From NCBI RefSeq assembly GCF_027595985.1, contig NC_073306.1, positions 82,695,599-82,759,598 of the forward strand: a stretch of DNA of 64,000 nucleotides. Reading direction: 5' to 3'. The notes below the pieces were generated by a model. The model saw only the letters and a list, made by a program, of their open reading frames with translations, was not told the DNA's origin and ran no database searches. Positions 1 to 64,000 of this stretch are shown here, piece after piece. Position 1 is the stretch's first letter. Each line of letters starts with the position of its first letter. Source of the DNA: Sorex araneus (lineage: Eukaryota > Chordata > Mammalia > Eulipotyphla > Soricidae). Made by a program: the position numbers and the translations under genes.

Positions 1-62
1 GTTGGGGATGGCTTTGCAAGCAAGGCAAGCAAGCCTTAACCCCTGGGCTTTCTCTCTGGCTC
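1..62 (-). repeat. SINE tail fragment (shrew tRNA-derived family)
   Basis: The end of an antisense SINE head is visible: a garbled version of the usual 'gcaaggcaa ... ctaccc ... ctctggcccc' end. The copy is cut by the window edge and heavily diverged, so the call is tentative. Confidence 0.35.
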
Positions 63-252
63 CTAAGTATTTGCTTTTATACTCTTGCATCCCTCTGTGT
101 CCTGTGCCTTTTCCCCACTAAAACAAGGGGGTAAAAAGCTACCTTGTTTGTGAAATGATTGAGAAAAAGACTATGTTTACCTTGCTTGGTCATTGAACGG
201 ATGAGCGGGGAGAATACTCAGTAAACCTTGGTATTTCTCTAATTATTTGTGT

Positions 253-412
253 TTGGGGGGGCATGGAAGGGAGGCACACCAAGATGAGCTCAGAGCTTAG
301 TCTTGGCTCTGTGCTCAGTGATCAGTCTCGGTGGGGCTCAGGGGGACCACACGGGGTTGCTGGGGATCAACAGAGTGCAAGGAAAGCACCTTACCCACTA
401 CTATTGCTTCGA
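253..412 (-). repeat. Shrew tRNA-derived SINE, old copy
   Basis: Diverged antisense copy with recognisable landmarks in order: 'ggctctgtgctcag', 'ggggctcagggggacca', 'gctggggatcaa', 'gcaaggaaagcacc', 'ttacccacta'. It is sense relative to the KIRREL1 transcript and lies in its distal 3' UTR or just beyond. Confidence 0.7.
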
Positions 413-1223
413 TGCTTTTATAAAGGTGACCTGAAAACAACATCAAGTATCCTCAAGCCATTCTCAAATTGTGAAATTAATAAAGATAAATTTTTGCAAA
501 CTACTCTACTCAGAGCATGGAGGGTGTCCCAGCGGGATGGCTTGTGTGTACAGACGGATGGACCATCTGTACTTCCTTTTGGTTGTACTACAAGTTCAAA
601 GCCCTGGAGAGCTGGTTAACTTTGCTTTTTACCCAAACCACTACAGTTTAGTAGACAAAGCCAGTCCTAATCCCACAGACTGCCACTGCCAAAGGTCTTT
701 ACAATCTGGATGCCGGATTCTGTCTCACTCTTTCCTAGCCCAATACTCAGACTTGATATGCTATGTTCCAAAAAAGTTTAGAACCTCCCTTGCATCTGAA
801 CTGTTGAAAAATTTACCCATGGGTTTTGCAAGTCACAACGGGGTGAATAAAATACACTTGCCTCTGGCCAAGAGATGACACAATAGTTCCCACAATCTCA
901 ACCCCCAAATCTTAAGTCGCCCTTTCCCCAAACTATACCTCAACGCAAATCAGGCAAACTTTTAAGTAAGGCTATGCATGCAGGAAATAACACAAGTCAT
1001 ACTTTTTAAAACATTTATATTTATATATAAAAAAATTAAATATATATAATATATAGTGTGCTTGAGACTAAAAATATAGTACATAATATTTAAAAAAAAG
1101 GAAAATGAAAAAAGGCAGAATAGGAAAAGGTGTGAGGGACACGTGGCTACACATTGCTAAAAATCTATGATGGTTTGTCTAACAAAAATAATATTTTTTT
1201 TCGTAATTATCATCATGGACCCA
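413..1223. other. Distal 3' UTR or 3' flank, no gene seen
   Basis: Unique-looking sequence. A strongly AT-rich block of TATATA-type sequence lies at about 1005-1095, with ATTTA and TATAAA words on the minus strand. It could be the far end of an extended KIRREL1 3' UTR. No coding or RNA gene is supported. Confidence 0.35.
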
Positions 1224-1229
1224 TTTATT
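1224..1229 (-). promoter_or_regulatory. Candidate distal poly(A) signal AATAAA
   Basis: Plus-strand tttatt reads AATAAA on the minus strand, about 4.16 kb after the KIRREL1 stop codon. It is the most distal canonical signal in the window downstream of the stop. An A/T-rich stretch follows, with no strong GT-rich downstream element, so actual use is unproven. Confidence 0.4.
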
Positions 1230-2242
1230 ACTGGGGTTTAGGTGGAGAAAATTCAACTGGAGCCAGAAACAGAGGTTGTAATTCCAAGAACAGTAAGGTA
1301 GAAAGGATGACGGGGAAGGGGGAGCCCTGGGCCTCGCTGTGGTAAAACTGGAGGCGGTCACATCTCTGGGTCACTATTGCTAACGAGACCGAGGTGAGAG
1401 CAGGATTGTACTGGCAACTTGGCTGCTCTGTTCCCGGCTAGGGAAGTTCCCTGGGCAGCATTTGAACAGTTCCAAAAGTACATGGAAGAGTCCGTGGGAA
1501 TGAGCTCGCTCCATGTCAATGGGGGTAATTTGGGGGGCCAGGCTTGTACCAGAACTGCCCAGTTATGACCTGTGACTTCTGCACAGTAAAATTTTCTCCA
1601 GCGCCAGGGCCTGAAGCTCCTTCACAGTGATGCAAAGAAAGTAACGGGGAAGAGAGGAGGGGAGCCGGTTCCCCCGCCCCATCTCCCAAATTCAGAATTC
1701 TCTCCAGCCTCACATCTCCCCCCATCCCCAGAGGTGAAATAGCGGGAACAGGCGAATCCAGCTGAAGCCAGGCCTTTCAGAAGGATCCCCTGGGAAGAGG
1801 GGAAGGAAGGGAGAAGGGAACGGGCTATTTAAACACATTATAAATCTCTCCACAAAAATAAATGCCTTTCCAATGACATCTCTTGGTTTGGTCCCACCAC
1901 GCTGGGGAGCATCACTAACTGCCTAGCGACTCCTGGCTGAGGAAGGGCCCACTGAAGCAGAGTTGTGCCTTGGCACAGGCCACTCAGCACTGAACGGTGG
2001 AGCGGTCAGAGGCTGGAGTGGTCTGGGGACAGGACAGAGAGGTCTTCCCGCACGAACGCCTGCCACTGCGAAGCCCTCCTGCCCAGGCCTCTGCACACGA
2101 TCCGTTTCATGGGAAGGAGCCAGGGCTGACTGTGGCTCCAGGTAGAGGGCTGTTGGCAAGTGACAAGGGCCCACGTCCCAAGCCAGGAGTTAGTGTGGCA
2201 CGGAGCTGCTCTACTCCATCTTCCTACGGTCGCACGAGGGTT

Positions 2243-2248
2243 TTTATT
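2243..2248 (-). promoter_or_regulatory. Candidate middle poly(A) signal AATAAA
   Basis: Plus-strand tttatt reads AATAAA in KIRREL1 orientation, about 3.1 kb after the stop codon. Only the hexamer supports it. Confidence 0.25.
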
Positions 2249-4614
2249 TCCATGCAGTCTGTCTGGCTGGATTCAAGTAGGATTCTGGCCAGGCTTGAGA
2301 CTCATACACTGACTCTTCACCCAGCACCACAACAACCTCTCCAAACCCCAGAAATTGCTGGAAGAGCTGCGCCTCTGTGCCTTATAGTCCCCTGTTCTGA
2401 CCTGCCCTGTCAGAAGCAGTTGCCTTGGCCCGCACTGCAGTTGGGCAGTCTTAGCTTACAGCCTGCGCTTGCTTGGCCAGCGGGCCTCGCTCTGTCCCAG
2501 GACCAGGGACATGATCTGGAGGGTCAGGGCAGAAGACAGCTGCTGCTCCAGTCCCATCCCCAGCCAGAAACGAGATGGTACCCAGCCCCGACACAGGCAC
2601 ACTTGTAAACTGATTCGAATTCTGAATGGGGAGCAGTGACCCAGGACTCCCCACCTTCCACCCCAGAGAGTAACTTCGTGGCGACATGCTTCTAGTGGCT
2701 GTCTTGACACCCAGGGATTTCTAGGGAAAAAGTCACTTTGACTTTTGCAAGGATGACCAAGATCATGACGAGTCTCTCTGAAGAGATGGGAACCTTTGAA
2801 TTTCCCCACCCTTCACTCGACTTGCTTATGTCCCCAACTGCTCCTTGGGGATGGCAGGAGTCCCGTCCATGGCCAACAAATGCAGCAAGAACAGGTGAAT
2901 TCCAGAGATGTGTCACTCCTCCCCTTTGTTTCACAGGCCAGAGGACTGGGAACAAGGGGATTAGGTCAAGATGACTTGGTAATGGGCACCTGAATCTACC
3001 GGAACAAGAAGGAACATCAAGGGCAATAAAGATGACTGCAGCGGGCCAGGCCAGCACCGAGGCACCTGCTGGAGGGCCTTTTGCCTTGCTTTGTGTCCAA
3101 GGGCAAATTTTCCTGTGCCAGAAAAGTGATTCTCTTTGGCCTAATGGGCAGGTCCAAATTCAGATTTGGATTGGGATGCAAGGCAAGATGTGGATGAATC
3201 CCTCTGCCCAGTCTGTGCACCACCCGGGACCCCTGAGGAGGCACATCGAGGGGTAAAGAACAGAGAAGTGGCTCTGGATTCGGTTCCTAAAAATCCCTGG
3301 GTCCTGCTCACCTGCCCAGAGGCCTCAAGGCCCCTCCTCTCCTCTGATTCAATAGAATGGGCCCCACCTTCAAACCCAGAGGAAACCCCAAAGTCTCAAC
3401 AAGGAATGGCTGGGATATGTTCCTTCTTGGAAAGCAACCACCTTTAGGCTGCTTGGATTTCCCAAGACCTCAGGTTTCTGTGAAAATCACCAAACTATGC
3501 TTGACTTCATGTGCACAGAAACCTGCGTCCTTAAGAGGCCTTCTCCTTGAGCTCCTGTGAAAGGGCTTGGAAGGTATCAGCTCCCAGGGGTGAAATGCAT
3601 GGGAAAGTCTGGCGCCCAGCTGGGGAGGGGGTGCCCACCGGCGTTTCCCTTTGAGTTACAGGGCCACGAGGCTGGAGCTGGAGTGACTTTCTTCCTGGAT
3701 ATTAGCAGGCCTTTTGCTGAGGGAGGCTGGGAATGTCACCCCATAGGCTCATCTGCGACAGTGGTGATGGTCCGTGGCTGACAAGCATGTAACTCATTAA
3801 CGTGAACATGACTAATAAACGGTGACCACAAGGAAGGGCAAAGCACATTCTGGGAATTACAGGGCTGGGGTGGGGGGGCGGTGGATTCCCACTGGCAGAG
3901 ATGGTCAGGGGAAGGGTAAAGAGGCAGTCCCAGACCCCGCAGACCTGGAAAGAGCTGCCTCTTGGGAAGAAGCTCCCAGGCCGCTGGGGGTGGGGGACTT
4001 CTCTTTGGGTGAGAGCCAGAAGCAGAGAAGGACCACATGGAATGCATGTGTGCAGGCAAGTGTGCGGGATGGGGGCGGGGAAGGCAACCCGCAGTGCCCT
4101 CTGTGCCACCTCGCCCGGTCAGCTCTTCTCTCCAGGCCTCCTGACTCACCGGACCCCTAAACTCCGCAAAACTCACAAACAGGTCTGGGGCTCACGAGGA
4201 CCCAGTCCCTGCACCACTGCCCCACACAGGGCCGGTCAACCCAAGCTGGACACTCAAGGCACTGAAAGTTGAGGAGAAATGTGATTGGTCCATAACTTAA
4301 AGACACAACAAGCCCAATCCCGTCTAGAGGCAAGCCTGGAAGGCAGCTTCTCCACCCAGCCCAGGTAGGAGGGCAGCGTCCGAGTGCCAGACCCCATCCT
4401 GAAGCTCCTCAGAGCCCGCCAGCTGACGAGTCTCACCACCTGAATGCTCACCAATGGACTGACAAGTGCTCGGGGACAGAAGAATAATGCAGAGTGGAGG
4501 GGGAGGTGCGGGGAGAAGACCAGGGTCCCGTTCCTTTACACCGGAACTTGTATTCGGGTGGTGGGGGAGTCCCTACAGCTCCCCCCTGCCCCCGCCATGA
4601 GGTTTTCATTGCTA

Positions 4615-4620
4615 TTTATT
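4615..4620 (-). promoter_or_regulatory. Candidate proximal poly(A) signal AATAAA
   Basis: Minus-strand AATAAA about 770 bases after the stop codon, overlapping a TATTTATTA motif on the plus strand. Use would give a short 3' UTR isoform. G-rich sequence follows downstream on the minus strand. Confidence 0.35.
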
Positions 4621-5386
4621 ATCTTTGAAAAATAGCCTGTAGCACCCCCACCTTCGTCCCATGTCACCCCGGGCAGGCTGGAGTGAGGCGGTGACAGGAA
4701 CGCATTGAAGAGGACAGGAAATGTGGGCGGGCGCCCTCTGACCTGGAATATGCGGCAGCCAGGGCTGTCTTGCTGGTGAATGGGACCTCGCTGACCTCTG
4801 CCCCCCATAGCCCCTAAGTTGGGGGGGTGCAGCACGGAGGGGAGAGGGAGGGGGCAGTGGTACTGCAGGCAGGCCTGAGTCTCCTGCAGGTGACGGACAA
4901 GGGTCCAACTGGACGGCTGGGGTGATGCCCTCCCATAAAGCCAGCAGCAGCCCTTCTGCAGCCCCTGGACGGGAGACACACACTCAGGCCTTCAAGGCGA
5001 AGGGCCATGAGGACAGCTGGGCTGCGTGGCTTGTCCCCGAGCCCACAACCCCCCAAGTCCACGAGCCGGAGACCAGAGGGGCCGGGTAGAAAGAATGCTA
5101 TAAAATGGCCCCTCTGCTCTCCTTGGCCTCCGCTGTCCCGAGAGAGCGCAGGGGCGGGTGGGGAGGTCAGGGCAGAGGCCCCTCCTGAAGGGGGGCCCGG
5201 CAGGCAGGCCCGGGGGGCGGGCACGCGCACAGCACCATCCACGCAACGGGGTGTTTCCAGGGGACCTGCCCCCACCTGCGGTGGCAGGGGGGAAGCGGGC
5301 CGGGGCTGGGGCAATGAGCAACACCCCTGAATATCAGGGAACGCCGAGAGCCTTCTCCTCTGCCCGCAGAGATGCCTGGCCCAGCT

Positions 5387-5863
5387 CTACACGTGAGTCT
5401 GCATGCGCTGCTGGAACCTCTGCCCGTAGTCCGAGTGCTGGGAGGTGTAGGAGAAGCGAGTGGCCGTGGCGTACTTGCCAATGGGGTCATACGCTTCATA
5501 CGGGGTCCGCTCCAGACCGGAGGGCGGTGCCTGGGGGTAGCCCAGCCGGTAGGTGGGGTACCCCGCCGCCCCGGGAAACGGGTGCGAGTTGAACTTCTCA
5601 TAGGTCTCGTAGGACAGCTGGCTGGCCGAGTCGGTGCCCGCCGGGGCGGCGGGCCCAGGGGGCGCGGGCTCTGGGCCGTAGTCGGAGGCGGGGGCGCGGC
5701 TGTAGGTGTTGAGCTGTGCGTAGCCGCTGGAGTGGGAGAGGCGGGAAGAGGGCCGGCCGTCGAAGCGGGTGGGGCCCGGGGCACGGTAGTCTGCGTACAG
5801 CACGGCCCTGGATGATGGGCGGTCCTCGTGGGCACGCACGTTGTAGTAGCCGTTGGTGGGGTC
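5387..5863 (-). CDS. KIRREL1: KIRREL1 exon 15 (terminal coding exon, cytoplasmic tail)
   Basis: Encodes residues 600-757 and a TAG stop at 5387-5389. The acceptor AG is at 5864-5865, phase 0. The tail is rich in tyrosine, proline and serine and holds candidate SH2-docking tyrosines such as 647 (context YAQL). The last three residues, Thr-His-Val, form a class I PDZ ligand, known in the family to bind ZO-1. Residue 686 reads Thr in the context SYETYEKF; I remember Asn in human, which would change a pYxN Grb2-type site. The exon is very CpG-rich, producing long spurious frames on the other strand. Confidence 0.97.
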
Positions 5864-8800
5864 CTGGGGGGCCGTGAGAGAGGAGGGCGGGCAGGGTGCT
5901 GTCAAGTTCTGCCTCGACCCGCTGAGCCTCCCCAGCCTTCCCCTCTCCACCTCCTCTGCTCCTTCCACCCGGCTCCGGAGCACTGCGAAGATGCTGCCCT
6001 GACCCCCACGCCCAGACCTCCCTGCCGCCCTGGCCTGGCCCGGCCCCACCTTCATCTCGTACTCCTCCCGGGTGTCGATGGTGTCACAGCGCAGGTCCTG
6101 CTTCAGGTCCACATCGTCCTTGAAGGACTGCAGAGCAGAGAGGGGGTGTCAGGGGCCGGAGCCTGGGGCCCCGCCAGCCCCTGAGCCCTGCCAGGTGCAG
6201 AAGCCCCGGCTGGCTAGCGCAGAGCAGAGAGGGGGCTGGTGGGCAGTGGCCAGGGCCGTGGGCACGACACAGTGGGACGAGCATCTGCCCCTGCCGCTGT
6301 CTGCAGCCCTCTCCCCCCAGGAGCGCCAGGGCAGCCAACCAGAAACTTTGAGGGTTTTTTCCTCACTGGCAGTGGGGCAAGCCCAGGGTGAAGGAGGCAG
6401 CCCCCCTACTCCTTGCTCTGCGGGACAGAAGTAGAACCACACGCAGAGGGTCCGGGGCGGGAGGGAACATGTGCACCCCACGGAGGAAGGGGACAGTGAT
6501 GGTGGCCACATGAGGACTGGTGGGCGGGGGACACTCACCGAGTAGATGGCCTTCATGACCCTGGTGGCCGTGGACACACTGGCCGTGTCGTCCTCGCGGT
6601 CAGAATGCATGGTCAGTGGCTCCCGGTTCACCGTCTCCACCTTGATGTCCAGCTTTCTCAGCGTCACGTCCTTGCGACCTGGAACAGGGGAGCAGAGCCC
6701 AGATGCTCTCTGGGTCCTGCCTGGGCTGGGGCTGGGGGTGGAGGGGGGCGGGTCATGCTGGCCTCTTTCCCCGCCCCCCACCTCTGCCTGCCCGAGGGGT
6801 GGCCTGGCAGCGGGTGAGTCAGCCCCATACTCACTGCCTTTGCGGCGCCGGTAGAGGAAGAACACCAGGGCGATGAAGAAGAAGATGAGCAGGATGCCGG
6901 CCCCAATGGTGGCCCCAGCGATGATACCCACAGGAAGCACCTCTTTGGGCAAAAAAAAAAAAAAAAAAAAAAGCAGGGGTAAGGTGGGCGATGGGTGCCA
7001 GCTCTGAACGGGCTGAGACAACCCCAGCCTGGGTGCAGGGCTCCATTTCCCCTCACAGGGCAGTGCTTGGGGAGCCACGGCTGGGCTCGAGAGCAGGGTC
7101 TCCGTGGCATCTGGGTAGATGGGCTGATAGTCGCTCCTTCTGCACCAGGGCACCGGTGAGAGCCGGCCTTGGTGGCCATTTGCTCCTCTGATTTCTTTTT
7201 TTTTTTTAAATTTTTTTTTATTGAATCACCATGTTGAAAGTTACAAAGCTTTAAGGCTTAAGTCTCAGTTACGTAATGCTCAAACACCCATCTCCTCTGA
7301 TTTCTTAAAAACTTTATTTTTGTTTTGTTTTTGGTGGGGGAGGATGTCACACCCAGTGGTGCTTAGGACTTACTCCTGGCTCGACACTCAGGCATCAGGA
7401 GGCCTGGACCCCTCGTCTGTGTGGGCCCCACGGGGGAGGCATGGAAGAAAGCAGGAAGGGCCACAGGTGAATGCTCAGGAGGGACACAGGCCCCTAGCAG
7501 GTGTCTCAGGCCAGCCCCTCCCCCACACCCACCCTGAAACCTGCCGTGTCTGCAAAGCATGGGGACAGGCAGCACAGGGCAAGGGGTGCTGCAGGAGCTG
7601 GCAGAGGATGCAACCTCTCCTGAGGACTTGTTCTAGAACCTTCTCTGACCAGCATGCTAGGAGGCTTCATTCTGAAATGCCTCTTCTGGCAGCTTCAGCC
7701 CCAACCATCTAAGAAGGTCCGTGTCAAGCTATGGTGCCTTGAGGACCATATGGGATGCTGGGTATTGAACCTGGATTGAAGTCAGGACACCAGGATTGAA
7801 GTGGGCTGTGTGCCAGGCAAACACCCTCCCCGCTGTGCTCTGGCTTTCCTTCCTGATCTGGGCTCCCCAAACTCTCCAGTCTATACCCTTCTACTGCTCC
7901 CCGCACCCCAGACTGAAAGGGTCCCCCATGGTGGCCCTGAGCCCCAGAACTGAGAAGAAACTAGCCATCTGGCCCCCGCTTCCTCTGGCCCTCTGGTGGC
8001 TCCCCACAAGCACAGCCCTCTCGGCTCCTCCCCTCCACAACCTCGCCCCTGCAGAGCCCTGCTCACTCTGCCCAGCCCAGCCACTCCCTGGCACCAAAGT
8101 GAAGACGGAACAGATTCCGGGGCTGGAGCAATAGCACAGTGGGTAGGGCATTTGCTTTGCACGCGGCCGACTCGGGTTCGATCCCCAGCATCCCATATGG
8201 CCCCCCGAGCACCACCAGGAGTAATTCCTGAGCACAGAACCAGGAGTAACCCCTGAGCATCGCCGGGTGTGACCCAAAAAGAAAAAAAAAAAAAAAGACG
8301 GAACAGATTCCAGCCATTCCCGCATCTCCCGGGCTGGGCCGCGCATCCTCCAAAGCCAGAAAAGGCTCTCTTAGCTTCCTCTGACCTGACCTCACCCAAT
8401 GTCCGAGGCATTCTCTTCTGTTTGACTTGTTTGGCCTGGGGGCCACACTGTGGGCTCCCTGCCGGTGGTCCTGAGGAGACTGTGGGCGTCAGACCCGGGG
8501 CCAGAGCTCACAGGTGTCCTCCCAGGCCAGAACAGACCTCTCCTAATGGGTGAAGGACTTTGAAGCCCGAGCCCTACTGGGCTTCCCAGGACTCTCCCTG
8601 AGCCCCCCTGCCGCCCACAGGCCTTCGGCGCTGCTTCCACCCGAAGGCATCTCCTATACTTGGGGTTTCTCTGCTGCGCCGAGTCCCTTGAACAGCGTGG
8701 TACGGGGCCCAGCCTGGCCCGGCCTGGTGCACAGCACGTGTGCAGTGAGCACCGGGCATGCTGCGGGTATTTCCAGGGCCGCCCGGACACACCTCGCTCC

Positions 8801-11800
8801 TCCAGCTGGATGATGGCCGTGCCTGGCCCGAAGCTGTTCCAGGCGGTGCAGTTGTAGTGGGTCTGGAAGTCGGCTTCCATGACATTATTGATGGTGAGCG
8901 TGGACAGTACCCCGCTGCCCGAGTTGGTCCTTTCCACCGTGTAGCGCTCCAGGGTCCCCACCTCCAGGAAGTTCTCCTTCCATGCCCAGGCCTGGTGGGG
9001 AGGACCGAGGGGGTAAGCAAGAGGCAGGCGCCACCCTCCAGCCTCTTTACCCATGTGCCCTGCAGGCCCCTGAGCCCAGCCAACACTCACCCTGTCATCA
9101 ACCCCGACTTACCCTGACACTGTGCCTTAGCCCATAAGTCAGAGGCCCTAACTTGGCTGAGCACCAGCATTGCTACTGGCCTCCAAGGTCCCACCGACCC
9201 TGTTCCTGACCCTCAAGCAGAAGGGCAGTACTCTTTTTAAATTTATATTGATTGACTGACTTATTGGGTTTTTGGGGTCACATCCGGCAATGCCCAGGGG
9301 TTACTCCTAACTCTGCACTCAGGAATTACTCCTGGTGGTATTCGGGGAACCATGTGGAATGCTGGAGTTTGAACCTGGGTCAGCCGCATGCAAAGCAAGC
9401 ACCGTCCCCGCTGTACTATGGCTCTGGCCCCTAGGACTTTACCTTTTTTAAAAAAGTAACAATCCCACTTGGGGGTATCTCACCCATAGAACCCCCCCTG
9501 GGCCCTCCCCCGGGTGGTAGGAAGCTCTGCACCGTGAGGCAGACACAGGCTCAGCCCAGCTCTCCAGTGAGATCGCAGCCCCCCCTCCTGATTTCCCATC
9601 TAGAGGCAGAGGCTAGAGTAGAGCTAGCAAATGTGGCTCCCTCGGTCGTTGTTATTCATTTGTTTGTTTAAGGGCCACACCTGCTGATGTTCAGGCCTTA
9701 ACTCCTGGCTCTGCGCTCAGGGATCACCTCTGGAGGGGCTCAGGGGACCATCAGGGGTGCCAGGAATCAAAGCCAGTCGGCCATGTGCAAGGCAAGCGCC
9801 CTACCCACTGATGTTGATGTTCCTTTCGGGTTCCAGCGGCCTAAGACTGGAATTAACTATGACCCAGTCTCCAAGCTTCCCTTCAGCCCACCCGCTGTGC
9901 CCACACAGCCCCTCTGGCGGGCTCGGGAGACCCACATATAGACTCTCATCACAGGATCTCTCCTTCCCACCCGCCCCCGCCCCCTCCCCACCACTGGGGT
10001 CCTCTGGCCTGACCTCCTAGCCCAGGTATTCACGCCCCCTCCCACAGAACTGGAGCCCCAGGGAGGGAAGCAACCGGGACCTGGCTGGCTTCCAGGGATC
10101 AAGCCTCCCAGTTCTGCAAGGAGAGTCCCCCGGGACCACGCCGCCTGCTGCCCGGCAGCTGTGGTAATGAAGTGTCCCTGGGCAGCCCTGGAGTTAGCCA
10201 AATGGTCATTAAATGTGATGAGGGGTTTGACGGTTAATGGTCATGGAAGGAATTAATGGCTCATGGTGTCGGGGAGTGAAGCGGGGGAGGGAGAAGAGCA
10301 GAACGGGATGGGCGGGGGAGTCTGGGCACGGGAACCAGGAGTGAGGAGGGCAGGGGCAGCTGGGGCATGGGAGAGGGGAGACCATCCCCAGAAGCCTGTG
10401 AGGTCGGGGTCCTATTCAAGAATCAGGAAACTGAGGCTCAAGAACTAAATGCCCGGCTCAGGGCTCTCAGGAGATGGCATCTGAGCAGGGAAGGGACAGA
10501 GGGGCAGAAAGTCGGGACTAGAATATGGAGAAGGAGCAGAGGAGGGGTGGGGGGCGGGGGGCAGGCGTCTGTCCGTCTCGGCGCCCCTCCCCACCCGCCC
10601 CGGGTCCCACACTCACAATGCGGTCCGGAGGGGGCGTGCTCCCGATGAAGCACTCCACCTTGCCGCCATCGCCCCTCACGGCATACTGCACCGCCTCGCT
10701 GGAGATAATGGGGGGCCCTGGGAGGAGAAGGGGCCGTCAGGGTCCTCTTAGAGTCACAGCCCCCCCACCCCGCTGCCCCTGGCCAGGTCCCACCTTGCCC
10801 TGGGTCACTCACCGTTCACGTAAAGCGGCACCTCCCGCTCGGCCACCCCGATGCGAGGGACGATGGCGCGGCAGGTGTAAGTGCCCGCATCGGCCTGCGT
10901 CACCGACTTCAGCAGCAGCTGGTTGCTATTACTCAGGACCTGGGCAGAGAGAGCAGCCTCGGGTGGGGAGCCAGGAGGCCTGGGCCCCTGGTCCGTGCGG
11001 GCCCCGTGGGGGAGGCATGGAAGAAAGCAGGAAGGGCCACAGGTGAATGCTCAGGAGGGACACAGGCCCCTAGCAGGTGTCTCAGGCCAGCCCCTCCCCC
11101 ACACCCACCCTGCCGTGTCTGCAAAGCATGGGGACAAGCAGCAGAGGGCGAGGGGGTGCTGCAGGAGCTAGCTGGGGATGCAACCTCTCCTGAGGACCTG
11201 TTCTAGAACCTTCTCTGACCAGCATGCTAGGAGGCTTCATTCTGAAATGCCTCTTCTGGCAGCTTCAGCCCCAACCATCTAAGAAAGTCCATGTCATGCT
11301 CTACAGCTGGTGACCCACCCAGGTCCCTGACTCCCAGGTGGCTCTCAGTGCTCAGGGGCCCAACCCTCACCCTGGGCCGTCTTTCTCTCTTACACCCGTG
11401 GCTTCTGCGTCGACCTCCCACGCCACTGCCCTACACAGGTTTCCTCTGAGGAGGGGCTGCCTGCAAGCGTGTTCCTCCTTCCCTAAACTCCGAGACCCCA
11501 GAGAGGCCATACAACTGGAGGCGCAATGCCGGGCCAGCGGCCACCTCACCCCACCCCAGCACGCGGGACGGGCAGAAGCGTCTACCATGTTTGAGTCCTT
11601 TTTGGTCCAGGTGAGGGTGAGAGGGGGGTTCCCAACCCACACACACGTGAGGGTCACATCAGAGCCTATGTCTGTGGTCGTCGGCTTGGGGTCAACTACG
11701 ATCCGGGGAGCAACTGAGGGAGACAGAAGCACGAGGTCAGCGTCTGCGCCCAGGAGCCTCGTCCCTCGCACCTCCCCTGTGCGCCCCCTCCTCCTTGGCT

Positions 11801-13967
11801 CCCCCGACCTCCCCCACCCCCTGCCCAGGCCGTCTCTGTCCCCGCCCACTCAGAGACTCACAGTGGACGTTCACTAACGTGCTGACATTGGTACTCCCCA
11901 CTTCGTTGTGCACTTCGCAGGACACGGGCTCCGTAAAGAAGGAATAGTCCACGTTCGTCTCATAGCGACTCTCATGGGCATCTTCGATCACGAAGCCCCC
12001 CTTAGCCCACCTGGGGAGGAGGCAAACAGAGGGGACCGGGACTTGAACCCCTGGACCTCAGCGGGCGGCTCTGCCCTTGCGGCCCCTCCGAGCGCTCCCA
12101 GGCCTCTTGCACCTGTAGCCCAGGATCTCGGGGTTGGCAGTGGCCTGGCACGTGAAGACGACATGCTCGCCCTCCTGGACTGTCTGTGGCTCAATGGACA
12201 AGGTCACCGTCGGAGGATCTGCAGAGCGGAAGAGGGGAAGTCAGGGTCCTCTGTCCCTCGGATTTCTTTTTTTTTAATTTTTAAAAATATTTAATTTTTA
12301 TTTTTGTAAGGTTGCTCACAGTAATTTATTACACTCAATATTCTAACACCAACCCCGCCACCATTCTGCCTTCCCACCACCACCATTTGGAATTTCCCAC
12401 CACGGTCCCAGCCTGCCCCAAAGGCAGAACCTGAATAATTTATTTTGTATTGCTTATTAAGAGTTTGGATTTCTTTTTCCCCCACTAGCATATATACGCA
12501 AACCTCACCACCTGTGGCCATCTAAGGACTGGGGTTAGCAATATACAAGCACCCCAGAATAAGCCTGTCAAACTTTCTCACACTAAGATGGTTCAAGACC
12601 AAGGGAAGAAATAAGTGGGTGTGATGACTCACTAAGACCACTAGGTGGCAGTGTGGGCTCGCTCGGCTCATTAAAGGGGGCATCAATCTCCCTCTTGCAC
12701 TTGCAACCGTCCTCTGGCACAGGGAATTTCCGGGGAAGGAGGGCATTCCAGGTGCTCTCACACTCTATCTCACTTAATGCTCCCCGCCCTGAGAAATAGG
12801 TATCAGCCCTTATCTGAAACTACGGGACGGACGCATTTCAGAATTCGTGATCTATCTTTCAAATGTCAGGCAGTGAGGGTGAGGATGTGCATGGACTCCT
12901 TACTGGGAGAGGACCCCCCCCCGCCCCACACACACACAGACCCCCAGTAGCAGCCTCCGGGCAACACCCCAGCATAACGGACATGAAAACATCTGAGAGG
13001 AAACACAGATGAGTCAAGTGAAATACCTCTTACATAAAAGTTAGGAGGGCCCCTGTTCAGCTTTTGCCAACAAAGCACCTCGGGTTTGGAAGTTCCACAA
13101 AGAGGCTGTGGACCCGCATCTGATTTTCTGCAGGCTTACAGTCTTGGACACTGAGGCCCAGTGGGGCGGCATCATGCTCAGAGCCACTCGGTTCAGATTG
13201 CCACCAGATTCCTCTGTGCTCCTGCAGGCAGCGCCTGTACCCGCCCAGTACCCCCTGCCTTGCGCTCCCTCCCCAGGACCCTCCTCACGGTGCACGTCCA
13301 GCTCTATGGAGGTCTCCTTGCCGCTCGGGATGGCCTCGTTCACGCTGCGGCAGGTGAAGACACGGCCGATGTCCAGGTCTGTGGGGTTGATGAGCAGCTG
13401 GCTGACCGTGTTCTCTCGCTTTCCATCCTTCAGCAGCTCCTGGGGAGGGGGGGAACCGGGGACAGAGGTGAGAACCCCCACCCTCCCTGGGGGTCTGTGG
13501 GGCGTATGTCTTGTCAGCACAGGACTTGAGTCAGTCCCAGCATTGCGATTGTATCCCCAAGGGTCTCGCCAGGGGTGCTGGGCACCCAGCCCAGCCTAAG
13601 GCTGGGGCCCCTCCCCTACCCTCCAGGGACTTGCATTTCATTGTTTCTGATTTTGTTCTTTTGGCTTCTGTTTTCGGAGAAGCATCCCCAGTGGCTCTAG
13701 GAGCCACCAGGGCTGCTCTCAGTAGGGTCAGATATTACCCAGGCTCTGTGTGCCACAGTGACTGCACTTCAGCATATTTCATTTAGTTTGGGGGTCGATG
13801 CCCAGTGGTGCTCAGGGATCACTCTTGGCACTGCTGGGGAACCATGTGGGGTGCAGGGCTTTGAACTGGGATCTGCTACATCCAAGGCCTTCCTTACCCC
13901 CGCTATATTCTCTCTCTCTTTAACCCAACACTCAGCCACTCACCCTGTCTCTTGCCTCGATGTGCTT

Positions 13968-14010
<43 letters not shown>

Positions 14011-17000
14011 TTTGCTTTTTGGGTCACATCTGGCGATGCACAGGGGTTACTCCTGGCTCTGCACTCAGGAATTACTCCTGGCGGTGCTCGGGGGACCATA
14101 TGGGGTGCTGGAAATTGAACCCGGGTCAGCTGCATGCAAGGCAAATGCCCTACCCACTGTGCTATTGCTCCAGTCCCAATGTGCTTTTATTTTTATTAAG
14201 AGATCTTTTTAAATAGACATTTTGAGTTTACCAAAACACTAAACAGAAACACAGGACTTCCCATCTGTCCACTCCCCCCTCCCCCCCGGTTTTCCCTCAT
14301 GTTAACAGGACACATGGGTGTCATAACTAAGGATTCAATGCAGATACCTGATTACTAATTAAAACCCAGTTTAAGTTAGCGTTCATTCCTGTTGTTGGAC
14401 TTTTCCCCAAGGCTGGGACTCATTGTTGGAATTTCTGGAGTCTCTCCTCTTCTCTAAAGTCCTTCCTGTCCCTCGTGACCCTCAGGTCTCTACCAGCCTG
14501 AACCAGGGCCCTGGGCCAGTAGGTTCTGCCAAACCAGCCATGACTCCCCTGCTGAAGCAGAACCTCTGACGATACACAAGGACTGGTGGCTTCAGAGCCT
14601 CATGCTGGCTCAGTGGGGCCCAGCCTGAGGCCCCCAAATACGGTCATAGGAACCACCGAGTTGATTCCTGCACTGCAAACTGCCTAAGGGGAACCACGTA
14701 ATTGGCTAACAATTAAAGTCTACAGCTTGGCAGCAATATACGTGACCCCACGGGGCCACTCCAGCGCCGCTGCCACCAGGCAGTAACAAGTTCCCACAGC
14801 CACCTGGGGATCCCTGTCTTTAAGGGACATAGCAAGGGGGACAGACAAGCCAGTAGGTTTGATTGCCAAAATATTTCAATGTGTATAGCTCTAGGGGGTG
14901 GGAAATAACAGATTTCCTGGTGCTGAGGGCTAAGTACTACTAAACTACATTCCCCTTTGTCAAATGGTGAACGCCAGAAAGCAGAACTATCCAAAGCCAT
15001 CCGGCCTGCAGGGCAGATCTAAGCTGGGCTGGCCTGGGGCTGGCCTGCAGGCAACACAGGAACCTAGCAGGGGGCTGGGTCCCTGTAAGGGAAGCCTCAG
15101 TCTGTAGAGCAGACCGAGAACTGGAGATCCCAAAGCAATCACAGTTCCATGGCCTTCACCTGGTCAAGCCACCTGCTGTCACACCCTCCTCACCCGTAAA
15201 GCTGTCCTCTCTACCTCCCTAACCTTCTCTGATGTGCCAACCAGGGACAAAAGGAAGGAAGTGGTGAGGCATAGCAGAGAGAGAGAGAAGGGGGGTATGC
15301 AGGGAGGGGTCTGATCCGGGTACCACCCTGCTCTGCTGCATACCAATTGTGACCTTGGACAAGTGCAGGATCTCAGTGACCATCAGCTTCCTCTTTGTCG
15401 GGAGGAAATAACACCCACAGGGTGAAGTTTCCATGAGGATTGAAAGAGACTGGCTGGCAGGAGTTTAGCATTCAGAGCGCCTGGCACCTTGTAGATGCTC
15501 ATCAGTGCAGCAAATATCACCACCATCTTTAACCTTTGTGCGACTAACACAAAGGTTAGTCACTTTTAACACAACTTCATCAGGAAGCTGGTAATTCACT
15601 TTTCACCTCTGAGCTTCAATTTTCCCAGCTGTATAATGGGTTGGGAGTGGGGGTCAGGGGATTAAGCCAAATGACCTTTTTAACTAAGACCCCAGTCCAG
15701 AGAGAAAAGGTGACTTGGAATGAGGTCAGGCTGGCTGGTGGGCGAGAGGTGGGGGTCTCACCGTGCTCGCCACAGCACCCTCCTGCTGTGTCCCATCCCG
15801 GAACCAGATGATGGTGGCAGCGGGTTTGGCGTTGAAGGCTCGGCACGTGAGGTTGTGCGGGGTGCCTGCCTGCAGCAGGATCACAGGGCCGCCGTCAATC
15901 TTGGTGTCCTCTGGGGGGACTGTGGGGGAGAAGAGAGCAAGGTCAGCCCAGGGTATGGTCAAGAGCCCTCGCCCCTGCCCCTTGGAGGCACAACTCCGCC
16001 CCCCACACACACCACCTTGGTTTCTATGGCCACCTCTGGGCAGAAATGTTCCACCCCATGCTCCAGTCACTGCCCCCGGGGGCTCCTGGCCTCTGGCCCT
16101 CACCCACCCAGCCCTACCAGGAAGTTCCCCCCAGAATGAAGCTAAGAGGCTGCCACTTCCCGCTCCGGCACCCCCAGCTGCTGGGGGCAAGTTCCGGGTA
16201 CCACGTTCAGGGCTCCTCAATCCTGCAACGCCCTCACCCAAGTCTCCTCTGGCATTCGGCGCTGAGTCCTTCCCTCAGAGCCTCAGTGACAGTGCTACCC
16301 CCTGAACACAGCCCCGCCACAGCAGAAACCTGCTGTCACCACAGCCCAGCAGTCCTCAGCCGGTCATTCAGCTGGGCAGCAGCTACCCAGGGTCTGAGCT
16401 ACTTAGGGCTATCCATCCTTCCTCCCTGCCCCACGCTGCTCTCCAGGGGACCCTGGGGTCGGAGCCATAGGACAGTGGGGCAAGCACTTGCCTTGCATGA
16501 GGCTGACCCAGGCTCCATCCCTGGCACCGCATATGATTCCCTCAACCCTGCCAGGAGTATCCCTGAGCACCAGTGGGTGTGGCGCCCAAATAAAAGGGCA
16601 GGGATTGTTTCTCACATGGATTTACATTGTACCCGGGGCAGAGAACACGGCAAAGCAGATTCTTGCAAAATGCTTAAAGAACCAAATCTAACAGAGGTCT
16701 GAAAAGAGGAGACATCAGAAGCTTCTTCTCACTCAGGCCCCAGCGTCCACTCTACCCCAAGGTCGGGGGTCAGGGGTGTCAGGGGCTAGAGTACATGCTT
16801 GGCGTGTGTCAGACCTAGGTACCATGCCTGCTAAGCATGCTGCCCTATGTCCCAGCCTGACCACACAGAAGGATTTGGATGGCGATCTTCCTAGTCTATC
16901 CAGTGTGCATCACACCACAAGTGAAGACGGTTGTATTTGCTGTGAGCAAACGGAGCGGGGGGGCTTCCCAGGGACCCCTGAGAGTTGGCCCAGGGCCCAA

Positions 17001-17594
17001 GGAGAACAGGGAGGGGCAGAGCTGCGTGGGAGGCGAGGGATGGACGTCTGCAGGATGGTGCACCTGGTGGAGAGCGACCACTTGCTGCCCACCCCAGCAA
17101 TCTGCCAACTGGCGCGTGCCAAGTGGCAGCACGGGGAGCACGTGCGGCTCAGCCAGGCTGGCTTTAAGTCCTGGCCCTGCACTGCCTCCCAGGTGAGTTC
17201 AGGCGCTCCTTCCAGCCACCACGTCTCTTTCTGCCACAGAAACATCACGAGCTGTTTACAGGAGGGCACAGGGCGAGCGTGAGACCGGGAAGTGTCTGGG
17301 CTAGAGTCCGGGTTAGCACACACAGCACCTCCTGAGCCCGGGGCACCAAGACTCACCCACCTGCTTCAATGCTGGGGGCGGGGTGGTGTGCAGATGTGGG
17401 GATGGGGTGAAGAGACAAAAACCCCTCTGTTAAGCCCTGCCGCGGGTGTCTCCCTTCCATCTGGGTCCCTCCCACCTCAAGCCTCAGAGAAGACAATTCA
17501 TTTCTCACTTGTCACTAGTCCACCTTCTTCTAGAACTTCCAAATTCTTTCCCTACTGCTCTCTGTAGCAGGGGCAATGGAATACCAGGCTCTAG

Positions 17595-17629
<35 letters not shown>

Positions 17630-20208
17630 CGCATGTCTGCACAAGCACAGCCATTAGAGGGCACACATCTATGATCATGGCTGTTTGTAAACCAATTTTA
17701 TGAATTGTAACTGAAACTTGTAGGTCAACAGGTAGAAGGGCCTTATGACCACCATTTTTCCTGGTGTGTAAAATTTCCCAAAGAATTTCGGCCTCTGTTC
17801 CTTAGAGCTGTTCTCCCAAAGGCAAAGTAAGCTCAGGGCTGTGAAGTCCACAGAAGCTAATGTGCCGTACACGATCAGCCACTAAACACTTACTGTGTCA
17901 GCCAAAGTGCCCCGAGTCAATGCTTGCATCTCCCCCTCTCCCAGGGCACCTCCGCCCCGTCATGGTAAATACCATTTACCCCGATGCACAGCTCTCTGTA
18001 GTAAGTTCAAGATCAAGGGCACGGGAAGGGGCTGGGACAGCCCTGGGGCACCTCGCTGGAGGTCATGGCTGAGAAGGATTACATCTGCACCTGCGTCCTC
18101 CTAGTCCTGGGGTGGAAGGGGCAGCAAGAGGCCATCTGGGCCAGGAAGCTGGCTGCAGGGGCACTGAGGGACAAGGAGATTGATGGGGGGCCCTGAGCAG
18201 ACTCCTGCAACCCTGCCCACTGTCCCTAGGAGCCTCAGCTGCCATGATCCCCGGCTGTGCAGGGGCGGGGGTGGGGGGGCGGGGAGGGATGCGCTGCCTA
18301 TCTCCATGTCGTGGGGAGTTTGGAGGTGAAGGAGGGAGGGGAAGGAGCGCCTCAACACACATTCTGTCTGTCCGTCTGTCTATCTCCAGGCCATGCCCTG
18401 CTGCTCTCCCCCAACCACCCAGCCTTGCTGGGCTCTGCGGGTCCCCATGCTCTGCAAGCAGGAAGCCTGGGAACAAGACAGTCCCCCCGCCCCCGCCGCC
18501 CCGGGACGCTCCCGCATCACCTGGCAGCCATTCAGCAGGTTCAGCTCCACATACACGCTCATCTAGCGCAAAGCCAAGCCCTGCCGCCTCTACAGAAACT
18601 GCTCCCGCAACACCCAGGGGCTCGCTGGGCCGCCCACACTGCCTCTGTGCACAGCAGAGGAGGAGGGGGCCAGGCCCTGGAACCAGGCTGGGACTCTTTT
18701 TTTTTTTTTTTTTGCTTTTTGGGTCACACCCAGCGATACTCAGGGGTTACTCCTGGTTTTGCACTCAGGAATTACTCCTGGCAGTGCTTGGGGGACCATA
18801 TGGGATGCCGGGGATCGAACCCGGGTCGGCCGCGTGCAAGGCAAATGCCTTACCTGCTGTGCTATCGCTCCGGCCCCTAGGCTGGGAGTCTTAAGGCGGG
18901 ACTCCCCCCACCCCCCCACCGGCCCCGCAAGGCCACAGTGAAGGAAAGAGGACAGAGACCTTGTAAGCGACTCCTGACCCAGCACACGACCTGAGGGATG
19001 CAGGACAAAGCCTGGCTGGCTGTGACCGTGCCCGGCGCTCAGCCAGCTTCTGCTCCCCAACGTCCGTCCTGCCCCTAGTCCCGTCTGTCCTGACTGGGAG
19101 AGTCTGTCCTGCCCTTAGTCCCGTCTGTCCTGACCAGGAGAGCAGGAAGTTCCCCACCAGCTCTGAGTCCTGCTCAGCTCCCCCAGGGCCTTTCTAGCCC
19201 AGAAGGTGGCTGCGGGCTCCCCCCGTCCCTCCTCCATCTGACTCTCATGTCCACGCGGACCTTCAGGGCCACGACCCTGCTGGGGCCTCTGCAGGGGCAG
19301 CAGAGAGGAAGTGGCGCCATCAGGTCTTGCTGCCATGGAGAAGGCTGCCGTGCGGCCTCAGGCCTCTTCAGACTAGAGGCGGCAAGATGGTCCTGGGGTC
19401 ACAGCGCCCAGTCCTGGCCTCTCCTTCCCGCACGCCTCGACAAAGTGTCAGTACCGTGACCCCCTCCTCGCCCCCCCCGCCACACACAACCAGAATTCCA
19501 GCATCCACTCCATGCTCACTAGTCTCAGCTCCTCTCCTCCCGGGCCAGGCCCCGTGGGGGCCCCGGGATGGGACGCAGGCGGGAAGGGCAGGTCAGAGAG
19601 AGACGGGGCAGAGGAGAGGGGAGAGAGTGATGCCCAGCCAGACAGGGAGGGGCCCCGCTGGAGACAGGCCCGGGAAAGGCTCGCAGCTGAGGTAACCAGC
19701 AAGACTCGAGCCAGAGACGTCTGGGGAGGCTCGGGGGAGGCATGGCGCCTCCCGGCCCGCCTCACTCACTCCCCGGTCTGGAGAACCCCTCATTACGCAG
19801 ACGCGCCACCGCCCAGAGCCAGCTGTGCCCGGCTTGTGGGCAGCTGAGGCGGCCTGGGCTGGGCTGGGCTGGGCGCGGGGTCCATCCAGATGCAGCCCGG
19901 AGCCGGCCAGCTCTCAGCCCGAGGGCCCGTTTCTTCCAGTTCGGCTCCCCCGAGCCCCCAGATGAAATCATGGAGGAGGAGGCAAGGAAGGGGGGCGTGC
20001 GGGGACACGGAGGGGAGAGGCAATGGTTAGAGCGAGGCGGGGACAGCGCCCAACACCCCTCCGCACTGGGCCACAGCCAGACGAAAGCCCGGACTTTGCG
20101 CAGAGCCAAGAGGGAGCCCACAGAGCGCACAGGGGCCATGGCACTGCCCAGCTGCCAGCTCTGCTCTCTGAGCGCGCCCGTGTAGGGGAGAGCAGAACCA
20201 GGGCGGGA

Positions 20209-20274
<66 letters not shown>

Positions 20275-22237
20275 TGGCCTAGGGCGGGGGAGGAGCGTCA
20301 TTACTGAGCACGGTGAGCTTGGCCCTCCGGGAGCGCAGGGCGGCCTCCGTGGCCTGGCACTCGTAGGAGGCGTCGTCGGAGAGTTCGGCGTCCGTGATCT
20401 CCAGGTTGTACTGCCCGGCGTCCGCGGAACCCACCACCCGGTACCTCGGCCAGGCTGCAGAGGGAGAAAGCAGACACACCTTGATCTGGGAGCCTGTCCC
20501 CCTCTCCCCCAAGCAGGACACGGGTCCTCCCTGTTTCCCCACCCCCCACCCCCCATGGCCCTCAGCCTCCTCCCAGGTCCTGGCACCCCGGGGCAGTTGC
20601 ATGGGCAGCCGCTGCCTTGACACAAGCCCCCAAGAGTGAGGTGGGAGCCCTCAGCGGGAGGGAGGGGCAGACAGGGAAGGCGGGGCATGGAGATGGAAGC
20701 TTAAAGCTGTTTGCAGACAAATGTCTCTAATAATAATAGGGGGGAAGGGAGGGAGGCAGTCTGCAGGGAGGAGAGGAGAGGGGGCGGCGAGAGCAGAGGG
20801 TGCTAGAAAATTCTGCACAGAAAGCTCAGCGGCCTCTGCCAGGGGACTCAAGGCAGGCCTCAGTGGGCCTCATCAGCAGGGCAGGCCAGTAACCCGTGGG
20901 GGCGAGGGGCTCTGGCTCCATGAGTCTGAAGAGCCAGTGGCCTGCATCACTGCCCTCTTCATCGACCTCCCTCCTGCTCTCTCCCCCTCCCCCTCTCTAC
21001 CTCTCTCTATTTTTCCTTCTTCCTCTTTCTCTTTCCCTCTCTCCCTTTCTTCCCTGCTCCTTGCTCTTTCACTCGCTCTCCCCCTACCTGGCTTACTCTC
21101 TTACTTCCCCCTTCCACCCCTCCACTCCCTCCCATTATCTCCCTCTGTCCAGGGGATATCGATCCTTCTTACTCCATATCTATTGATCTCTCTCTCTCTC
21201 TCTCTCCCTCTCTCTCTCTCTCTCCAGTTTCTTTCTCTTTCTACACAAATTTCCTGTCCCTGAACTGAGACAGGGAACCCACAGCCAATAATCCAACCTC
21301 TGGACAACAATAAGAATAAAAATACACACTCCCTCATAACCTTCTGTATGTTTATCATTAGATTGCAATGCAGAAAAAGCATTTTCACAAAGCAACTTCC
21401 ATCATTTGGTTCCAGGGCCACTGAAGCCACCAAGAGGCGGACTGGCCACGACAATTGTGCCCTGTGTCCACAGGAGCCAACCGAGATGCAGAGAGGGGGG
21501 AAGTGGGTACCCTAAGGGCGCCCAGCTGGCAGGAGGCCATGGCAGGACTTGACGCGGGTTCAACTCTGCCCCGAGGCCTTTCTAAATGTCTTTTCACTTT
21601 CTTTGGAATCCAGATTAGCGTTCGCTGTCATGGCTGGCCCTGTCTTACTTGTTTACAGCTTCAGTATGCTTGCCTCAGTTCCAGAGTGCCCCGTGAAGAC
21701 TCCTGGAAAGGCTCCTTGGCTCAGGCCTCCCTGAAGCCCACCCACTGCGAGGAGGGGTGCAGGGTCCCAGGGCCAGGCAGAGGGAGCTGGAGTACACAGG
21801 CAGGAGGTGGGGCCTGAGCAAGATGGTGAGTGAGGAGGGAAGGGGAAGCTGGGGGCAGGGGACACAGAAACGAGGCCCTGTGCAGCCTGAGCTGGCCCAA
21901 AGCCCCACTCACCTTGCTTTTTGGGTCACACCCGGAAATGCACAAGGGTTGCTCCTGGCACCTGCACTCAGGAATTTCTCCTGGCGGTGCTCAGGGGACC
22001 ATATAGGATGTTGGGAATCAAACTCGCGTCAGCCGCGTGCAAGGCAAACGCCCTCCCCACTGTGCTATGGCTCTAGCCCCCACTCACCTTTGAGGCCCTG
22101 GCCCATGCCCAGTGCCAGCCCATCCTTGGTCCACTGCACAATCCCCGAGTAGTTGAGCAGCACACAGGGGAGCACGGCCCGCTGCCCCGCCACCACGGTC
22201 TGGTCGGCTGGCTCCTGGCTGAAGCGGGTCTGGGTGC
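5387..22237 (-). CDS. KIRREL1: KIRREL1 (NEPH1), coding exons 2-15; exon 1 outside window
   Basis: Single-pass adhesion protein of the Ig superfamily. In the family it binds nephrin and other Neph proteins at the podocyte slit diaphragm and signals through tail tyrosines and a PDZ ligand. Exons (5' to 3'): 22088-22237, 20305-20454, 15762-15919, 13289-13439, 12113-12218, 11862-12010, 11586-11713, 10813-10939, 10617-10717, 8793-8991, 6835-6942, 6539-6678, 6050-6127, 5387-5863. All introns are GT-AG and phases join without a frameshift or internal stop. The total is 2222 bases, giving residues 19-757 plus a split Gly18. Five Ig domains have Cys pairs 42/100, 143/200, 244/287, 329/371 and 413/472. 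An RGD lies at 405-407, a membrane helix at about 497-520 and C-terminal Thr-His-Val at 755-757. Paralogues KIRREL2/3 are excluded by near residue-for-residue agreement with remembered human KIRREL1. The signal-peptide exon (about 52 coding bases) was not found and should lie upstream of this window. Confidence 0.97.
5864..6049 (-). other. KIRREL1: KIRREL1 intron 14 (186 bp)
   Basis: Donor GT at 6048-6049 after AAG, acceptor AG at 5864-5865. Short and C-rich, with no repeat seen. Confidence 0.95.
6050..6127 (-). CDS. KIRREL1: KIRREL1 exon 14
   Basis: Seventy-eight bases encode 26 residues (574-599) of the cytoplasmic tail, from SFKDD to EYEMK, phase 0 at both ends. The acceptor is CTGCAG at 6128-6133 and the donor GTGGGG starts at 6049. 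Because length and phases are multiples of three, skipping would keep frame. Confidence 0.97.
6128..6538 (-). other. KIRREL1: KIRREL1 intron 13 (411 bp)
   Basis: Unique GC-rich intron; no SINE or other repeat recognised. Donor GTGAGT starts at 6538, acceptor AG at 6128-6129. Confidence 0.95.
6539..6678 (-). CDS. KIRREL1: KIRREL1 exon 13 (juxtamembrane tail)
   Basis: Completes Ser527 and encodes residues 528-573, RKDVTLRK to KAIYS. Enters in phase 1 and leaves in phase 0. Acceptor CCAG at 6679-6682, donor GTGAGT from 6538. Confidence 0.97.
6679..6834 (-). other. KIRREL1: KIRREL1 intron 12 (156 bp)
   Basis: Short GC-rich intron without repeats. Donor GTGAGTATG starts at 6834. Confidence 0.95.
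6835..6942 (-). CDS. KIRREL1: KIRREL1 exon 12 (transmembrane exon)
   Basis: Completes Glu491 and encodes residues 492-526 plus the first base of Ser527. Residues 497-520 form an uninterrupted hydrophobic helix with a Gly/Ala-rich start and Phe-rich end. It is followed by the stop-transfer run YRRRK (521-525), which fixes the topology as extracellular N-terminus. The acceptor (AG at 6943-6944) is preceded by a pure T22 run in transcript sense. Confidence 0.97.
6951..6972 (+). repeat. A22 homopolymer = T22 polypyrimidine tract of exon 12 acceptor
   Basis: Twenty-two uninterrupted A on the plus strand. In KIRREL1 sense it is T22 ending 8 bases before the exon 12 boundary, so it must act as the polypyrimidine tract of this 3' splice site. 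Confidence 0.95.
7198..7291 (-). repeat. 5'-truncated LINE-1 3' end (94 bp)
   Basis: Shares with 24819-25422 the poly-T start, then 'ttattgaatcacc', a 'gttacaaa'-like block and the 'cacccatc' end. A perfect 15 bp target duplication 'ctcctctgatttctt' flanks it at 7183-7197 and 7292-7306, so this is a very short reverse-oriented insertion. Confidence 0.8.
7316..7846 (-). repeat. SINE split by an inserted 0.33 kb segment
   Basis: The 7316-7395 part carries 'cacacccagtggtgctta', 'ttactcctggct' and 'cactcagg'. The 7731-7846 part resumes with 'ggaccatatgggatgctggg', 'attgaacctgg', 'aggcaaacaccctcccc' and 'ctgtgctctggct'. Together they form one antisense SINE interrupted near its 'actcaggaatca' motif by the segment at 7396-7730. 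Confidence 0.8.
7396..7730. repeat. Duplicated segment, copy 1 (derived, inserted in a SINE)
   Basis: Matches 10972-11300 along its full length with about 16 substitutions, a 7-base insertion and a one-base deletion by my hand alignment (about 95% identity), in the same orientation. It lies inside a SINE, so this copy is the younger one. No target duplication was seen. The left junction shares 'caggaggcctgg' with the source. Confidence 0.9.
8119..8294 (+). repeat. Full-length shrew SINE with 17 bp target duplication
   Basis: Complete element: head 'ggggctggagcaatagcaca', B-box-like 'ggttcgatcc', body 'cagcatcccatatgg', end 'gggtgtgacccaaaaa' and A-tail. Flanked by 'aagacggaacagattcc' at 8102-8118 and 8295-8311. 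Antisense to KIRREL1. Confidence 0.95.
8793..8991 (-). CDS. KIRREL1: KIRREL1 exon 11 (second half of Ig5)
   Basis: Encodes residues 425-490 and the first base of Glu491. It holds the YNC cysteine (472) that pairs with 413 and a sequon at Asn471. It ends in the IIQLEER strand just before the membrane exon. Acceptor CCAG at 8992-8995, donor GTGTGT from 8792; phase 0 in, 1 out. Confidence 0.97.
9267..9431 (-). repeat. Shrew SINE, near full length
   Basis: Antisense copy: 'ttggggtcacatccggcaat', 'ggggttactcct', 'actcaggaattactcctgg', 'gtcagccgcatgc', ending 'ctctggcccc'. Confidence 0.9.
9660..9815 (-). repeat. Shrew SINE, diverged
   Basis: Antisense: 'gggccacacctgctgatgtt', 'ctcctggctctgcgctcagg', 'ggggctcaggggaccat', 'gtgcaaggcaagcgccctac'. 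Older than the neighbour at 9267. Confidence 0.8.
10186..10265. other. AT-rich unique block in intron 10 (possible conserved element)
   Basis: A stretch with TCATTAAATG, GGTTAATGGTCATGG and GGAATTAATGG words stands out from GC-rich surroundings and matches no repeat I know. It has homeodomain-type TAAT cores. Function is only a guess. Confidence 0.2.
10400..10520 (-). repeat. MIR-type relic
   Basis: Contains 'caggaaactgaggctcaaga' followed by a 'gagcagggaagg' region, as in the antisense MIR core with its 'aggaaactgaggctcagaga' motif. Confidence 0.5.
10617..10717 (-). CDS. KIRREL1: KIRREL1 exon 10 (first half of Ig5, RGD)
   Basis: Completes Gly391 and encodes residues 392-424. It contains Cys413 and an Arg-Gly-Asp at 405-407, the annotated potential attachment motif of the family. 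Acceptor CCCAG at 10718-10722, donor GTGAGT from 10616. Confidence 0.97.
10718..10812 (-). other. KIRREL1: KIRREL1 intron 9 (95 bp)
   Basis: Shortest intron of the gene; donor GTGAGTGACC starts at 10812. Confidence 0.95.
10813..10939 (-). CDS. KIRREL1: KIRREL1 exon 9 (second half of Ig4)
   Basis: Encodes residues 349-390 and the first base of Gly391. It has the classic DAGTYTC motif with Cys371. Acceptor CCCAG at 10940-10944. Confidence 0.97.
10940..11585 (-). other. KIRREL1: KIRREL1 intron 8 (646 bp), source of the duplicated segment
   Basis: Donor GTAGAC starts at 11585. More than half of the intron (10972-11300) is the segment that recurs in intron 11. It ends only 32 bases before the exon 9 acceptor. 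Confidence 0.95.
10972..11300. repeat. Duplicated segment, copy 2 (apparent source)
   Basis: Uninterrupted unique sequence here, with the near-identical copy at 7396-7730. It is not flanked by SINE halves, so it is inferred to be the original location. Confidence 0.9.
11586..11713 (-). CDS. KIRREL1: KIRREL1 exon 8 (first half of Ig4)
   Basis: Completes Phe306 and encodes residues 307-348. It holds Cys329 and the [12 protein letters not shown] strands of a C2-type Ig domain. Acceptor CTCAG at 11714-11718; leaves in phase 0 after Met348. Confidence 0.97.
11862..12010 (-). CDS. KIRREL1: KIRREL1 exon 7 (second half of Ig3)
   Basis: Completes Arg256, encodes 257-305 and the first base of Phe306. 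Cys287 pairs with 244; there is a sequon at Asn297. Val263 and Glu292 differ from the Leu and Lys I recall in human. Introns on either side are only 148 bp (11714-11861) and 102 bp (12011-12112). Confidence 0.97.
12113..12218 (-). CDS. KIRREL1: KIRREL1 exon 6 (first half of Ig3)
   Basis: Completes His221 and encodes 222-255 and two bases of Arg256. It contains Cys244 in the context VVFTCQA. Acceptor TGCAG at 12219-12223; donor GTGCAA from 12112. Confidence 0.97.
12219..13288 (-). other. KIRREL1: KIRREL1 intron 5 (1070 bp)
   Basis: Contains a LINE-like AT-rich block (12266-12520), otherwise unique sequence. A short C/CA-rich run lies at about 12917-12940. Confidence 0.95.
12266..12520 (-). 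repeat. Probable LINE 3' end (diverged)
   Basis: Begins with T/A-rich sequence, then 'ggttgctcacagtaatttatta', 'caatattctaacaccaa' and 'ccaccaccattctgcc'. This wording resembles the antisense LINE-1 3' ends elsewhere in the window. No target duplication found. Confidence 0.5.
13289..13439 (-). CDS. KIRREL1: KIRREL1 exon 5 (second half of Ig2)
   Basis: Encodes 171-220 and the first base of His221. Cys200 (VFTCRS) pairs with Cys143. Acceptor CCCCAG at 13440-13445, donor GTGAGG from 13288. Confidence 0.97.
13785..13918 (-). repeat. Shrew SINE, old
   Basis: Antisense: 'gggtcgatgcccagtggtgc', 'tcagggatcactcttggca', 'gggaaccatgtggggtgcag', then a decayed head. Confidence 0.75.
13975..14178 (-). 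repeat. Shrew SINE with expanded (TTTA)n tail
   Basis: Near-intact antisense SINE from 14012, whose A-tail has become a TTTA tetramer run (about 13967-14013). Target duplication 'atgtgcttttattt' starts at 13960 and again at 14179. Confidence 0.9.
15310..15535 (+). repeat. MIR element
   Basis: Recognisable MIR order: 'gtgaccttggacaagt', a 'ctcagtgacc...cttcctc' block, 'gaggattgaaagaga' and 'gcgcctggcaccttgtagatg'. Confidence 0.7.
15762..15919 (-). CDS. KIRREL1: KIRREL1 exon 4 (first half of Ig2)
   Basis: Completes Ile118 and encodes 119-170. It holds Cys143 (NLTCRA), Trp156 and a sequon at Asn140. Acceptor CACAG at 15920-15924, donor GTGAGA from 15761. Confidence 0.97.
16455..16594 (+). repeat. 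Shrew SINE, diverged
   Basis: Forward: 'ggagccataggacagtgggg', 'cttgccttgcatgaggctga', 'tccctggcaccgcatatg', 'ctgccaggagtatccctgag'. Confidence 0.75.
17596..17626. repeat. (GT)n microsatellite
   Basis: About 15 GT units in intron 3. Confidence 0.95.
18697..18878 (-). repeat. Full-length shrew SINE
   Basis: Antisense, with poly-T, 'gctttttgggtcacacccag', 'gatcgaacccgggtcggcc' and 'gctatcgctccggcccc'. Target duplication 'aggctgggactc' (18685-18696) and 'aggctgggagtc' (18879-18890), one mismatch. Confidence 0.95.
19062..19141. repeat. Two-copy 40 bp tandem repeat
   Basis: Units 19062-19101 and 19102-19141 share the order 'gtc(c/t)gtcctgccc(c/t)tagtc' then 'ccgtctgtcctgac', with about 4 differences. 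Confidence 0.85.
20211..20272. repeat. (GT)31 microsatellite next to exon 3 donor
   Basis: Sixty-two bases of perfect GT; in KIRREL1 sense a (CA)31 occupying intron positions +33 to +94 after the exon 3 donor. Confidence 0.97.
20305..20454 (-). CDS. KIRREL1: KIRREL1 exon 3 (second half of Ig1)
   Basis: Completes Ala68, encodes 69-117 and the first base of Ile118. It holds the SYEC motif with Cys100. Acceptor TGCAG at 20455-20459. The donor is GTAATG, weaker than the GTGAGT sites of most other exons of this gene. Confidence 0.97.
20963..21243. repeat. Polypyrimidine (CT-rich) tract
   Basis: About 280 bases almost wholly C and T on the plus strand, with a purer (CT)n at about 21186-21226. In the transcript it is purine-rich (GA). 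Confidence 0.9.
21911..21912 (-). promoter_or_regulatory. Duplicate (cryptic) splice donor of exon 2
   Basis: Minus-strand CAAG|GTGAGTG, an exact 10-base copy of the true donor (AAG|GTGAGTG, GT at 22086-22087) made by the SINE target duplication. Its use would add 175 bases to exon 2 and reach TAG at 22065-22067 after seven extra codons. Confidence 0.8.
21916..22080 (-). repeat. Shrew SINE inserted at the exon 2 splice donor
   Basis: Antisense on the plus strand, hence sense in the KIRREL1 transcript: 'gctttttgggtcacacccgg', 'gaccatataggatg', 'gccgcgtgcaaggcaaacgc', 'ctctagcccc'. The target duplication 'cactcacctt' lies at 21906-21915 and 22081-22090. The right copy is the exon 2 donor itself. 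Confidence 0.93.
22088..22237 (-). CDS. KIRREL1: KIRREL1 exon 2 (first half of Ig1)
   Basis: Starts inside the Gly18 codon (last two bases) and encodes 19-67 plus one base of Ala68. It begins at the mature N-terminus (TQTRFSQEP) and carries Cys42, Trp53 and a sequon at Asn46. Acceptor GGCAG at 22238-22242; donor GTGAGTG from 22087. Confidence 0.97.
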
Positions 22238-22989
22238 CTGCCAACAGCAAAGTGGCCCCGGGTCAGGAGGTGAGAGCAGGGGACGCCACCAAGACGGCCC
22301 CTCCGACTCCCGCTCTCTTCCTACATCCGGCCAGAGAGAAGCTGCAGGGGCGGGGTGCTGGGGGAAGTCCCCCTAGGACCCCAGATCCTCCTGACCCCGC
22401 CTTCCGCTCCCCTGCAGGACGTTGCCACCCGCTGCTCTGGATTCTTTTCTCCCTCCATGGCCCACGCGGCTTCATGTGAGGTCGAGCCCCAGCCCTTCCT
22501 CATGCAGGGAGAGACACAGATGTTCGGGAGGCAAGTAACTTCTCAAGGAACCTGGGGAGCAAGGGTAGGGTGAGGACGGGAGGCTGCGACCTCGCCCCAG
22601 CCGCAGGCCATGAGGGGGAGTGATGTGACAGTCACCTCCTTGGAATGTCACAGCCCTTCCTGGGACATGAGCCTCAGAAACAAACTTGAGGGAGCTCCTG
22701 TAAGCCACGATACCGAGGATGGTTCCCTACAGTAGGTGCAGGCAGAGAACACACCCAGGGTCACGCGTGCTGGTGTGGGGACAGCCCGGCAGCTCTGATC
22801 CACCTTTTGGGTGCACCTGCCCTGACCTCGTTTGCCCCTCGTTTCCAGCACCGGGGGGCATGAGAGTGTGAACACAGACACATGCGTGCCACCCACAGCC
22901 CTCCCCGTGCACCCAGCGGGAGGCACCGGCCATGTGACTCGGCTCCGCTCTCCCTCCGGCTGCGGGAGCTACACATGGCTGCCTGCTGG

Positions 22990-23070
22990 CAGCTCGGCTC
23001 GGCCGGGAGCATTTGATTAGAGAACTGCAGAGTAATTGCCTTTAATTGTGGAGCCTAAATGGAGCGGGGA
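22990..23070. other. AT-rich unique block (possible conserved element)
   Basis: Words TTTGATTAGAG, GTAATTGCCTTTAATTG and GGGGAATTGGATTG stand out from GC-rich context and are not a known repeat. Conservation cannot be tested here. Confidence 0.2.
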
Positions 23071-24004
23071 ATTGGATTGTGGGTTCCATACCCCGCCCCC
23101 CCCAACACACTGCTTGCACCCACCCACTCTGCGAGCACTAGTTGAGCACTGGTGAACGAGCCAATGACCATCAGCTTCCTGTGCCAGGCCTTGGGAAAGA
23201 GGAAAGGGAGCTTCTGAGGACAGCAAAGAGAGGGGCTCCCTAGCCAATCCCAAGTGGGTCAGGCCATCACAGCCAAACTTGGTTTTCCCTAGAAGTCAGG
23301 GATTCCCTCTTCCTCCCCAGCTCAAGACCCTACAGAGACCCGATCCCTAAGTCCAACCCGTTTTAAACCCCACCCCCCCAAACTTATCAGGTCTTCCCTC
23401 ATTCTTGTGTGTGGACAGTTCCCAGACCTCCAAGACACCAGCGATGAGACCCTCATTTCATTCTATCTCTTACTCCTGACCATTCTTTCTCCTCAAGTTC
23501 CACTTCTCCCCTTCTTTCCAAATATCCTCCCACTTCCAGGAAGCCCTCCTAGACTGATCTCTTGGCTCTCTGTGTCACCCGTCAGGAGACTCCAGTCCCA
23601 AACTCCCAGAGGCTGTGCCCATGTTGTCAGTCATCAGTGGCTAGAAGGCAGCTGGAGAGAAGGGTGGTACGCAGAGACCTTACTCAGTCAGAGGGGGGCG
23701 CTCTCCTCCATACCATGTTAAGAACCAGGGGCCCTGCTGGACCTGACAGTGGTCAGTGTGTATATGATTTCAGCCTGTTTCGGATAATTGTGCAAACCCA
23801 GCCCTTAGGTCAGTGGCCAGGCCCTCCCCACACTGAGAGAGAGTTGTCCCTCCCGACACTGTCTGGAACTGACAAGTGACCTCACAACCCACCTCACCCA
23901 TGTCTTCTAAGCAGGCAAAGGATAAACTGCACCCTCCTCCCCAACTTCCTGGGATTAGGGTGGCAGGTGCTGAGATCCTGGGGGAGGGGGTAGGTCAGGT
24001 GAGC

Positions 24005-24075
24005 AGGCAGCATTATTAATTCAGGCATTGCCCTCATTATTATTCAAATTTATTCATACCCTTGCGCATTTCTCT
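24005..24075. other. AT-rich unique block (possible conserved element)
   Basis: Contains GCATTATTAATTCAGGC and CTCATTATTATTCAAATTT, with several homeodomain-type TAAT cores. No repeat match. Confidence 0.2.
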
Positions 24076-24818
24076 AGAGCAGCTAGCAAGCTGCAAACTC
24101 TCCACACTGACACTGATGGTTCTCCTTCCCGTGTCCGCCCTCCCCAGCCCTCAACCCCCCCGCCCCCAACCGGGGTCCACGTAAAGAGCTTAGGAGCAGA
24201 GTGGCCTGTGAGCCTCACTTCCAAAAAGCCGTCAGAGTCACAGCTGGCCAGCAGGGCCCCGGGTGCTCAGGCTTCCCCGGAACCTGCGGAGGACAGTGAG
24301 AAGCTGGCTCTGGTCATTGTGCATGGCAGCAGCTGACCCCGTGGAGGGACAGCAGGACAATTTGGGAGTCGGAGGCACGGGAAGGGTGACCTTGGAAGTG
24401 TCTCTGGTCTGCCACTGCAGAGGGAGCTGCAGGCCTGGGTTAGAGCCTCAAGACAGGGGTGGGGGGCTGCCTTCTGTTTGTTCACATAAGAGAATAAAAG
24501 AAGGCCCAAAAAGGAGGCAGCAGGCCCAGGAAGTTGAAACCTTTGACCCAGAGCATCCGGGCGTGTCACCTCCTCTCCTTGCCCCATCTCCCTGGCTAGT
24601 GAGCCGCCACCTAGGGCCACTGGGACCCTGAGCAGGCACAGGTATGGTATGTGAGCTGCCCGTATGCCCGTGCCTGTGCCCATCAAGCCACAGCTATGAC
24701 CCTCTAGGCAGGCAGGGAAGGGCCGGACACCTGCACAGAACATGGGGCAGTGAGGGCCATGCCCGCCTTCCTGGGGGCTGAGCAGACCCTCGGGGCTTGG
24801 TTCTGTGGAAGCAATTTA

Positions 24819-25422
24819 TTATTTTTTAATTTTTTTAATGAATCACCGTGAGATAGTTACAGACTTTTGTGCTTACGTTTCAGTCATACAGTGATTGAGT
24901 GCCCATCCCTCCACCAGTGCCCATTCTCCACCACCAATGTTCCCAGTATCCCTCCCGCCCCCCTTCACCCCCCCCCACTCTGGCAGGCACATTCCCTTTT
25001 AATCTCTCTCTCCTTTTGGGTGTTATGGTTCGCAATACGGGTACTAAGCGGCCATCATGTTCGGTCCATAGTCTACTTTCAGCACACATCTCCCATCCTG
25101 AGCTAGCCCTCCAATCATCATTTACTTGGTAGTCCCGTCTGTATCTCAGCTGCCTTTTCCCCCAGCATGTGAGGCCAGCTTCCAAGCCATGGAGCAATCC
25201 TCCTGGACCTTGTTTCCGCTATCTTGGGTGCTAGTCTCCCATTCTGTTACTTTATATTCCACAAATGAGTGCAATTCTTCTATGTCTGTCTCTCTCTCTG
25301 TCTCTGTGTGACTCATTTCACTTATCATGATACTCTCCATGTTGATCCACTTATATGCAAATTTTATGACTTCATCTTTTCTAACAGCTGCATAGTATTC
25401 CATTGTGTAGATGTACTAGAGT
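24819..25422 (-). repeat. 5'-truncated LINE-1 (604 bp) with perfect target duplication
   Basis: Reverse-oriented: 3' tail at 24819, 3' UTR, then the end of ORF2. The minus-strand frame 25146-25403 starts MEYYAAVRKDE, typical of the LINE-1 ORF2 C-terminus. Flanked by 'tgtggaagcaattta' at 24804-24818 and 25423-25437, 15/15 identical. Confidence 0.93.
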
Positions 25423-26367
25423 TGTGGAAGCAATTTAGTGTGGAGCCCAAGGGGCAAGGTTCTCTCTCCCTGGAGAGAACCCAGAGAGGAGGGAGGGGAA
25501 CTCAACTCAGGGACTCAGGGACAGGCAGCCCACAGGTGTCTCCTGCTCACAGCCTCTGTGACCAGGGAAGGAGCAGAGATAGCACCCAGAGGCTCGGGGG
25601 CTCCTACCTGGCCCTGCAGAGGATAGAGCCCCAAGTGACTCCTCTGCACTCAGCCCACAGCAAGCTGTCACTCCTGCACACCCTTTGCCACCAGTCTTTC
25701 CCTGGGCACACCACTGCCAAAGTCACCTCCTCTGCAAAGTCCCCATGCCTGCTTGCCCTCTGAGACCTGTGCCAGGCCTGTTGCAGGGGTTCCCGAGAAG
25801 CCTGGCCCAAGCGAACATGTACTGCGTGCCCTTTAGTGAGAGGAGAACAGGACTGGGAGTCAGTCCAGGGGGTGGCAGCGGGGGGTGCGGGGGCTCCCTG
25901 GGAGGGACTCTGGAAGGTTCTGACATGACAATGATGGGGCTGGGTGTGAGGAGATGAGGCGACTGTTAGAGGAAAAGCCTGGAAAGTGAGTGGTGGGTAC
26001 AGGAGAGCTCCACAGCAGAGGCCAGAGAGACGCAACCGCAGACGACATGCAAGCCTGGCACACAGAGGCCCTGCTCAGCATCTCCGGGGAGACCTCCCCC
26101 TGCCCAGCCCCGAAAAGGAAAAAGAATAAAACAAGCAGGAAGTTAGACGTGTCGGGGGTGCAGCCACCAATAGTGGGGATCAGGTGTGTTTTGAGAGTCC
26201 AGGGGCTCTCTCTCTGGTCACTGGATGTCATGGACACACAGACCCTCTCGCACTTACTCACACCTGCCTCTGAATTCCCGCAGCCCGGTCCCATGCTCCC
26301 AGCTCCCCTCCAGGACATAAAGCCTAGAAGGTAGGGCTGCAGAGGGCCCGGAGGCACGGAATTGGGA

Positions 26368-26415
26368 GTAGCCCCCGAGAACCTCCGAGTGTGGCCCCCA
26401 CACCCAAAACAAGCA
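26368..26415 (+). repeat. SINE 3' fragment
   Basis: 'ggagtagcccccgagaacct...gagtgtggcccccacaccc' resembles the forward SINE 3' half. Short and diverged. Confidence 0.4.
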
Positions 26416-26613
26416 AACAGGAGGGGTCTAGCTTGCAGTAGGGTTGTGCTACGAGGCCAAGAGAGGCAGGTGAGAGGAACAGGGAGGGCCTGACACAGAT
26501 ACACACGGAAACAGAAGCACCCCTGTGCAGCATGCAGCAGGCTGGGCCACTGGCAACTGTCGCTCAGGGGGCGCGCCCAGGGCCAGTGCGGCTGGTCCTT
26601 GCCTGCATTTTTA

Positions 26614-26828
26614 TTTTTTTTTTTATTTTTTTTTTTATTTTTATTTTTATTTTTTTTTTTTTTTGCTTTTTGGGTCACACCTGGCGATGCACAAGGGTCA
26701 CTCCTGGCTCTGCACTCAGGAATTACCCCTGGCGGTGCTCAGGGGACCATATGGGATGCTGGGAATCGAACCCGGGTCGGCCGCGTGCAAGGCAAACGTC
26801 CTACCCGCTGTGCTATCACTCCAGCCCC
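26614..26828 (-). repeat. Full-length shrew SINE with long T-rich tail
   Basis: Intact antisense body ending 'gctatcactccagcccc', with a 65-base T-rich tail. Target duplication 'ttgcctgcattttta' at 26599-26613 and 26829-26843, perfect. Confidence 0.95.
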
Positions 26829-28079
26829 TTGCCTGCATTTTTAAATGAATCCCACTTGCTCATCCTGCCTGTGTTCAGTCACCAGCAGGGATCCCGAGTC
26901 ACCATGGTGAAGGCAATCACTGGGGATGGCATGCAGGGCTGCACATGCGTGGCCAGGCCTGCAGAGGACAGCCAGGGAAGCGAGTGCCTTGCCATGAAGG
27001 GTGACGTGTGCCACGGAGGGTGAGGGCATGCCCTGGCGGCCAGGACTCTTCTGCGGTTCTCTCTCCAGATACGAGGCCGTGAGGCTGGTGAGCCGCGGCC
27101 CATCCTTCCAGTAGGGGGCGCCCCCACCACGGGAGGTTCCCAAGAGGCTCCGCCAAGGTTTGCAAGCAGAAGCTTAGCTGAAGGGGATGGGCAGCCAGGA
27201 GGGAGGACCAGAGCCAGTGGACACAGTCCGGAGGGCGACTGGGGAGAGCGAAAGCGTGAGGGGAGGTGGGTGCTGGGGAGACCAGGCCTTCCCACAGCTG
27301 CCCCGTCCCCCAGCCTTCCTGCCGGCCCGCGCCCGGCCCAGCCCCCACACTGTCTGGGTTCCTGGTGTGCAGTGCCACACAGCCTGCCGTGGATTAGAGC
27401 TCACCCAAGTGTGTGGCCTTCTCTGCCCCTTCCACCCTGCAGCACTCCTAGGTAAAGCCGACTCCTCCCTGTCACAACCCAGCAGAGCGCCGGCCACCAG
27501 GCAGGCCGGCCGGCCGTCACATGTGGCACGGTGGCTCAATGGGCAGCACTGGCTCCTTAGCGGAGTAAGTGATGCTCCTCGGGGCACCTGAGGGAAAGAC
27601 ATGAAGCGACGACTTCGGGGCTCACAGTCACGGTTCTCGGCTCCGTCATACCACAGGGCGGTCTGACAGGAGTTCGGCACGGCCTCCCACTGGGAACACC
27701 CCAGACATCGTTTCCCACTTTTGTTTTGGGTGTTGGGGACACACTGAGTGGTACTGCTGGGCCCTCCGAGCCGGGCTGGAATCACTGCTGAGGTGGAAAA
27801 TGCTCTGTGGAGGGCGAGTGGAACCGCAGGGGGGAGTGGAACCACAGGGGGGGTTCCTGATCCACAGATGCCCAGAGGGCCTGAGTCTGCAGCGCCACTC
27901 CCGGGGCACCTCATGCCCCCGCCACTTAAAGGGCCCTGAGAGAGGGGCAAAGCGTGCCCCCCAGCTGGCAGGAGCAGCACCCCCCAAGTCTGTGAATGCT
28001 GTCCCCCAGCGAGAGAGGCTGACGCTCCCCACCTCATGCCACCCCTGGGGTCTCTGGGCTCAAACTCTGGCCTCTACAA

Positions 28080-28318
28080 AGCCGTCGCTGACCCTGCTCC
28101 AGTGTGCCCACAGGCCGCCCACAGTGTTAGGGTCGATGACAGTTGGGGCTGGGGGTATAAAAGGGGCACAGAGACATAGGGGCACACTTGCTCTCTGGGG
28201 AGACAGCCCTGATCGATAGATTGATCCATATCTGGACTCTGTGCTTGGTGTGAAATAAGGCTCTGCTGAACTTCCACATGTGTGTGGCTCGCGTTCCTTA
28301 GATCACGGACCCCCCCAC
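28080..28318 (+). mobile_element. Probable old retroviral LTR fragment
   Basis: A TATA box (TATAAAA, 28156-28162) is followed after about 90 bases by an AATAAG poly(A)-like signal (28254-28259) and a C-rich end 'cccccccaca' (28310-28319). This layout, with a long R region, is LTR-like. The 5' edge is not clear and no target duplication was found. Confidence 0.4.
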
Positions 28319-28859
28319 AGCACTGTCCTGCCTTCCTGGCTCTGTCCTTCTCACAGACTGGGGGCCAATCAGCTCCCCTGTCCCCACGCATGCAAGCCCT
28401 TCGGCCCCTCCAGGCCTCTCCCCGCTAAGCCCTTCGAGGGAAAGAGGTGGAACTGCATTCTGGACCTAGATCAGAAGTGACCTCCAAGTCCACAGCAGGA
28501 AGGCGAGAAAAGCTCGCGGCCTCACACACAGCAACCCCGTGGGCAGCCAGCGCTGTGGTGCTGGGCCCACATTCCCTGGTGGTCCTGCTCCCAGGACTCT
28601 GCCAGCTTGGCCAGCCAGGAAGCCGGGAGGCAGGAGCGGGGGAGGTGGGGCCGGGCCCTGTCTCCCCTGATTCATCAAACAAGCAGTAATGAACCCCCCG
28701 GGCCACAGAAGCCCCGTGCTATCCACTCCAGCCGGCTGCTGGTTCAAAGGGAAGCCTTTGATTCACACCGACAGCTTTCAGATGGAACTAAATCTCTCCA
28801 CACTCCACTCTTCCTCCTGCCACTCTCCCCCTCTCCCCGCTCTCCCTCCCTCCCTCCAG

Positions 28860-29100
28860 ACCAGCCATTCCCTCTCTGCTCTGAAAAAAAAAAAGAAGAA
28901 GAAAAAATACCAGTGTTGCATTCTCTCACCAAGAAAGGACGATTGCAATCCTCTGAGCTGGGCCAGCAAAGAGGAAAGGAGAGAGATTTGCACTTTTGAT
29001 AGAGGAGGAGAGACAGAGAGGGAGAGGGGGAGGGAGAAGGGGAGATCTGGTGCGAGGCATGGGGGGGAGGGGGAGAGAGGCCCTGCAGGGGAGGACAGGG
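28860..29100. repeat. Purine-rich (A/G) low-complexity tract
   Basis: Includes an A/GAA run at 28883-28908 and a GA-rich run from about 29000 to 29095. Preceded by a CT-rich stretch at 28808-28858. Confidence 0.7.
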
Positions 29101-29794
29101 AGGAGCGGAGGGCAGAAGCCAGCTGCCCAGCAAAGGCAGGAAGAACATGGCTTGTGCTTCCCATTTTCTTGTGTGCACGGCGAGGGGAGAGGGCGCATGC
29201 AGGGCCAGGAGCCGGTGCTCCGGCCCCAAAGAGCATGCTTCCAGCGCGTGTGTCAGAAAATGTGCAGGACCAGAGAGCATGTGACCCTCTCCAGGGAGAA
29301 GGCGGCTGGGGACCCGTTGTGGTGGTGCCAAGAGATACAGCATCATCTCGACTGCCCCCTCACCGGACAAGGTTCCAAGTGCTCATCCGCCAGCCTGGAG
29401 GATATCAAAGCGCTGTCTGTGTGTTGGGGGGTCACAGTTTGCAGTAAGACAACACGGGGCGCAGCTGAGGCCCCAAGGGCCTTCCGGGCAGCCCTGACCC
29501 TAGACAGAAGAGTTGTCGCCTCCTTTCTCACCACCTGCCTGCCAACCTGCCCTGAAGTCAACACAGCTCTGGAGGGCGGGCCATGGCAGCGAAAGCCAGA
29601 GGGGACTCTTTCCAGGGACCAGATGGGATTTCACAAGTGGCCGCAATCTGGCTTGCGTTCCCTGCAGTGGGCAGACCACCGTGGCGAGCGGCAGGGCCTG
29701 GCGAGCTTGCAGAAATGAGATGTCTGGATTTATTGGGCCAGGACAGAACTCTGAGGGCACTGGCCCAGCGTGGCTGGCAGGGAGGGACAGAGCA

Positions 29795-29930
29795 CTGTAG
29801 GCCAGGAGTCAGGAGGCGGGGGAGGGGGGAGGGTACTTGCTCGAGCTCTGCCACTACTGGCTGTGTGATTCTGGGGGAAGTCAGTGCACCTCCCTGGGTC
29901 TTTGTCTTCTCCAACTTCTCCAAGCAGAAT
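29795..29930 (+). repeat. MIR element
   Basis: 'gagctctgccactactggct', 'gtgtgattctgggggaagtca' and 'cacctccctgggtctttgtc' match the MIR core order. Confidence 0.65.
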
Positions 29931-30262
29931 AAGGCGTTCTCAGACTGCCCCTGCCGTCTGCCACACCTTGCCAGGGCGCCAAAGGAAAGCTCCAAGTGAG
30001 CCTTCTCTCGGACTGAGGAAGCAGCTGCATCATCTGTGGCGATCCTGGCACTTCCTCCATGCTGGCGTGCAGAGGGAGGCGGGCAAGTTTGAACTCAATG
30101 ATAGGGGCTGAGGAGAAGACCCAGGTGCCTTAGTGCATGAAGCTTTCAGTAGGTCCCACCATGGGGAAAGGCAGGAAATCTGCAGGCTAAATCCTCGGTC
30201 ACTGAGTGACCTGCCAGGCCAGGTCCACTCACAAGGACTTGTCACTTCCCATGAAAGGACCA

Positions 30263-30440
30263 GGCTGGAGCCGAAGGGATAGTACAGCGGGGATAGTTTC
30301 GGATAGTTTGCCTTGCATGTGGACGACCTGGATTCGATCCCCAGCATCCCATATGGTCCCCCAAGCACTGCCAGGAGTTCCTGAGTGCAGAACCAGGAGT
30401 AACCCCTGAGCATTGCCAGGTGTGACCCAAAAGGGGGGAA
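30263..30440 (+). repeat. Shrew SINE
   Basis: Forward copy with a small internal duplication near 'ggatagtttc ggatagtttg'. Landmarks 'gattcgatccccagcatccc', 'atatggtcccccaagcactg' and 'gtgtgacccaaaa'. Confidence 0.9.
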
Positions 30441-30455
30441 AAAAGGCCAACTAGA

Positions 30456-30600
30456 TGGGTCAGAGCCTAGTACCACAGGGAAAGTGCTTACCTTGCACTA
30501 GGCTGACCTGGGTTTGATCCCCAGCAACCCAGAGGATCCCCTAAACCCTGCCAGGAGTGGTCCCTGAGCACTGGGTAGGGCCCAAAGACCAAAGAGAAAG
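30456..30600 (+). repeat. Shrew SINE, diverged
   Basis: Forward: 'ttgcactaggctgacctggg', 'tttgatccccagcaacccag', 'ctgccaggagtggtccctga'. Directly follows the copy at 30263. Confidence 0.8.
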
Positions 30601-31185
30601 AGGATAGAGACAAAGGAGGGGAGGAGTGTGGTGTGGGGAAAGGAGGCAGACTGGAAAGGAAGAGGAAAAACCCTGTATGAAAGAGGACAGGATGGGAAGA
30701 CTTGGTGGCAAAGTGCTTGTCCTGCAAGTCAGCGAGAGGCCACTCAGCAGCCCCCCGCAAGCAGCCTCCCGCAGTGGGCCTCTCCGAGGTGCGGAGGTGT
30801 GTCTCCAGCATGCGGTGCCCACAGGTGCCAGCAGCGCACGTGAAGACGGGCAGGAGGGGACACCTGGACACCCAGTGTGTGTGCGCCCGCACAAGGAGCA
30901 CGCCTTGAGTGTGAGCTCAAATCCCATAGCTGAGAGTGTGGCCCTCGAGAGCAGCGGGCGAGGAGTGATGCAGAAGAGGCCAATGGGATGGGGAGCGGGA
31001 ACCTGCAGGGGTGCAGCGGGGCCCCTCAACCGCTGTACCGTTATTTTGCAGAAAGGGAGGGTCAGCACAGGGCACATTCTCAAACCCCCAGTGGCTTCCA
31101 AGCTGACCCCACAACTGGGGGGCTAGGCACATCCCAAATCAACGGGGCAAGGGTGAGACATGAGGAATCTCATTCTCTAGACCCT

Positions 31186-31340
31186 CCTTTTTCTTTTTCT
31201 TTTGGTTCTGTTTTTGGGCCACACCGAGCTGTGCTCAGGGATCATTCTAGTGGTGCTAGAGGGACCATAGGGAGTGCCTGGGATCAAACCCGGGCCAGCG
31301 GCGCTCAAGGCAAGAGCAGGCGGTACGGTACTCCAGGCCC
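31186..31340 (-). repeat. Shrew SINE, diverged
   Basis: Antisense: 'tttttgggccacaccgagct', 'gtgctcagggatcattct', 'gatcaaacccgggccagcgg'. Confidence 0.8.
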
Positions 31341-31369
31341 TGGAAACTCCTTCAGTAAAGGGAGGGAGG

Positions 31370-31790
31370 AACAGAGGGCAGCCCGAGAGAAATGATGGAG
31401 AAGGCTGGGAAGAGGGATAAAAAATGAGAGGAGAGAATCAAGGGGAAAAAAAGTAATGAGACCATCTGGGAGAGGAAAATGAGAATGAAGATAAGGATAG
31501 AGGAGCAGGAGAGAAGAAATTGGAGCCGGCAGAGAGGGTGGGGAAACAGAGGGGGTTGGGGAAGGCAGGCGGTGGGGCCCAGGGCTGGGCAAAGACAGGC
31601 GGAGGCAGGGCTGCTGTGGGCGGGTGACCACCCTCTGGCCTCATTCCAAGGGCGGCAGCATTTAGGTCAAAGAAAAGGGGTGAAATCCTTGAGAAATAGA
31701 TGGGATTTTTCAAAGGATTAGCTAAGGAGAGGAGGAGGAGGGGCATGGGGAGGCAGGGAGGAGGGGACAGGCCGCATCTGAGGCACTTTG
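31370..31790. repeat. GA-rich low-complexity region
   Basis: Strong purine bias on the plus strand; no clean repeat unit. Open frames here are compositional. Confidence 0.5.
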
Positions 31791-32189
31791 AAAGGCAACT
31801 GAGGGCGGGGCAGTCCTCCCCCACCCCCCTCTTGCCCCTTCACACCAGCTTCAAGCTGGCTAAAAGCCAGTGGGGTGCCATTTGGGAGGGGGATCAAAGA
31901 CAGGGCAGACAGGAAGTTTGTCTTGGGGTCTAACCATGTTGCCAAATCCCACTCCAGCACCCACTTGGGCAGAGAGAAGGGGGGGGCTGCTCCTGAAAGC
32001 CTAGGTTCTCTGGAGGGCCTCCGGCCTTGCACCACCCTCTCTCATTCTCTGATGGAGCAGGGCGGGGATGGAGCTCCTGCCAAGGGCAGAAGCCAGGGCC
32101 CACAGGGCTCAAGCGGGCTCCAAACCAGGAAGTGGGCAGGCCCCTGTGTCTCCAGAGAGGTCTCTGGGAATCCTTAGTAATAGTTTCTG

Positions 32190-32339
32190 GAGACAGCACA
32201 GCAGATATACGATGCTTGCCTTGTGTGCAACCCTGACCTCAGCAAACAGGGTCCCCTAAGTCCTGCCAGGAGTGATCCTCGAGCACAGAGCCAGGAGTAA
32301 GCCCTGAGCACTGCCAGGTGTGGCCCCCAAACAAACAAT
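32190..32339 (+). repeat. Shrew SINE, diverged
   Basis: Forward: 'gacagcacagcagatatacg', 'gtcctgccaggagtgatcct', 'agccaggagtaagccctgag', 'caggtgtggcccccaaac'. Confidence 0.8.
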
Positions 32340-33191
32340 AATCATAATCGTTTCTTGGAAGGCTGGGAGCCAGGACAGCAGGGAGTGATCGCTGAGCAAA
32401 GCCCTGAGCAATGCTGGGTTGGGCCCCCCAAAACTCACAACCCAAACCAACACCAACAGTTTCTGCAATAAAGAACCTCAACTCTGAGAAATCCCACAAG
32501 GTAAGCATTCTTTACTTCACCCCAAATTCAAAGAAACTAGGGGGAGTAGAGTGAGATCTGGCTTTTGATCTCTGGCAGGAGCTCCTACAAGTCTTGTCTG
32601 TTTTAAAGTTGAGTGAGTTTTGTGACTTTCTGCACATACCACCCCAAACATCTTCCTCTCAAAATTAAAAGCTAAACCAGCAAAGACAGAGACAGGGGTT
32701 GGGTCTCCATCTCCTCTGAAAGCCAGGAGAGCTCCAGCAGCCGCACATAGGTCCCGGGGCCCGGGGCCCTGAGGAAGATCCCTGTGTGCTCCCAGCTCTG
32801 CCCTGGCACCGCAAAAGGCTGGCTGGGCAGACATGAGAGTGGACATCAAACATATCCCTCACTGGATGTACTCAGCCTTAGCACTAAGTATGAGCCTCAT
32901 TACAGGCACATTAATGCATGTGCCTCACAGGGGACCTGATTGCTTAAGTCAGTTCAGAATCTTCTAGAAACATGAGCTTTCCATCACTAGATGTGTGGAA
33001 GGGGAGGCCGGGTGACCAAAGGGATCAGAATAACATTTTAGTTCCCTGTCAGTTCTGGTCTTTATGATTCTACTCACACACCTCATATGGCTTCTTCTTA
33101 CTCTGGACATACACCCATCAAATAATCGATCTGCAACAGTCCGATCAAGGTGGACTGAAATAGTTGGCAAAGTTTAAAGGAAGAAACTCTC

Positions 33192-33372
33192 AGGGCCCAG
33201 AGTGATAGTGCAGGTAGGGCATTTGCCTTGCACATAGCTGACCAGAGTTCAACCCCTGGCACCCCATACGGTCTCCTGAGCACTGTCAGGAGTAATCCCT
33301 GAGCTCGGAGTGAGTAGAAAGCCCAAAGCACTGTTGAGTGTAAACTCAAACCCTCCCCTCACAAAAAACCAA
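33192..33372 (+). repeat. Shrew SINE, diverged
   Basis: Forward: 'gggcccagagtgatagtgca', 'catttgccttgcacatagct', 'ccctggcaccccatacgg', then a decayed 3' half. Confidence 0.8.
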
Positions 33373-34488
33373 AAACAAACACAAAGAAACACCCATAAGC
33401 CAAAGAGAAATTCTGAACAGAGTTGGTGGCAGGGAAAAGAGTGGGTCAAAACACAGTAGAAGTCAAGGGTGGAGGACCTGGCTCATGTGGTAAGACACAC
33501 ATGGTCCTTAGCAGCCTCTGGTGTACCCTGGGCAACACAACACCAGGAACAAGAAGATGTGAGTCAGGTTTCTGCCCCAAACCAACCAAAAAACCTCAGC
33601 GAGCCAAGGATGACACCTGGTCAAGCAAGATATGCGGACAGGGAGCTGCAGCCTGCAGTCACATGCATGGATCTGATTCCTGAGCCCTTTACCTGGAAAC
33701 TCAAGGCATGGCTGGTGTCATGTATCTTCCAAAATGACTATGGCAGAAATTTTCTGCACACAATAGGTGCCTAGGATCTGCTTACTGTTCACGTGAACAC
33801 ACCATGAATGGATTGCTCAGAGAAGGCTAATTCAGTTCAACATTCTCCCATCTACATGATTATCACTTTCTGAATGTCTTTCACACCAGCCACCGTCCTG
33901 GTCCTGGGCTCTGGGACACCAGGTGGACCAGACGGACCTGCCCCACCAGCAGCAGCTCGGTCTCACTGGCACGCCGAGGAACAGCCACACAGAATGATAT
34001 CATGTCATAACAAAGTGATGGGGATGGAGAGAGAAACCCCTTAAATCAATGCATGATTTTATTTTTTGCTGCTACAAGTCCGAGTTCCATGCTTAATGCG
34101 CATTCTTGCCTGCCTTTTCCATTCTAGGTCCTTTCCACAGTTATAGCCCGGACACTGAAGGCCTTGATGGTCACAGATGCAATTAGCTGACTAGACGTGT
34201 ATTGAGTCACAAGGACAAGGATTTCAACAGACAGAGAACTGGGGGATGGGCTTTCCAGACAAAGGGAAGGGTACGAACCAAGACAAGGAGACATCAAAGA
34301 CAGGCCGGCAGTTGGAAGTGGCTGGAATTTGGGCACATAAAGGAACTGGAACCAAGGGCACATCTCTAGAAAATAAACTTTCTGGGACAGGGATGTGGTT
34401 TTATGGTAGAAAACATGACTTTCATAAATGAGGCCCTGGGTTCTGTCCTTGACATTGCAAAAAAAAAAAAAAATGAACAAAGAAAGTA

Positions 34489-34838
34489 GGGTTGGAGTGA
34501 TAGTACAGCGGGTAAGGTTCTTTTTGCCTTGTACATGGTTGATGAAGATTCAATCTCCAGCACTACATATGGTGTCTCGAACCTGCCAAGACTGATTTTT
34601 TTTTTTTGGCTTTTGGGTCACACCTGGCAATGTTACTCCTGGCTCACGCACTAAGGAATTACTCTTGGAGGTGCTCGGGGGACCATATGCGATGCTGGGA
34701 ATTGAACCTGGGTTGGCTGCATGCAAGGCAAATGTCCTACCTGCTATGCTATTGCTCTAGCCCCAAGACTGATTCTTGAGGATAGAGCCAAGAGTAAGCC
34801 CTGAGCATTGCTGGGTGTGCCCCCCTCAAAAAAAAAAT
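34489..34838 (+). repeat. Shrew SINE interrupted by a second SINE
   Basis: Outer forward copy: 34489-34597 (head and middle) and 34775-34838 (3' end and A-tail). It is split by a reverse SINE inserted at 34598-34764. Confidence 0.88.
34598..34764 (-). repeat. Nested shrew SINE
   Basis: Antisense copy inside the outer SINE, with target duplication 'aagactgatt' at 34588-34597 and 34765-34774. Confidence 0.92.
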
Positions 34839-34847
34839 ACCCAAAAA

Positions 34848-35083
34848 TAGGAAGAGGAGAGGAAGAGGAGGCAAGGGGGAGGAAAGCTGGAAAAAGGAAG
34901 AGGTTGGAGGTAGAAGAAAGAAACAGAGAAGGAGGAGGAGGAAGAGGAGGAGGGGGAAGAGGAGGAAGAAGGAGGAGAAGGAGAGGAGAAGAAGGAGGAG
35001 GAGAAGGAGGAGGAGGGGGAAGAAGAAGGCGAGGAGGAGGAGGAGGAGGAGGAGGAGGGGGAGGGGGAGGAGGAGGAGTAATT
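34848..35083. repeat. Homopurine GGA/GAA tract
   Basis: From about 34927 to 35079 the plus strand is purine except for isolated bases, rich in GGA trinucleotides. It has mirror-repeat character and could form triplex or G-quadruplex structures. Confidence 0.9.
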
Positions 35084-35379
35084 CAGGTTTCCTCTGTCTT
35101 CTAAAACCTAAAACCTTCCAGGCTGGGCAGAGAGAGGGCAACGAAATTTAGATTCCGAAAGATAAAGTGGGAGCTGTGGTTTATCCACGCTCTACAGAGC
35201 CACAACGTATAACATAGTAAGATCAGGGATGGGCTTAGACGACCCGGGAAGAACTAGGCAACCATGTGGTGGTGTGAGCGCATGCGTTGTGCAGAGCAGC
35301 ATGCATGTATCTGTGTGCTGAGAAAGCTGGTGAGTGCTACTGCATGTATACAAATAAGTGTTGCTTATGTAACTGCCGA

Positions 35380-35660
35380 AAGGAGAATGGGCACTTTCTG
35401 CCCATAACTAGGACATTCTCGGCTTTTCCAATTAATCTCCATTAAAAAGATTTCCCGCAAAGACGCTTCTGGAGGCCCCAAGTTGGGGTCATCTGGATCA
35501 ATCCTGCGTAAAGTAAAAGCAGCTCCCACCGGCTGCCGAATCGATCCATCTAACTTGGTTCATTCTACACGTGCAGGAGGCATGGAATGTTAATTTGCTG
35601 TGGGAGTGGAGGGAGCCTGAAGTGGAGGCGCTGTAATTAAAAGCTGTAGGAGCAGCGTCT
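35380..35660. other. Unique block with AT-rich motifs (possible conserved element)
   Basis: Includes CCAATTAATCTCCATTAAAAAG, TTAATTTGCTGTGGG and GCTGTAATTAAAAGCTG. No repeat or coding match. Confidence 0.2.
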
Positions 35661-37239
35661 CGGCATGGAGGCCTGCAGTCGTCGGCAGCAGCCGGCACAG
35701 GGTGGGACTCAGAGGACGCTCTTCAGGCTGGGACTGGGGGCTGGAGTGCGAATCTCTGTGCCTGCTCTTCCTTGCTCTGACAGTCGGATTGTCAGCTGGA
35801 GCACAAGTGTCCCCAGACTGGGGAAGTGCCCAGGGACGCTCAGCACTTCACCTTAGTACTCTCAGAATTCCAGGCCATCAAAAGGGGGATTGATAGTAGC
35901 AGTGACCAATGGTGAGTCTAGCAAGGGTCCATGGGAGACCCTGGATTTCCTGCTCAAGAACAAGCAAACCGTGGAATACTTTTGGGACCCCAAAGCATCT
36001 AACATCCAGGGCAGCTTTGTGGTTCAGGAAGGGGAGAATAACCTACATGGATGGGGTGCAGGGCAGCTGGCCGCCCGCTAGCGAGCCATTCCAGTCAGGG
36101 CTACACTCATCCTTCAAAGCCTCTCTCCTCCAGGCAGATGTCCTGGAAGTGCTATAAAGAAGATACTGATTGATTTTCCAATTTGATTTTCCAATTTCAT
36201 CTTCAAACCCATCCATCCCAAACTCCCCTCCTCAGCTTCTCAGATAAGTACCTTTCAATGTTTCTACTCCCCCAAATTCTGCTGATCTGGGGATAGACAA
36301 ACACTGCCACTGTAGGCCTGTGCCCCCTCTCCCGGCCCCTGCTCCTGAATTACTCAGATGCCCAAGGAATCGGGGTCAGGAGTCACTGATGCTGCAAACT
36401 CTCACTAAAGCTGTAGGGAGGCTGGGGAATGAGAAGATTGTGGGAGCCACTTGCCAAGGGGCTCTGGGCCGGCAGGGATGGTGAAAATCTAGGGAGGATC
36501 TTGAATGGGACCCTTTCTTGGTGTTTCCCTCATTCCACTGCTCTGCACCTCAGAATGCTGCGTTCCCTTTTTTGATCTCACTGTGTAGCCTCCCAGGGGG
36601 ATGGAGAGGGAAGGTCTCTCCTTCCTTCACCTCCATTGTCCCTGTTCTCTGCAATAACCTAATGATTTCTCATTTAGCTGCCCAGCCCTCCATAGGGAGA
36701 GGCTTCCTTTGATTCCTTGTGACACCAATCTCACAACAAATTTAGCACCTCGTTTCCTGGAGGAGCCAATATTCCCCCTCGATTATCTCCCAGCATGGGG
36801 ATGGGGTGTTGTGCATTCCAAGAAGCAGGGAGGCCTTCTCCAGATATCAGTCACCCAGCTCACGTCCTCAGGAGAATGGCAAAGCCAGGGTGGAAGGGAC
36901 CCCATAGAAGTCCGGGAGGGCTCCAAGAGCAAGGAGAAGGAGGGGTGGGGGCAGAAGGAGGGAGGAATGGGGAATCGAAAAGCTTCCAGAAACTTGGACC
37001 TGAACAGGAGGATGTGCAGTTTGGTGGCTGGGATCTGGGGATGATGGCAGTTTGATCTTTGCTTAGATAATTCTACAACAAGCCCCCACTGCCCCCGCCA
37101 CAAGCCACTCCTAAAAACTGGGTACTTCATGCAGCCAGGATGAACTCTGGGTGTGAGATTAATGGAGGGAGAAGGTGGTGGCCGGGCCCAGATTCCCCTG
37201 GAGTGAAATAAGCAGGCGGAGAGGAACAGCTTATTTGAC

Positions 37240-37345
37240 CCTCCCATCCCATAGTGTCCCCTGAGTCCACCAGGAGGGATTCCTGAATGCAGAACCAGGA
37301 GTTAGCCTTGAGCACTGCCAGATGTGGCCCAAACAAAAAAGAAGT
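37240..37345 (+). repeat. Shrew SINE, 3' part
   Basis: Forward: 'cccatcccatagtgtcccct', 'gcagaaccaggagttagcct', 'gatgtggcccaaac'. The head is missing. Confidence 0.75.
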
Positions 37346-37357
37346 GGGGCAGGGAGC

Positions 37358-37360
<3 letters not shown>

Positions 37361-37443
<83 letters not shown>
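37361..37443. repeat. (GA)n microsatellite, about 83 bp
   Basis: Uninterrupted AG dinucleotides directly after the SINE at 37240-37345. Confidence 0.97.
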
Positions 37444-37446
<3 letters not shown>

Positions 37447-37629
37447 TGTGTGTGTGAGTGAGAGAGAGGATGGTGGGTAAGAAGCTCATTTTGTATACAA
37501 GCCAAAATGGATTCCATCCTTGAGCAACTTCTAGGAGTAAAGTTCCAAGGAACACAGCTGCAGGTATGACCCTAAAGCAAAACAAAACAACAACAAAGAA
37601 GCAAGTAGATGAAAATAACAGTAGACGAG

Positions 37630-37828
37630 GGGCTGGAGATATAGCATGGCAGATGGCAGATGGGGCGTTTGCCTTGCATGTGGCCGACCTGGGTTCGATT
37701 CCCAGCATCCCATATGGTCCCCTGAGCACCGCCAGGGGTACTTACTGAGTGCAGAGCCAGGAGTAACCCCTGTACATCGCCGGGTGTGACCCAAAAAGCA
37801 AAAAAAAATAAATAAAAAGAAAAATAAA
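37630..37828 (+). repeat. Full-length shrew SINE
   Basis: Forward, with 'gaaaataacagtagacgag' (37611-37629) and 'gaaaataacagtagatgag' (37829-37847) as a 19 bp target duplication with one mismatch. The head holds a short 'gcagatg' duplication. Confidence 0.95.
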
Positions 37829-38092
37829 GAAAATAACAGTAGATGAGCTTCTGGAAAATGGACCCAAGATAGAAGGAAAGAGACAGAAATGATGTTTCAA
37901 GGCAGAGGGGAGCAGGGGTAGATGTGAGCTTTGGAGACTCCACAAAGACAAGGATCCTAAATGTGTGCAGAAAAGAAGAGAGCCTGGTGGGCAGGAAGTT
38001 AGGAGGGGATTGCAAAGAGTTCCTCTTCAGTGCTTGCCACCTGGGAGTGGAGAAAGGAGATCAGCTCCACCTCCAGAAATATGGTGGCAGGA

Positions 38093-38130
38093 GAAGGGGG
38101 GGGGGTGTGGGGGGAGGAGGAGAGAAGGGG
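38093..38130. repeat. G-rich run
   Basis: Runs of G including one of about 12, separated by one to three bases; fits a G-quadruplex pattern. Confidence 0.5.
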
Positions 38131-38653
38131 ACGGGGATGATCACCAGGAGGGTGGCAGATGGTGGCTGTCATTAAAGGGATTCCAGTAAGTCCAGGAAGC
38201 CTGAGACAGCAGAGACAAGCTTGGGTAAGCAGTGGGAGGGAGAATTCAAGAGCAGAAGGAACTTGCCAGAAGCCTCACACCATTCTCAACAGCTCTGCAT
38301 ACTCTAGCCCTAATTCCTATTGGAAGGCAGATCCTAAACAGCAATCCACAACCCTACTCAAACCCCAACCTGGTGCTATTGCTCTAAGCCCAAAGGCTTC
38401 CTGAAGGCAAGGCATCTCAGCCTTCCCTCTGCCCGGCTAGTGGAAGAGGTTAGCAGATGTTCACTGCAAAATAAGCCTAGGAGCCAACCCTTGACCTTGT
38501 CCCAATTCCAGCCAGAAACTTTCGCCTCTCCTGATGCTGCTCTGAGCACTGGTCTCGCCCACATCCACACTCTGTGTCCCACTCCATCGTAAAGGCCATA
38601 GTCCCTAAGGAGGATTTCACTTGACTTGTGCTAATCTCAGAGTTGTTGTGTTT

Positions 38654-39243
38654 TGTTGGGGACTTCTTAGGACCCTGAACAAAAGTGGACCCCAAAACCT
38701 TTACCCTGGACAAACTGGAAAATTCCATTACCAGCTTTGCATAACCTGAGGCACAGGTGCCCTTGTGACAAAGGAAATAGCTAAACTCAAGAAGTAAAAG
38801 TAGCCCAGGGCAGTTAACTAAGAGACCCCAAAAAGCCCATAAAGTAGAGTGCCTTCCTCTACACTAAAAGCCTTGTGCATTCCTCCTGACAGATGCTCCT
38901 GCCAGATAAACCCTTGCCTTCCTCTCCCCACTATTTCTCAACCTACTCTTGGAGCATGTTGTAAGCCCACCAAAGTATGCCCCGAACCTTTCCTTATTTG
39001 GTCTGAGAAGACACTTCCCTGATGATTGACAATTTATGTACCGACCCCCTGCTAAGAAAAGTATAAAACCAGCATGGCTGTTAATAAAGTTGCCCTTGAT
39101 CGGTATGTGTCGTCTTGGGCCCCCTGTTTACTAACCTCACTAGTCTTATTTCAGATCGGGACCGCTCACAGAATCCATCCAATTAGGAGCGCTTTCCACT
39201 GTTGTCTCTCCGCGGGCCGGAGAGATCTCCGGGGGAACACGCA
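38654..39243 (+). mobile_element. Solo LTR of an endogenous retrovirus (class II-like)
   Basis: 590 bp element starting TGTTGGGGAC and ending AACACGCA. It is flanked by a perfect 6 bp duplication 'gtgttt' (38648-38653, 39244-39249). Inside are TATAAAA (39062-39068) and AATAAA (39083-39088), followed by T/G-rich sequence. The close TATA and poly(A) spacing implies a very short R region, and the 6 bp duplication also fits betaretrovirus-like (class II) elements. No internal viral genes remain. It is antisense to KIRREL1. Confidence 0.75.
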
Positions 39244-39334
39244 GTGTTTTTTTTTTCCCCCGAATTCCACACTTCTGGATACACAGGGCCCTCAGTTAAA
39301 ATTCATCTGGACATGAATGAATGAAGTTGGTGTG

Positions 39335-39897
39335 TATATATATAAAATGGAATACTACGCTGCTGCAAGGAGCAATAAAATCATGCAATTTGTTCCAACT
39401 TGGATGGACCCGAAGGACATCATGTTAAGGGAAGTCAGAAGAAGGACAAACAGATGGTGATTTTACTTATCTGTAGTACAGAGAATAACAGGATAAGGGA
39501 ATGCAAGTTCTATTAAAGGAGGAAATTTCTAGATCACCTTTGAGCCTAGAATATTGAAAGGAGTATGATAGGGAAGGAAAGACATTGAGGCAGGCAGAGG
39601 GTAACAGGGACAGGGTTCAGGGGCCTCAGGTACAATGGTGGTGTAGAAGTGACAGACACCTATGGATCTAACCACAGATGCATCACCATGAACACTGGAG
39701 ATGCAAACTCAACCAAACTTAAAACTGTGCCCATCAAGGAGGCAGACTGGGATGGGTGGGGGGAGAATCTGGGTCACTGGTAGATGGAAGTTAACACTGG
39801 GGATGGGACTAGTGTTCAATTATTGTATGCCTGAAACCCAACTACAAATAAGTTTGCAAATCGTGGTGCCTTAATAAGAAACTTTTCAAAAATAAAA
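39335..39897 (+). repeat. 5'-truncated LINE-1 (ORF2 end and 3' UTR)
   Basis: The forward frame from 39350 encodes MEYYAAARSNKIMQF, the LINE-1 ORF2 C-terminal region, followed by a 3' UTR ending in an A-rich tail. Target duplication not clear. Confidence 0.75.
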
Positions 39898-40799
39898 TCC
39901 ACCAGGACAAACAAATGACATCAGCTCAATCTGGAGGTGACGCTGATACCTGAATCACCAGGTTCTATACAGAAGCTTGCTCTTGTCTCTCACCAGCTAC
40001 CCAGAGCTTCGTCTCCTGTCTCACCTTTTGCCCCAGTGACCAGGTCCTAGAAAAAGTAGGACTGAACACAATCACTAAGTTGAGAACAGAAGGGACTAAT
40101 GCGCAAGACACCAGAAGACTGACTGAGTTATGGGCTCCAGTTCAGAGGGCTCATAGCCCTGACCCCATGTCTCAGACACAGGGTGCAGGAGCCCATGGGG
40201 GGCACCTACTGCCCTGTGGGATGATCTTCTCGGGAGCAGAAACCTGCCTCTTGGAATTTCCAAGGATCAAGTTTGCACAGCTCCCAGGGTGCGCGGCGCG
40301 GTGCTGGGGAGAGGAGCTGAGTGCTCCGTTCCTGTTCCTGTGCTGCAGCCCAATCTGATTATGAGGACGTGTGATGGATGAGCGGGTGTGGACCCCCAGT
40401 TCAGGGAGCGGGATGATGGAGTTAGCCTGTCACACCTTCCCCACGGGATGAAGCGCCAGGTCCCAGATGTTGTCTGCAATGTGCATCCCTCAGAGATGCC
40501 TCCCTAGACCTCCCAGCAAAGCACCTGCAGAGGCAGCGCCTCCCACCCCCCACCCCCCACCCCGCATCCTGAGCTGGGCCGAGAGCAAGATGAGGAGCAC
40601 AAGAGTGAGACCCCTCCCCCTGCCCCCAGCCCAGGGAGGGATCTGTGCCAATGCCACCTGAGGGACGAGGGGCATAGGAAGGAGGGAGAAAAGAGGAGGT
40701 AGAAAGGCTGCCTTTGCTAAACTGGGGGCCTCCAGGCATTTCTCAGTGACAGCCATGGGCCTTGGAAGCCTGGGGCAGGGCAAGGAGGGAGGAGGGAGA

Positions 40800-40870
40800 G
40801 AGTCAGCACAGAATAATAATGAAGGATTTTTAATAACTCGTCAGCTCTGGTGTCAGCTGAACAGCAGTGG
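40800..40870. other. AT-rich unique block (possible conserved element)
   Basis: 'gaataataatgaaggatttt' and 'taataactcgtcagctc' in GC-rich context. No repeat match; speculative. Confidence 0.15.
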
Positions 40871-42234
40871 CAGCGCAACCCACTGGGAAAACTTTGTGAA
40901 GAATTGTCTTCCTAGGAAGTGAGGAGAGTCAGAAGGGCTGAGGGCAAGGGGAAGAGTCCCCCTCATCCCCCCCAGCCACTTCCAAGCTTTGAGCTCACGG
41001 CCGGGCAGCGGTGCAAGGAGAAGCAGGAACAGATTACAGAGAGCCCCAGTGGGGAGCAAGTGGGAGGGGTCCCTCTGCTGCAGTCAGGACAGAGCCCGCC
41101 GGAACAGGGACCAGCTATGAGGTCACTCTAGAGCCCAGGCCGCCCCCCCACCCCCTCCCCAGACAATGCAGTCCCCCAGTTCCTCTATGAAATCAATCAA
41201 CTAGAATGTACTGACACGTTTCCCAGAGTCTCTTCTCCTTAGCTCATGAATCACCAAGGGAGTGTTTGGTGTAGGAATGTCGTCAGAGAACCCTCTCCAA
41301 AAGCACCTCTCCAAAAGCCTCAGCACCTCAGCTGGTGGCAGAGCCAGATTCCCAGACGGGGGAAATCCAGGGCTCCAGGAGGGAAGAGGATTGGGCAGAC
41401 ATGCCATCTGTGGCTGCGTTTCAGGGGGCAGCCGGCAGAGGGGGCGGCATTCTGATACTCCGAGTGTCATGGACAGCAGCGTTTGCGGGAGGAGCAGAGG
41501 GAAACTGGGGGTACCTTGGGATAACCACTCCACAGCTTCTCTCGAGGAGGGCGTCCTGGAGGCCGTGCCAATGACTGTGGGCTAAGAAAAGGAGTGATGT
41601 CACAGGTCTCTGTGGGAAACATGGCTAAGGGCTTCCATGGCAAGGCCTGGGCAAACAGTGGGTGCCTGGGAAAAACCCTGGGAAGGAACAAAAATATGAA
41701 GGGTATGGATGGTACACAGCGCTGAAAGGCATGGAGGGGTTGCGGGGGTTCTGAGAAAGCTCCCGGGTCTCAGGAGTCTGGAGGCAGACAGGGTCAGGGG
41801 TTCCGAGCCCACGACCATGCTGAGGTCTCCTCCAGGTCCCTAGAAGTGAGTCCTGTGGATGGCCTTGATTCACTTCAGACCCTAGTGCTGGGTGCTGGGG
41901 CCTCACAACCCCGTCCCATCCCCCCTACCACAGCCCCCAAAGGCAGGGGCACCTCTGTGTCCTGAGCATTTGACCAGGGTGTGAGGACTGAAGGGGGAAA
42001 TGAGAGACGAACTTTCTAGAAGAGAACTGGCATCTCAAACGAGGTGGTGAAGAGAGGCAGGAGCACCAGGCCGGGCCCACACGGCCCTTTCCTGTTTCAG
42101 AAAGGAATCGAAGGTTCAGAGGACAAACGTGTGCAGCACACGGCACAGGAAGTCCTGAAACAGAGCCCAGCAGCCAGCCGCACCCCCCTGCCCCCCACCC
42201 CCGAGCCCAGCTGCCAGCCTTCTCCCCCCGCCCA

Positions 42235-42315
42235 GCAACCGCTCGGGAAGATGTAAAGTGCTATCTAAACGTGATGCATTATTAACACTTTAGAAATCAT
42301 ATTTCACAGCCACCC
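42235..42315. other. AT-rich unique block (possible conserved element)
   Basis: Includes GTAAAGTGCTATCTAAACG, TGATGCATTATTAACAC and TTAGAAATCATATTTCAC. Unlike the surroundings and unlike any repeat I recognise. Confidence 0.22.
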
Positions 42316-43059
42316 GGCTGGAGCGGGGAAATGAATTTGTCTCCCGCTCCCCGGCAGGGAGAGTCCAACTGTTGGAGTCCAGCGTGGCTGAGGGGGAGCG
42401 GGGGAGATGCCCACCAGACAGGTCCAGGTGTGCCCCCTCTGCTGGGAACCAAGCATCTCGCTCCACAGCCCCCAAGGTCACCCACTTTCACGGTCCTTGA
42501 AGACAATCAGAGTTCCAGACCCAGCCGCCTCTCCCAGGAGCAAAACCCGCCTCGGTGGGAAGGTGCCAGGGGGCGGGGGTGCTCAGTCTGGTGGCAAAGG
42601 ATGGTGAAAGGCCTTCAGGAACTACCTGGGGAGGGGGAAGGACCCCCTCCCACCTGCCACCCCTAAGCAGGGCTGGGCTCTAAACCAATGAATGAGTTTC
42701 CGGAAGGCCTCAGCCACACCCAGAGGTGGAAAAGGGGAGCTGGTGATGGCAAGTGGGCATATTTCACCCAACTGCCAGGGAAGGGGAGGAGGCAGCAGGA
42801 TGAAATGGGAGGCGCAGACCCTGGCCAAGGGAGGAAGCAGGCAGTGAGCTGGATCCTGTCCCCAGCAGGACCGGGAGAAAGGAGGGAGGTGAGGGAGACG
42901 GCACACACCAGTGCCTGCTGCGGGGGGGAGAAGCCAGACCTCTCCTGGGGGAGGTGGGAGAGAGGAAGACCCAAAGTCACGCTGTCCCCACACTGAGACC
43001 CACCCGGGTGTGCCTGCAGGGCGCTGGGCTCCTGTCCGTGGAGCTGTTGGCAGTGCGGG

Positions 43060-43290
43060 CGGCTTGTAATTAGGCACAGGGAACAGACAAACCAATTTTC
43101 AATTAAAACCTTATCTGCAGGGTGCATAGATAGAAAGGCGGGTAAGGCTTGATTCTTTTTTAAGCCAGCCCTCAATATTTGCAGTGCCTGGAAGGAGACG
43201 CAGGGAGGGTGCCCAGGCAGCCCCAGCGACATATAAATTCTGCTCATAATTACATGACTTTCAACACCACGAGATGCCAATAAAGTGTTT
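43060..43290. other. AT-rich unique block (possible conserved element)
   Basis: Includes GCTTGTAATTAGGC, TTTTCAATTAAAACC, a GATA-type CTTATCTGC and ATAATTACATGAC. Only base composition and motif-like words support it. Confidence 0.22.
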
Positions 43291-44261
43291 GCAAGGCACA
43301 CAAATTAACGGTGTGTTGGCATTCCTGAGACGGTGGTGCTCGGAGAGTCAGGGCAGAGGGAGGAGGCTGCGGGGAGCGGGGACAGCTGACGTGAGGCAAC
43401 CATCTTGGTGTCTCGACACATACCCCATGGCCAGCTCCCCCAGACTGCCAGCCTCGCTCTCAGTCCTGTCAGGGCAGCAGAAGGAAGGCACTTCAGTTGT
43501 GCTCCGTCCAGAAGGAAGGGGAGGAGGGCCAGCGGGGAGCAAGGGGAGGTGGAGCACGGAGCAGCTGTCGGTGCAGGCAGCAAAGGCCAGCTGCAGCCAG
43601 GAGAGGCTCCTGGTGCCTCTCTCCAGGCGCGAGGCAAGCCCTGGTGAGACAACCCTGGCATCCTTCCTTCTCATTCATTCAGAGGGGCCATGGGAGGCAC
43701 GTGAGGTGGCAAGGGCTTGGGGCTCAGGCTCAATCAGCTGCCAGATTCACCTCCTGGAGTTCCACTTTCATCAGTGGTAAAACAGGGAGAGCAGAGAGCC
43801 CCAGGAATGGGGCAGCCAGGAAGGAGAGAAAAATATTAGTGAACTGCACTATCCAGTGAGATCCCCTTTGTGCCTCGTCAGAATTTCCTCTCACCTGGGT
43901 CACCTCCAATGCAGATGCTTCCACATCCCCCAGCACAAGCCTCTCTGCAGGAGTAGGTACTCAATAAGACAAATATTTGAATTTGACAACACCGAGGAAG
44001 ACGGAAGATGAGGAATGCAAAGGGCAATTTGGTAGACAGAGCAGGGGGGAAAAAATGACATCAGCAGCAAGGCAGAAGTGGATCTGCACTCTGGCTCTCC
44101 GGCGAGGGAGACAGGGGCCGAGGCGGCCTCATTTCCAGGCCCCCGCTTCCTTGTCTGGCAGAAGATCTGTAAAATGCCTTCTTGCTCTCTGGATGATACG
44201 TGCCCTTTAAGGATGGGACTGGCTCAAAGAACCACTTTGAGAAATGTCAGGATGGGCTGGG

Positions 44262-44410
44262 AAGAGATGGCTTAAAGGGCTGGGGTGCAGGCTCTGCATG
44301 CAGGAGCCCGGGACTGCATCCCGGCACCGCACGGTCCTCTGGACACTGCCAAAAGTGACCCTAAGCACTGAGCTGGGAGTAGTGTTGTTTCCCCCCCCCC
44401 CCCGCCCCCA
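44262..44410 (+). repeat. Shrew SINE, strongly diverged
   Basis: Forward: 'gggctggggtgcaggctctg', 'gggactgcatcccggcaccg', 'gagctgggagtagtgttg', then a run of C at 44391-44403. Confidence 0.65.
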
Positions 44411-45127
44411 GGACCAGATGATGTGACCAAGAATAAACAAAAAAGCAATGCTAGGATGGGCTGTTGGCACAGACTTCAACTGGCTATTAAATAGCTCCGT
44501 GTTCAGTATATCCTTTGAGACCATAAAAAAATAACAGTCATCACATATTTCCAGAAACATCTATAGGTAACTTGCTGGCAAGAAATGTGGTTTATAACTT
44601 CCATGGGAAAGTTTCTGTCGATCGGAAACCATCTCTCCCTCTGCTCTAGCCCAACCCCACCACTTTTGGATCCTCTTCTGCCGTGGTGATAGCAGAATCT
44701 GGGAGAATTCTAAAACCTAAACGATTGTTTCAGTTCAATTAGTTCAATTCGATTGTAATCGGCAAACAAGTATGAGGGACTACACACCAGCGTTTACGCT
44801 AAAGACTGTAGAGAAGAGATAAATAAGGCATCGCCTTGTCCTTGAGGCATTTATACTTCAGTAAAATATAAGACTCAGGCCAGTTGTCAGCTTTGGTATT
44901 TAGGAGAGAAATGATTAATTCCAATGGTGGGAAAGGAGGAGAGAGCGAATCTGAGAAGTGTCTGTGTTCCATTCAAAATTAAGCTCTGAGCTAGCAGTGA
45001 TGGAAGTAAAGAGATTCTGAGCGTAGAACAATGAGGACAAAAACAAGCAGGGACCAGTGTGGCAGATGGGGAATAGTCTGGAGTGGCTGGGTATTTGTGA
45101 ATGGGCAGGAGTGTGAGGATTAAAAGT

Positions 45128-45301
45128 GAGGGTGGAGTGATCGTACATTGGTAGGGGTCTTGCCTTGATGACACAACTGACCAGGGTTCAATCCCCGGCA
45201 TCTCTTATTGTCCCCCAAGCATCACCAGGAGTAATTCTGAGTGCAGAGCCAGGAGTAAGCCCTGAGCATCACCGGGTCTGGCTCCAAAACAAAAGAAAAC
45301 A
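45128..45301 (+). repeat. Shrew SINE
   Basis: Forward: 'gggtggagtgatcgtacatt', 'gggttcaatccccggcatct', 'tgtcccccaagcatcaccag', 'agccaggagtaagccctgag'. Confidence 0.88.
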
Positions 45302-45565
45302 AAAGAGTGAAACCCCTTAAATAATCTTGCAGGCTACATGTGCATAGCAATTATAAGGTGATACATGCTTATTGTTCATGCAATATCAGAAAGGATAGGT
45401 TGAACTCAAAACATGACTCATTTATTCATCCACACTTTTAAGTGTGCATGATTTACTCTAGGATGTGTCAGGTAGTACTCTGCTGCAGGTTGATGGCAGG
45501 AATCCCACATATCTCCTTGAGAGGGAAGTACCAACTTCAGCACACAGGTCAAAGATGTGGTTAGG

Positions 45566-45935
45566 TGGGGGAAAGGCAGCCCGGATACAGTAGGGAACAC
45601 CAAGTAAAATGTGGTTGGGGACCCCATGTGAGAAGAAAAGCGTACTGAAAGTAGACTAGAGACTGATGGCCACTCAATACCCCTATCGCAAACCACAACA
45701 CCCAAAATAAGAGAGAACAAAATGGAATGCCCTGCCACAGAGGCAGGGTGGGGTGGGGGTGGCGGATGGAAGTGGAGGGTGGGAGGGATTCTGGGTTCAT
45801 TGGTGGTGGAGAATGGACACTGGTGGAGGGATGGGTTCTCGAACATTGTATGAGGGAAACACAAGGACGAAGATGGGTAAATTTGTAACTGTACCCTCAT
45901 GGTGACTCACTTATTAAAAAATAAAAATAAAAAAA
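45566..45935 (+). repeat. LINE-1 3' end (370 bp) with perfect target duplication
   Basis: Same 3' UTR family as 24819-25422 in the opposite orientation: 'tggtggagaatggacactgg', 'tggagggatggg', 'ctcatggtgactcac', A-tail. Target duplication 'aaagatgtggttagg' at 45551-45565 and 45936-45950, 15/15. Confidence 0.92.
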
Positions 45936-46239
45936 AAAGATGTGGTTAGGGGTACAATGATAAACATACTGAAGGGGTATAATAGACGCACAGAGAAAGA
46001 AATAGCCAATATATTCTTGGAAGGCTGGTGGTCAGCAGGTCTTCAGAGAGAAGCTATCACGTAGCCTATGAAGAACTGGAGGTGTTTACCAAGAAGATTC
46101 AGGGGAACTTGGGAGTGGAAGGGAGAGAGTGCCCCCAAAAGAAAACAGATGTGAACAGAGACTCAGGGGCACGAGTTTCTGGTGGGCTCTAGAAACTAAT
46201 AGGTTATGAAGATGATGAGAGAGGTTAGGAGGAAAGAGA

Positions 46240-46415
46240 GAAACATGAAGAGAGTAGGAGAGAGGGCATGAAGGATAAATGCAGAGAGGGAGAAAAAGGA
46301 AGAGAGGAAGACAGAGAGAAAGAGAGTTAGGGAGAGGGAGAGAGAATGTGAGGGACAGAAGGAGAGGGAAAGAGATATGGAGATATGAGAGAGAGAGAAG
46401 AGAAGAGAGAGAGAG
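46240..46415. repeat. GA-rich low-complexity tract
   Basis: Irregular GAGA repeats over about 175 bases. Confidence 0.75.
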
Positions 46416-47124
46416 TTGGCTCACATGTTAGAACGAGATCAGGCTGAGTCTTAAATGGAACAATAAGAGTTTAGATTTTATCAGAGTGGCTGAAAGGACT
46501 GAATGAAGAATTGGACACCCTGCCAGTAACAGGAGTGGGGGTGGGGAGGGCATACAACGAGGAGTGACATCACTGTCCTCAGAGAGAAATTGTAAGGCTG
46601 TAACGTAAGACAGTGGAAAACCAAGAGAAATGGAGTTGATATAAAATATATCAACTAAGAGACATGGAACTGATGGAACTGATATAAAATATAGAAATGA
46701 GGTAGAAGCAACGGGATCTAAACAACTGGGTGAATGTGGGGGGTGGGCGGTGGGGAGCCCTGTCAGCTTGGGAAACCAGGCAGCAGGTAAAGGCAAATAC
46801 AAGAGCCCTGGGGGAGGGTGTGTGGGACAGTGGCCTGAGCACCAGCCAAGGTCATTCTCAGGAGCATGGACTTTATCCTGTAAATGGTGGTGAGCGGGTG
46901 AAGGCAGAGCCTAGGAAACTACTCTTGCTCCCATCCTGGGACGATGTAACCAAGAACCAGAATGAGCTGGGAAGAGGTAGGAGGGAACAGAGAGTGACTG
47001 TCCATTCTCTGGGTTCCGCCACAGGGGAAATAAGCAGATGTCCAGTGCATTCAAGACACTCAGGGTTGGCCTTGTGGTTGAAGCGTTGGTGGTTCAGAAT
47101 TTGTCCATACCATACTCTGAGGTG

Positions 47125-47298
47125 CTGAGGGGTGATTTCTGGCTTTGGGTTCAGGAGTGACTCTTGGCAGTGCTTGGGGGACCGACCATAGGTGGGGAGG
47201 GGTGGTGGGGGAACCATATGTGGTGTTGAGGATTGAATCAGAGTTAGTCACATGCTAACAAGGCAAAGACCTCACCCCCTGGACTAGCTCTCTGGCCC
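47125..47298 (-). repeat. Shrew SINE, old
   Basis: Antisense: 'ctttgggttcaggagtgact', 'cttggcagtgcttgggggac', a local G-rich expansion, 'gaaccatatgtggtgttgag', ending 'agctctctggcccc'. Confidence 0.75.
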
Positions 47299-47528
47299 CA
47301 GTTAATCAGTTTTGACAATTGTGAAGATTATGTGATATTTACAATAGTAATACTTGGAAATACTAGCTATTATTTCACAAATGCTGACTGTCAGCCATAG
47401 GTATTTGTGGTGGCTTCATGAACCATTCTGACTTCAGGATAAACTGTGGGGAGGATAGAAAGCCCTTCCAGGCAGGAAAAAACAGCATAAGGCATAATAA
47501 GGGTTAGTGACAGGAGGGCCATGTAACC

Positions 47529-47637
<109 letters not shown>

Positions 47638-48344
47638 GTATCCTAATTGTACTGACTTGGGCTGTCCATGTGATTGAGACAGTTCTGCTGTCCATGGTCC
47701 TTGGTGCCACCAGCCTTTTCTAGCCATACCACAGGCAGGTATGCATGAACCTCACATCACTAAAAGATAAGCGCGTACCTCAGTGAGCAGCACTGGAGCC
47801 CCAGGCAAGCACTACTACCAAAACATGCGTGTGCACAGCCAGTAGAGTGTGTGAGCCCTGGACGGGGCGACGGCTTCCAGCTTACATACTTGTCATTTCC
47901 GAGGTCCCTAGCTGATTCTCTGTGCCACAAGAACCCAAAGCGATGCATCAACAGTCCCAGGTATTGAACTGTCTAGCCGAGTTGGCTGGGCACTGCTGGG
48001 AGAGGCGTCAGGGCTCCTGAGCTCTTCCTGGGAGGTCTCCACCCCCTAAAGAGAATGTTCTCCTGGCAGGCAGGTGTGCGCAGGAAATACAGCAGTGCCA
48101 CCCTCAGCGAGCACAGTGGCTGCAATGTCAGAGCAGACCAAAATGTGCCAGCGGTCATCACCGCAACAAAGACAAGGACAGTGGCAAAGGGAAGGAGAGG
48201 GAAAATTTTTTCAATAACTGATCTTAAGATTTTAGGAAAAAAATGCAGCAAGTGGGACCAGGGGAAGGGAGACCAATGGTAGCTATCTGATACAGTCTTC
48301 AGCATCACGCGGGGTTAAAGCTGCAAGAAACCAGCTCTGCCAGG

Positions 48345-48450
48345 ATCTAATCCAATCCTCTTATTTCACAGATGAAATCCTCAAGTCCCAAAGAGGTGAA
48401 GTGAATTCTCTGAAGTCACAGAGCAGGTCAACAGCAAAGCCAAATGTGTG
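48345..48450 (-). repeat. MIR fragment
   Basis: 'ttatttcacagatgaaatcc', 'caaagaggtgaagtgaattc' and 'gaagtcacagagcaggtca' match antisense MIR. Confidence 0.6.
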
Positions 48451-49369
48451 ACTGTTCTTTCCTCATTCCCGATCAGGCTACCCCCCACCCCCACCCCACC
48501 CAAATGGTTCCTGAAACCCACAGCTCTGCCGAGGAGCTTCTGAAGGTCCGGGAGCTTCCTTCTCTCTTTCCTTCTCTCCTTTCTCTTTCCTTTACTCCCC
48601 TCCCCTCCTTCCCTTCTGTCTTTTTCTCTTTGAGGTGACACCGGTGCATATCACTGTGTATATGCGACTCCAGAGGCCATGACCCCTCTTCATGTGTGTT
48701 ACACAGCACACCCCCCCGGGGACCAATAACCCTCACAGTTCACTGGCTCCTCCTTTAATGGTTAATCATGACCTGTGTCTCTGTCAGTCTCCAAACCTTT
48801 TCCTGCCATCCTGACCCCTTGCAGACTTGGGAATGGGGTTGGGGTTCGGCGGGAGGAGACCTTAGGATTGATCCTTTTTTGTTTCCTGGGGTCTGCCAGG
48901 GTGAAGCCACAGACACAAGAAGGGCAGCAGCCTGAAACTCAAACATTCAAGTGCACCAACTCACACTGTGGCTCTCTTCCCCCCAGCCTCCCCTCCACTC
49001 ACTCACTGCGGGGCTTACACAGGAAAATGTGCTGAGTTTTCAAGGAATGATCCGACTTCACTTTGAAAACAGGTCAGCACAATAGCTGTGGGCTTGCTCT
49101 GATGACCCTCCTGGGCCATGAGCGGTCCATGAGTGGGCAGGGACTCCTTACCCCTCTCCCCGCTGGCCCTGCTACTTCTTCATGCTCATTTCCATCAGGC
49201 CTTTCCCCCAGATTCTTCCTCCCTTCCTTCTTAGAGATACCCCCAGGCTGTCCTCACCCGGCCCTGCCTTGTTCAGGCCCATTCCCTGGTGAAGTCGGTG
49301 ACCCACGCCCTGGGTTCCTGCCATCTCTTCCTAATGGGTTCCCCAGCGTCCAGCTTGCACCTCTTAAGT

Positions 49370-49875
49370 CCACTCTCCACATAGTTGCCAGAACGATTTT
49401 TCAAAAACACAAATCTAATATTGCTGCCCTGTGTGAAACCCCGCAGTGGCTCCCCGATGACTTCAGATGAAGTTCAAATTAGGTTAGGCCAGCCCACCCC
49501 TGCTGCTGTTTACCAATTCAGCATCCTCCGCTCTTGCCAACGCAGACTTTGCCTCCGAGAAATCCCACCTCGGAGGTTCTCACACATTCTGGACTGCATC
49601 TTACATCCTGCTCTGCACTCTCCCCTTCGCCACTTGGAACCTTCTCTACATCCCTCCACACAATGCATGCTGAGTGCACCGGGGCCTTCCTTAAACTCCC
49701 AGCTTGACCAACACCCAGCCCACACTCCCGTGGCACCATGCACCCGAGTTCTGGGAAGCACTAAACTGCAAGCTCCTTGAGGACAGATGCTTGTTCCTAA
49801 CTCATCCTCTTGTGCTTATGAAGAATCTCTAACTCTTGGTAGACTCTCAACTAACACTGGTTGAATTGAGCAGAC
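49370..49875 (+). repeat. L2-type LINE relic
   Basis: Order matches the L2 3' part: 'ttgctgccctgtgtgaaacc', 'ggctccccgatgacttcaga', 'actgcaagctccttgaggac', 'aactaacactggttgaattg'. Confidence 0.6.
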
Positions 49876-50080
49876 CCAAAGCTAATTTTCTCCCCTTTTT
49901 CGACTTTCCGCACTACCTTGTCCTGCAAATATTTTTATTCACTATGTCCCCTGGCTTGCTAATCCAAGTTTTTCTTCTCTAATGGAACCAAATGCTCCCC
50001 TTCTCCTTCTTTGGAAGTCAACACTCTCATCAATATCAGGAAAAGCCAAGGACCCTGAAGTCTGAGGAGTTCTAATTTTA

Positions 50081-50250
50081 TTTTATTTATTTTTGGGGGG
50101 ATCACACCCAGCAATGTTCAGGGGTTGCACTCTGCACTCAGGAATCACTCATGGGATTGCTCGGGGGACCACGTAGGAAGCCGGGGATTGAACCTGGGTT
50201 GGCCGCATGCAAGGCAAATGCCCTAACAGCTGTGCTATCTCTCCGACCCT
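50081..50250 (-). repeat. Shrew SINE
   Basis: Antisense body from 'gggggatcacacccagcaat' to 'gctatctctccgaccct'. Target duplication 'ggagttctaatttta' (50066-50080) and 'ggagttccaatttta' (50251-50265), one mismatch. Confidence 0.92.
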
Positions 50251-50328
50251 GGAGTTCCAATTTTAAACTGCCCTGAAGTCTACACATCTCCTGGAATTAA
50301 GAGATTCTGAAGTAAGGTCAAGAAGAAA

Positions 50329-50430
50329 AGGATCAGAAAGATAGTGTAGCAGGTAAGGCACCTGCTTAATATGCAGATGACCCAGGTTTGATCCCTGCCA
50401 GCTACAGCCCAAAAAACAAAAAGAAAAGGA
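50329..50430 (+). repeat. Shrew SINE head fragment
   Basis: Forward head 'aggatcagaaagatagtgta', 'gatgacccaggtttgatccc', then a shortened body and A-rich tail. Confidence 0.75.
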
Positions 50431-50734
50431 AAAACAAATGAGGACAGTCAAAATCAGAGAGGAGAAGTAGAAGAGAGTTGCAGGCAGAGATCAAAAAAAA
50501 AAATGTGTAATCAGAGTAGATTATTTTTGGGGAACAGACTGGGCAAAAGTTCCAATTAATCAGAGGAGGGGTCTAGGGCGTGAAGCATTCTACAAGAGGC
50601 CCAACTCTTTGGGAACATGGGTGAAGTTTCTCAGGAACATGGTCTGGTGCTGGCTCCATCTTTATAATAATGATATGACCTTAGGCAAGTTTCTCTGCTC
50701 TGTGCCATAATGAAACACAGGGACAGCAGAATGA

Positions 50735-50870
50735 CCCATGGGCTGGAAGATGCCTCGCAGGGTCTCTGTGCATGCCCTGGGTTTCATCCCCTGCGCTGGT
50801 TGGGGATGAGGACCAAGCCACCTGTGAACCAAGCCACATGTGATTCTCAAACAAACAAGCAAACAAAAAG
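50735..50870 (+). repeat. SINE-like fragment
   Basis: Weak forward similarity: 'ggtttcatcccctgcgctgg' and a terminal 'acaaacaagcaaacaaaaag'. Confidence 0.35.
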
Positions 50871-50967
50871 AGAATGATGGCAGAAGGACACAAGCAGGGC
50901 TGCTGTGGGAACTCTGTAAGGGACAAAGTACCATCACCCATTTAGCAGCCAGTATTTTAGAGAAAAA

Positions 50968-51135
50968 TTTTTAAAGTTTTTGGGCCAGCTGTACGTAGGG
51001 CTTACTCCTGGATCTGCACTCAGGAATCAGTCCTGGCAGACTCCGAGGACCACACAGGGTGCTGGGGATTGAACCCGGGATCAGCTGTATGCAAGCTACA
51101 AGTGCCCTACCTGCTGTACTATTTCTCCGACCCTT
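50968..51135 (-). repeat. Shrew SINE
   Basis: Antisense: 'cttactcctggatctgcact', 'caggaatcagtcctggcaga', 'gattgaacccgggatcagct', 'ctatttctccgaccct'. Confidence 0.88.
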
Positions 51136-51589
51136 AGAAGCCATCATTTTTATTAAGCTGCATCTACATGATCCAGTCCTAAAAATGAACCTGATCATTG
51201 ACGTTCAAGTCCTGTTTCCGGCCTCATTTATTTGCACCACGTAGGTTCTCAGTTATCTGGAGGTGGAATATCCTCAGTGGACCCTTCAGGTTCTCTTGCC
51301 CAGCCTGACCTTTCCCTGAACTCCCCTTGCCCCCCCCCTGCCATCCCAGTCAGACACGAGGCTCGAGGAAGCACCTTCCTTGCCATGTACCATTGCTGGC
51401 CCATGTTGCTCTTGTCTCCTGGCCAGAGGGCAGTGAGGCTTCCCCACGACCTGCGTGGGTAAGTGTGAGCATCCAACACCAATTTCTTAAGCGAGTAAAT
51501 AATTGGATGCAGAGAATTCTGATTTCGACTGCACTACGATCCTCCTCTGAGCTTCTAACCATCGGGCCTACTTCCTCTCTCTGGAGTCA

Positions 51590-51890
51590 CATAAAATGAA
51601 TCTAATTCTCTTCCATATGACAGTCCTTTAAGTATGTGAGAGAGTTACGACATGCCTCCAGAGTCTCCTCTTCTCAGGGCCAACATCCCTAGTTCCTTAA
51701 ACTGCTATTTCCTTTCTGCATACAAATGGGCTACATTTTCTGCCTTCTTAAAAAAAAAAAAAATACTGTCTCTTGATTCCATCTCCAGCTACTGCCCCTA
51801 TCTCTGCTCTCCTTTAGAACAAAACTACTCATGAGCATTGTCCACACAATTCTCCTCTGCTTCATAAAGTCACGCTGCAGGTCGCTATGT
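51590..51890 (+). repeat. CR1/L3-type LINE relic
   Basis: 'atatgacagtcctttaagta', 'tcctcttctcagggccaaca' and 'tccctagttccttaaactgc' resemble the ancient mammalian L3/CR1 3' region. Confidence 0.45.
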
Positions 51891-52142
51891 TCATATAGCA
51901 CGAATCTTCACCTGAGCCCTCATCTTGCTTGCTATGACTGTCCACTGCCTTCCTGAGCTCGCAGGACTTCGGCTCTCCTGATGCTTCACCAACAGTCCAG
52001 CACCAAGCAGTTGCTTCTTCTGCTTCCTCCTCCTCTTCTGAGGGATTCAGGACTGTCTTCAGCTCTCTTCTCTCCCTCCTTGTTCACTCCCTCCCTCATG
52101 AACGCATCTAAACATAGGGATTTATTTAGTTAGTTCTGCTCA

Positions 52143-52253
52143 TTTATTTTTGGGGCCACAACTGGCAGGACTCAGGGGACCACATCAGGGATGGAACCCA
52201 GCTCAGCCATGTGTAAGGTTAGTGCCCTACCCACTGTTCTACCTCCCCAGCCT
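52143..52253 (-). repeat. Shrew SINE, 5' half, old
   Basis: Antisense: 'ttttggggccacaactggca', 'ggactcaggggaccacatca', 'ccctacccactgttctacct'. An internal deletion removes the middle. Confidence 0.7.
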
Positions 52254-52377
52254 GTAATCATATGATTTTCAACACTACCTCTACATCTTGGCCAACTTAA
52301 ATCTCCCTTAGGCACCATCCCATCTATCAATCTGCTATGTAATTTCTCCACTTGGGGTAGCACTACAACTGTAGTTT

Positions 52378-52542
52378 TCTTTGTTTGTTTATTTGTTTTT
52401 CTGTTTTATGCCTATGCCAGGCTCTGTAATCAGGAATCACTCTTAGAAGTACTTGGAAGAACATCTGGGATGCCGGGGGATCAAACCAGGGCCGGCCACA
52501 TGCAAGGCAAGTGCCCTACCCACTGTATTATCACTCTGGCTC
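52378..52542 (-). repeat. Shrew SINE, diverged
   Basis: Antisense: 'caggctctgtaatcaggaat', 'gatcaaaccagggccggcca', 'gtgccctacccactgtatta'. Confidence 0.8.
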
Positions 52543-52553
52543 TAGCACTATAA

Positions 52554-52558
<5 letters not shown>

Positions 52559-52585
<27 letters not shown>

Positions 52586-52743
52586 GGGTCACACCCGGCA
52601 ATGCACAGGGGTCATTCCTGGCTCATGCACTCAGGAATTACTCCTGGCGGTGCTCAGGGGACCATATGGGATGCTGGAATTCGAACCCGGGTTGGCCGCA
52701 TGCAAGGCAAACACCCTACCCGCTGTGCTATCACTCCAGCCCC
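52559..52743 (-). repeat. Full-length shrew SINE
   Basis: Antisense, intact. Perfect target duplication 'tagcactataactctt' at 52543-52558 and 52744-52759. Confidence 0.95.
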
Positions 52744-52783
52744 TAGCACTATAACTCTTAACAAGTTCAAAACAGATCCCCAC

Positions 52784-52963
52784 CTTTTTTTTTTTTGCTT
52801 TTGGGGTCACACTCTGCAATGTTCAAGGGTTACTCCTGGCTTTGCATTCAGGAATTACTTCTGGCAGTGCTCTGGGGAACCATATGGGATGCTAGGGAAC
52901 TGAACCCAGATTGGCCTAGTGCTAGGTGAATGCCCTACCTGCTGTACTATCACTCCGCCTTCC
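52784..52963 (-). repeat. Shrew SINE
   Basis: Antisense: 'gcttttggggtcacactctg', 'ttcaggaattacttctggca', 'ctgctgtactatcactccgc'. Lies 40 bases after the previous SINE. Confidence 0.9.
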
Positions 52964-53292
52964 AGACCATCACCTCTTTGACTTCAAAATCTGGTCTCCT
53001 TTGATGAATTCCAGCTCCTCCACTAGGTTTTTCTCTCCTTCAGGAAATCCATGAGGAAGTCCTGCTAGCTCTTATTTAAAAGAATTCCAGAGACGGATCA
53101 CTTTACATGGCCTCATGGCCTTTTGCCCATACCCTCACATTTCTGAATTCCAGGAGATTGCCTAGTGGGTCTTCTTGCTTCCAGATATTTCTTTCAGTCT
53201 ATTAGTATTATTGCACAGTAGTTAGAGGTACTCTTCTGTCAGAAATCATACCATTGCATTCTGCTCAAAATCCACATCTCAAAGTAAAAACC

Positions 53293-53478
53293 TGGGCCGA
53301 AGTGATAGTACAGTGGGTAGGACACTTGTCCGACATGCAGCTGACCTAGATACAATCCCCAGCACCATATATGGTCCTCTGAGTCCCACCAGGAGTGATC
53401 CCTGAGTGCAGAGCTAGCCCTGAGCACTGCTCGGGGTATGGTCCAGAAGTCATAAAACAAAAACAACAACCAAAAAAT
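53293..53478 (+). repeat. Shrew SINE with target duplication
   Basis: Forward: 'gggccgaagtgatagtacag' to 'ggggtatggtccagaagtca' and an A-rich tail. Target duplication 'tcaaagtaaaaacc' at 53279-53292 and 53479-53492. Confidence 0.92.
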
Positions 53479-53705
53479 CAAAGTAAAAACCCAAGTTTTT
53501 GTGATTCCTTTAAAGTTCTGGTCAGGTCTGACCTTCACCTGACTTCCCAAGATAAAGCTTCAAACCTTTGGAATTTTCCCAAAACACATCAGGATTGCTA
53601 CTCATGATGGACACTGAGCTACACCTGCTACTCCAGGAGAGCCTATATCCCCTTTTGAACATGTTAGCTTTTCTTTCTCCCCTTTTATTTTTAACCTCTT
53701 ACTTT

Positions 53706-53785
53706 TCCTGGTGGTGGTGCCTGGGTTCAACCCAGCACCTCATGCAAGAGAAACATTCTACCACTGAGCTGCCTTCTAGCCCTCT
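53706..53785 (-). repeat. tRNA-like SINE head of a different type
   Basis: 'gggttcaacccagcacctca', 'tgcaagagaaacattctacc' and 'actgagctgc' read as an antisense A/B-box tRNA-like head, unlike the main SINE family. Confidence 0.4.
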
Positions 53786-53859
53786 CCCCCTTTAATGAAT
53801 TTTTTTTTCTGCGGACAATGAACCTATAAAAGTGGCTGGAGGTCAGGACTGACTTCCCC

Positions 53860-54012
53860 TTTTTTTTTGGGAGGGTGTGTTTGGGGCCACATCTGGCTCA
53901 GTGCTCAGGAGTCCAGCAATGCCTGGGGGACCAAGTGTGATGCTGGTGATAAAACCCAAGATTCCCCCATGCAAAACATGTGCTTAGCCGTTAGTATAGG
54001 ACACTGGGACTT
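53860..54012 (-). repeat. Shrew SINE, old
   Basis: Antisense: 'ggggccacatctggctcagt', 'gcctgggggaccaagtgtga', then a decayed head. Confidence 0.65.
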
Positions 54013-54017
54013 CCCCC

Positions 54018-54150
54018 CCACTCCCAACAAAGAGCTTGCTTTGCCTGTGGGTGTCCGACTTTAATCCATGGCACCCCTTACCGTCCCCTAAGCTCCAACG
54101 AGTGATCCAGAGTCAGAAGTAAGCCCTGAGCATCCTAAAACCAATAAAAG
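54018..54150 (+). repeat. Shrew SINE, old, opposite to its neighbour
   Basis: Forward: 'gcttgctttgcctgtgggtg', 'tccatggcaccccttaccgt', 'agtaagccctgagcatcc'. Confidence 0.6.
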
Positions 54151-54584
54151 AATAGTCCCTTGACCCTGAAGACTACTGACATCAGTTCTGGGAGTATCAA
54201 GCCTGAGGCCATAACTCCCTAGGCGAAAACTCCAATTCCTACCTCAGGAAGATCAAGCAGACCTCTGGGGCATGGTGACTGCCATGTGGGCCTGTGGGAC
54301 CCTGGTGTCCATGCCACTGTGCAGGTGCCATGGTGCAGGTGATCATGGCAGACTTTCATCAGTGCTCACCCCCAGGTCCTTTCCTGGGGAGGCAGAGTGG
54401 GTGAGGAGAGAGGGCAGTGGCACTATGTATGGAGGCTACTTCCTCCCTGGCCCCCGCGCCACCTACTGACCACAGAAATATGAAGACTAAGAGAAACAAA
54501 GTCTCATGTCACAAAGCCAATAGTTTGCAGAGCTAGAAGGAAAAATAGGCTAAGCAGTGGGTCCTTCGGCATCAGAGATTCTGA

Positions 54585-54690
54585 TGGTGGCGTGGTGCTA
54601 TGCTGTGTGACTGGCCCAAGTCCCAGAGACCCGCAGAATGACTCCTTGGAGACTCAGTTTCTTCATCTATTAAAGAGGACTGCAGAGATG
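54585..54690 (+). repeat. MIR fragment
   Basis: 'ctgtgtgactggcccaagtc' and 'gactcagtttcttcatctat' match the MIR core. Confidence 0.6.
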
Positions 54691-55549
54691 AGACGAACCA
54701 AGCATGCGAAGTGCAGCCACTGAAGCCACGCGGGGGCGTTCACCAGTCTTCATTACGGCCGTAAAGTGCCATGAAGCCCACTTCCCTCCCGTCAACGCCA
54801 GGCGCTCGCTCATCAGAAGGCAGTAGGGGCATGCATGATCTCCCCAGAGAGACACAGCGCTTCATGGGAACAGCCCGCCGGTCCTGCTTGGTAACCCCCT
54901 AAGCTGGCATTAGTGGGAGAGCCGGGGCAGGGTCCTTGCTGCCTCCTGTGCACCCCAACACTCAGGCTTCTCCCCATCAGCAAGGACCCTGGAAAGCAGA
55001 GGCCTCCTCCACACCCCCTAGGGACTCACTGTTCAGGGTACCCAGACCATGGGAAAGGAATGAAGAGAGTGGCAATGTGTGTAAGAGAGGTGTTTATCTG
55101 ATGGCCCTGTCTGATTTCTGAGAGCTGCCCCTGGGCTCCCTTGAACTATCAGCATTTCCAGACAGAGGGGCCATCATCTATAAGGGGACAGGTAGACCCT
55201 CCCCAGTTACGTTCTAAGATGTGAAGGACTGCGCAGACACCCCCAATCCCTGCCCTCGGCCAGTCTCCCCCCAGCAAAGGCCCCTCACCCTTCTTGTTAC
55301 TCCCACTCAGGACTGATACTTTCCCTTGACCTGTTCTCTGGCTTCATCCTTATCTCCAGTTGATGGTCAATTCCAACTCTAGATTTTAACCCGCTTTTCT
55401 CTCTCTCCAGGACAATCTCAGCACTCTCTGTTCACTGGAGCTTTGTCTCTTTGAGGGGTGGCCCCATGTGAGGAGAGAGGGGCCTCTTGTCTCGCCTCTC
55501 TGATCAGCTGTCCCTCCTTCCTGGGACCCATGCTTCCCTCCAGCACAGT

Positions 55550-55600
55550 TCTTTTCTTTTTTCAACAGGGGTCACACCCAGAGGTGCTCAGATCCTCGAT
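55550..55600 (-). repeat. SINE 3' fragment
   Basis: 'caggggtcacacccagaggt' and 'gctcag' only; the rest is lost. Confidence 0.4.
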
Positions 55601-56692
55601 CAATGGTTGTCCTCATACTCATTCACTGAATGGATGCATGAGTAGAGGAATAAGTGAATAAAGGAACAAACCAACTGGGGGTTACATCACTCCCCTAAGC
55701 ATGAGCAGTAATGGAAGAATCGCCTAGAGGCAAAAACCACCAGGGAGATCTGGTCTCTTACCCCGGACAGCAGAACCCCTTGTGCATCAACTATCTCCTC
55801 TCTTCGGAACTCTCGTTATAAGCAAGTCAACAGCCTTCCAGGAGATGGCACGGTTGCCAAAAAACAAAGTACCAAACACATCAAAACAAACCAAAAAACA
55901 TGACGACAACACCCACAGGTGACAAGCACAACTCCCTACAAAGAACAAGACAGACACATCCCTGGCCTTTGGGGACCTTGCCACTGAGACAACGCATACA
56001 CACAGGTAGCAACTTGGAGACCATTTGGAACGAAGGCCCAGAAATAGCAAATCAATACACAACTATACCGCGGTGACATACATGCCCAGGCCAGGAACCT
56101 GAGGGAGACACGGGGAGGCAGGGGGACAGCTGTGTCCAGGCACCACTTCTTTAGACATGGATCAGGAACAATCTCAGAAGCTTGGAGGAACTGTCCTGAC
56201 GCAGAGACGTGGATCTGGGTGCAGTGAGTCCACGGGCCACGTGACGCCACCCCTACTCCTCCACCTTGGCTGGGCCCTGGCAGTGCTCAAGTTTCCAGCC
56301 TGGCCTTCTGCCCAATGCTGCTATTTCTCCACCAGCCAAGAAGTGGGAACAAGGGGCTGGAACAGAAGCACAGAGTGCTGGCTGCACACCTAACAATTTT
56401 ACTACTGGCAATTTGATACAGAAAAATAAAATGGGGACAGAGTTGCAGGGTCAGGAGAAGGAAATCAATTTCCAAGTGATTTGTCCTTTTGAATGCTGGG
56501 CAGTCGGGGCTCCTCTACAGGGGACAGCTCTATTATAAGCAAGAGGCCCTGAGGGCAGAGTCCAAACATTTTGATAAATACTTGGTGGGCTGGTGCTGGG
56601 AAGACAGCAGAGTAGGGCCATGGAAGGGACCATGGGAGATACTCATCCATGCTTCCTCGAGTCAGATCCTGTGTGTGGGGGGGGGGCGGGGA

Positions 56693-56870
56693 GGCAAGAG
56701 GGATGGTACCACTGTAGGTAGGGTGCTTGCCCTTGCATATTCAAATTTGATCCCTGGCACCTGATATGGTCCCCCAAGCCCACCAGAACTGACCCCTGAG
56801 CAAAGAGCAAGGAGTAAGTCCTGAGCACTGGTGGGTGTGATCTCAAAACCAAAACCAAATCAAACCAAAA
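56693..56870 (+). repeat. Shrew SINE, diverged
   Basis: Forward: 'agggatggtaccactgtagg', 'aaatttgatccctggcacct', 'gatatggtcccccaagccca', A-rich tail. Confidence 0.8.
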
Positions 56871-56920
56871 ATGAACCCAGAATGGGGATACCTCTTGCCT
56901 CCAGCAGCACTGTAGTAGTG

Positions 56921-56997
56921 CCTTTATTTGGGGGGTGGTACCCTGGGCTGTGCTCGGAACTCCTGACTCTGAGCTCAGGGATCACTCCCGGTGGAGA
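56921..56997 (-). repeat. SINE 3' fragment
   Basis: Antisense: 'gggctgtgctcggaactcct' and 'gagctcagggatcactcc'; truncated before the head. Confidence 0.6.
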
Positions 56998-57349
56998 TGA
57001 ACCCGGTTGGACCTCTTGCAACAGCCCTTTTCACACCTCTGGCTTCGTTATGGCCCCTAGTGCTCTGCCTCTCTGTTATTTGTCCTGGCTCAGCCCTCTG
57101 CAGCCACTTACTCACTATGGGAGTAAGGACCCCTGTGCACTGAGGTTCTAGGTCCTGCAGTTAGAGGTCTGATCGAGACGAAGCCCCTGGAGTACTTCTA
57201 ACTGGTGGTCCAGTCTAGGAGCTCTCCACGTGGTTTTTCGCTTTCCTCAGACCCTAGAGTTCTATACGTGTTTAGACTTCAGTTTTTGTGGTGCTTGAGA
57301 ACCAAGATCAGGAAGCAGTCCTTGAAAGAGGAAGAGAACTATTGTTTTC

Positions 57350-57524
57350 TCTTTTTCTTTTTCTTTTTGGGTCAACCCTGCGATACACAGGGATTACTCC
57401 TGGCTCTGCACTCAGAAATTACCCCTAGCAGTGCTCAGGGGACCATATGGGATGCTGGGAATCGAACCCAGGTCGGCCGCGTGTAAGGCAAATGCCCTAC
57501 CCACTGTGCTATTGCTCCAGCCCC
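57350..57524 (-). repeat. Shrew SINE, near full length
   Basis: Antisense: 'tttttgggtcaaccctgcga' to 'gctattgctccagcccc'. T/C-rich tail at the left end. Confidence 0.92.
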
Positions 57525-57606
57525 GGAAAAGAACATTTTGAAAGGTCTGGAAGATGCCAGTCTTTTCTGTGACCCCCCTATTTTTTTCTCATCCTAACAT
57601 GTATAT

Positions 57607-57846
57607 CTGCTGAAGCGATAGCACAGCGGGTAGGGAGTTTGCCTTGCACGCGGCCGGCCCGGGTTCGATTCCTCTGTCCCTCTTGGAGAGCCCGGCAAGC
57701 TACTGAGAGTATTCCGCCCGCACAGCAGAGTCTGGCAAGCTCCCTGTGGTGTATTGGATATGCCACAAACAGTAACAACAATGGAGACGTTACTGGTGCC
57801 TGCTCGAGCAACTCGATGAACAAAGGGGTGACAGTGCTACAGTGCT
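57607..57846 (+). repeat. Second SINE type: same tRNA head, different body
   Basis: The head 'gaagcgatagcacagcgggt' to 'cccgggttcgattcc' matches the main family. The body then switches to 'ctgtccctcttggagagccc', 'ggcaagctactgagagtatt', 'gtgtattggatatgccacaa' and 'gacagtgctacagtgctac'. Only copy in the window. Flanks 'aacatgtatatc' / 'aacacgtattcc' may be a worn target duplication. Confidence 0.85.
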
Positions 57847-57929
57847 ACAAACACGTATTCCTAGGTGATACACTTTTGACTTATTTCATGTTCTCTACCC
57901 ACTCTGATCACTAGCCAACCCCTCTGGCT

Positions 57930-58025
57930 ATGTTAAGTGGATTTTTATTTACTGCTCATCACCAGAGTCCAGAACAGTGCTTGGCACACAGCAGAGACTT
58001 AGCCAATAATTGCTGAAGTGACAAC
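57930..58025 (+). repeat. L2 3' end fragment
   Basis: 'agtccagaacagtgcttggc' and 'acacagcagagacttagcca' then 'ataattgctgaagtga' match the L2 terminus. Confidence 0.6.
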
Positions 58026-58445
58026 TACATGGATGAACAGGTAAGACACAGCTCACATGAGGACAACCACTCAGGCCTTCTCACAAATCCATCCCTCAGG
58101 TGTTGACACCTGACTGACAAGAAACAGCTGCTCCCTTCTTTCATCAGCCAGGCTGCAGGCCCAAGAAAAACATCCAGACCCCGACTCAGCTCCTGATAGC
58201 TGGCATGCTGGTCCTACCTGGTGTCTAGTGACACAAGCCCAGGTGATGAAATGGGCAGGTGAGGAAATGGGCAGAAGCCGCAGGGAGTCAGTCAGTGGCC
58301 CCTGAGCCCCGTGTCAGGAATCAGCCCTGGGCCCCAAGGAGAGATGAGAGAAGGAGTGCAGTCTTTGCTGTGGAGATGATGCTTCTAGGACACTCGGGAC
58401 AAGTCTACCCAGGAACCTGAAGTGAAACCCCAAGAGTACCAGTTC

Positions 58446-58652
58446 TGAGGCTGGAGCAATAGTACAGCTGGTAGGGCGTTTGCTTTGCATGAGACCGACC
58501 CGGATTCGATTCCCAGCATTCAATATGGTCCCCTGAGCACTGCCAGGGAGTAACCCCTGAGCATTGCTGAGTGTGACCCAAAAAGTAAAAAAAAAAAGAA
58601 CAAAAAAAGATAGAAAGAAAAAAGAAAAACCACCCCCAAACCGCCTCAAAAA
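58446..58652 (+). repeat. Full-length shrew SINE
   Basis: Forward, with long A-rich tail. Target duplication 'ccaagagtaccagttct' (58429-58445) and 'ccaagagttccagttca' at the right end from 58653, imperfect. Confidence 0.92.
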
Positions 58653-58779
58653 CCCAAGAGTTCCAGTTCAGAGCACGGGAGCACCAGGCCCATGAGTGTG
58701 GTCGGACAGGGTGCTAAACAGGCAGGTGTGAAGCAGGGGAGGCATTTGAGGGGCATTTCAATAATGCTCCTTTACTGAA

Positions 58780-58930
58780 CGTGTACATGTGCTCAGCACA
58801 TTCTAATCGCTGGTCATTTAACATTCCCACCTCCCTAAGAAGAATAGGTCTGATTAATCCCTTTCATACAGGAAGAAGCAGAAAAAGTTGATAATGTGAC
58901 TCAACTAAGTGCCACATTTGTCTGTGCAGA
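58780..58930 (-). repeat. MIR fragment
   Basis: 'catttaacattcccacctcc', 'attaatccctttcatacagg' and 'gataatgtgactcaactaag' fit antisense MIR. Confidence 0.5.
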
Positions 58931-58989
58931 CACCGTGGTTTGAGATTAGGTACTGAGGACTCTGATCTGATTCTGTTGCCCCATGGTAT

Positions 58990-59092
58990 CAGTGGATATT
59001 GTGGTATTTGTTGGTGGTTCTAGGGATCGAACCTAGAGCCTCAGACATGTAAGACAAGTGCTGTACCGCGGGGGCCACTCTGTCACCCATCA
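58990..59092 (-). repeat. tRNA-like SINE head of a different type
   Basis: 'ctagggatcgaacctagagc' and 'gtaagacaagtgctgtacc' resemble an antisense tRNA-headed SINE like that at 60890. Confidence 0.5.
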
Positions 59093-59215
59093 GTTGGTAT
59101 CATGACATCAGTGGATCCTCTAGCATTGATGTCATACCTCACATCAGTGACATCCTGTGGGATTTCTTTACTAAGGGAAAGCCATCTGTATGGACCAACC
59201 TAAGCAAGCTGGGGC

Positions 59216-59356
59216 TCATGGGAGCTGGAGGACAGGAAGTAGGGCGCTTACCTTGTATGGGGGTGATGCAAGTTTTATCCCCGGCACCACACAGGGTCGC
59301 CTGAGCCCCACTGGGAGTGATCCCTGAGCACTGCTGGGTATGCCTCCAAAACCAAG
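59216..59356 (+). repeat. Shrew SINE, diverged
   Basis: Forward: 'cgcttaccttgtatgggggt', 'tttatccccggcaccacaca', 'gggagtgatccctgagcact'. Confidence 0.8.
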
Positions 59357-59761
59357 AATGAAGGAAGAGGCACAGAGGAGCGCTGTGCAGATCTGCACAC
59401 ACAGGAGAGTCAAGATTCACCCAGCCCACAGTCTTCATAGCCCCCGACAGCTGCACTCCAGCCTGACTCACCTCGCTGGTCTCTCTCACTCTAGTTCTCT
59501 CCAATCTGCCTGTGCTCACGTCAAACAGCCTTACTTCCCTCTCAAGCCTTAGACCACAGCATGTGAGGGAGGGTCACAGCGACCATTCTCAGTACCTAGT
59601 GGTCTGTGCCTCCAGAAGACCCCTCTGTCACAGGACTGTGTGGGCTGACTCTTGCCACCCTCGGTTCTGTGAACCCAACTCTTCCAAGCCTGGAAAACCC
59701 AGGAGCTCATTCTCTGAGCTTCTTGTCTCCACTGAAAAATGTACCCTCAAATATCAATTTG

Positions 59762-59938
59762 TTTATTATTTTGGTTTGGGGGCCACACCCAGCAGTGTTC
59801 AGAAGCTACTTCCAGCATAGTACCATGAGGTAGCTTCTGACAGGGCTTCAGAGGACCAGGAGCTGCCTGAGATAGAATCTGTGGGGCTTTAACATGCAAA
59901 TCATGAGCTCCAGTCCTTTGAGTTATCTCTTCAGACCA
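59762..59938 (-). repeat. Shrew SINE, old
   Basis: Antisense: 'tttgggggccacacccagca', 'gtgttcagaagctacttcca', then a strongly changed head ending 'gttatctcttcagacc'. Confidence 0.65.
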
Positions 59939-60889
59939 CAAATAGGGAATTTTTTTTTTTAAGACAAAGACAAAGGTACTGTCCTAATTTCGGTCCCTCA
60001 GAATGTATCCGTGCTGGGAGATCTCTTCAAAGAGGTGATTCAGCTCACATGAACCCATTAGGGTGGGCGTCCATCCACTCTGGAGTTCTCATGAGGAAAA
60101 ATGTGAACATGCCGAGACCCACCGGATTGTGCACCCAGAGAAAACAGGACGCAGTGAGGACGTGGCCATCTGCAAGTCAAGTGAAGATGCCACCCCCGCA
60201 CCGACACCTTCCAACCTGTTTTCAGACAATATATTTTTCTTCTTGAGTCACCCAGTCTGTGGTGTGTGGTCACCGCAGTCCTAGCAGACTGACCACGCCC
60301 CTCACCATTGCCAAGGTTGGCTCCCCAGCAGGCTCACTCAGACCTGGGTAGAAAGAAAGTCCTGCTTACAATGAAACTGTGCCTCTGCCATCTCAGTACA
60401 GGTCCCCAAACTACCTAAACTGTGCCCCCGCCACGCCCACAAGTCCAGGTTGACAATGTTTATTTAGTTCTACAAGCTCACCCTGGAATCGATCATGAGG
60501 AATCAAAGCAGAAAGTACATCTGTGATCATAATGAATGAAAAAATACTTTGAAACGCTCTGATCTGCTTCTGTGCTCCAGGGGGCGCTGTTTGCACTGCA
60601 GTCTGTTATTGATGCACGGAGACTTGCATTGTCAAGGCCCAATCCTCCTTCTTAGCTAAACTATTAGACATCCCACAGCACTCTGGGATTCTCATAGTGT
60701 CTGTGAGTTTTAATTGTTGGTTTTAGGTTAGTAGCTCTCCCTTCCATGGTATTTCACATTTGTTGAGAACTAAATGCTGACAATGAATCTTATTAATGCA
60801 TAAAAGCACCCTGGGAAATCCCATGTGCCCTCAGCCCTGTGAAGTTCTGTAGGGTGCTGTAGGTTTCTGGAACTTTGAGGTGGTGAAAG

Positions 60890-61063
60890 TGTTTGGTTTG
60901 ATTTTGGTCTACATCCAATAGTGCTCAGGGACTACTCCTGGTTCGGGGTGGAGGGGGATCCCCCATACCTGGCAGTACAAAGGGAACCTGCAGTGCCAGG
61001 AATCAAACCCGGGGCTTCACACGTGCAAGGCAAGTGCTCTACCATGGAGTCATATTCGCAGCA
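60890..61063 (-). repeat. SINE, diverged, variant head
   Basis: Antisense: 'gtgctcagggactactcctg', a divergent middle, 'caggaatcaaacccggggct', 'gtgcaaggcaagtgctctac'. Confidence 0.65.
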
Positions 61064-61079
61064 TATAAAATATCTTTCT

Positions 61080-61243
61080 AGGGGCAGGAAAGATAGTAAG
61101 TACAATGGGCAAGGCGCTTGCCTTGTATGTAGCTGACCTGGGGTTGATACCTGGCATACCACAGAGTCCCCCAAACCCTGTCAGAAGTGAGCCCTGAGCA
61201 CAGAACCAGGAGTAAGACCTGGGCACAGCTGGGTGTGTAAAAG
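61080..61243 (+). repeat. Shrew SINE
   Basis: Forward: 'ggggcaggaaagatagtaag', 'gcttgccttgtatgtagctg', 'agaaccaggagtaagacctg'. Follows the reverse copy at 60890 by 17 bases. Confidence 0.85.
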
Positions 61244-61413
61244 GCTAGTACCTCCCAAATGACTGGCACTATTGCCACTAGGATATGAACTGTGAATAAA
61301 AATCACCCAAACATCCAGCTACTGCTATTAGCCACTCAGTCTCCAGCATGGGGCATAACTCATCTCCAGCAGAGTGGTTCCCTGAGACTCTAGGAGGCCA
61401 CAGGATGCTCAAG

Positions 61414-61416
<3 letters not shown>

Positions 61417-61457
<41 letters not shown>
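61417..61457. repeat. (CA)n microsatellite
   Basis: About 20 CA units. Confidence 0.95.
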
Positions 61458-61458
<1 letters not shown>

Positions 61459-61474
61459 CTCTCTGAAGCCAGAC

Positions 61475-61630
61475 CGGTATTGGTTTTAATCCCAGCACTG
61501 TCATTACTTCTGGGTCTGAATACCTCATCTAGAAAATAGGGTGAGTAATTTTTATTTAACTGGGCTCCATGAGAATTCACCAAGTAGGTCAACAGTAAGT
61601 AGAATACCTAGCCCAGTACCCAGAGCAGAG
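61475..61630 (+). repeat. MIR fragment
   Basis: 'aatcccagcactgtcattac', 'atctagaaaatagggtgagt' and 'gtagaatacctagcccagta' follow MIR order. Confidence 0.5.
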
Positions 61631-61702
61631 CAGGCGGCGCTTTTATATCCATTTCTCTTCATTGATTTCCCTCTTTCCTCTGAGTCTGTTTTCCTAGTGT
61701 GA

Positions 61703-61723
61703 GGTGGTGGTGGTGGTGGTGGT
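61703..61723. repeat. (GGT)7 microsatellite
   Basis: Seven GGT units, then GTGTGTG and a G run. Confidence 0.9.
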
Positions 61724-62189
61724 GTGTGTGGGGGGTCCTTCTTGATTCCTTCCTGACACTCTTGTCCATGCACTGATGGAAGATGCCAGAGAATAAGCAG
61801 AGCTCTCTGTAGTCCTTGTCATCAGCACCTAAGAGGACAGGTACAGCAGTGGACTGGAACATGGACCTCCCTTTTCCATGACATCCATGGCCTGGGATCC
61901 AACTCCCAAGGAGACTTTCTCTAAACAGGTTCTTTCCAAAGAAAAAGGAAGGTGATGGGAGATAACTAATGAATCTCTTAGAAAGGACAGTGATGTGTCA
62001 CCAGGAGGCATGAAGGATGGATGGCACCTACCAGTTCCTACTTCCATCCCTAAATTCCAAGATAGGCTAGACAGACCCAAAAACATGGAAGAAAAGGATG
62101 CAAGATAAAGTTAAGAATGACAAAAATAATATGAATACACACAGTTCAACATAAATGTGTGTTAGGAAACAGAATCTAAAAGTTGGCTT

Positions 62190-62343
62190 TCATGGGGGCG
62201 GGGACAACATTGGGGACATTGGTGTTGGAAAATGTACACTGGTGGAGGGATGGGTGTTCGATCATTGTATGACTAAAAAACTAAAACATGAAAGCATTCT
62301 AACTATCTCATGGTGATTCAATTAAAAAAAACAGGAAAAAAAT
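62190..62343 (+). repeat. LINE-1 3' end fragment
   Basis: 'tgtacactggtggagggatg', 'gatcattgtatgactaaaaa' and 'ctcatggtgattcaatt', A-tail: the same 3' UTR family as 45566-45935. Confidence 0.85.
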
Positions 62344-62569
62344 TTTAAGTTGGTTTTCCCTAGTATGCCTCAATTTCATAATAATAAACAAGTACCGATC
62401 TGGAGAATGTGAAAAAAAAACATGTGATCTGAAGCAACAACTTCAAATTAGTGAAACTCCCTATTACCTAAAAAGCGTCTAGCTACCTAATTGTAGACCA
62501 TCCATAAGGGCCTCTTTTCTCTCGGTGCCCTACAGACTGGGTAAGTGACAAAAGACTAACAGAACAGGA

Positions 62570-62740
62570 GAGAAAGAATAATCCCTCACACTTGACTAAC
62601 AGCTTTATAAATCACAAATCATTTTCATATCCATTCTAATTTTTTGAACCATAAATTCAGCCCTAGGAAGCCAAATCTCAGAAATACCCATACATTCCCA
62701 AGATCGTACAGTCAATAAGGAGACAATGAGGTTGACATCG
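62570..62740 (-). repeat. MIR fragment
   Basis: 'acagctttataaatcacaaa', 'cccaagatcgtacagtcaat' fit antisense MIR. Weak. Confidence 0.4.
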
Positions 62741-62976
62741 ATCACCCCCTCCCCTCCCCACCTCTCAAACACCTGTCTCCAAATACATGGAAATTTTTTA
62801 CAAGACATGAACATGCAGGAACACCATACAAAGTAAAATTTCCAGGTTGCTAGATAACAAATCTGACAATTTCCTTCTATTTTAGGCATTACTCGGGATC
62901 CTATGAGAGTCTGGGTGTCAAGGATATGAAGAATGCCAAGTACTTAATATAAAACAGAATCAAAATTGGGAGAGGA

Positions 62977-63148
62977 GGGGCTCGAGAGATATTAGAGCAG
63001 ATAGGGTGTGTGCCTTGCATGTGATTGGCCTGGGTTTGATCCCTGGCATCCTGTATGGGCCCCCAAGCCCTCCAGGAGGAATCTCTGCGTGCAGAGCCAG
63101 GATAAGCTTTGAGCATGGCTGGGTGTGGCCCAAAAGCAAAAACAAAAA
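62977..63148 (+). repeat. Full-length shrew SINE
   Basis: Forward: 'ggggctcgagagatattaga' to 'gggtgtggcccaaaagc' and tail. Perfect target duplication 'caaaattgggagagga' at 62961-62976 and 63149-63164. Confidence 0.95.
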
Positions 63149-63406
63149 CAAAATTGGGAGAGGAAAATGTATGGGAAGCTGAGGTGCCTAAAATCAAACA
63201 GAAGGAATAAAAGATGCCATATTCTCTCTCCATGGTGCCTAGTGACCATTTATTAAGGACCAAGGCAGAGAATGAAGCTTTGAGACAAAGATCAAAAATC
63301 CTGATTGGCATGGGGACAAGTAATTAAATGAGCTGCAGAGCAGCACAAAGAAGATACCCTAGAACAATGACACTAAAATGTTTACTGTCTGGCCCAGAAA
63401 TTTGTG

Positions 63407-63410
<4 letters not shown>

Positions 63411-63444
<34 letters not shown>

Positions 63445-63462
63445 TGTGTGTGTGTGTGTGTA
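63411..63462. repeat. (TG)n microsatellite
   Basis: Two TG runs with one TATG interruption. Confidence 0.95.
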
Positions 63463-63765
63463 TAAACATTCAGGCACATGTACTGGGTGTTTCAGGAGAG
63501 GGAAAATGCCCACTCTCTACACGCAGGGAGTATTCTCATAGTGTACAGAATCCTTCATCTACATTGGGATCGATGTTGGGAGGAAAGTAGCTGAAGGTGT
63601 TTTGTAGGGTAAGCAAGAGGGTTCTGATACCTCAGGACAAAGTGATCTTGAGTTCATGAAAGGGATATACTATATTCATTTCCACTCAGACTTGGTTGGA
63701 CTCTGAGTAAAGTTAACCTTTCGATACATCAATTCTCAAGAACTCCCTCCCTTAAAAAAAAGTTA

Positions 63766-63880
63766 GGGACTGGAGAAATGACCCAAAGGGTTACAGTACA
63801 TGCAAAGCATACGGAGAACCTGAATCTGATTTCCAGTTCCACTCTTCTGAGCAGTGCCTGCAATGCTCCTTCCCAACCCC
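63766..63880 (+). repeat. SINE-like fragment, old
   Basis: 'gggactggagaaatgaccca', 'acatgcaaagcatacgg' and 'tgatttccagttcca' weakly echo the SINE head and middle. Confidence 0.4.
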
Positions 63881-64000
63881 AACTTCTTTTTAAATTCTGT
63901 CATCAATACCTTTCTGACTCTTACTAACCCCAATGACAACAGGCGGCATCTCAATTCCATTATACCTACAACATCAATTCCAGCATCGCACATTTATTCG

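What the first reader, a model, noticed from the sequence alone, without database searches (positions are those of the whole stretch)
21906..22090. A SINE insertion duplicated the KIRREL1 exon 2 splice donor
Seen: the 10 bases 'cactcacctt' occur at 21906-21915 and at 22081-22090, on either side of an intact SINE. The right copy is the exon 2 donor (minus strand AAG|GTGAGTG). The left copy is a second donor of essentially equal quality 175 bases downstream. Inference: the target site of retrotransposition was the splice site itself, so the gene now has two competing donors with the SINE between them, in transcript sense. Use of the distal donor adds 175 bases and hits a TAG (22065-22067) after seven codons, predicting a truncated or NMD-sensitive isoform. 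The SINE tail is almost absent, so the duplicate donor sits directly at the SINE 3' end.
Basis: partly seen in the sequence, partly recalled or inferred. Interest (0 to 1): 0.75.

Follow-up and report, generated by a model that had tools for sequence, protein, structure and literature searches.

The report
Shrew SINE duplicated KIRREL1 splice donor
A short mobile element landed exactly on the end of an exon of the cell-adhesion gene KIRREL1 in what appears to be a shrew and left two identical splice signals 175 bases apart; the copy next to the exon is probably still the one used, and the spare copy is predicted to be tucked into an RNA hairpin.

Summary
On the minus strand, KIRREL1 exon 2 (22237-22088; 49 of 49 residues identical to PDB 4ofd) ends at AAG|GTGAGTG. 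A full-length 165-nt soricid SINE in transcript sense (22080-21916) follows, then a second copy of the donor (21915-21906). The repeat is 10-13 bp without mismatch and sits where neighbouring SINEs have their target-site duplications, so it is a retroposition footprint. The A-tail is gone. Distal donor use would add 175 nt and reach TAG after seven codons.
That the donors compete as equals is weaker. Their nine-base motifs are identical, but folding predicts that the distal copy pairs with an intronic anti-donor stretch (21835-21819) while the proximal copy stays open; this holds in 33 of 36 longer folds, not in all. The exon 2/3 protein junction shows the proximal donor to be the conserved one. 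No RNA-seq or outgroup DNA was available.
It is not unique: two genome pattern searches gave 25 further loci with a donor-like word by a SINE; two are at coding-exon ends (NOP58, FMO). The nearest parallel found is the dog merle PMEL insertion, which duplicated an acceptor. Most likely tolerated rather than functional.

The parts
22088..22237 (-). KIRREL1 exon 2 (first Ig domain), ends in phase 1
   Evidence: 49/49 residues identical to PDB 4ofd residues 7-55; exon 3 continues at residue 56
22081..22090 (-). Exon-proximal (original) donor AAG|GTGAGTG, 5' copy of the target-site duplication
   Evidence: sequence; phase gives the conserved K-A junction
21916..22080 (-). Full-length soricid tRNA-like SINE, transcript sense, about 11% from the window consensus, no A-tail
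   Evidence: printed shrew SINE primers
21906..21915 (-). Distal duplicate donor AAG|GTGAGTG, 3' copy of the target-site duplication
22065..22067 (-). In-frame TAG met after seven extra codons if the distal donor is used
21819..21835 (-). Intronic anti-donor stretch CCTCACTCACCATCTTG, predicted to pair with the distal donor
21805..21925 (-). Predicted hairpin containing the distal donor, -47.0 kcal/mol, z -2.57
20306..20455 (-). KIRREL1 exon 3 coding match (AWPRYR...), 50/50 residues
   Evidence: PDB 4ofd residues 56-105

Best explanation
A soricid SINE inserted by target-primed reverse transcription with its first nick at the exon 2 end (minus-strand sense CCTC(A)|AAGGTGAGTG), so that the 10-13 bp target-site duplication carried the whole 5' splice site. 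The exon kept its own copy; the second copy went to the far end of the SINE. The A-tail was later lost down to the two A shared with the duplication (or was never made). Most likely the proximal donor is still the working one, because it is transcribed first, sits on a 150-nt exon and is predicted to be unpaired, whereas the distal copy is predicted to be held in a hairpin; distal use would give a 325-nt exon with a premature stop. Shown: sequence anatomy, gene identity, frame, SINE family, duplication. Predicted: RNA accessibility. Inferred: splice choice, tail loss, relative age, host species.
For: Exact 10-13 bp repeat abutting both SINE ends. 7 of 9 other full-length window copies show target-site duplications of about 13-17 bp (some with one mismatch) at the same two points, four of those seven beginning AAG. 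SINE family supported by printed Soricidae primers that match other window copies with 0-1 mismatch and by 40 further genome matches, one of them only 32 nt (a capped list, 40 scored of 4769 candidates). The locus with its flanks appears once in that list. Exon 2 and exon 3 join at 4ofd residues 55/56 with the proximal donor. Opening cost of the donor 9-mer with 100-nt flanks: proximal 0.86 kcal/mol (1.7th percentile of 600 random GT sites in the window), distal 13.04 (99th). Shuffling only the downstream flank reaches the observed cost in 4 of 200, shuffling only the 17-nt anti-donor stretch in 1 of 100. In 33 of 36 longer folds the distal donor is the harder to open. Nascent folds keep the proximal donor open (0.85-2.10 kcal/mol) until the 3' end passes 21815.
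Against: No outgroup or empty allele could be read. The tail is missing, while 8 of 9 other full-length window copies and 17 of 17 close genome copies that were read (of 29 other loci) have one. The folding asymmetry depends on the stretch folded: with flanks of 40 and 60 nt the two donors are alike (proximal/distal 0.80/0.97 and 0.68/0.86); in 3 of 36 longer folds the order is reversed, in many the gap is about 3 kcal/mol, and the proximal cost itself rises to as much as 8.21; in the minimum-energy fold of 22100-21805 it is the proximal donor that pairs with the anti-donor stretch. The hairpin z-score is modest (-2.57, 3 of 200 shuffles as stable). From recalled in vitro work on duplicated 5' splice sites, the copy nearer the 3' splice site can win.
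Confidence: 0.78

Rival explanations
1. One reading: the donors are equal and compete, so a sizeable share of KIRREL1 transcripts carries the 175-nt extension and is lost to nonsense-mediated decay, tuning KIRREL1 dosage.
For: Identical 9-mers and identical +1 to +10; both tie for second best of 6390 GT sites in the window on a recalled donor matrix; distal extension ends in TAG; with 40- and 60-nt flanks both are equally open.
Against: Predicted burial of the distal donor with flanks of 80 nt and more and in 33 of 36 longer folds; 325-nt exon; proximal copy transcribed first. No expression data.
Confidence: 0.15
2. The second donor copy is a coincidence or an older tandem repeat next to which the SINE landed, not a target-site duplication.
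For: Donor-like words are not rare: 9 matches with up to one mismatch in the window against 6.9 expected. The A-tail is missing.
Against: The exact repeat abuts both ends of a full-length SINE whose ends are fixed by nine other copies; chance 0.0016 even with generous placement.
Confidence: 0.04
3. The duplicate acts as a cassette-exon donor: an acceptor inside the SINE pairs with the distal donor to make a new SINE exon.
For: One weak acceptor-like site in the SINE at 21990 with 11 of 16 pyrimidines.
Against: Weak tract, no splicing data, distal donor predicted buried.
Confidence: 0.03

Closest known systems
Dog merle allele: SINEC_Cf in PMEL (SILV) at intron 10/exon 11
   Same: A carnivore SINE inserted on a splice site with a 15-bp target-site duplication; tail length matters; alleles with short tails splice normally (passages read of PMC7349775, and PMC6091007)
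   Different: Merle concerns an acceptor, is antisense and supplies a cryptic acceptor through its poly(T); here a donor is duplicated, in sense, and the tail is gone
NOP58 exon in the same genome (L043)
   Same: Sense SINE of the same family abutting a real coding-exon donor; donor sequence on both sides
   Different: A-tail kept; distal copy has lost its -1 G (AAT|GTGAGT); no predicted burial
FMO-family exon in the same genome (L054)
   Same: Sense SINE on a coding-exon donor, AAGGTAAGTGGACCC present twice without mismatch
   Different: A-tail kept; distal donor predicted open (0.21 kcal/mol at 100-nt flanks)
Introners (transposons that make introns)
   Same: Target-site duplication shares splice-site letters (PMC9860276 seen in the search listing only; mechanism recalled)
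   Different: There the element becomes a new intron; here it lies inside an old intron next to the donor
MAPT exon 10 donor stem-loop
   Same: A donor embedded in a local stem-loop that limits U1 access (passage of PMC7404189)
   Different: There known from disease variants and regulatory; here only predicted, on a spare copy

Membership tests
Soricid tRNA-like SINE (shrew SINE) | Sequence of the family body from GGGGCTGGAG to CCCAAAAAGC | tested here: met
   Full-length 165-nt match to nine other window copies and further genome matches (capped list); printed shrew primers match other window copies with 0-1 mismatch; this copy itself is not among those primer matches
Soricid tRNA-like SINE (shrew SINE) | tRNA-like head | tested here: inconclusive
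   ARAGORN reads the heads of three other copies (14100, 26751, 52666) as tRNA-Ala; this copy itself is not called
L1-type target-primed retroposition | Target-site duplication abutting both ends | tested here: met
   10-13 bp, no mismatch
L1-type target-primed retroposition | A-rich 3' tail | tested here: not met
   0-2 A here; 8 of 9 other full-length window copies have a tail, and 17 of 17 close genome copies read. SINE identity rests on the body; tail loss by slippage is an inference, and a tailless route is not excluded
L1-type target-primed retroposition | Nick at a T-rich site (TTTT/AA type, recalled) | tested here: inconclusive
   Plus strand reads ACCTTT/GAGG or ACCTT/TGAGG at the junction; four of the seven other window duplications begin AAG
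Splice-site duplication by retroposition (merle kind) | Target-site duplication contains the splice site of a real exon | tested here: met
   Donor of KIRREL1 exon 2 by protein junction
Splice-site duplication by retroposition (merle kind) | Measured change of splicing | not testable with these tools
   No RNA data

The most novel reading that the evidence does not exclude
The SINE turned the duplicated donor into a structural decoy: an intronic anti-donor stretch (21835-21819) that could pair with the single ancestral donor now pairs with the nearer distal copy, so the insertion freed the real donor and raised or stabilised exon 2 splicing. In a script that joined the two flanks, the single donor costs 1.92-1.93 kcal/mol to open with 40- to 80-nt flanks, 3.87 at 100, 5.26 at 120, 12.06 at 160 and 9.99 at 200, against 0.68-0.91 for the proximal donor today with the same flanks. 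Against it: stretches that include the anti-donor region raise today's proximal cost to as much as 8.21, so the comparison is not fully like for like.
Probability: 0.1. Interest if true: 0.65.

Novelty: new member of a known kind. Interest (0 to 1): 0.42.

Why it matters
It is a natural duplicated-donor experiment in a conserved gene: two donors identical from -3 to +10, 175 nt apart, in different RNA contexts. Together with NOP58 and FMO in the same genome it suggests that sense SINEs hit exon ends more than once, perhaps because the AAG often seen at the start of their target-site duplications is also what many exons end with (an idea, not tested for enrichment). It would let one test with RNA-seq alone how position, structure and decay decide between equal donors.

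Tried and rejected
Selection on the distal donor: its lack of mutations was considered as evidence and rejected, because at 8.3% non-CpG divergence an unselected 10-mer stays intact with probability about 0.44 (own arithmetic). L035 first looked like a further coding example; by eye the same stretch reads better as an exon on the other strand, but neither reading found a PDB match, so it is set aside as undecided. General masking of distal duplicates: rejected; of 9 other loci folded and the FMO locus, none has a distal opening cost above 7.2 kcal/mol. Rfam gave two matches far below their gathering scores; one, mir-650 at 21819-21916 (19.1 bits, E 0.72), spans the predicted hairpin and is taken to reflect the hairpin shape only. 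Printed-sequence search for the SINE gave no paper. Literature searches for a donor duplicated by a SINE (one search found none) listed no paper that I recognised as such, but only listings and, for PMC11321964, passages were seen; those passages say only that Alu insertions close to acceptors and donors can disrupt splicing. A first exon query to the PDB in the wrong frame gave nothing. Enrichment of donors as SINE targets stays untested: the scrambled-word control and the CAG|GTRAGT census did not complete; the built-in reversed-pattern control (0) also reverses the SINE and is no test of enrichment.

Full report
Observation. On the minus strand the end of KIRREL1 exon 2 reads GGC CTC AAA G|GTGAGTG, then a SINE, then GC AAG|GTGAGTG. 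The 10-mer occurs twice in the window without mismatch, at exactly these places. The repeat is 13 nt long, but the SINE family itself begins with GGGG, so 10 to 13 bp is the honest range. It is the only exact 10-mer repeat at spacing 175 in the scanned 63600 positions. The exon is KIRREL1: 49 of 49 residues match PDB 4ofd (Kin of IRRE-like protein 1) residues 7-55, and exon 3 matches residues 56-105, 50 of 50. So the proximal donor makes the conserved junction. The extension reads GEWGLEP*.

The element. A search of the window with the 165-nt body gave 29 matches, itself included; ten of them, itself included, were taken as full length or nearly so. Seven of the nine others have target-site duplications of about 13-17 bp at the two points where the donor copies sit here; two (57524, 9431) have none that convinces. 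The family is that of the printed Soricidae primers (Table 1 of PMC8608897, passages read), which match other window copies with 0 or 1 mismatch. This copy differs from the window consensus at 18 of 164 sites, 12 of 144 outside CpG, and from a consensus of 17 close genome copies at 17 positions, one of them an insertion. It is therefore not among the youngest copies; no calibrated date is claimed. The host genome has 2,405,902,106 bases in 65 contigs, and the locus with its flanks appears once in a capped match list; a shrew is inferred from the SINE.

The missing tail. Eight of nine other full-length window copies keep an A-rich tail (read by eye where the script gave 0; in 34764 it follows GCC, in 62977 it is interrupted), and so do 17 of 17 close genome copies read. 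Here CCCAAAAAGC is followed directly by AAGGTGAGTG. Since the duplication starts with AA, slippage of an A-run down to AA would leave no scar; a tailless insertion is also possible. Which of the two is not settled.

Which donor? The two nine-base motifs are identical, so every nine-base score is equal. On a recalled matrix they share 12.32 of a maximum 12.61 and rank just behind the best of 6390 GT sites in the window. RNA folding separates them. With 100-nt flanks, freeing the proximal 9-mer costs 0.86 kcal/mol and the distal 13.04; 600 random GT sites of the window put these at the 1.7th and 99th percentile. The cause is an intronic stretch CCTCACTCACCATCTTG at 21835-21819, which forms the closing stem of a -47.0 kcal/mol hairpin with GCAAGGTGAGTGGGG (z -2.57, 3 of 200 shuffles as stable). 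Shuffling that stretch alone reaches the observed cost in 1 of 100 trials; shuffling the downstream flank, or both flanks, in 4 of 200 each. The openness of the proximal donor is less unusual: 9 of 200 shuffles of its flanks are as open. In the fold of 22237-21750 the stretch makes 14.2 expected pairs with the distal and 0.0 with the proximal donor.

Limits of the folding argument. With flanks of 40 or 60 nt the donors are alike, because the partner stretch is then absent. In longer folds the distal donor is harder to open in 33 of 36 stretches, often by only about 3 kcal/mol, and in 3 of 36 the order is reversed; the proximal cost rises to as much as 8.21 there. In the minimum-energy fold of 22100-21805 the proximal donor takes the anti-donor stretch. 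These are predictions for naked RNA from a single sequence, without covariation.

Is it alone? Two pattern searches in the own genome looked for AAGGTGAGT or AAGGTAAGT within 8 nt of a near-consensus SINE 5' end: 14 and 11 loci. The KIRREL1 copy itself is missed by the pattern (C at its 12th base), so these are lower bounds. The 9-mer is intact on both sides in 6 of 14 and, by eye, in 4 of 11. Two of the 25 are shown to be coding-exon donors by protein match: L043, NOP58, 19 of 20 residues of PDB 7mq8, whose distal copy has decayed to AAT|GTGAGT; and L054, an FMO-family exon (Pfam FMO-like, E 4e-16; PDB 6sem), with a perfect duplicate AAGGTAAGTGGACCC. L035 is undecided: by eye the exon lies on the other strand, and neither strand's peptide matched the PDB. 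For L031, L039 and L040 one frame each gave no Pfam match; the other 19 were not tested against protein libraries. A scrambled-word control was asked for many times and never answered, so no enrichment is claimed.

Comparison. The dog merle allele is the nearest published case found: a SINE with a 15-bp target-site duplication at the PMEL exon 11 acceptor (PMC7349775, passages), with splicing dependent on tail length (PMC6091007, passages). KIRREL1 is the donor counterpart, in sense and without tail. Stem-loop masking of a donor is known from MAPT exon 10 (PMC7404189, passage).

Judgement. The duplication is as good as shown. The decoy reading is bolder and testable. Interest is moderate: a clean natural experiment and a hint of a recurrent class, with known precedent.

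Noticed in passing
L043 (G000:C12:235165097-235165131): A SINE of the same family sits on a NOP58 coding-exon donor; the distal donor copy has lost its -1 G.
   Followed up: partly
L054 (G000:C12:161204786-161204821): A SINE of the same family sits on an FMO-family coding-exon donor and duplicates AAGGTAAGTGGACCC perfectly, with an A-tail kept.
   Followed up: partly
window 14100-14172, 26751-26823, 52666-52738: ARAGORN calls three SINE heads tRNA-Ala (TGC), so the family's head still passes as a tRNA gene.
   Followed up: no
window 52579-52743: SINE whose 17-bp target-site duplication (AAGAGTTATAGTGCTAG) runs into what looks like another, older SINE.
   Followed up: no
window 20211-20272, 37360-37443, 47531-47637: Long dinucleotide or short-unit runs (GT, GA, TG followed by GAGACA), seen with Tandem Repeats Finder; the first lies about 30 bases beyond the KIRREL1 exon 3 coding match.
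   Followed up: no
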